From: a virus
Length of the DNA stretch: 27,832 nt
IMG/VR virus record: IMGVR_UViG_3300031746_000129
Location: 1-27,832 of that record
Direction: 5' to 3' (one strand)
The translations under genes were made by a program, and so were the position numbers. Every line of letters begins with the position of its first letter. Position 1 is the first letter of the stretch. Below, piece by piece: positions 1-27,832 of the stretch. Under the pieces are notes generated by a model. That model searched no databases and was not told where the DNA came from. It saw nothing but the letters and a program-made list of their open reading frames with translations.

Positions 1-594
1 ATGTGGAGCAAGACGATTGAAGGATTCGGAAAGTTTGCAGAAGGAAAGGATGATGTCCTACTACTTATGCATACTGAGCCGAATCCAGAAACACCTGCAT
101 CAGAACCGAGAACAGATGCAGGATGGTCTATCTTGGATTTGCTCGTGAAGCACAAGCTTAATGGAAAGGCAAAGTTCACCATCACCAATCCCTCCGTCAC
201 TGGGAGATATCAGGTTGGGCCGAAGCAGATGAATGTCTACTACAACATGATGGATGTGTTCGGGTTCCTCACTGGAGGGGAAGGGTTTGGGCTTCCATCA
301 CTCGAGGCACAGTCAGCAGGTTCAGTCCTTGCGACAACGAACTACACGACAGGCCCGGAACTGTGCGGAGATCACGGCTATCTGGTTGATGTTGCTTCGA
401 AGTGGACAGGGAGCATCGGGATAGAATGGGCAATAGCGAATACCGACCACTATGCCAAAATCCTCGAGGAACTGTATTCCAACAAAGACAAGCTGAAGGA
501 AAAGCAGAAGCAGGCCCGAGCATTTGCAGTCGAGAACTACGACTGGGAAACGAAAGTCTGCCCGATGTGGGTGAAACTGCTCGAGAGTTTATGA
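1..594 (+). CDS. GT4-family glycosyltransferase, C-terminal domain (5' end cut by window)
   Basis: This is the nucleotide-sugar-binding C-terminal Rossmann domain of a retaining GT-B glycosyltransferase (GT4, Glycos_transf_1). The segment GGEGFGLPSLEAQSAG carries the family's E-x7-E motif (Glu94 and Glu102), followed by the usual helix and an ENYDWETKV-like end. Full enzymes are about 350-400 residues, so some 150-200 N-terminal residues should lie left of the window and the ATG at base 1 is probably internal. The enzyme would transfer a sugar from an activated donor at the cytoplasmic face of the membrane. The stop overlaps the Shine-Dalgarno of the next gene. With the epimerase at the other end of the window it suggests viral modification of surface glycans. 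The family call is firm; donor and acceptor are unknown. Confidence 0.88.
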   Translation: MWSKTIEGFGKFAEGKDDVLLLMHTEPNPETPASEPRTDAGWSILDLLVKHKLNGKAKFTITNPSVTGRYQVGPKQMNVYYNMMDVFGFLTGGEGFGLPSLEAQSAGSVLATTNYTTGPELCGDHGYLVDVASKWTGSIGIEWAIANTDHYAKILEELYSNKDKLKEKQKQARAFAVENYDWETKVCPMWVKLLESL

Positions 595-603
595 GGTGAT
601 TCG

Positions 604-753
604 ATGGGAAAAGGAGAAACAGACTACGTTGTGAGATACAATCAGATTGAGAGAACATTCGACACTTGGCTGAGAACTGTGAAGTTCTTGGCAGGAATCA
701 AGATAGGGGCAATCAAGGGAGAGATATCTATCACTAAGGTTAGGAGAAAATAA
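604..753 (+). CDS. small basic protein, 49 aa, unknown function
   Basis: The ATG at 604 sits three bases after a strong GAGGTGAT Shine-Dalgarno that overlaps the end of the glycosyltransferase gene, so the two are probably co-transcribed. The 49-residue product is rich in Lys/Arg, with a hydrophobic stretch in its second half (KFLAGIKIGAIKGEISITKV). I see no known domain. It ends just before the convergent leftward late block. The gene call rests on the ribosome binding site and tight spacing. Confidence 0.6.
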   Translation: MGKGETDYVVRYNQIERTFDTWLRTVKFLAGIKIGAIKGEISITKVRRK

Positions 754-769
754 AAAAAGAAAAAGAGAT
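747..769 (-). terminator. poly-T terminator of the leftward late block
   Basis: On the minus strand, directly after the last leftward gene, the sequence runs TCTTTTTCTTTTTTTATTTT. Clustered T-runs without a required hairpin are a usual archaeal transcription stop. It lies between convergent genes, where a stop is expected. Confidence 0.55.
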
Positions 770-772
770 TTC

Positions 773-1075
773 TCAGACTACTTTGAAGTAATCTGCGTGT
801 CCGTTTATTCCTATGCCTGCTGGCACAGCTTTCTTGCTTGGTGTCACTGTCGTCTTGAAGAATTCTTCGACAAAAGGCACGACTGCCTGTGTCCAGACCG
901 CATAGGAAGTAACGAGCAGTAAAGCAGCAAGTGCCTCTCCGCTCGGGGTTTTCCCAAAGGCGAACTCATAGACAACAGCGACTCCGTTGTTTGCGATGAC
1001 CACAGTGGCAGCGACTGTGACTGCTTTTGCCACGATGTGTTTCACAAGTTCCTTTATTTTTTCCATCATTTCCAT
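773..1075 (-). CDS. small two-helix membrane protein, holin-like
   Basis: The 100-residue product has a short charged amphipathic start (MEKIKELVKHIV) and two hydrophobic segments, at about residues 14-38 and 47-68, with a polar C-terminal tail. Size, two transmembrane helices and position as last gene of the late block beside a lipoprotein gene and a cysteine peptidase gene fit a holin or other virus-exit membrane protein. No family signature proves this. Its start overlaps the end of the lipoprotein gene by ten bases, so translation is probably coupled. A two-TM structural or superinfection-exclusion protein is an alternative. Confidence 0.6.
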   Translation of the reverse strand: MEMMEKIKELVKHIVAKAVTVAATVVIANNGVAVVYEFAFGKTPSGEALAALLLVTSYAVWTQAVVPFVEEFFKTTVTPSKKAVPAGIGINGHADYFKVV

Positions 1076-1602
1076 TCACTCACCCCATACCCCGCCGATA
1101 TGCGTGTCCCAATAAACTCTGGAATTGTCCAGTAGCAAGCGCACACATCGGGCAGAGAGTAGTCCGGTATTTGACAAACCGCAGGAGTATAATATTTTCC
1201 AAATCCATATTTCGTTCTTGTTTCCCAGTAGCAGGGATACTTGGTCAGGAACTGGTAGTCGGGCATGACATCAGCGCAAGTGAAACCATACTTTTTTGCA
1301 GGAGTGCAGTTGAAGAGGGGCCTGCTGCAGTTCTCCAGCTTTTTCAGTTCCGACCATAGCACAGAATTCTCGACGGAGAGATTTCTTATTCTTTCGACCA
1401 TTATTGCCCTTTCCGCTATGGTAGCAGACAGATTTACCTCAAGTGCCGTTAGGTTCGCTGTGAGGTTAGGGCAGTCCGGGCATGGAGTGGTCTCGGATTG
1501 GGGGTAGCTCGGGCAAAAGCAGCCCCCCATGCCCAGACTAAGCCCTAGCAGCACGAATATGCTTAGGCCCGAATTTCTCAACAAGTTTCCCAAAGGTAAC
1601 AC
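1066..1602 (-). CDS. cysteine-rich lipoprotein with coiled coil and many N-glycosylation sequons
   Basis: The N-terminus has a hydrophobic segment (about residues 13-26) ending in GMGGC, a lipobox-like site with Cys28 as the probable lipidated residue. Residues 45-95 form a heptad-like, probably coiled-coil stretch that carries six N-X-S/T sequons (NLT, NLT, NLS, NLS, NCS, NCT). The C-terminal half is rich in Cys, Tyr and Pro, suggesting a disulphide-stabilised extracellular domain. The protein is probably anchored on the outer face of the host membrane. Position beside a holin-like gene suggests a role in exit, entry or superinfection exclusion; that is inference. The start is GTG 1602 with AGAAGG four bases upstream, though TTG codons near 1584 could be used. 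It overlaps the homing endonuclease gene by 25 bases. Confidence 0.65.
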   Translation of the reverse strand: MLPLGNLLRNSGLSIFVLLGLSLGMGGCFCPSYPQSETTPCPDCPNLTANLTALEVNLSATIAERAIMVERIRNLSVENSVLWSELKKLENCSRPLFNCTPAKKYGFTCADVMPDYQFLTKYPCYWETRTKYGFGKYYTPAVCQIPDYSLPDVCACYWTIPEFIGTRISAGYGVSEWK

Positions 1603-2150
1603 CCTTCTATTTCATCTACCACCGTTTCAGCATTAAAAATTATCTCGTGTTCCCAATAACGCAGAACCAACCAGCCGTTTTTTTGTAATATTTCTGAAAC
1701 TTCTTTATCTCTCGGGATGCCATTAGGATAATTATGCCAGTAGTCCCCATCACAAAAAACTGCTATTTTTTGTTCAGGTAATATTATATCAACATTTGCC
1801 CCCAAAACAAATTTATTCGAAAGAAAATTTATTTCTCTCTTACTAAGTTCCGTTTTAACTAACCTTTCAATTTTTGTGTTCAAAAAGATTTTTTTAAGAC
1901 ATCTCCGTTTATCATATCCTTTTGTAAAGCCTAAGTTGTTTTTGATTGGTTTTCCTTTATTTGATATCGATATCTTTTGGCGAACTTCTAAAGGTCTAGG
2001 TTTTCCTTTTCTTGATTTCCCTATTTCTCTCATTCTATTAATATACTCAATTTTCTTTTCTGGATGTTTTTCAAAGAGATTTCTCATAATAAGACTAATC
2101 GGAAACTTATGACCTTTTATAAACCTTCCTGTTTCATCTCGATTTTCCAC
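1578..2150 (-). CDS. free-standing EDxHD (Vsr-like) homing endonuclease with NUMOD3-type DNA-binding motifs
   Basis: Residues 1-20 have the GRFIKGHKF motif common in phage endonucleases. Residues about 44-70 are two NUMOD3-like repeats (GKSRKGKPRPLEVRQKIS, then SNKGKPI). Residues about 93-165 are a Vsr/PD-(D/E)xK-type nuclease: TKIERLV (Glu95), NVDIILPEQ (Asp121), FCDGDYWHNYP (Asp134, His139), then GWLVLRYWEHEI. This order matches EDxHD homing endonucleases such as I-Bth0305I. The gene is clearly more AT-rich than its neighbours, a sign of recent arrival, and overlaps the genes on both sides. GTG 2150 is preferred because AAAGGTTGAT precedes it; TTG 2159 is possible. No intron or intein surrounds it, so it is free-standing. 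Confidence 0.85.
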   Translation of the reverse strand: MENRDETGRFIKGHKFPISLIMRNLFEKHPEKKIEYINRMREIGKSRKGKPRPLEVRQKISISNKGKPIKNNLGFTKGYDKRRCLKKIFLNTKIERLVKTELSKREINFLSNKFVLGANVDIILPEQKIAVFCDGDYWHNYPNGIPRDKEVSEILQKNGWLVLRYWEHEIIFNAETVVDEIEGCYLWETC

Positions 2151-3099
2151 GTTTATCAACCTTTATTTTTTCTACTAGCTTTCCGAATTCTATTCCAGAA
2201 CGAATTTTCCACATATATTTCGAGTTGAAGGCATAGTAAGAAGTGTATTCAGGGTGGCTTTCCAGTGTAGTTAGCGGAGCAGAATAATTGACGTATCTTT
2301 GAGTAGCTTCTATGAGCAGTTCTTTTGAGTCCTTAGATGGCTTGTAAGCTCCGTAGCAATGCCCCGTTTGTCCATACATCCCAAGATGAACCCTCGTTTT
2401 GTAGATAGGCACTCCGCACTTATCACAGAGAGATTTCCACAGGATTGCAAGGTCCTCACAATCTCCTTTCTTGAGAGCGATGGTTTCCTGTGGGAACTGC
2501 CAAAAGTCATTCCAGGGAGTTCCAAAATAATCGTCAGGCCGATAGATGGCTCCGAGCCCTGCGTCAGCGCCTATCCATGACCAACACGCTCCGACGATAT
2601 CCTTCTCAGTCTGCGGGTGGAAGCGGTTAAAGATTTGGGCTTTCGCTTCGTTCAGGAGGTAAGCATCCGAGAAGATGAACTCCTGCGGATACATGTCGAG
2701 GTAAGTCTTTTTGCTGTATTCGTCGAAGATATACCTCTTCTGATAATGCTCCTGCGTCTTCGGATAATCGCTATCGAACAGGTTTGAGTCTGTGCTCATG
2801 CACTGTGAAAGCTGCCCGGTGATGTCGTTTATCTGCAAGTCTTTTGCCTTATTGGAGTCCTGAAGTTGAGCGACCAACTGGTTCAACTGATTGCTCGTGT
2901 TGGCGCATGAGTCGCTCAGGTTCTGATAGTAAATGAGTTTCTTCGAGAGTTCCGTTTTGTCGAGATTGGTGTTGGCTAAGATGGCTTGCAGGCTGTCCTT
3001 TTCCATTCGGAGCTTGATAAGATTGTCGGAAAGACTGTTGGCGAATTCTATTTCTTGGGAGCAGATTGTGCTCTTGAGTTGTTTTAGACACATGTTCAC
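2134..3099 (-). CDS. transglutaminase-like cysteine peptidase with N-terminal coiled coil
   Basis: Residues about 14-100 are a long coiled coil. Residues about 150-275 resemble the transglutaminase-like cysteine peptidase fold: KKGDCEDLAILWKSLC gives nucleophile Cys214, TGHCYGAY gives His247, and LLIEAT gives Glu264 at the place of the usual Asp. Pseudomurein endopeptidases of methanogen viruses (C71) share this superfamily, so cleavage of a host envelope peptide during entry or exit is plausible, but the substrate is not shown. No signal peptide is visible. The GTG start at 3099 overlaps the stop of the upstream gene (GTGA); ATG 3093 is an alternative. It lies between a small tail-end gene and the exit-type genes. 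Confidence 0.75.
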   Translation of the reverse strand: MNMCLKQLKSTICSQEIEFANSLSDNLIKLRMEKDSLQAILANTNLDKTELSKKLIYYQNLSDSCANTSNQLNQLVAQLQDSNKAKDLQINDITGQLSQCMSTDSNLFDSDYPKTQEHYQKRYIFDEYSKKTYLDMYPQEFIFSDAYLLNEAKAQIFNRFHPQTEKDIVGACWSWIGADAGLGAIYRPDDYFGTPWNDFWQFPQETIALKKGDCEDLAILWKSLCDKCGVPIYKTRVHLGMYGQTGHCYGAYKPSKDSKELLIEATQRYVNYSAPLTTLESHPEYTSYYAFNSKYMWKIRSGIEFGKLVEKIKVDKRGKSR

Positions 3100-3287
3100 A
3101 CAAGCTCCGGAGATGGCGATACAACTCTTACGAGAGTTTCTAATTCCACATCTACTTCTGGTTGAGTTAAAGTTTCCTTCGTTATAGCAGCTTTCGTTGT
3201 GGCACTAACCACCGTGTCATCCGCAGTAATGAAACCATGTTTGACGGCGATTGCCTTCACTAAATCTTCCATGCTATACTCACTCAT
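3096..3287 (-). CDS. small protein, 63 aa, unknown function
   Basis: The ATG at 3287 follows AGAGGTGAT with three bases of spacing, one of the clearest ribosome binding sites in the window. The product starts with a short amphipathic helix (MEDLVKAIAVKHGF) and continues as a Thr/Val/Glu-rich segment with no domain I recognise. It sits between the lectin-like fibre gene and the cysteine peptidase gene, with a GTGA overlap to the latter, so it is co-translated with the late tail/exit genes. It could be a small virion component. Confidence 0.65.
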   Translation of the reverse strand: MSEYSMEDLVKAIAVKHGFITADDTVVSATTKAAITKETLTQPEVDVELETLVRVVSPSPELV

Positions 3288-3297
3288 ACGATCACCT

Positions 3298-4434
3298 CTA
3301 TTGCCTCATGATGTATCCGATGTTCCTAAGCAAGGGATATCCAAAATTTGTTCCAGTGTTGTCGTTTGTGCAGACTATTTTGCACTTTCCACGATAATCA
3401 GTAGCATCAAAAGTGTAGAGAAAAGGATATGTGGAAGTGTCGCTTGTCGCCAAATTTGCACTGTCACCATAAGTTTTTGTCACATAAGCTGCCCCGTTAT
3501 CATCTGAAAAAGATGGGGCTGCGCTGACAACTGCACTTGCAAATGGGGCGTAGATACTAGAAACCAAAGACACTGTTCTGATGTTTTTGGTTCCAGTGGT
3601 GTTCGATACCGCAAAGATTATGTCAGAAGTGCTTCCCAATCCGCTTGATAAGTCATAAATCCTAAAGTTTGTTGGAGACGAATAAGAAGCTATGCAAGTT
3701 CCTAAACAACGAACATACCAGGTTGCCGCAATTCCAGCGATACTGACTGAACCATAATAAGTTCCATTTGTATAAACATAAGCAGTTGTTCCGCTTATCC
3801 AAACATCACAGACATAAGAAGCCGTGTTTCCTCCTCCTGTTCCCGTAACTGTAACTAAATCTACTTGGCTTCCTCCTGCACCAGTTACGCTAGACAATTG
3901 CAGTTTGAATGTTGCCGCAACATCTCCCACAAAGAAATAAACAGGTATTCTGAAGTATGTGATACTGCTACCACCAGTTCCCCAATTAGTTTTAGAAGTA
4001 ACTCTACCAACTGAACCTGCTCCTGTGATATTTGCAACTATCGCCCCATATCCAGAAGACTCTGTTATAGACCCCCCAGTTGTAGAAGTATCCCACTTTA
4101 CTCCATCCAAAGACCCGTCATCACAGTCATCGAAAACATTAGAGCAAGGAGGGGCCAAGTAATTCAGATTACAGTTTTTCCAGTCATAGACCGATTTGTT
4201 TGTATTCGTGTTATCAACATAAGTCAGAGTTTTAGCTGCAGAGGCTCCATACATATCCTCAGTAAAAGCAATGACTATCGTATTGTTTGAAACAGTCCCA
4301 TTGGTTAATGCTCCATGACTTGCCAAGTAAATAGAATTTTTCAACGTTAGACCAACTAAATCCATCTCAGCCTCATCCATTCCGTAAGGTTGGAGCACAT
4401 CTCCAGCTACATGAACTGTTCCTTCTCTTGCCAT
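3298..4434 (-). CDS. tail fibre / receptor-binding-type protein with lectin-like domain
   Basis: The 378-residue product has low charge and is rich in Gly, Ser, Thr and Tyr, as expected of viral fibres. Residues from about 100 carry DDCDDGSLDGVKWDTST, the opening of many concanavalin-A-like beta-sandwich domains (compare FDDFNDGSLDxxxW), followed by alternating beta-strand-like segments to about residue 280. The N-terminal 90 residues may attach it to the tail. It lies directly after the baseplate-type genes, the usual place of receptor-binding proteins. GGTGAT precedes the ATG by four bases. Binding to host surface glycans is inferred from fold and position. Confidence 0.6.
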   Translation of the reverse strand: MAREGTVHVAGDVLQPYGMDEAEMDLVGLTLKNSIYLASHGALTNGTVSNNTIVIAFTEDMYGASAAKTLTYVDNTNTNKSVYDWKNCNLNYLAPPCSNVFDDCDDGSLDGVKWDTSTTGGSITESSGYGAIVANITGAGSVGRVTSKTNWGTGGSSITYFRIPVYFFVGDVAATFKLQLSSVTGAGGSQVDLVTVTGTGGGNTASYVCDVWISGTTAYVYTNGTYYGSVSIAGIAATWYVRCLGTCIASYSSPTNFRIYDLSSGLGSTSDIIFAVSNTTGTKNIRTVSLVSSIYAPFASAVVSAAPSFSDDNGAAYVTKTYGDSANLATSDTSTYPFLYTFDATDYRGKCKIVCTNDNTGTNFGYPLLRNIGYIMRQ

Positions 4435-4439
4435 TCAAA

Positions 4440-4787
4440 TCACCCGTTATTCACCGTCAACGTGACGACGAAGTCTATTTCAAACGTGCTGTTTTTCGTT
4501 ATGCTCGTTATGATGTTCCGGCTCCCCATCGTTCCTGCAGAGACTGCTGTGTATAATCCAACTTCAGTGAAGGAACTACCATTCCCAACAGCAGAGGACA
4601 TCACGAATTCCATGTCGACCTTTTTATCAACGCTCGAATCAGATGAGGTTTTAGCAAGACGAAGGATTTCAGCGCCTAAAGCTGAATCAGCTTCTGTCTC
4701 GGCGGTAGTTCCTGACCCGCAAGCAAGATGCGTGAATGCTGTATTGAATGCAGTTCTTATCGAGTTCAATCCACCAATTACGAGCAT
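4440..4787 (-). CDS. small tail-appendage protein
   Basis: The product has the pattern GSGTTAETEADSALGAEI..., then a strand-rich part ending in SFTEVGLY, which recurs in short tail-fibre-associated proteins of many tailed phages (GTTAPxxxDTALGxE ... EVGLF). It precedes the lectin-like fibre gene and follows the baseplate genes, so a structural or fibre-attachment role fits. GGTGAG lies three bases before the ATG at 4787. The precise role is not known. Confidence 0.6.
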   Translation of the reverse strand: MLVIGGLNSIRTAFNTAFTHLACGSGTTAETEADSALGAEILRLAKTSSDSSVDKKVDMEFVMSSAVGNGSSFTEVGLYTAVSAGTMGSRNIITSITKNSTFEIDFVVTLTVNNG

Positions 4788-4796
4788 GTTCTCACC

Positions 4797-5072
4797 TCAA
4801 TAAACGTCAGTAGTTACCGTTGTCCATGCACTGCGATAATCCCCCAACAACGGCTGAGGGGACTGGGTTCCGAGTTTTCCATTCACTGTGTGGCCAAGCA
4901 CGAAGGAATTGTTGATGGCTCTAGTCTTCGTCACTATCTGGGTTATCTTGATTTCCGACGGCAGGGGAAGAAGATAAAGATAAGTTATGACATCCCCTAG
5001 CGGAGCGCTTAGTTGGACATTCGTGTCCTGCTGATTTTGAAGTGCTTTTCCAAGCACGTCTCCGTCTGCCAT
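4797..5072 (-). CDS. small tail/baseplate-region protein, unknown function
   Basis: From ATG 5072 the product is 91 residues (MADGDVLGKALQNQQDTNVQLSA...), beta-rich and low in charge, like neighbouring virion proteins. This start is chosen because GGTGTGAT lies directly upstream and it falls just after the stop of the upstream hub-like gene. An in-frame ATG at 5129 would give 110 residues but needs a 55-base overlap and has a weak ribosome binding site. No family recognised. Confidence 0.6.
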   Translation of the reverse strand: MADGDVLGKALQNQQDTNVQLSAPLGDVITYLYLLPLPSEIKITQIVTKTRAINNSFVLGHTVNGKLGTQSPQPLLGDYRSAWTTVTTDVY

Positions 5073-5074
5073 AA

Positions 5075-6445
5075 TCACACCGCCGAAGCAGTCTGGATAT
5101 CCTGTTCCATTTCCAAAGATGTCTGCCATCCGTCTTTCCCGATTGAATGGGCAACTGTTTTCAATCGAAGCAGAATTGATTTGTCCGGGGATATCGTGTA
5201 GCCCATCGAAGGCACTATCAGTTTTATCAGTTGTCCTTGCGTGTATTTAAGGGTTCCTTTAGCTAGGTCAGCATTCGCTCGGTATTGTGCTTTACCATTT
5301 TGACGGATAAGCTCGCGGCCATCCCGCTTTGCTTCATACTTTGCTTCCTTCCTGATTGCTGCTCGAAACTGGGTATTGTTCGTGCAGGTAACAGTCGAAC
5401 CTGCTGTGAAGACTGGGGCATCTGGGTCGTTCTCAAGAGCAGTGAAGTGAGTCGTATAGTTGTAGGCCGTCGGATATGCTGAGTCAGTTGTGAAGTTTCC
5501 AGAGTTGAACTGGCGCTCCTTTGCCATCAGGTCTTCTCCCTTTTGGTATTGTAGATACTTCCAGCGAGTTCCAATCTTCCCTGCGCTTTCTGCGTCGATT
5601 GCCCAAGTGTAAATCCCAACTCCTTCCGGGTCCTTCCCACAGTGGATGATTGCAGCGTTGAAAGCATCAAAGACACCCTTCTCGAGCTTTAATCTCGTGT
5701 AGTCATATCCCTCGATAATCATGTCATAGGTTCCAACTGTCGAGGTCTTTTTCTGCCAAACAAGATAGTTCTTTCCGTCAACATCTGTTCGGATGTAGTA
5801 ATAGAAATCGCCAACTCCTGTCTGGGCTTCAGTTGAGAGTTCTTTTATCTGTTGATAGACTGGCCGGTATGCAGAACCGTAACTGATGGTCTTGAAACCA
5901 CTTGTAGGATTTGAAGCATCCCAATAGACCTTTCTGTAGTTTCCAGCCAAAGTAGCCGAATTTAATCCATTCATCCTATCTAATTGAGCTTGGATAATGT
6001 CAGGAGATGTATGTTGAGAATCTGTCATGAGATAAGTTGCAGGAAGAACAACCCGGAGCAGTTCTTCAGCAACGTTGGCTCCAGTCAATACGAGTGATCT
6101 CCCACCACTTCCTGATTCGTATGTCCACTCTCGAATTACTCCATCGAACATGAACTTGCTGTCAAAAGAGGATGGTTCCGGGCCATTCCAAACGTAAATC
6201 CTTATTCTGTCATCAATCCCAAAGTAGTCACTTCCATCTGTGTTCATCCTATATTTCGAGCGAAGTGTGGAGGTTCTATCGTCTTTACATTTCAATCGAA
6301 GTGTGAATGTATCATTTTTTGTTTCTATTCCTGCATTAGACGAAACATCAACAGCGTCACTGATGTCAGTTGAATCAGCATCCCAAACTCCGCTAGAGCC
6401 CTTCTTGAACCACTGAACACGAAACTGCGGAAGGTCGTTTCTCAT
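5075..6445 (-). CDS. tail hub / baseplate-type protein
   Basis: This 456-residue protein follows the tape measure and a distal tail protein, the place where siphoviruses encode tail-hub proteins. Its N-terminal half alternates strands typical of hub domains (VQWFKKGSSG, TFTLRLKCKD, GIDDRIRIYVWNG, FDGVIREWTYESG). The middle has a YYYIRTDVDGKNYLVWQKK hairpin, and the C-terminal part includes KRDGRELIRQNGKAQYRANADLAKGTLKYTQGQLIKL, similar in layout to XkdQ/gp27-like hubs. I infer hub function from order and strand pattern rather than from a decisive motif. It overlaps the preceding gene by four bases. Confidence 0.6.
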   Translation of the reverse strand: MRNDLPQFRVQWFKKGSSGVWDADSTDISDAVDVSSNAGIETKNDTFTLRLKCKDDRTSTLRSKYRMNTDGSDYFGIDDRIRIYVWNGPEPSSFDSKFMFDGVIREWTYESGSGGRSLVLTGANVAEELLRVVLPATYLMTDSQHTSPDIIQAQLDRMNGLNSATLAGNYRKVYWDASNPTSGFKTISYGSAYRPVYQQIKELSTEAQTGVGDFYYYIRTDVDGKNYLVWQKKTSTVGTYDMIIEGYDYTRLKLEKGVFDAFNAAIIHCGKDPEGVGIYTWAIDAESAGKIGTRWKYLQYQKGEDLMAKERQFNSGNFTTDSAYPTAYNYTTHFTALENDPDAPVFTAGSTVTCTNNTQFRAAIRKEAKYEAKRDGRELIRQNGKAQYRANADLAKGTLKYTQGQLIKLIVPSMGYTISPDKSILLRLKTVAHSIGKDGWQTSLEMEQDIQTASAV

Positions 6446-7230
6446 ATTCTCGTCTCAACAAGGCTAAGCTTTCCTTTGACAACTTCTCCGTAGTTGTCGG
6501 ACATAACATCACGCTCGAACTGGGCTTGCAGAACTTTCACCGGGAGGCCATTCGAGGTATAGACCTTCGGATTCGTTGTGTGGATTATCTCAGTGTTGTT
6601 AATGAGTGTGTTTATCGGAGTTGTCACTGTAGTTGTTGGGCCAAGATAATCTTTTAGGAAGTAAGTGTTCGGAACCATGAGCAAGTCCCATAAGATTTTG
6701 AAGGTGAGACCAACTACGACGTTTCCATTCACCGTCTCCTGTGCGAGAGGATTGTAAAGCTTGAGAGCGAAGTCGATGTCAATCTTCGGATTATTCAAGC
6801 CAGTGTATTGAACTCTCTCTTTTCTGTCGTTGAATGTTGTATTCGGAGCTAGTATTTGATAGTCTCCGGCTGCAGGAGTTGTTCCTGAATTCAGAGTCAA
6901 AACAGTTGCCGTATTGCTTGCGATTGAAGTATGTGTGGTTCCAACGGAGTCTTTCAATTTGTAGTATGCCCATTGATTAGTAATCCAATTCTTAGAACTA
7001 TCTGTGAGGGAATTAAATGCCGTTGCAGTTGAAGTTCCATCTTCAGCGACCGAACTCGCTTCGATAACCTTGGGGTATGCAGTCCGTTGGTCTACGACAT
7101 TCCCAAATCCGAATGAGATGTTTGTGGCCTGCAGGTTGATGAAGTTTCCACTTGCGACCTTGTAGTTTGAGCCTCCAACATCAATTCCATAAACGTCTCG
7201 AAGCGTTATCACATATACGTCTGTTGTCAT
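6442..7230 (-). CDS. distal tail protein carrying an inserted beta module
   Basis: The gene lies between the tape measure and the hub-like gene, the position of distal tail proteins. The start is well supported by GGTGAT three bases before ATG 7230. Residues about 64-128 form a self-contained module (SLTDSSKNWITNQW ... SNTATVLTL ... TPAAGDYQIL) that also occurs in the head-tail connector of this virus. The flanking parts (residues 1-60 and 130-262) look like one domain interrupted by the module. Function is inferred from position. Confidence 0.6.
   Translation of the reverse strand: MTTDVYVITLRDVYGIDVGGSNYKVASGNFINLQATNISFGFGNVVDQRTAYPKVIEASSVAEDGTSTATAFNSLTDSSKNWITNQWAYYKLKDSVGTTHTSIASNTATVLTLNSGTTPAAGDYQILAPNTTFNDRKERVQYTGLNNPKIDIDFALKLYNPLAQETVNGNVVVGLTFKILWDLLMVPNTYFLKDYLGPTTTVTTPINTLINNTEIIHTTNPKVYTSNGLPVKVLQAQFERDVMSDNYGEVVKGKLSLVETRI
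6847..7041 (-). repeat. shared beta module, tail-protein copy
   Basis: This segment encodes residues about 64-128 of the distal tail protein. It shares with the connector copy at 11447-11632 the pattern LTDxxKxW-xxNQW-...-SNTATxLTL-...-TPAAGxYxIL at the same spacing. The similarity is at protein level; the DNA is diverged. Confidence 0.75.
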
Positions 7231-7238
7231 TCAATCAC

Positions 7239-8816
7239 CTACACTGGAGTAATCCCATAAGCCCTAAGTGTTCTTTTTATTGTCTCTTCGACTTTAGCAC
7301 TTACATCCTCAGCGATCTCAGTAGAGCTGTCAGTTGGAACTCCAGTGATGTTTATGTTGATGTTTCCCATAGTGAATCCACCAGACCCTAAGGCGTTAAC
7401 CTGATTTTTGTTCAGGACAACTTCTCCTTTGTGGACTACTGCCATCCCGCTTTCCAATATTTCTCCTCCTGTTGCTAAAGTGGGAATCGTCACATCTAAT
7501 CCAACTGGGATGGAACCGATTTTCTTTCCGGCTATGAACACATCCTGCCATTTGATGTTGAATTTTATGCTCTTTAATTTGTCCAGAACCGACATCAAGC
7601 CATTCCAAAGCGAAGTGGCAAGCTGAACTCCTGCGTCGAAGAAAGTGGAAAGTGTCCCTAAGAATCCTTTATCCCGTATTGTATTTATCACAGTAGCTGC
7701 AGCGTTGGCCAGCAACAACAGCATGCTTTGGATTCCTGAGAGGATTCCTTTTATGATGTCAATACCAAACTTCAGGAAGTCTGGAAGGTATTGTCGTATC
7801 CAATCCAGCGCATTTATCACTCCTTGCAGTATGGCTGCAGCGAGAACAGCAAGGATTTCAATTATCAACGATGGGAATGTGACAACCAAACCTAGTATCT
7901 GGTCAAGCACATACGCAATCGCATCAAAAACACTATTGAACACTTTCCCTGAGTTTGAAATTGCCATGTTGAATGCTGTCCATATCCCGACAAGTATCCC
8001 CACCGGGAGAAGCAATTTAGAGAGGACTCCTGTGATGAAGGCAATAGCCTCGCTAAGTCCACCAAACTTCAAGATCAAGAGTATCCACAAAGATAGAATT
8101 GACGAGAAGAACACTAGCAGTTGGCCGATGGTGAACATGAAGATACCCAAAGCAGAACCGCCGAGAATTATTCCTGCAGCCAACTGCGGGTTCAATGATA
8201 CCCATTCAGAAATTCCTTCAATGATGTTCATAAGCATAGGGAGGAACGGCTCGATGGAACTTGCAATCGCATCTCCAATTGAGAACTTCAGATACTCGAA
8301 TCCTGCACTGAGGATAGTCAATCCTTTTCCTGTTTCAGTCTGGGCCTCAGTGATTTTCATGAACGTTCCGACTGTGTCTTTTAGAAGTCCTTCAAACGTT
8401 CTCTTTAACTGCATCCCCATGAACATAGTTCCTAGACCAAAGAAGAGCATGCTGTGTTGGACTGTCCGGAGCGAATTGGAAAGCTTGGCCATGCTCGGTT
8501 CTGCCTTTCCTAAACTTCCACGAAAATCTTCAGCAGCAAAATCAATTCCCTTCAGAGCATAATTCAATCCTCCTGCCTTTCTCGTGGCTATCTCTACTGC
8601 TCCAACGAATTGTCCTGAAAGGGAATCTCTCAGTTGGGTAACACCATCTTTAGTCACGGTGGCAGTTATCCCCAAGTCCCTCAAGTCAAAAACTGTTTTC
8701 TGGATTGAAACAGCTTTGTTGATGCTTTGGAGTGATTTAGCCACGCTATCCAAAGATGCAGTTACTACATCGGCCCCGGATATCCCAAGAACAATTTCGA
8801 TTGATTCACTTGCCAT
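7239..8816 (-). CDS. tail tape measure protein
   Basis: The 525-residue protein has an N-terminal helical part, several long hydrophobic helices (about 120-140, 205-250, 255-285 and 300-335), and a C-terminal GGEILESGMAVVHKGEVVLNKNQV followed by GNININITG, a tail-end signature seen in many phage tape measure proteins. It determines tail length and helps DNA delivery. At roughly 1.5 angstrom per residue it implies a short to medium tail of about 75-80 nm. Its ATG overlaps the stop of the frameshifted chaperone extension (TAATG), the standard chaperone-tape measure arrangement. Confidence 0.88.
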   Translation of the reverse strand: MASESIEIVLGISGADVVTASLDSVAKSLQSINKAVSIQKTVFDLRDLGITATVTKDGVTQLRDSLSGQFVGAVEIATRKAGGLNYALKGIDFAAEDFRGSLGKAEPSMAKLSNSLRTVQHSMLFFGLGTMFMGMQLKRTFEGLLKDTVGTFMKITEAQTETGKGLTILSAGFEYLKFSIGDAIASSIEPFLPMLMNIIEGISEWVSLNPQLAAGIILGGSALGIFMFTIGQLLVFFSSILSLWILLILKFGGLSEAIAFITGVLSKLLLPVGILVGIWTAFNMAISNSGKVFNSVFDAIAYVLDQILGLVVTFPSLIIEILAVLAAAILQGVINALDWIRQYLPDFLKFGIDIIKGILSGIQSMLLLLANAAATVINTIRDKGFLGTLSTFFDAGVQLATSLWNGLMSVLDKLKSIKFNIKWQDVFIAGKKIGSIPVGLDVTIPTLATGGEILESGMAVVHKGEVVLNKNQVNALGSGGFTMGNININITGVPTDSSTEIAEDVSAKVEETIKRTLRAYGITPV

Positions 8817-9022
8817 TATCTCCCCTTCTTCCTTGATTTTCGCTCCATCTCCTTTGCGTTCTCCGAGAGTTCATACATCATCGTTATGAACGTCGGAATC
8901 GGCATCCTTTTTATTGTGAAGATATCCCACCCCGTCTCATACATCAGCAGGGATAGATTCTTCACTACGGCTTCTTCCTCTTTTTTCTGTTTCCCGAATC
9001 TCGGGAGAACGTTACTGAAATG
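8816..9022 (-). CDS. tail assembly chaperone, downstream part made by +1 frameshift
   Basis: In the +1 frame relative to the upstream chaperone gene, an open frame of 68 codons runs from the CCC_T site to a TAA that overlaps the tape-measure ATG. It reads HFSNVLPRFGKQKK..., then LLMYETGWDIFTIKRMPIPTF, which has the aromatic/acidic look of the second half of gpG-gpT-type chaperones. The frame has no ATG near its beginning, and an in-frame stop at 9029-9031 limits any frame switch to bases 9012-9028. An independent start at a GTG in the middle, after GAGG at long spacing, is the alternative. Together with the upstream part it would give a fusion of about 194 residues. Confidence 0.75.
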   Translation of the reverse strand, partial: HFSNVLPRFGKQKKEEEAVVKNLSLLMYETGWDIFTIKRMPIPTFITMMYELSENAKEMERKSRKKGR

Positions 9023-9401
9023 AGGGTTTTACACCCCCTTCGATTTTCTTTTGGAACTTTCCAAGATTGACCTCGAGTATCACAGGCAGGAGGTCGAAGA
9101 ATTTATAAAATGCAAACTTTTTCAGAACTTCATCGTTCTCATCAGGAACCGCTCGCTTCAAAGTGAGATAGACGACTTCTCTGAGTGCCTCGACAGCATC
9201 TGGTTCTATCTTACTCATGTCGATATCGCTTGTTCCATCTTCCTTCTGAGTGATTGCTGATTTTATTTTAAGCGCTCTCATGAAGAGAGGCAACTCATCC
9301 AGCGAAAGCGGATTGAGTTTGACTACTTCATCTGATGTCCCATCTTCAGCTTTCATGACATAGTCTACTGGCTTACCCAAGAATCTCTCCAATCTTCCCA
9401 T
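9012..9401 (-). CDS. tail assembly chaperone (gpG-like), zero frame
   Basis: The roughly 129-residue product precedes the tape measure gene and has the pattern of tail-assembly chaperones: a short beta-rich start (VDYVMKAEDGTSDEVVKLNPLSLDELPLFMRALKI) and a helical body with DAVEALREVVYLTLKRAV. It would bind the tape measure protein during tail assembly and not remain in the virion. ATG 9401 is chosen because GAGGTG precedes it by six bases; a GTG at 9410 is also in frame. Near its end, at 9023-9026, lies the CCC_T frameshift site. It overlaps the preceding gene by about 29 bases. Confidence 0.75.
   Translation of the reverse strand: MGRLERFLGKPVDYVMKAEDGTSDEVVKLNPLSLDELPLFMRALKIKSAITQKEDGTSDIDMSKIEPDAVEALREVVYLTLKRAVPDENDEVLKKFAFYKFFDLLPVILEVNLGKFQKKIEGGVKPSFQ
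9023..9026 (-). other. probable +1 programmed frameshift site (CCC_T)
   Basis: Zero-frame codons here read AAA CCC TCA TTT CAG TAA. A tRNA-Pro slip from CCC to CCT moves the ribosome to the +1 frame, which stays open to the tape measure gene. CCC-T +1 sites are known from Listeria phage PSA. It is the only classical slippery site within the 17-base interval where the switch must occur. Confidence 0.65.
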
Positions 9402-9732
9402 CCTCAACACCTCTCGTTTGCGCCACAGCCCTTTTTTCTGACAACGTCATGGGCTTTGGCTTTTCCTTGCCATTCGTTTCTAACTTCTCGATTCTTCCCT
9501 CGAGCAGGTTCATCTTCTCTTTCAGTTCCGCGTAGTGAGCGTATGTCTGAGCCAGTTCCATGAGAGTCATAATGGCAACGGCCATCTTTCCCCCGGCGAC
9601 TTCTTTCGAGTATGTGAGGAAGTCCTTGTAGCTCTCTGCAGGCATTCCCCACACTTCGAAATTGATAGTTCCGGGCCTAGACGGAAAGAAGCGCTTCGCA
9701 TCAGTGCCATTCGTCTCTGGATCAGGTTCCAC
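9373..9732 (-). CDS. small coiled-coil protein between tail tube and chaperone genes
   Basis: The 119-residue product starts at GTG 9732 (GGTGA five bases upstream). Residues 20-60 are a mixed segment (TINFEVWGMPAESYKDFLTYSKEV), and residues 60-90 a short coiled coil (AHYAELKEKMNLLEGRIEKLET). It overlaps the chaperone gene, so translation is linked. No family recognised; an additional chaperone or minor tail component are both possible. Confidence 0.6.
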   Translation of the reverse strand: MEPDPETNGTDAKRFFPSRPGTINFEVWGMPAESYKDFLTYSKEVAGGKMAVAIMTLMELAQTYAHYAELKEKMNLLEGRIEKLETNGKEKPKPMTLSEKRAVAQTRGVEDGKIGEILG

Positions 9733-9741
9733 TTATTTCAC

Positions 9742-10323
9742 CTAAGTGTAGGTCGTCAATGCGCTCACACCGTATGTCACGACAGACGCTGACTCAACTG
9801 CTACGTTACTTGCAGAACACTTGAAGCTGACATCAACCTCAAAGTTCCCGTCTGCTTCGAGTTTCTCGTTCACCGTGACTGCGTATGCGTCAGCGAACAC
9901 ATATCTCAAGCAGGGGCCAGTGATTGCAGCCTCTCCATAGTCGTAGGTTGTTCCTGCGAACAATGCGTCTGTAACTCCATCCTTCACCAGAAGGATGATA
10001 CGATACAGGTCTCTTGTGCTTGCGGTTCCGCTCACGAGGATACCACCAGTCGTAGACTCAGTCGTGTCTACTGTGCCTCCGGCCCACATCTGCCGGAACA
10101 AAGTGTCCATCGTCAAAGCAGTGAAGCTGACTTCAATCTGCTCTGCCCTCAGTTGCTTCGTTATCGTGTTGTTCCCGAAGGTGTAGATGTCTTCGGTTCC
10201 TCTATCCCCGCCTCCGATTTCCATGCTCATTATCTTTGCAGAGAAGTTAGCGGGGTTTGTGTCCCCCTTCCTGCAGATGGAAACGAAAGCCTGCGTTCCA
10301 TACCAAATTGACGGTAGTGCCAT
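9742..10323 (-). CDS. major tail tube protein
   Basis: The 193-residue product follows the neck genes and precedes the chaperone and tape-measure genes, the constant place of the tail tube gene in siphoviruses. It is beta-rich with strands such as QIEVSFTALTMDTLF, DLYRIILLVKDGV and NFEVDVSFKCSAS, the last resembling the end of phage tube proteins. Many copies would polymerise around the tape measure. The ATG follows GGAGGATTGAG. The call rests mainly on order, size and strand pattern. Confidence 0.72.
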   Translation of the reverse strand: MALPSIWYGTQAFVSICRKGDTNPANFSAKIMSMEIGGGDRGTEDIYTFGNNTITKQLRAEQIEVSFTALTMDTLFRQMWAGGTVDTTESTTGGILVSGTASTRDLYRIILLVKDGVTDALFAGTTYDYGEAAITGPCLRYVFADAYAVTVNEKLEADGNFEVDVSFKCSASNVAVESASVVTYGVSALTTYT

Positions 10324-10336
10324 GTTCTCAATCCTC

Positions 10337-10837
10337 CTATAGTTGTATTCCTAAGCCTACATCCGCTCCTCTCGAGCGGATAACTCTACTCGTTTTCGCT
10401 TCCATGAAGCCCCTGAACCTTCTCGCAACTTCGTCTCTTGCCTTTCGCATGTATCCTTTTCCTGCTGCTCTGTTGACGTGATGGGTTCGGATTATCTGCC
10501 CACCAGGAGCCGGGAAGACCATGACATTGTCGCTCACGATCTCCCTTCTACCACGTTCAACTGCAGAAGCATAATCAAACCCTTCCGGGCTGAATGAACT
10601 TGCGACTACGGCCCACTTGCCTATTCCCAGTTTCTCGGTTCTTATCCCTTCCGGGCTCCGCAAGCCGGGTGAACCGTCACTTGGCCAGTTAGTTACCAGA
10701 CTGCCTATCAGATTCCTTCGTGCGATGCGAGCAGTGTATTCCGCTATGTCGTGGACATCCATTTTGGCTAGCCCGGAGCGTGTTCCACGCAGGTTGTTAA
10801 GCGCCCTTTGCAGTCCAACAGTTTTGATCGTTATCAT
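10337..10837 (-). CDS. HK97 gp10-like head-tail joining / tail completion protein
   Basis: The 166-residue product begins MITIKTVGLQRALNNL, typical of the HK97 gp10-like family, has a basic helix (AEYTARIARRNLIGSL), and a central SSFSPEGFDYASAVERG-to-VFPAPGG region comparable to the DYAxxVExGT...PxP signature of that family. These proteins connect the tail tube to the neck. Its start overlaps the end of the upstream gene by four bases. The C-terminal basic helices (YMRKARDEVARRFRGFM) also fit. Confidence 0.75.
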   Translation of the reverse strand: MITIKTVGLQRALNNLRGTRSGLAKMDVHDIAEYTARIARRNLIGSLVTNWPSDGSPGLRSPEGIRTEKLGIGKWAVVASSFSPEGFDYASAVERGRREIVSDNVMVFPAPGGQIIRTHHVNRAAGKGYMRKARDEVARRFRGFMEAKTSRVIRSRGADVGLGIQL

Positions 10838-11268
10838 ACTTCATCCCACTTGTAGCTGATTGTTATCGTTCCTGTATATAGAGCAGTGTTATCTTTAAGG
10901 ACAGTGAAATCCAGACCAGAATGGTCGATGTTCCTCCCAAAGAAACCTTCAGCAGTCATGCTCGAGTCCCCATCAACGACTGCCTGCCGAATAGCATCAC
11001 AGAGGGTCCGGACTACAGATTCCCGTTTGTCCCAGACTTCGATTGTCGAGAGGATGATGACTCTCTTCCTTCGAATGCGAAGAGTGTCCTCGCTGATTCT
11101 CGGCATGTGAACGATGATGTATGGAAAACCAGTTCCTTTGATGAGTTCTGTTGGAACTCCGTCGAGAACTTTCGTAGTAATAGCAGCGACTGTTGCGTTA
11201 TTATAGATAAGCGTTCTCAGAACGCTTTGCCCATTTTGCAGGATTTGGTTGTAGTTTGCCATATTCAA
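10834..11268 (-). CDS. tail terminator-type / neck protein
   Basis: The 144-residue product lies between connector and gp10-like genes. Helix-strand segments (SVLRTLIYNN, FPYIIVHMPRISEDTLRIRRKRVIILSTIEVWDKRESVVRTLCDAIRQAV, TALYTGTITISYKW) match the alpha/beta layout of tail terminator proteins (gpU/gp17 type), which cap the tube and stop polymerisation. No catalytic residues are expected. Function is inferred from order, length and secondary-structure pattern. Confidence 0.62.
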   Translation of the reverse strand: MNMANYNQILQNGQSVLRTLIYNNATVAAITTKVLDGVPTELIKGTGFPYIIVHMPRISEDTLRIRRKRVIILSTIEVWDKRESVVRTLCDAIRQAVVDGDSSMTAEGFFGRNIDHSGLDFTVLKDNTALYTGTITISYKWDEV

Positions 11269-11311
11269 GCCCCCATAAGGGTATTCTTCTCATGGAAAAC
11301 CACGAGACAGG

Positions 11312-12058
11312 CTAGACGATTGTTGCTTTTTGAACCGCTAGGTTCTGCAACAGAGAGTTTATCTGCGTCTCTCTGCCGGTTTCCAGTTTCATCATATTTG
11401 CGACTATGAGCTTGCAGACATACTTTACTTCGTCAGGAACCTTTTCCAAAATTCTGTAGGCCCCTGCAGCCGGGGTAAGAGTAGTGTCCAACGTAAGTGC
11501 CGTTGCTGTGTTCGAAAGTATCTGGTAAGTGCTTCCTCCTGAATCCTGAAGGATGTTGTCGATCCACTGGTTGACGGTCCACGTCTTCCCGGTGTCTGTG
11601 AGCGTAGCAACTCCGACTGAAGTTGATGTGCCAGTTGTGGAAGTGTCGAGCCCATAGGTGTAGCTGACCTTCACATTTTGGTATCCTTTTGAGAATGCTG
11701 TGACTTCCAGATTGGAATAGACAGCAGTGTTAAGCATCAATTTTCCTAAGTCTTCATAGAGCAAAACCTTCGACGTAGTGACTGTGGTGAACACTCCGTT
11801 CAGGTCGTGATCCACTGAAAGCGCTGTAAGGGAACGAACATCGTTCTTGTCGAGATAAAGAACAGTTGTTCCATCGCCGTCATACATCTCGTCTGTGACG
11901 ACAACTTGCCCACGCCAGTATTTGTGGGTCTTCCTGTCGATTATTCCAGAAGCAGCTTTGAGCATCTCAGTAACGGCAGTATCAGAAATTTCGGTGGTTT
12001 GCACTCCCGTAAAGTTTCGGACTTCCGTTATCGTTGCATACTTGATTTGTTCTGCCAT
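11312..12058 (-). CDS. head-tail connector (adaptor) with inserted beta module
   Basis: The N-terminal part (ITEVRNFTGVQTTEISDTAVTEMLKAASGIIDRKTHKYW) and C-terminal helices (PDEVKYVCKLIVANMMKLETG) match gp6/gp15-like adaptors that bind under the portal. These proteins are usually 100-170 residues; this one has 248 because residues about 143-204 hold a module also present in the distal tail protein. The start ATG lies just after a hairpin/T-run terminator and has no Shine-Dalgarno, so expression is probably much lower than that of the capsid protein upstream. Confidence 0.75.
   Translation of the reverse strand: MAEQIKYATITEVRNFTGVQTTEISDTAVTEMLKAASGIIDRKTHKYWRGQVVVTDEMYDGDGTTVLYLDKNDVRSLTALSVDHDLNGVFTTVTTSKVLLYEDLGKLMLNTAVYSNLEVTAFSKGYQNVKVSYTYGLDTSTTGTSTSVGVATLTDTGKTWTVNQWIDNILQDSGGSTYQILSNTATALTLDTTLTPAAGAYRILEKVPDEVKYVCKLIVANMMKLETGRETQINSLLQNLAVQKATIV
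11447..11632 (-). repeat. shared beta module, connector copy
   Basis: This segment encodes residues about 143-204 of the connector (ATLTDTGKTWTVNQW ... SNTATALTL ... TPAAGAYRIL). It matches the tail-protein copy at 6847-7041 in motif order and spacing. It is inserted before the C-terminal helices of the adaptor fold and is probably surface-exposed. Confidence 0.75.
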
Positions 12059-12089
12059 TTAAAAAACCAAAAAGGGGGCTTGCGCCCCC
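12059..12089 (-). terminator. hairpin plus T-run terminator after the major capsid gene
   Basis: On the minus strand GGGGGC-GCAA-GCCCCC forms a six-base-pair GC stem with a tetraloop, followed at once by TTTTTGGTTTTTT. It sits between the capsid gene stop and the connector start, so it would stop part of the transcripts and raise capsid mRNA over downstream tail mRNA. Confidence 0.8.
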
Positions 12090-12106
12090 CAGGTTATCCT
12101 TTGTCC

Positions 12107-13012
12107 TCAGACTAGGACATCTTCGATGATGCACACGGAGTTCGGGTATTTCACCGTGAAAGCTGCCCTCAGGTTTGCCTGAAGTGTCCAGCTATCTGTG
12201 GTGATGTTGTACATCTTGTTGAACTGCATGTCCCTTCTCTTTCCGAAGATACCGCAAGCATTTGCCTCAGCCACAATCAGGTCTGTGCAGGTTGTGGTCG
12301 TGCTCTTGGTCACGGTTGTGCTCAAGGCATTTGTCGGAACCACCTGCAATCCCCAGATAGTGCCTACTGCACCAGTCTTCAGGATTGGGCTTCCAAACAT
12401 TGCCTCATCGAACAGATACCTTCCGGCGCTGTCCGTGAGCTTCCTGACAACGTTCAGGGTCCTCGGGTGGATGAAGAGGTGGCTCGGGTGATGCCCGTCA
12501 ACTTCACACTCCTTTACCGCATCAGCTATCTTGGCGATGGTTATCGCTTCACCAGTGGTCGTTGCTGAAGTCACTTTGTTCACGTCTGTGTTCTCCGTGA
12601 AGCCAGTGAACGCAGACCCGGTTCCTGTCAGAATTTCCTGATCAAGCTTCAACGCAAGGTCTTTCGCCATCTGGTTCATGATGACACCCGCAATCGCAGG
12701 GTCGCTGTCATCCAGAAGTTCGCTCGAGAGCGGAACTAGCGAAGCAAACTTCTTGGTGTCCAGGGTCAGTCTCCCAAACGCCAGGTCAGCAGCAGTTATC
12801 GTAGCATTCTCAGCCACGATGTATGCAGTTGAGCCAGTGGTCACGGTTGGGAAATACATCAAATCCCTAGCCATAGCTACCTGTTCAAGCATGGGTAGCG
12901 ACACGGCCTGTTGCACAACTTTCTCGTAGACTTGCCTTGCAAACTCTATCGGGACCATATACCCTCCAGCAGTTGCAGTCGCTTCATTAAGCGCCTTTAG
13001 AATGTCCGGCAT
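12107..13012 (-). CDS. major capsid protein, HK97 fold
   Basis: The protein has the run of features of HK97-type capsid proteins: an N-arm-like start with AGGYMVPIEFARQVYEKVV, then SLPMLEQVAMARDLMYFPTV, TLDTKKFASLVPLSSELLDDS (spine helix and E-loop region), DLALKLDQEILTGTGS, SHLFIHPRTLNVVRKLTDSAGRYLF (P domain), GLQVVPTNAL and the C-terminal strand LRAAFTVKYPNSVCIIEDVLV. At about 300 residues it has no N-terminal scaffolding delta domain; that job may be done by the tail of the upstream protease. ATG 13012 is preferred (GGAGGAGATGAT upstream); ATG 13021 lies too close to the Shine-Dalgarno. Confidence 0.9.
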   Translation of the reverse strand: MPDILKALNEATATAGGYMVPIEFARQVYEKVVQQAVSLPMLEQVAMARDLMYFPTVTTGSTAYIVAENATITAADLAFGRLTLDTKKFASLVPLSSELLDDSDPAIAGVIMNQMAKDLALKLDQEILTGTGSAFTGFTENTDVNKVTSATTTGEAITIAKIADAVKECEVDGHHPSHLFIHPRTLNVVRKLTDSAGRYLFDEAMFGSPILKTGAVGTIWGLQVVPTNALSTTVTKSTTTTCTDLIVAEANACGIFGKRRDMQFNKMYNITTDSWTLQANLRAAFTVKYPNSVCIIEDVLV

Positions 13013-13037
13013 ATTTATCATCTCCTCCTTGTTTTAC

Positions 13038-14393
13038 TTAGAGCCTCATGAAACCGCTTTCTATCGCAAGTTCCCCAAGACTCATTTTTTTCATCTTCTC
13101 TTTCATCGCTTCATCGTCACTCTTGCTCACAACGTTTTTCTCCTTCGGCTCAAGTTCTTCTATCTTCTTCAGTAATTCCTTTTCAAGCACGTCTTTCTTA
13201 GCAAGATTCTCCTTCGCCTTCATCAACTCATCATACTCTGCCTTCGAGAGTGAAACAGTCTCAACCTTTGGTTCCTCCTTCTTTTCGACAGGAGGTTCTA
13301 CTTTAGGTTCGAGCTTCTCGACGGGCTTTGCGTCATCGAGTTTCTGGATAGGAGCCTGAACTTCAGGAGGTTTTTCCTCCTTTTTCAAATCATCTTTTGA
13401 TGTTGCAGCTTCAGAGACTTCATCACTTATTACCATAGCGTTGTGGACTATCGCCATTCCAACACTTGAAGCAGCCTGATAAAGGGTTGCTTTTCCCGTC
13501 TCAAGTTGCGCTCTAGCAAAACCTTTCACTGAACCAAATCGAGAAACTGCCACCTTCAGGTTTGGGAGGCTTATTACTCCTACAGCATCCCGGTAAGGAA
13601 GAGCCCTAGCTACCGTCTTTCCTGCTTCGTTCCTATTTATCAACGCAAACGAGGTATCTGGGAATTGCCCAATCTCAACCTCAGACCAGACATGCTTCTC
13701 TATGTCGTTTTCTACTTTTTTCTCAATGTCTTCGGAAGCATCCCTCTTTGCAACACTGAATATCGCTTCCGGGTTAGCAGGCCGGTCAACAAGACTGATT
13801 TCGTTCAGCTTGTATTTTGTGACTTTGTTAACGTTCTTTTTCAACTTCTCGTCGTAGTAGGGTTCATCCTCAACACGCTTCCCACCTATGGAGAAGCCTT
13901 TGTAGACTCCCTCAGCAACCTTCTTCCACGCATTGTCGTCGACTATCTTGGCCCCGATGTAAAGGCCCTTCTCCGTTGTCTGGAGAAGCGGAGCAGTTCC
14001 GACTGCAGATGCTTGATGCATCTCACGGATGTTCCTCCACTTTGAGTATTCCTCGAGCGCTGCGGAAGTAGCTTCTTTAGTGACTATCTCGTCTTGATTG
14101 TCTAGGGCATCTGTGGTCGCATACCCATAGACCATCCTGTTCTCGTGGTCAACCTTCGAAATTTCTCCGAAGAAAACCAGGTCGTTAGCATCAGCAAGTT
14201 TCATTACATCGCCTCCCAATTCTGTTTTTTTCTTTTCTTTTGCAGTCCTGAACTCTTCCGGATGGTCCACTGCGTGCTGTGGTGTCATCCCGTATGCGTG
14301 CATGAAAGAAGACGTGCAGATCGCATAAGCTCTGTCCTCGCTCTTCCCTTGAGCCTTCAGGTCAGTAACGCAAGCGTCGAACTCTTTTGGCAT
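13038..14393 (-). CDS. prohead maturation protease (XkdF/U35-like) fused to scaffold-like coiled coil
   Basis: Numbered from ATG 14393, residues about 5-30 are a small cysteine-containing motif (CVTDLKAQGKSEDRAYAIC). Residues about 65-215 are the serine protease domain, with His126 in REMHQAS, Ser168 in YKGFSIGG and the family-typical EISLVDRPANPEA. Residues about 300-430 are highly charged, rich in Lys, Glu and Pro, with coiled coil, suited to act as the internal scaffold removed at maturation. The enzyme cleaves capsid and scaffold during head assembly. It lies immediately before the capsid gene. A GTG at 14402 is an alternative start. Confidence 0.85.
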   Translation of the reverse strand: MPKEFDACVTDLKAQGKSEDRAYAICTSSFMHAYGMTPQHAVDHPEEFRTAKEKKKTELGGDVMKLADANDLVFFGEISKVDHENRMVYGYATTDALDNQDEIVTKEATSAALEEYSKWRNIREMHQASAVGTAPLLQTTEKGLYIGAKIVDDNAWKKVAEGVYKGFSIGGKRVEDEPYYDEKLKKNVNKVTKYKLNEISLVDRPANPEAIFSVAKRDASEDIEKKVENDIEKHVWSEVEIGQFPDTSFALINRNEAGKTVARALPYRDAVGVISLPNLKVAVSRFGSVKGFARAQLETGKATLYQAASSVGMAIVHNAMVISDEVSEAATSKDDLKKEEKPPEVQAPIQKLDDAKPVEKLEPKVEPPVEKKEEPKVETVSLSKAEYDELMKAKENLAKKDVLEKELLKKIEELEPKEKNVVSKSDDEAMKEKMKKMSLGELAIESGFMRL

Positions 14394-14425
14394 TGATACC
14401 ACTCCATGCTAACTCATATTTAAAA

Positions 14426-14698
14426 CTATCGGTTCCCGAAGAAGAGATTGCCCAAGAAAAGGATTATGGTTATGAGCCAACTTATGAGGCCTGCAACCCC
14501 GGCCCACGCAAATCCTTTGAGGCTTCTAATCTCGGCTTCTACATTTTCTACCCTAACTTTGAACTCGGAGAAATTGTCCAGTTTGTTTTCTATTCTATCC
14601 AGACGTTCCATTATCTGTGCGTGTTCCTTGTCGTTTTGGGTCTGAAGGACATCTATCTTTAAGCACAATTCTCTCGGTGTTGATTTTCCATTTGGCAT
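14426..14698 (-). CDS. coiled-coil protein with C-terminal membrane anchor (XhlA-like layout)
   Basis: The 90-residue product has a coiled coil over about residues 12-60 (MERLDRIENKLDNFSEFKVRVENVEAEIRSL) and one transmembrane segment at about 62-86, ending FFGNR. This is the layout of haemolysin XhlA-type proteins that assist holins in phages. Its place between the radical SAM gene and the protease gene, far from the other exit-type genes, is unusual, so the comparison is by layout only. Confidence 0.6.
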   Translation of the reverse strand: MPNGKSTPRELCLKIDVLQTQNDKEHAQIMERLDRIENKLDNFSEFKVRVENVEAEIRSLKGFAWAGVAGLISWLITIILFLGNLFFGNR

Positions 14699-14709
14699 TA
14701 AACCATCTC

Positions 14710-15492
14710 CTATTTATTCACCATAGTTTGATATACTACATACAGTTCCTCAAAGGTATTTTTATCGAGACTTCCAACATATCTGTCTGTTAAAGTCCCT
14801 AAGTATTCGGCTTCACATATCCCTTCGCTGTTGGTAAAAAACCGTTTCTTGGAATCAATTGTAGGTCTAAAAGCTAGGGACATCTGTTGAGTAACCATCT
14901 TGCTAGAAGTTGGGTCGAAAGAAGTAACCGTTTCATTTAACCTTTTAGCACTATCCAGAACGGGAATCGTTTCTGTCGCTATGTTTGCTCCATTTACTTT
15001 AACTGAAGTCTGGAAATAGTTAGCGTCAATTTCTCCTTTGGGATAAAGGACTGTCATTCGTCTATCTGTGGAGAAGTAATACCATCCTAATGCAATAGCT
15101 CTAAGGGTGTTTTCTTTTAGAATAGGACTGCCTGGATAAATCCAATTTGTATCGTAACTAATCCTTAACCAATCTAGACCTGCCGAATACAAGTCTGAAA
15201 CGTATTGTTCTGCGTTCTTTGCATCTCCCCACCAAGCGTTTGTTTTGAGAGTAGTATAAAGCCCTAGACTTTTAGCATACATAATCAGAGCTAGCAAATT
15301 GACCATATCCAAAGTAGGCTCTCCCCCAGAGAAAGAAATAGTATCAAGTCCTACTTTTTTTGCTGAAGCGATATAATCAAAAGCTTCTTTGTAAATATTA
15401 TCTATTCTAGATGGAGAACAGTTTATCCAGTCGTGGCAGATTCCTCTGTCTAGATTACAAGCTCCCGTAAGATACAACGCAAGTCTTGTCAT
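14710..15492 (-). CDS. radical SAM enzyme with atypical cysteine spacing
   Basis: From ATG 15492 (ATGA overlap with the upstream gene, GGGGGA seven bases before), the 260-residue protein starts with strand LALYLTGAC and shows Cys12, Cys19 and Cys25, i.e. C-x6-C-x5-C where most radical SAM enzymes have C-x3-C-x2-C. The rest of the fold is well kept: ISFSGGEPTLD at 52-62 is the SAM-binding GGE motif, followed by LIMYAKSLGLYTTLKTNAWW and LDWLRISYD. There is no extra Fe-S cluster domain. It would cleave SAM to a 5'-deoxyadenosyl radical; the substrate is unknown. Being inside the virion operon and coupled to the gene before it suggests modification of a virion protein, which is inference. Confidence 0.75.
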   Translation of the reverse strand: MTRLALYLTGACNLDRGICHDWINCSPSRIDNIYKEAFDYIASAKKVGLDTISFSGGEPTLDMVNLLALIMYAKSLGLYTTLKTNAWWGDAKNAEQYVSDLYSAGLDWLRISYDTNWIYPGSPILKENTLRAIALGWYYFSTDRRMTVLYPKGEIDANYFQTSVKVNGANIATETIPVLDSAKRLNETVTSFDPTSSKMVTQQMSLAFRPTIDSKKRFFTNSEGICEAEYLGTLTDRYVGSLDKNTFEELYVVYQTMVNK

Positions 15493-16151
15493 ACAGTTCC
15501 CCCGTTGTCCTCGAAATACGCCCATACCTTTGCCACTAATCTATCAGATGCGCCCCAATCAGAACTAATTATCGAATGTCTATAAGTTTGAGTTGTTTCT
15601 GTGTTGGTTGCTGAACCACCAATAGTAAAAGCTATCATTCCAGATTCCATCCACATCCCTTCTCCTGTGTCATAATAATAGCGATACCATCTGATTATCC
15701 AACTACTCAAATAAGCTGCTCCGTCTATGTATCTCTGTTGTCTGAAATAAGTAATCCAAGGAGAACCTGCTGCTACGTGAGCAGGGATATTTCCAACAAA
15801 ACCTGGAACTCCTGGCTCAGTAATCCACATACCACATAGTTTATAAACGGGCAATAAATCTCCAGCATTTATGTATTGGTTTATGTTATGTTTTGCTATG
15901 TCCGAAACTGCGAGTAGAAGTTTCTTGTATCCTGCAATATCGCTTGCTTCATCGTGGAAATAATATACATCTCCTGCAGTTGTTTTTGTGCTTGCGTATC
16001 CTGCTCGTAAGTTTAAATTCGTAGGCAAACCAGAAGTAGTATCTCCTGAACCTACAGGTGCTCCTCGTATATTGAAAGGAGTTTGACTATAAGTATAGTG
16101 ATTGACTGAATCTTCATAATACATTGCTAGTCCTTCTACTGGTGCTGCCAT
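15489..16151 (-). CDS. aromatic-rich structural-type protein, unknown function
   Basis: The 220-residue product is very rich in Tyr, Trp and Gly (YYEDSVNHYTYSQTPFNIRG, WIIRWYRYYYDTGEGMWMESG) and low in Lys, similar in character to the fibre proteins upstream. No domain is recognised. Its stop overlaps the start of the radical SAM gene, so the two are translationally coupled; it may be a fibre tip or the substrate of that enzyme. GAGTGAT precedes the ATG at 16151. Confidence 0.65.
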   Translation of the reverse strand: MAAPVEGLAMYYEDSVNHYTYSQTPFNIRGAPVGSGDTTSGLPTNLNLRAGYASTKTTAGDVYYFHDEASDIAGYKKLLLAVSDIAKHNINQYINAGDLLPVYKLCGMWITEPGVPGFVGNIPAHVAAGSPWITYFRQQRYIDGAAYLSSWIIRWYRYYYDTGEGMWMESGMIAFTIGGSATNTETTQTYRHSIISSDWGASDRLVAKVWAYFEDNGGTV

Positions 16152-16155
16152 AAAA

Positions 16156-17661
16156 TCACTCTTCTGTCCATTCTACCCAATAGGTCATACTGCCTCCTGT
16201 TACAGTTACTCCGTTTAGATTAACCGCCAAAACTTGTGCAGTTCCTCTCAAAACGATACATTGACCAGGTAAGTTTCCAAAATCATAAACTGTCATCTCG
16301 TTAGGAGCTACACTAGCAGTTCCAGAGATTAAAACCATTCCTGCCCTTACATTTCCAACTAAAGTTCCAGTAGTCGGATTTACCGTGTAGGATAAAACTG
16401 TAGCTGTAGCCTCCGCATTTCCGCTATCGTTTGGGACTGCTGTTGCCGCCGCAGAAGTTCCGCTTGAGTTTGCAGTTGAACGTTTAGCTAAAACGATATT
16501 AACCATTCCAGCAGTTGTTTGTGTTCCTGAAATACCTACTCTTAAAACCCTCACAGTTTTCGATGCTGTTCCTGTGATTGTAAAGACATCGGTAGCTGAA
16601 GCGGCAGGGGCTATTGCTACTGCCACAGCAGAATAAGTTGTTTTTGAGCTATCTACTTTTTCTATTGCAATAGGATAAGTAGTTGTTCCAGCTTCTACTG
16701 AACCTCCTGAAGCTCCACGTCTTAGATTAATTCCAGCTACATATTGAACTCCCCCTCCTGTGTCCAAGTCGAATAAAGTCGCAGGGTCTAAGAAGTTTGT
16801 TCCGTCGGTTAATCTGTCTGGGAAGAATGAAGCGGCTGTTTGTAAGGCAGGAGAAACGTTCATAGCTGTTCCGCTAGCCACTCCTTCAACTAGTAAGGCT
16901 CTTCTGCTAGAAATCCTGACTGGAGCAAACTGATTTTCGGTTACTGCCCCTGTGGAGGTATCGTCTAATTGCCCTAACATTCCTGCCGCCGCTACTCCTG
17001 TCCCTGTTGTGTTCATAGCATTGATTATCGATTTGGCTCTATCTACTGTGGTGGAGTTCATCAGTAAAGGAATTGCCCCGACAGTTGGAGTAGTTGGAGT
17101 TGCGCTAGCCGCATCAGCTAGAGCCGCCGCAGTAGGTAATTCTGTATCAGCAGTTACTGAGGTTATTCCTCCCGTCTTTAGATTTATGTCCAAAGCATTT
17201 GCAGTAGAGGTTAATAGATTTCCAGAACCGTCTGCTGTTCTCACTACCCCAATAACTTTAGTAGTTTCAGCTCCAAGAGTAGCCCCAAAAGTAGTGTTAG
17301 CGATACTCCCCGTTTTTATGTTGATATCCAAAGCATTACCTGTGCTTGTCAAAAGATTTCCGCTTCCATCGGCAGTTCTGACTACACCGATTACCTTAGT
17401 GGTCTCTGCCGCCAAAGTTGCTCCGAATGAAGTATTGGCTATGCTTCCTGATTTTACGTTTATGTCAAGTGCGTTAGCAGTTGAAGAGAGTAGATTTCCA
17501 CTGCCATCCGCCGTCCTTACTACTCCTATTACTTTTGTGGTTTCGGCAGACAGTGTTGCTGTGGCAGTAACTGGGAAAGTCGCTTGGTCGCTAGCGATAA
17601 CAACAGGATTGCTGTTCGCCATACTTGCTTGCCCTTTTGGTAAGACAGGATTGTATGACAT
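16156..17661 (-). CDS. virion fibre / surface protein with three 46-residue repeats
   Basis: The N-terminus (SYNPVLPKGQASMANSNPVVIASDQ) resembles the start of many phage fibre-like virion proteins. Residues about 35-172 are three tandem 46-residue repeats centred on ETTKVIGVVRTADGSGNLL and NALDINxKxGxI. The remaining 330 residues are beta-rich and low in charge (TDVFTITGTASKTVRVLRVGISG, NPTTGTLVGNVRAGMVLISG). It is one of several neighbouring surface-type proteins between portal and protease genes, and is probably trimeric. The role as fibre or head decoration is inferred from composition and company. Confidence 0.7.
   Translation of the reverse strand: MSYNPVLPKGQASMANSNPVVIASDQATFPVTATATLSAETTKVIGVVRTADGSGNLLSSTANALDINVKSGSIANTSFGATLAAETTKVIGVVRTADGSGNLLTSTGNALDINIKTGSIANTTFGATLGAETTKVIGVVRTADGSGNLLTSTANALDINLKTGGITSVTADTELPTAAALADAASATPTTPTVGAIPLLMNSTTVDRAKSIINAMNTTGTGVAAAGMLGQLDDTSTGAVTENQFAPVRISSRRALLVEGVASGTAMNVSPALQTAASFFPDRLTDGTNFLDPATLFDLDTGGGVQYVAGINLRRGASGGSVEAGTTTYPIAIEKVDSSKTTYSAVAVAIAPAASATDVFTITGTASKTVRVLRVGISGTQTTAGMVNIVLAKRSTANSSGTSAAATAVPNDSGNAEATATVLSYTVNPTTGTLVGNVRAGMVLISGTASVAPNEMTVYDFGNLPGQCIVLRGTAQVLAVNLNGVTVTGGSMTYWVEWTEE
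17146..17559 (-). repeat. three tandem 138-bp coding repeats
   Basis: Units at 17422-17559, 17284-17421 and 17146-17283 encode near-identical 46-residue repeats (ATLxAETTKVIGVVRTADGS...). Protein identity is high while many third codon positions differ, so the repeat is old and kept for protein structure. Confidence 0.85.
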
Positions 17662-18024
17662 TTAAATCACGCTCCAGTTCGTATTGTTCGAGACTATTGT
17701 GATAGAAACATACTGAACGCTTATTACTGCGGTTAAACTTCCCTCTATTGTTTCAGTTCCATTTCCATCAACGGTTACTGTATTAGCTGAACTATCTACC
17801 TTCTTGAATGTAAAGGTTGCGGTATTGCTTACTGCAGTAGGGAGATTGACAGTAATGCTTGCGCTAGTTGCATCACATAAGACCGTGAGATTTCCCGAAG
17901 TGCTTGTGAGATTTAAAGGAGTAGAACTTTGATTTTGGACAGTAGTGATAACTTGGTCTCCATCTACCATTCCTCTAAAGCCCGCATTTTTTGGGGCTAT
18001 CTTTGCTATCAGGTCGATTGACAT
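17662..18024 (-). CDS. small beta-rich fibre-type protein
   Basis: The 120-residue product matches a pattern found widely at the ends of phage fibres: SGNLTVLCDATSASITVNLPTA, then FTFKKVDSSANTVTVDGNGTETIEGS and a final strand pair ending NNTNWSVI. Here it is an independent gene, possibly a fibre cap or decoration. It abuts the genes on both sides and belongs to the same surface-protein group. Confidence 0.68.
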   Translation of the reverse strand: MSIDLIAKIAPKNAGFRGMVDGDQVITTVQNQSSTPLNLTSTSGNLTVLCDATSASITVNLPTAVSNTATFTFKKVDSSANTVTVDGNGTETIEGSLTAVISVQYVSITIVSNNTNWSVI

Positions 18025-19196
18025 TATTTCGTCTCCACAACTGTTGCTCCTAAATTGCTATTGGTTGAACGCCACGCATAATAGTCTTCAGTCCATCCGT
18101 TGATATTTGTAACCGATACAGTTTCTGGGCTTTCAAATCCTCCTTCAAATCCACCTACCCAGAAAGTCGGGATGCCTAATCTTTTCGGGAATGAGAAGAG
18201 CATATATTCTCCTGCTCCCGTAGTTACTGAACTCCAAACTTGTGAGTTGTCATTTGTGATTGAAGAATTTGCTAGACCTTCAATATCAGACTCAAGGAAA
18301 GTGCTAGTCTTTGTAGTCTTCCCATAATATAGATTATCTATGCTCTGTGCTGAAGTAGAAAGCTGAAGGGATGAATTTCCTAAAGCAGATGAGTTAGAAG
18401 CATAGACTTTGTAGTTCTCTGGGTATCCTGCGCTGTTTGTTATATAGACTGTCTCTGGAGCTTTCATAGAACAGGCTATGCTGTTGAATAGAAATCCAGT
18501 CCCTCCATCACTTTCATAATCTGCTCCTGAAGGAATAGTTGTGTAGCTTGAAGGATAGGCAATTACTAGGTATTGCCCTGAAGTTGCATTGATAGACCTG
18601 CTAGTAGTGTAAGAGTTGGAAATCGAGCTTCCAGATAATCCTTCTACATCAGCTTCTGAAAATCCACTATTCTTAGTTGCTACTCCCCAATAGATGTAGT
18701 TCCTGAAATAGATAGCTGATTCGGCGGATGTTCCGCTTTCTGCTCCCTTGCTTGCGTGTAGAGTAAATTGAATGTATTTGTCCTTAGCAGAAGGATAGGC
18801 GGTATTCTCTGCCGAAGTCCCAGAAGTGTAGGGGGTTGAAAGAGTCAAGTTGCCTCCCCAAGTGACACCGCCATCTGAGCCGATTGAGATGTAAGCAGAA
18901 CTTGCAGGGCCATTTGTGTAGGAGGAAGTGAAAGCGATGTTTCCAGTTGTCTTCCAAGTTCCGGAGCCGATTAACTGCGTCGTTCCTTGTCCGTCATCGA
19001 ATGAAGCGATTGAAAAAGCGAAGGTCGCATTGTAGACTGCAGGAACCCAGTTTGTTCCGTTCCACTTCAGGACATCATTTGAGACTGGAGCAGTGGAAGT
19101 CGTGTCAACGTCTGTAAGCGCATCTATCGAGCCCGGAGTAGAACCGGATGCATAGTAATCGAATTTCCCAGTGAAAGGGTTGAAAATGTATGGCAT
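18024..19196 (-). CDS. fibre / surface protein with two internal repeat domains
   Basis: The start MPYIFNPFTGKFDYY is typical of phage fibre proteins (NPFTGKxD). After a linker with WNGTNWVPA, a beta-rich body carries two related domains, about residues 165-280 and 283-385. Both run from a YYxG/YWG strand through a FxEaDxEGLxxSSI segment to a PETVxxTNxxGxxExYxxxxSxxSxLG segment. Low charge and many Ser, Thr and Asn residues fit a stable extracellular fibre. Host attachment is likely but inferred. Confidence 0.68.
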   Translation of the reverse strand: MPYIFNPFTGKFDYYASGSTPGSIDALTDVDTTSTAPVSNDVLKWNGTNWVPAVYNATFAFSIASFDDGQGTTQLIGSGTWKTTGNIAFTSSYTNGPASSAYISIGSDGGVTWGGNLTLSTPYTSGTSAENTAYPSAKDKYIQFTLHASKGAESGTSAESAIYFRNYIYWGVATKNSGFSEADVEGLSGSSISNSYTTSRSINATSGQYLVIAYPSSYTTIPSGADYESDGGTGFLFNSIACSMKAPETVYITNSAGYPENYKVYASNSSALGNSSLQLSTSAQSIDNLYYGKTTKTSTFLESDIEGLANSSITNDNSQVWSSVTTGAGEYMLFSFPKRLGIPTFWVGGFEGGFESPETVSVTNINGWTEDYYAWRSTNSNLGATVVETK

Positions 19197-19981
19197 TACG
19201 ACTTCACCACTGTGCTGATTGTTGCTTTGGTTGAATCAGTGTAAGTGATAGTGATCGTTTGAACAGTGGTCCCTCCTGCCCCCCCAGTTTTGAAAACGTA
19301 AGTGTCATGGGTAGCATCTTGAGTCAAACTCATGTAGTCCCAGATGACTTCGCCATTTACAGTCCAAGTTCCAGATTGGGATACTGCGTGGGTTGGGACT
19401 GAAGCCAAAGATACCGGTTGGGTAGCTTGCCAAAATGTTCCTGAGACAGGTTGTGTCGCCTGCCAAAAGGTTCCGGACACAGGTTGAGTTGCCTGCCAAA
19501 ATGTCCCGGTTACAGCAACAGCATTCGTGATTCCAGTAAGTGTGGTCACTGTTCCTATGTTCCATGTTCCGGACTGGGTGACTGCGAGAGATGCGTTGAT
19601 GACGTTGATTTGTAGACGACCTGAAGAATCTACAAGGAGCATCTGGTAATTAGAGCCATCTGTGCCGAGCGCAATCGTTCCTTTGTAAGATGCGTTGACA
19701 GCGATGTTGTCTGCGTATTGTTCCCCACCCCCACCTGCAGCAACATAAGTCCCTGCGGTATCCGTCAAGCGAACAGCAAGAGGTTTTGAACTCGCATAGT
19801 CAAGAACAGTGGCTTTGATTGAGGAGGTAACTCCGTCAACAATCGCTCCGTCTCCGGCCCCTCCAACATTGTATTCTGCCCCTGCAGTGTTGGTGAGGAT
19901 AACTCTTCGAGCAGAAGTTGCACTGCCACCAATATTTGAATGATGCTCATCTTGCACTATATCTGATTCAGGCTTCACCAT
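19196..19981 (-). CDS. fibre-type protein with VSGTFWQATQP repeats
   Basis: Residues about 133-140 and 199-207 carry VTQSGTW / VSQSGTW, and residues 157-189 are three tandem copies of V(S/T)GTFWQATQP, a short repeat found in virion proteins of many tailed phages. The first half is Gly/Ala-rich; the C-terminal 50 residues are strands (DTYVFKTGGAGGTTVQTITITYTDSTKATIS). It follows the portal gene with a 14-base overlap and opens the surface-protein insert. Fibre or head-fibre function is inferred. Confidence 0.68.
   Translation of the reverse strand: MVKPESDIVQDEHHSNIGGSATSARRVILTNTAGAEYNVGGAGDGAIVDGVTSSIKATVLDYASSKPLAVRLTDTAGTYVAAGGGGEQYADNIAVNASYKGTIALGTDGSNYQMLLVDSSGRLQINVINASLAVTQSGTWNIGTVTTLTGITNAVAVTGTFWQATQPVSGTFWQATQPVSGTFWQATQPVSLASVPTHAVSQSGTWTVNGEVIWDYMSLTQDATHDTYVFKTGGAGGTTVQTITITYTDSTKATISTVVKS
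19415..19513 (-). repeat. three tandem 33-bp coding repeats
   Basis: Three back-to-back 11-residue units V(T/S)GTFWQATQP. At DNA level the copies differ mostly in third positions. Such repeats can expand or contract by recombination and tune fibre length. Confidence 0.85.
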
Positions 19982-21647
19982 CGACGCTCACCCTCAGGTT
20001 AACTCCCCGGTCAATGCTAAGAAGCCGAACCGCAAAGGGGAGGTTTTGAGACTTGAAAGCCACAACGTCAAGCCCCTCTTTTGGGATGAGTGTTTTGTAT
20101 TCTGATAAACCGTCGTTAAATCTCAATTCCAACTGAGCATCATCCTCCAAATACTGCACATTCGACATGTGGATTGGCGCTCCTTTGTGTTCGACTATCT
20201 TCTTGAAGTTCTCAAACGACACGGTTTTCACTTCAGATTTCTGCAGGTCTTTAAGTGACTTGGATAGGTTTTGGATTCTTTCCTCTACGGGAATCTCCTC
20301 TTGAGCAGGATTCTGTGAACCTACTTGGGTCCCGGTTGGATTGAAGCCACCGCTTTTTTCTGGGATGATGTCATATTCAGAGCCGAGGGGCCTCTTCCCA
20401 AGATACTGCCTCCCTTCGTTTATCGTGAGAACTGGTTGCCCTACCAACTTATTGATGATGTCTGCCTCTCTCGACTCATCCCTCTTGTAGGCACGATTGA
20501 AAAATATTTCAACGTCGCCAAAATCAGCGAACAGTTCGATGTTCAGCTTTTCCTCAATCAACTCCTGAAGGCGGTTGATCTTCTTGTAGTATCCTTCGCT
20601 CGATTCGATGAAACCCCGGTAATTGCCTTGAAGGTTTGATACGCGAGACGGAGGCATAGACCAGGCCATCAGGAGCCGTTGAGTGAAAATGTTCACCATG
20701 TTCTGAAATTCCATATCCTTATTGAGTGGATTGACTCGCTCCACCTTCACTTTTCCGGTGAAGACCATATTGCCCCTACCCTTCCCCTTTCTCTCTTTCA
20801 ATCCAGCAACAAAGGTTTTGAAATTGTCAGAATTTGGGTTCTCATCTTCGAGAAGAAACATGAAATTCGGAGTCGCATCCTCTTGGAAATATTTCCCGGC
20901 GTAGTCCTTCGCATACCAAAGGCTTGCGATGTCGTTTAAGGATGATGTGAATGGAGTGAAGCCATAAACAGAATCTCCCAAATTCATAAGGGACAAGTGG
21001 ATGACTTCATCAGTCTCAAAGCGAATGCCCGGAGCGGGAATATTTTCTGCTCGAGATTCGTAGCGAGGGTCATTCGGATTGACAGTTGAGTCGATGACTA
21101 CTCCACTACCAGAACCAGTTCCACCCTGAACGTAGCCGGTGATATTTCCGTGAACATCATAGACGATTCTTATCGTCGAGGATTTCATGTTGAAAATCCG
21201 TTTTGGAGAAAACACATCCGGAGATTGCTTGAACACAGAAACAAGTTTTTCCTTGAGGATGTCGTCTCCTTTCTGGAGATTGTTCTCTTCGGCATATTTG
21301 TAAATTGCTTCCTTGACTTGTGCGACTGTGACTTTTGATTTTCCCAAGAAGCCGTCTCCAGTCGTGAGAATGTCAAAAAGCCAGGAATAGAGTTTCTGCC
21401 TGAATTCGTTTTTCTTCAGGAAAAACTCAACCTTCTTCTTTTTCGCAGATGAATTGGAATAGATTTCGAAACCTTCACCCAAGACATCATCAGTGATGGC
21501 GGTGAGAATCCCAACGATTTCAGGACAAAGCCGAATCCAACTATAGTGGTCCCTGATTTCTATTTTTCGGGTCTGCCCGTTCTCCTTGTTTGATTCGTCG
21601 TATTCACTGACATAATGTAAAGATACTGGGGTCGGTGTCGGAGGCAT
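19968..21647 (-). CDS. portal protein
   Basis: About 559 residues from ATG 21647 (GTGAT four bases upstream; GTG 21656 also in frame). The protein shows the phage portal pattern: RDHYSWIRLCPEIVGILTAITDDVLGEGFEI near the start, a wing with the FETDEVIHLSLMNLGDSVYGFTPFTSSL segment, then the clip/stem region DYAGKYFQEDATPNFMFLLEDE, QRLLMAWSMPPSRVSNLQGNYRGFIESSEGYYKKI and ETINEGRQYLGKRPLG-like text. Twelve copies would form the DNA gate at one capsid vertex. A C-terminal extension of about 130 residues follows the core. The terminase lies directly upstream, as usual. Confidence 0.9.
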   Translation of the reverse strand: MPPTPTPVSLHYVSEYDESNKENGQTRKIEIRDHYSWIRLCPEIVGILTAITDDVLGEGFEIYSNSSAKKKKVEFFLKKNEFRQKLYSWLFDILTTGDGFLGKSKVTVAQVKEAIYKYAEENNLQKGDDILKEKLVSVFKQSPDVFSPKRIFNMKSSTIRIVYDVHGNITGYVQGGTGSGSGVVIDSTVNPNDPRYESRAENIPAPGIRFETDEVIHLSLMNLGDSVYGFTPFTSSLNDIASLWYAKDYAGKYFQEDATPNFMFLLEDENPNSDNFKTFVAGLKERKGKGRGNMVFTGKVKVERVNPLNKDMEFQNMVNIFTQRLLMAWSMPPSRVSNLQGNYRGFIESSEGYYKKINRLQELIEEKLNIELFADFGDVEIFFNRAYKRDESREADIINKLVGQPVLTINEGRQYLGKRPLGSEYDIIPEKSGGFNPTGTQVGSQNPAQEEIPVEERIQNLSKSLKDLQKSEVKTVSFENFKKIVEHKGAPIHMSNVQYLEDDAQLELRFNDGLSEYKTLIPKEGLDVVAFKSQNLPFAVRLLSIDRGVNLRVSVDGEA

Positions 21648-21685
21648 TGATATCACGTCTATCTAACTCATATTTAAAGCTATCG

Positions 21686-23095
21686 TTATACAAAAACAAC
21701 AGAAGCGAAGTTCGAGTATTCTTCCGCAGCGTGAACGGCGATGGCTAAAGACATCACTGTGTCCTTGTGCCGGCCCAGAGATTCGTAAGTTTCCCGGCCA
21801 TCTTTGACTCTGATTCCCATCTGCATCAGTTCTCCGATGAGAGTTTCGTTGTTTGGGATGGCGATCTGCCGGTTCCGCATCAGGACTTCCAAGCGTGACA
21901 AAATCAATTCCTTCGATTTTCTAGTCGTGTCAAAGTCTACAACTGCGGAGCGGGTGATGCCGGACTTCTGCAGGGCCTCAACATAGCCCTGCCCGAGCCC
22001 GGTCTTCTCAATCAGGATGCGGGTGTAGCCACCCTGTTGATGCAGGCTCTCAATCTCGTTTATCGAAAAGCCCTTGTGCCGGACTATATGAGAAACAAAG
22101 AGGGGAACCTTGTCTTTCTTCTTCACTTCCGTGATGACTGTGAAGTCTGCGTTCTTGTCACTGCTGACTGCGATGTCAATCCCAAGAAATTTAGAAGAGG
22201 TGAACTGGGTGTTCTCGTTGAAATCTTTTTTCATCTCGTTCCACAGTTCGATGCAGGGAGCGATGTGCGATTCGTAGGGGAAAAGCGCTGAGGAATCAGA
22301 AACTGGCCGGCACATATACTCACGAGCCCAAAGGTGAGCCGGCATTGTGTTCTGGATGTCACGAAGCTGGTCGAGACTGAAATGCTCCGGGAACTGCGGA
22401 GCCTTCCAGTCCCCCTTCTCATCAAGAATGACAGAAGGATAACTCATGGACTTGAAGGTCTCCTTATCCTCCAAGTCCGTGAGGAGGTCGGTGAAAGACA
22501 TTGGTGTGCCAACAACCACATGCTTCCCTCGTTTCGCCTGGGTCGTCGGAAAAACGACAGAGTAGTAGGTTTTTTTCGCATATTCGATATTTGTTGTCTC
22601 ATCCTTCAGGATATCGTCGCAAATCGTGTAGTTTGAGTGCTTTCCCCTAGCCCCATCCCCAAAGGGAATGCAGATAACCCGGTGGCCCTTTTTCACCCGG
22701 ATTTGCGTCTCGGACCACTTGGTTTCATGAATGTTGTCAGGCATCAAATCTTCACGGAGGATAGGGTTTTCGGATATCTTTTCCTTGATTAAACCCATGA
22801 TTTCAGTGGATTGCTCAAGGGAACCGGAGCAGATAAGGATGGTCTTGCGTTCCCGGCCATTGTATTTGAACATGATCCACAAAGGGAAAGCGACAGAAAG
22901 GATGGTAGTCTTGAAGTGGCCCCTGGCTGCCTTGATGTTGATGTGCTTGGAGCCATTCATCACAGCATCTATCCACTCCTCGTGTATCCTCCCGAGCTTT
23001 TGCCCCAGTATGCTCTTGCAGAAAGTGTCAAAATACTCTCGGGATAAAACTTCACCCATCTTGGATGCTTTCGTCTGGTTCAACTTTTCCACCAA
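21686..23095 (-). CDS. terL: terminase large subunit
   Basis: ATPase half: a Walker A variant AARGHFKTT (residues about 56-64), Walker B YTICDD (156-161) with a following KDE, and the coupling motif VVVGTP (193-198). Nuclease half: LGIDIAVSSDKNADFTVI with Asp307, LIEKTGLGQGYV with a metal-binding Glu near 362, and GRHKDTVMSLAIA with Asp near 447, an RNase H-like set. The enzyme cuts and pumps viral DNA into the prohead. The start is uncertain: TTG 23095, GTG 23092, TTG 23083 (GGTGG five bases upstream) and ATG 23059 are in frame. The gene overlaps the small-subunit gene. Confidence 0.93.
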   Translation of the reverse strand: MVEKLNQTKASKMGEVLSREYFDTFCKSILGQKLGRIHEEWIDAVMNGSKHINIKAARGHFKTTILSVAFPLWIMFKYNGRERKTILICSGSLEQSTEIMGLIKEKISENPILREDLMPDNIHETKWSETQIRVKKGHRVICIPFGDGARGKHSNYTICDDILKDETTNIEYAKKTYYSVVFPTTQAKRGKHVVVGTPMSFTDLLTDLEDKETFKSMSYPSVILDEKGDWKAPQFPEHFSLDQLRDIQNTMPAHLWAREYMCRPVSDSSALFPYESHIAPCIELWNEMKKDFNENTQFTSSKFLGIDIAVSSDKNADFTVITEVKKKDKVPLFVSHIVRHKGFSINEIESLHQQGGYTRILIEKTGLGQGYVEALQKSGITRSAVVDFDTTRKSKELILSRLEVLMRNRQIAIPNNETLIGELMQMGIRVKDGRETYESLGRHKDTVMSLAIAVHAAEEYSNFASVVFV

Positions 23096-23618
23096 ATATC
23101 CGCTTTAGCTCGCTCTCGTTCTTGATGTCAATTAGGCCATGCTTCTGCAGGTCTTCGAACACAAAGTAGTTGTTCTGCTGGATGAGAGTGAGATGCTTCT
23201 GCTCCGCTTCCTTGAAGTGGTCGACGGATTTCATGAAAAGCTCCAACGCTTTGATGAGTTGGCCGGTTAGGAGGGCATAAGTCCGCAGGTCCCGCTTCTC
23301 GAGCGCCTGAGTCTTGACTTCGTTGACTTCACGCTGGAGGTTCTCGAGACGGGTCATGAAGTTTGAGGAGGAGAACATCTCGATGAACATCTTCTCACGA
23401 GTCTGGATGGCCTGCTCGTGCTCCTTGATTTTTCCTTTAATGAATTCCAAAGTCAAGGTGGTGGGGGAATACTGAAAAAGCGCACAATACTCATCACGGA
23501 TGGATTCGGGCTCGAGGCCAAGCGCTGCCCGGTCAATGATGAATTTGTCGATGACTGTGCCGGAGTAGACGATTTCCATTCTGGAGGGTTGCGGTTCATC
23601 TTTTTCGTTTGAAGTCAA
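23052..23618 (-). CDS. probable terminase small subunit
   Basis: The roughly 188-residue product lies directly upstream of the large terminase gene with overlap. It begins with a probable helix-turn-helix-like part (DKFIIDRAALGLEPESIRDEYCALFQYSPTTLTLEFIKGKI), then a long helical coiled region (FMTRLENLQREVNEVKTQALEKRDLRTYALLTGQLIKALELF), the DNA-binding plus oligomerisation plan of small terminase subunits. TTG 23618 is chosen for GGTGAG four bases upstream; ATG 23630 and ATG 23579 are also in frame. DNA recognition is inferred from position and plan. Confidence 0.7.
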   Translation of the reverse strand: MTSNEKDEPQPSRMEIVYSGTVIDKFIIDRAALGLEPESIRDEYCALFQYSPTTLTLEFIKGKIKEHEQAIQTREKMFIEMFSSSNFMTRLENLQREVNEVKTQALEKRDLRTYALLTGQLIKALELFMKSVDHFKEAEQKHLTLIQQNNYFVFEDLQKHGLIDIKNESELKRIFGGKVEPDESIQDG

Positions 23619-23793
23619 TTTTCTCACCATGTTGTTTGTAGCACTTGAAGCACAAGCTTTCTCCACCACTGATGATTCCGGCAACACGATAGCAACGAGA
23701 GCAGTAAAGGAGGAACTCAACTGGGATGAAAGGATTGCTGCTAGTGCTTGATTGCTGCGGTTCGGTCATCCAAGTATGCTCGGTCATGTTCAC
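23596..23793 (-). CDS. small zinc-ribbon protein
   Basis: The 65-residue product has CSRC and CFKC pairs 15 residues apart, a likely four-cysteine zinc site, preceded by a Ser/Thr/Pro-rich start and followed by a basic tail (KIDFKRKR) that could bind nucleic acid. The GTG start overlaps the exonuclease stop (GTGA); ATG 23787 is an alternative. It sits just before the small terminase gene and overlaps its start. Confidence 0.68.
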   Translation of the reverse strand: MNMTEHTWMTEPQQSSTSSNPFIPVEFLLYCSRCYRVAGIISGGESLCFKCYKQHGEKIDFKRKR

Positions 23794-24365
23794 AACCAAT
23801 CGTATCGCTTGAATTCTTCGAAGATGAGGGCCGTCTGGTAAAGGTCGAGCGCGTTGTGGTAGAGAAGCTCATATTTCTCGTAGTTGTAAAGACGCTCCTT
23901 CGGGAGTTTCATAATCTGGGCGCAACGAAAGCCACTGGTGTTGCGGAAATACATAGGAAGGAGTGTCCTCATGCAGTAGTCTTTGGCCATGTAGCGATTC
24001 TGATTGAGGTCCTTCGTGGCGATTTCGTGGAGGTCGATGTGGTCAAAAACAATCTGGTCATGCCCGAAGTAGATTTCGTTCCGCTTCTCGAGAAAAGGGA
24101 TGTCAAAGTATTTTCCGTTGTATGTCACGAGAAAATGCGTCTTGGTGTGTGCCTTGAGGAAATCGAAAGTGTCGAGCAAAAGGCAATCTTCTTTGTTGCT
24201 TTCTGCTGCGAAGAATTGGTGAATGCCCTTCTCGTCAAGAAAGCCGGAGATCGTGAGGCGGGCCTCTGTGTCTTCGAGGAGGCCGGTGGTTTCGAGGTCG
24301 AGGAACAGAGGGAGAAGGCCTTTGGCTTCCAAGTTTTTCAACTGTCCGCGTGGATAGGTTTCCAT
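23790..24365 (-). CDS. DEDD-family 3'-5' exonuclease (RNase H-like, YprB-type)
   Basis: The 191-residue product is a single RNase H-like exonuclease domain. Motif I is LFLDLETTGL with Asp23 and Glu25; motif II is LVTYNGKYFDIPFL with Asp88; motif III is LLYHNALDLYQTALI with Asp174 and His170 or Tyr169 as the general base. It would remove nucleotides from DNA or RNA 3' ends with two metal ions. Position just before the packaging genes suggests processing of replicated or packaged DNA, but RNA turnover is also possible. The ATG follows the RHH regulator stop by a few bases. Confidence 0.85.
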   Translation of the reverse strand: METYPRGQLKNLEAKGLLPLFLDLETTGLLEDTEARLTISGFLDEKGIHQFFAAESNKEDCLLLDTFDFLKAHTKTHFLVTYNGKYFDIPFLEKRNEIYFGHDQIVFDHIDLHEIATKDLNQNRYMAKDYCMRTLLPMYFRNTSGFRCAQIMKLPKERLYNYEKYELLYHNALDLYQTALIFEEFKRYDWL

Positions 24366-24368
24366 AAT

Positions 24369-24530
24369 TTATCTCCGAGAACGGCAATATTCCCATTTGT
24401 CCCACTTTTCGTCTAAGACATCGTCGACCATGCACGAGATCACGCTCGACATCGTTGTTTTTTGGGTGATGCACTTTATCTGGAACGCTTGCTTTTTCTC
24501 GTCGGATATGTCGACAACAACTCTTCCCAT
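24369..24530 (-). CDS. ribbon-helix-helix (CopG/Arc-type) regulator, 53 aa
   Basis: The product MGRVVVDISDEKKQAFQIKC... has one N-terminal strand followed by two helices (DEKKQAFQIKCITQ and TMSSVISCMVDDVLDEKWDKW), the plan of RHH transcription factors that bind DNA as dimers through the strand. It is the first gene of the leftward late block. There is no Shine-Dalgarno, and the TATA box upstream is placed so that transcription should begin at the A of the ATG, so the mRNA is probably leaderless. Autoregulation or control of the neighbouring divergent promoters is a natural inference. Confidence 0.72.
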   Translation of the reverse strand: MGRVVVDISDEKKQAFQIKCITQKTTMSSVISCMVDDVLDEKWDKWEYCRSRR

Positions 24531-24550
24531 GTGAAAAGTGATAAACTTAC

Positions 24551-24561
24551 ATATATATAAA
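24551..24561 (-). promoter_or_regulatory. TATA box of the leftward late block
   Basis: On the minus strand TTTATATATAT is centred about 26 bases upstream of the ATG at 24530, the spacing between archaeal TATA box and transcript start. This predicts a leaderless transcript and marks the main promoter for about 24 kb of leftward genes. Confidence 0.7.
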
Positions 24562-24680
24562 TGTTACTGATGTTTTGAATTTGGTGTAGAAACCGGCGAT
24601 AGGCCTGTCTACAAAAAACAATCCGTCGAGGGAAACCCCCCGTATCCTTCGCATATTGTCAACCAAATCTGGACAATACC
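24562..24680. promoter_or_regulatory. divergent control region, left part
   Basis: No gene is supported here. The stretch lies between the leftward TATA box and the first rightward TATA box. It holds an inverted repeat TGTAGA/TCTACA (24585-24590 and 24608-24613), a GC-rich GAGGGAAACCCCCC segment (24629-24642) that can form a small hairpin, and the first copy of a 16-bp direct repeat. Regulator binding sites are likely but none is identified. Confidence 0.45.
24644..24659 (+). repeat. 16-bp perfect direct repeat, copy 1
   Basis: ATCCTTCGCATATTGT, identical to 25061-25076. This copy ends 21 bases before the TATA box at 24681. Confidence 0.85.
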
Positions 24681-24690
24681 TTTATAAATA
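24681..24690 (+). promoter_or_regulatory. TATA box of the 37-residue microprotein gene
   Basis: TTTATAAATA on the plus strand predicts a transcript start near 24711. The leader to the ATG at 24810 is about 100 bases, rich in A and G and almost free of T up to 24770, with repeated GAACAAG-like words, and ends in a strong AAGGAGG. Confidence 0.65.
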
Positions 24691-24809
24691 TAACATACGT
24701 AATGGTAGTAGAAGAAAAATAAGAAACAAGAAGAACAAGAACAAGAAAGAACAAGACAACAAAAAACGAATATGATAATGATAACATAAGAAAAAGGAGG
24801 ATTGAGAAA

Positions 24810-24923
24810 ATGAACATAGATATAAGCGAACAGTCTTTAAATTGGCTGTGCCTATTAGAGGCCCAGACCGGTTTAAATTGGTCGGTTGAACGTCGAGGGG
24901 ATAGGGTTTATTTGACAAGATAA
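24810..24923 (+). CDS. microprotein, 37 aa
   Basis: The ATG follows AAGGAGGATTGAG, the strongest Shine-Dalgarno in the control region. The product reads MNIDISEQSLNWLCLLEA, then QTGLNWSVERRGDRVYLTR: an amphipathic helix followed by a likely strand pair. It has its own promoter and sits between two copies of a 16-bp repeat. No family recognised; size and place suggest an early regulatory peptide or inhibitor, which is inference. Confidence 0.62.
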   Translation: MNIDISEQSLNWLCLLEAQTGLNWSVERRGDRVYLTR

Positions 24924-24924
24924 A

Positions 24925-24956
24925 CCCTGATTATTAAGCGACGTGAAGAATAAGGG
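24925..24956. repeat. 32-bp near-palindrome, copy 1
   Basis: Begins CCCTGATTATTAAG, centre CGACGT, ends GAATAAGGG directly after the microprotein stop. It is an imperfect palindrome with CCCT.ATT / AAT.AGGG ends, and matches copy 2 best in inverted orientation (about 26 of 32 positions). Confidence 0.75.
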
Positions 24957-25026
24957 AGATTCCAATAAGACTATACTAGGGTATATCAAGTAGTGCTTTA
25001 TAGTAGTATATGTAGTATTGGGATGG

Positions 25027-25058
25027 GCCTTATTTTTAACGTCGTTTGATAATAAGGG
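25027..25058. repeat. 32-bp near-palindrome, copy 2
   Basis: Begins GCCTTATTTTTAA, centre CGTCG, ends ATAATAAGGG. It lies two bases before copy 2 of the 16-bp repeat and upstream of the zinc-ribbon operon promoter. Candidate operator or replication-related site. Confidence 0.75.
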
Positions 25059-25060
25059 TA

Positions 25061-25076
25061 ATCCTTCGCATATTGT
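25061..25076 (+). repeat. 16-bp perfect direct repeat, copy 2
   Basis: ATCCTTCGCATATTGT, 417 bases from copy 1 and one base before the TATA box at 25078. No third perfect copy was seen in the window. Confidence 0.85.
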
Positions 25077-25077
25077 G

Positions 25078-25087
25078 TTTATTTAAA
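25078..25087 (+). promoter_or_regulatory. TATA box of the zinc-ribbon operon
   Basis: TTTATTTAAA predicts a start near 25108-25110, giving a leader of about 22 bases that contains GAGGTG five bases before the ATG at 25132. Confidence 0.6.
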
Positions 25088-25131
25088 GTGAAATTAGACA
25101 AAAGCGAACAAAAAAGGTATGAGGTGAAAAG

Positions 25132-25389
25132 ATGAAAGACTACATAGCTGTCATCGTTTTAAAGGCCGAATGCCCCGACGATGCAACAGAATTAATCCAC
25201 GACTATCTCGGGACAGAAACCGAAGTTAGGGTCCTCGATGTTATGAAGGACAGTAGGTTGAGAGTTTGCCCAGAATGCGGAGGGCAAATTGAAATTTCAG
25301 GCGGGAACATCAACCACGTTTCGAGGGTTTTTGTTGTCCTTCGATGCGAATGTTGTGGAACCTGCTACCTGAAATCGAGAGGTGATTGA
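25132..25389 (+). CDS. zinc-ribbon protein 1 of the early operon
   Basis: The 85-residue product has an N-terminal alpha/beta part (MKDYIAVIVLKAECPDDATELIHDYLG) that looks like a small ferredoxin-like unit, then Cys46/Cys49 (CPECGG) and a C-terminal RCECCGTCY cluster (Cys72, 74, 75, 78) forming a probable zinc ribbon. It is the first gene of the rightward operon, with GAGGTG at good spacing. Its last bases contain the Shine-Dalgarno of the next gene. Nucleic-acid or protein binding is likely; the target is unknown. Confidence 0.75.
   Translation: MKDYIAVIVLKAECPDDATELIHDYLGTETEVRVLDVMKDSRLRVCPECGGQIEISGGNINHVSRVFVVLRCECCGTCYLKSRGD
25381..25386 (+). promoter_or_regulatory. Shine-Dalgarno GGTGAT serving an ACG start
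   Basis: GGTGAT lies exactly three bases before ACG 25390, the same spacing as before ATG at 604, 3287 and 7230. It overlaps the stop of the preceding gene. Confidence 0.6.
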
Positions 25390-25533
25390 ACGAAACAAGA
25401 CATTTGCCCGAAATGCAAAAGCACACGAGTCAAGATATCCAGAAACATCCAGAAGGATGAGCAGACCGGACAGAAAGAAGTAGTCAACTGGGAGCTTTCC
25501 TGTCCAGACTGCGGTTATGAAACGGAGGATTGA
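25390..25533 (+). CDS. zinc-ribbon protein 2, 47 aa, apparent ACG start
   Basis: Directly after the TGA of zinc-ribbon protein 1 and in the same frame, the sequence reads ACG AAA CAA GAC ATT TGC CCG AAA TGC, then 47 codons to TGA. The product has Cys6/Cys9 (CPKC) and Cys38/Cys41 (CPDC), a clean four-cysteine ribbon. There is no ATG, GTG or TTG before the first cysteine pair in this frame, but ACG stands where the genome's standard GGTGAT-N3 spacing expects the start. Readthrough of the TGA to make a 133-residue fusion is the alternative. The coding sense is well supported by the cysteine pattern; the start is the unusual part. Confidence 0.65.
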   Translation, partial: TKQDICPKCKSTRVKISRNIQKDEQTGQKEVVNWELSCPDCGYETED

Positions 25534-25538
25534 TTGAA

Positions 25539-25796
25539 ATGCCGAAATGCCCAAAGTGCGGAGTGGATATTCAGTATCTTTCTTATCGCCAGCTCGGGAC
25601 CCTTTTTTTTGATGTCCGGCTCGATAGCAAAGCAGTAGGCCTGCAATATGACAGGCAGGATGACGAGAGCAACGACGAAGGAGTATTCGGTTGTCCAGAC
25701 TGCGGAGAAGACTTGTTCGAAGGATATAATTGCAGTGAAGATGCCCTCACTTTTTTGGGGGGAGGCAAGCAAGAGAAATTGGAGGTGAAGGAATGA
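25539..25796 (+). CDS. zinc-ribbon protein 3
   Basis: The 85-residue product starts MPKCPKCGVDIQYL (Cys4, Cys7) and has a second pair GCPDCGEDL (Cys52, Cys55), with a long loop between them containing a strand-rich, acidic part. This is the plan of rubredoxin-like zinc ribbons. ATG 25539 is chosen, preceded by GGAGGATTGATTGAA; a TTG at 25530 is in frame. The stop overlaps the next ATG (ATGA), so the genes are translationally coupled. Confidence 0.75.
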   Translation: MPKCPKCGVDIQYLSYRQLGTLFFDVRLDSKAVGLQYDRQDDESNDEGVFGCPDCGEDLFEGYNCSEDALTFLGGGKQEKLEVKE

Positions 25797-26044
25797 AAGA
25801 CGACAAAATCGAAAGATGGAAATCGGAGTTCTTGAAGCTCCCAAAGCACAGGCAGGAATCAATAATGAACATCATCCGGCTTATGCTCGACAGGGATATG
25901 TTTCAGGAGTGCGCTTTGTGCGGACAGGATATCCACAAGCAGAGCAAGCGGGACCAGATGAATGCTCTCGAAATGGAACACGGAATCTGGGTATGTAGAG
26001 GATGTCAGGAGGCCATTTACCTGAAATGGAGTGAATCCCCATGA
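25793..26044 (+). CDS. zinc-ribbon protein 4 with N-terminal helix
   Basis: The 83-residue product begins with a charged helical region (residues 3-37, KIERWKSEFLKLPKHRQESI) and carries Cys40/Cys43 (CALCGQ) and Cys68/Cys71 (CRGCQ). The helix could dimerise or contact nucleic acid while the cysteines bind zinc. It overlaps both neighbours by four bases. No specific family recognised. Confidence 0.75.
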   Translation: MKDDKIERWKSEFLKLPKHRQESIMNIIRLMLDRDMFQECALCGQDIHKQSKRDQMNALEMEHGIWVCRGCQEAIYLKWSESP

Positions 26045-26283
26045 AAGGATACGACTTCAAGTGCGACGAGTGCGGACAGCACATTGACTTCGAGTTTCGT
26101 GTTGTTGGAGACAAGACTGGTGATGCCACAATCGAAATCGAAATCTTCGGTTATGTCTTATGCACTGAATGTTGGGAAAAGAAACACCCAAGACCAGAAG
26201 CCGAATCAGATATGGATGATGATGAAGACGAGGAGGATGGAGATGGTTCGGATAACGAGAACACCGGAGGAATGGGAATATGA
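26041..26283 (+). CDS. zinc-ribbon protein 5 with acidic tail
   Basis: The 80-residue product has Cys8/Cys11 (CDECGQ) and Cys41/Cys44 (CTECWE) around a beta hairpin, then a strongly acidic, disordered tail (residues about 55-76: DMDDDEDEEDGDGSD). Acidic tails of this type are seen in DNA mimics and in proteins that bind basic partners. It overlaps both neighbours by four bases. Confidence 0.75.
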   Translation: MKGYDFKCDECGQHIDFEFRVVGDKTGDATIEIEIFGYVLCTECWEKKHPRPEAESDMDDDEDEEDGDGSDNENTGGMGI

Positions 26284-26507
26284 AAACAAATATGTTGGAA
26301 GCAACAGTGGGCATCAGTAGGAAAATAAATATGGGCAACTACGAGATGAAGGAGATTTTTTTCTCGGCCAAGATTGATGTGGCCAATCTCTCCCAGAAGA
26401 AGCGAGAACAGCATATAAAGGATTTGTTCGAACAAGCAGAGTTCGAAATCGACAAGCGTGTCGAGGATTTAAGGCCGGCCAAAGCCGGCTCTCCTCCCAC
26501 GCCCTAA
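26280..26507 (+). CDS. small early-type protein, 75 aa
   Basis: The sequence VGISRKINMGNYEMKEIFFSAKIDV resembles a segment (SRKINLGNYE) that recurs in uncharacterised small proteins of phages and archaeal viruses. A helix (SQKKREQHIKDLFEQAEFEIDKRVEDL) follows. It has no cysteine pairs, unlike the other members of the operon, and is the last gene before the terminator; its C-terminal residues are encoded by the terminator stem. Function unknown. Confidence 0.68.
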   Translation: MKTNMLEATVGISRKINMGNYEMKEIFFSAKIDVANLSQKKREQHIKDLFEQAEFEIDKRVEDLRPAKAGSPPTP

Positions 26508-26515
26508 TTTTTTTT
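26474..26515 (+). terminator. hairpin plus T-run terminator of the zinc-ribbon operon
   Basis: GCCGGC-CAAA-GCCGGC makes a six-base-pair stem inside the last codons, and an eight-T run follows at 26508-26515. Confidence 0.65.
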
Positions 26516-26522
26516 AGATAAG

Positions 26523-26530
26523 TTTAAATA
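26523..26530 (+). promoter_or_regulatory. TATA box of the 93-residue protein gene
   Basis: TTTAAATA after AGATAAG predicts a transcript start near 26553-26556. A GGGGGAG at 26552-26558 would then be at the very 5' end. Confidence 0.55.
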
Positions 26531-26575
26531 CTCCCACTACCACTATTTAACGGGGGAGAAGCCAAACTTTCCCAT

Positions 26576-26857
26576 GTGGATTTTAAGGACTTAGTGTCCA
26601 AACAAAATCTTGAATATTTTGGCATTCCCCCGTTTGTGCTTATGTTCGAATGCGACGAGTTCGCATCTTGGTGGGGTTCTCTTTCTGTTGAGCATCGCAT
26701 TCAGCTTGTTGAGATTTACTACTTTAAAGGGAGCGAGGCCCCTCTCCATGCAATCTTTCGTGCTTGGAGGAAAATCCACAGGAAGGAAGGGCAGCGAGTC
26801 AAGAAAGAGATTCTAAACGCCATCTACAAAGAGCATCCTGAGCTAAAGGATGTCTAA
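26576..26857 (+). CDS. helical protein, 93 aa, unknown function
   Basis: The product reads MDFKDLVSKQNLEYFGIPPFVLMFECDEFASWWGSLSVEHRIQLVEIYYF, followed by a basic helical part (AIFRAWRKIHRKEGQRVKKEIL). It is mostly alpha-helical with no known motif. The start GTG 26576 has a purine-rich GGGGGAG only 18 bases upstream, so the start is uncertain. It has its own promoter and converges, with a 15-base overlap, on the epimerase gene. Confidence 0.6.
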   Translation: MDFKDLVSKQNLEYFGIPPFVLMFECDEFASWWGSLSVEHRIQLVEIYYFKGSEAPLHAIFRAWRKIHRKEGQRVKKEILNAIYKEHPELKDV

Positions 26858-27745
26858 AATGCCTTTCTTTAAGCTAATCTTTGCCCTGAAGCCCAGGTCT
26901 TTCTCTGTTTTTTTGGTGTCTGCGAGAGTGTGCTGCACATAGTTCTTGCTTGTGTTCTCGATGTAGTTCGGAGCCATGTCCGGAAGGATGTCCCCTATCT
27001 CACGGACCACATCATTCAGCGAATAGCTTCTGCCAGTCCCGACATTGTAGACCTCTCCAGGCTTTCCTTTTTCGGAGGCTAGGATGTTTGCCTCGACCAC
27101 ATCCGAGACGTGGATGAAATCCCTTGTTTGGGAGCCATCGCCATAAATCAGGGGGGCCTCCTTCTTTTGCATGGCCCAGACGAATTGGGATATCAGGTTA
27201 GCACATTTTCCTTTCCACTTCTCTTTTCTGCCGTAGACGGAGAAGTATCTAAGGCCGATTGACTCAACCCCAAAGTTCTCCCAGTAGAACTTGCTCATCC
27301 TCTCCATTCCGATCCGGGCTTCAGTGTAAAGGCTCGTTATCTTCGGGACCTGCTTTTCCTTATGAGGAGTTGGAAGGCCGTTGTAGATTGAGGAGGAGCT
27401 CGCATAGACCACCCGAGCATTTGCTGCCATCGCATACTCGAGCACATGGGTGAACTCCTCGATGGCCCTTCCTACTCTAAAGGGGCAAGACTCATAGTGA
27501 GGAGCGCTCGACCAAACCCCTTCGTGGAAGATGAAGTCAGTTGGAACGTTGTTGCTCTTGCAGACCTTCTCGATATCCTTCGATTGGGTATAAGGAGAAA
27601 CAAAAGCATATTTTTCAGCAGTCAGATTCTTCATCGAACCAGTATGCATGTTGTCGATTATCCCGACGTTATGCCCTTCTAAAACAAGTCTGTCCGCAAG
27701 AGTAGAACCGATGAAGCCGGCCCCTCCAGTTATGACAACATTCGT
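26843..27745 (-). CDS. NAD-dependent nucleotide-sugar epimerase/dehydratase (extended SDR), apparent ACG start
   Basis: About 300 residues if begun at ACG 27745: NVVITGGAGFIGSTLADRLVLEGHNVGIIDNM gives the TGGAGFIGS NAD-binding motif. VVYASSSSIYN, YTEARIGMERM (YxxxR in place of the usual YxxxK), RYFSVYGRKEKWKG, GDGSQTRDFIHVSDVVEA and YNVGTGRSYSLNDVV follow, matching UDP-sugar 4-epimerases and related dehydratases. No ATG, GTG or TTG lies in this frame between the upstream TAA (27776-27778) and the NAD motif; ACG stands three bases after GGTGAG. An ATG at 27649 would lose the NAD motif and is unlikely. The substrate is unknown. Confidence 0.85.
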   Translation of the reverse strand, partial: TNVVITGGAGFIGSTLADRLVLEGHNVGIIDNMHTGSMKNLTAEKYAFVSPYTQSKDIEKVCKSNNVPTDFIFHEGVWSSAPHYESCPFRVGRAIEEFTHVLEYAMAANARVVYASSSSIYNGLPTPHKEKQVPKITSLYTEARIGMERMSKFYWENFGVESIGLRYFSVYGRKEKWKGKCANLISQFVWAMQKKEAPLIYGDGSQTRDFIHVSDVVEANILASEKGKPGEVYNVGTGRSYSLNDVVREIGDILPDMAPNYIENTSKNYVQHTLADTKKTEKDLGFRAKISLKKGILDIL

Positions 27746-27832
27746 ATTCTCACCTTCTTCATCTCTTCGTCGACGTTATAATGAACAAAAAGCTTTCTCC
27801 AGGTCTTTCTCCACTGCGGGTCCTCACGCCTT
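27730..27832 (-). CDS. C-terminal end of an unidentified protein (cut by window edge)
   Basis: An open frame enters from the right edge and codes for 33 residues, rich in Arg, Lys and Trp (EDPQWRKTWRKLFVHYNVDEEMKK), before TAA at 27730-27732. It overlaps the epimerase start by 16 bases, the usual operon pattern here. Too little is present to name a family; a sugar-pathway gene is possible from context. Confidence 0.5.
   Translation of the reverse strand, partial: RREDPQWRKTWRKLFVHYNVDEEMKKVRIRMLS
27749..27754 (-). promoter_or_regulatory. Shine-Dalgarno GGTGAG serving an ACG start
   Basis: On the minus strand GGTGAG-AAT-ACG has the same core and spacing as GGTGAG-AAC-ATG at 4787. Confidence 0.6.

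Follow-up and report, generated by a model that had tools for sequence, protein, structure and literature searches.

A viral sugar epimerase gene that may start at ACG behind a Shine-Dalgarno sequence

In a 27,832-nt stretch of virus DNA (hereafter the window), the gene of an NAD-dependent sugar epimerase, and probably also a zinc-ribbon gene starting at position 25390, appear to be translated from ACG by weak initiation driven by a Shine-Dalgarno (SD) sequence, a reading of the sequence that we hold with moderate confidence. That the epimerase ACG occupies the position of the start site is proposed with high confidence. The main rivals to ACG initiation are a recent loss of the start codon and an error in the consensus sequence.

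The epimerase frame and its start position

The epimerase lies at the edge of the contig, where the following features are found:

26843..27745, minus strand: sugar epimerase of the SDR family, NAD-dependent, with 300 intact codons, assigned by PF01370 and phrog_540
27743..27745, minus strand: ACG, proposed epimerase start codon, placed by the Met-1 column of homologues and by homologue votes in the virus-group survey
27749..27754, minus strand: GGTGAG Shine-Dalgarno sequence, whose GGTGA ends exactly 4 nt before the ACG
27730..27831, minus strand: 3′ end of the upstream gene, which is open in a different phase and incomplete at the contig end

The frame encodes a Rossmann domain with the GGxGFxG motif, and its match to PF01370 covers the whole domain profile (E 5e-39, profile positions 1-240 of 240, residues 13-246), which places it in that family; the match to phrog_540 of PHROGs reaches E 1e-51. 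When scored with the window's own codon usage, the frame gives 0.11, versus −0.29 to −0.86 in the other frames. On the minus strand it opens past TAA 27778-27776 and ends at the stop at 26843, and the codons that lead from this TAA to the proposed start are CGT CGA CGA AGA GAT GAA GAA GGT GAG AAT ACG, with AAT 27748-27746 separating GGTGAG from ACG 27745-27743. The codons that follow (AAT GTT GTC ATA ACT GGA GGG GCC GGC TTC) encode NVVITGGAGF, so that the N-terminus read from ACG is (M)NVVITGGAGFIGSTLADR and begins with MNVVITGG. The first ATG, GTG or TTG of the open frame is found only at residue 43 (27649), beyond the NAD-binding motif. The original prediction that the motif is encoded in a frame with no standard start before it was thus borne out, as none is present between the upstream stop and Met 43.

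The placement of the start was established by comparison with homologues. Aligned to solved epimerases of similar length, the open frame has its residue 13 opposite chain residue 3, which was seen for many homologues, and the ACG, being residue 11, therefore falls in the Met-1 column. All eight epimerase-like genes of other viral loci, among them distant ones and members of a neighbouring subfamily, have ATG at the equivalent position, and several ATG-start epimerase-like genes in such loci are preceded by GAGGTGA or GGAGG. Starts were also surveyed in 584 genes with homologues, from the window and 36 other viral loci; twelve of them were flagged since the expected start had no standard codon nearby, and for the window epimerase it was expected exactly at the ACG. 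With stricter homologue voting, applied to 262 genes, the start was ATG in 227 and a standard codon within five codons in 30, while the window ACG is one of the five others. Both coordinates and alignment hence agree with the claim that ACG 27745 stands three bases after GGTGAG at the N-terminus typical of the family, and homology together with the exact SD spacing gives good support to its assignment as the start position; for the epimerase there is a homologous start and no standard codon available to serve it.

Two other candidates were not accepted as non-standard starts: GGAGGTGGAATACG at 16935 of L094 has a start of the ATGA-overlap type five codons on, and GGTGAAGTAACG of L084 is located inside an apparently longer coding sequence. 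GTA at the expected start in locus L090 (17383 frame) may be such a start, or this gene may be fused to the preceding one. Separately, in L102 (4681-5752) a one-base shift is present just past the ATG of a conserved gene; this gene is either broken or misassembled.

The region in front of the ACG offers another way to begin the epimerase. Translation could start at ATG 27762 or in the upstream gene and enter the epimerase frame by frameshifting, or a one-base indel could hide a fusion of the two. The frames do overlap, and ATG 27762 begins MKKVR, a plausible epimerase-like N-terminus. However, this ATG stands within the overlapping upstream gene as one of its internal codons, in a frame different from that of the epimerase, and the upstream frame continues past the epimerase start and ends with ...KLFVHYNVDEEMKKVRIRMLS* (stop 27732-27730), giving a 16-nt overlap; since ATG 27762 belongs to that gene, a one-base error becomes a poor explanation. 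No match in Pfam was found for the upstream fragment. Moreover, such a start would put about six residues ahead of the usual Met, no slippery heptamer is apparent by eye, and the SD sequence with ACG at the exact spacing would have to be a coincidence. This alternative is considered very unlikely.

The second ACG frame and Shine-Dalgarno spacing

A second frame that seems to open with ACG is located on the other strand:

25132..25389, plus strand: gene preceding the second ACG frame, with two CxxC pairs, an ATG start with GGTGA-N4, and TGA at its end
25381..25385, plus strand: GGTGA Shine-Dalgarno sequence of the second ACG frame
25390..25533, plus strand: second ACG-start frame, a predicted 47-aa zinc-ribbon-like protein (CxxC...CxxC), proposed from SD leader, position and cysteine pairs

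Here ACG 25390 follows GGTGA by 4 nt, as had been claimed for another case in the window, and TGA 25387-25389 of the cysteine-rich gene directly abuts it in the same frame, the junction reading ...GGTGATTGA and then ACGAAACAAG..., with 47 codons after the TGA. No homologue of the product was found in phages, its matches to zinc-ribbon families of Pfam are weak and below cut-off, and the codon-usage score does not discriminate for this frame. Because homologues are lacking, the gene reading stands on the position, the SD sequence and the cysteine pairs. For this frame, readthrough of the preceding TGA, which would simply extend the upstream protein, could be considered, given that the frame is the same, TGA is directly before ACG and cysteine pairs are present in both halves. 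Yet TGA terminates 22 of the 39 frames in the window, and the leader aggtgattga-ACG is the same as aggtgattga-ATG of the gene starting at 7230, which makes readthrough highly improbable. Recoding of TAG or TGA in the window was likewise rejected.

The spacing of the two sites was evaluated within the window, where 51 copies of GGTGA were counted over both strands (0.0009 per position). The most frequent SD arrangement is GGTGA-N4, which seven ATG genes have in common with the two ACG sites. When codons at this spacing were tallied for open frames of at least 45 codons with no standard start upstream, ATG was found seven times, ACG and GTA twice each, and AAC, TCC, GGA, ATA and CCC once each; of the two GTA cases, one adjoins the ATG of the gene at 19196 and one runs antisense to the capsid gene. 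When the open frame must reach 47 codons and have no standard start upstream, GGTGA-N4-ACG is present at two sites, versus none for each of 19 other orderings of the GGTGA letters, which upholds the argument that two ACG codons at the exact spacing are unlikely by chance. Both ACG codons thus have an SD sequence at the normal distance, as would be needed for SD-dependent non-AUG initiation.

The two sites together bear on the remaining rivals. It may be that an ATG recently changed to ACG by transition, that little or nothing is now made from the gene, and that no further lesion has yet accumulated. Both genes look accessory and related epimerases use ATG, as such a loss would predict, but two losses in one genome would be needed, the epimerase still has 300 codons without stop or frameshift, and the SD sequence is retained at the exact spacing in both genes; a loss of the start is therefore rather unlikely. 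Alternatively, the true base could be T and the C could come from a consensus or assembly error, or from a minority variant in the metagenome. Only 88 nt separate the epimerase ACG 27745 from the contig end, the part of an assembly that is least trustworthy, and error-like indels are found in related contigs, e.g., at the gene start at 4681 in L102. This explanation, however, requires two independent substitutions of the middle base in two start codons, one of which (25390) sits 2.4 kb inside the contig, and we regard it as unlikely. Finally, C-to-U editing of the mRNA could turn ACG into AUG; no such editing is known to us in mRNA of archaea or their viruses, and it is the least probable of all explanations. 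It would account for the fact that both proposed starts are ACG, the very codon that C-to-U makes AUG, and the process is established in plant chloroplasts (PMC9845219).

Start codons in related viruses and in wider searches

The window represents a 27.8-kb virus fragment, the whole of its record, in which PHROGs matches identify terminase, portal, protease and HK97-like capsid, i.e., the gene set of tailed viruses (Caudoviricetes). Single-protein searches with the epimerase, terminase and capsid found no close relative of this virus. Searching with a portal alignment retrieved 34 IMG/VR contigs, and more were added with a capsid alignment; the nearest relatives are 45-47% identical in capsid and portal. 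Leaderless-type TATA promoters with TTTAAATA precede the protease and portal genes, and near-identical promoter-like sequences TTTAAATATGAGTTAG are found before the same genes at 14396-14430 and 21650-21685 (minus strand), placed as for leaderless transcripts. All of the ten best plasmid-borne relatives of the epimerase are haloarchaeal (36-38%). These promoters and the haloarchaeal relatives point to an archaeal host, and the tailed virus, judged in this way, probably infects archaea. Distant relatives of the terminase and portal are present in Thermoproteota genomes; since the Thermoproteota loci chosen by terminase contained no GGTGA-N4-ATG, the host phylum is not fixed to Thermoproteota. 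In the phylum of Thermococcus no portal relative was found.

Two further observations concern this virus group. The non-coding part of the window at 24366-25131 contains a repeated CCTTCGCATATTGT element, inverted AATAAGG-containing elements and several TATA boxes, and may be a control or replication region. The portal gene of L083 (9983-11545) has an in-frame TAG about 237 nt in, aligned to Lys/Arg of homologues, possibly pyrrolysine or a suppressed stop in that host.

In related viruses, near-cognate starts are found in core structural genes. In four of 19 viruses the protease gene (MPKKLDEIHDA...) carries ATT where the others have ATG, and ATT is also found at the start of two terminases, after AGGAGG:

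L085 11961-12543, plus strand: ATT protease open frame
L093 11493-12081, plus strand: ATT protease open frame
L106 5074-5677, plus strand: ATT protease open frame
L114 11729-12515, reverse strand: ATT protease open frame, with an in-frame ATG also present ten codons upstream
L108 7471-8923, plus strand: ATT terminase open frame
L109 5591-7040, plus strand: ATT terminase open frame

The protease tree contains four separate changes between ATG and ATT, which are forced by well-supported branches. An SD-like sequence precedes all four ATT protease genes (weak in L093) versus about four of the 15 ATG ones, as judged from our own reading of the leaders with a Fisher p of about 0.02 calculated by hand, and most ATG versions look leaderless. 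Relatives of the two terminases have ATG after GAGGAGG or AGGAG; both terminases also have an in-frame TTG six codons upstream, to which homologues do not reach. As the ATT starts follow SD-like sequences, near-cognate starts seem to be tolerated in the group, and because protease and terminase are core structural genes, near-cognate initiation very likely works there, at least for ATT. In an analysis of start evolution in prokaryotes, at distances much shorter than those considered here, one ATG-to-AUU switch was reported among 61,358 ancestral ATG starts (PMC5622118).

The recurrent near-cognate start of the group is nevertheless ATT, with a mismatch in the third base, and not ACG. No ACG start was found in the related viruses, whose epimerases use ATG. 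About 85,000 species genomes were scanned for GGTGA followed by ACG, AAG or AGG before the epimerase motif (GGTGA-AVG), and nearly all of the 48 matches are explained by a standard start; viral contigs gave none. A single ACG case from the genomes lacked any standard start, and its draft sequence is frameshifted within that gene; ACG starts thus seem very rare in general. Neither of two Vulcanisaeta loci was used as support: in L008 a GTG is present three codons upstream, and L014 of Vulcanisaeta sp. JCM 14467 (about 7093-7136), whose epimerase-like gene has its ACG six bases behind GGTGA, is the frameshifted draft case just described. The question had been raised whether the virus or its host uses ACG regularly. 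With two cases seen, one of them without homologues, none in relatives and a single one in the scan, regular use of ACG found no support, and of the idea of relaxed initiation only the general part, sustained by the recurrent ATT, is retained.

Proposed initiation and known systems

In the proposed mechanism the anti-SD of 16S rRNA would pair with GGTGA in the leader (GGTGAGAAT-ACG) and thereby place ACG in the P site, where initiator Met-tRNA (anticodon CAU) would pair with the first and third base, the C-A mismatch in the middle being tolerated; ACG would thus initiate in the host and be read as Met. Ribosomes finishing the upstream gene, which overlaps in the case of the epimerase and abuts in the case of the zinc-ribbon gene, could re-initiate nearby. 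In E. coli, initiation at ACG was measurable but very poor; relative to ATG, ACG was in the 0.1-1.5% group and ATT in the 7-22% group (PMC6925171). In the virus, the yield from ACG is probably low, which may suit accessory genes. In Sulfolobus, aIF1 destabilises initiation complexes on non-AUG mRNA, according to work cited in PMC6237735. Given a strong SD sequence, the ribosomes of these uncultured hosts may be able to use weak start codons. A wider proposal, in which the virus group and its hosts have relaxed start selection, strong SD sequences partly replace the codon, ATT and ACG are ordinary starts, perhaps to keep expression low, and the genes concerned are missed or cut short by standard gene finders, is put forward tentatively and is rather doubtful.

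Natural ACG starts in archaea or their viruses are undocumented as far as searched, and none was found for archaea, archaeal viruses or phages in literature that consisted mostly of papers available without subscription. If ACG initiation holds true, gene prediction restricted to ATG, GTG and TTG shortens genes of this kind, which in the epimerase removes the NAD-binding end, and the role of aIF1 and initiator tRNA in fidelity could be tested in uncultured archaea with defined natural leaders. The repeated switches between ATG and ATT in related viruses form a natural series for testing start fidelity.

Among known systems, non-AUG starts in prokaryotes accompany stronger SD sequences (PMC5622118), and this combination of weak start and strong SD is seen here as well, although that study treated GUG and UUG with few CUG and AUU and does not mention ACG. 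In chloroplasts, ACG is present in DNA at the start position, as here, and is edited to AUG (PMC9845219). Near-cognate starts are also found in bacterial infC and pcnB, which have AUU start codons, and ATT in the related viruses belongs to this type; their mismatch is in the third base, whereas that of ACG is in the middle base, and ACG is outside the starts of NCBI table 11. VP2 of AAV is initiated at ACG. Work cited in PMC9845219 describes the same for the P/C mRNA of Sendai virus. In both, a viral gene begins at ACG, as proposed for the epimerase, but they depend on eukaryotic scanning, whereas here the SD sequence would set the site.
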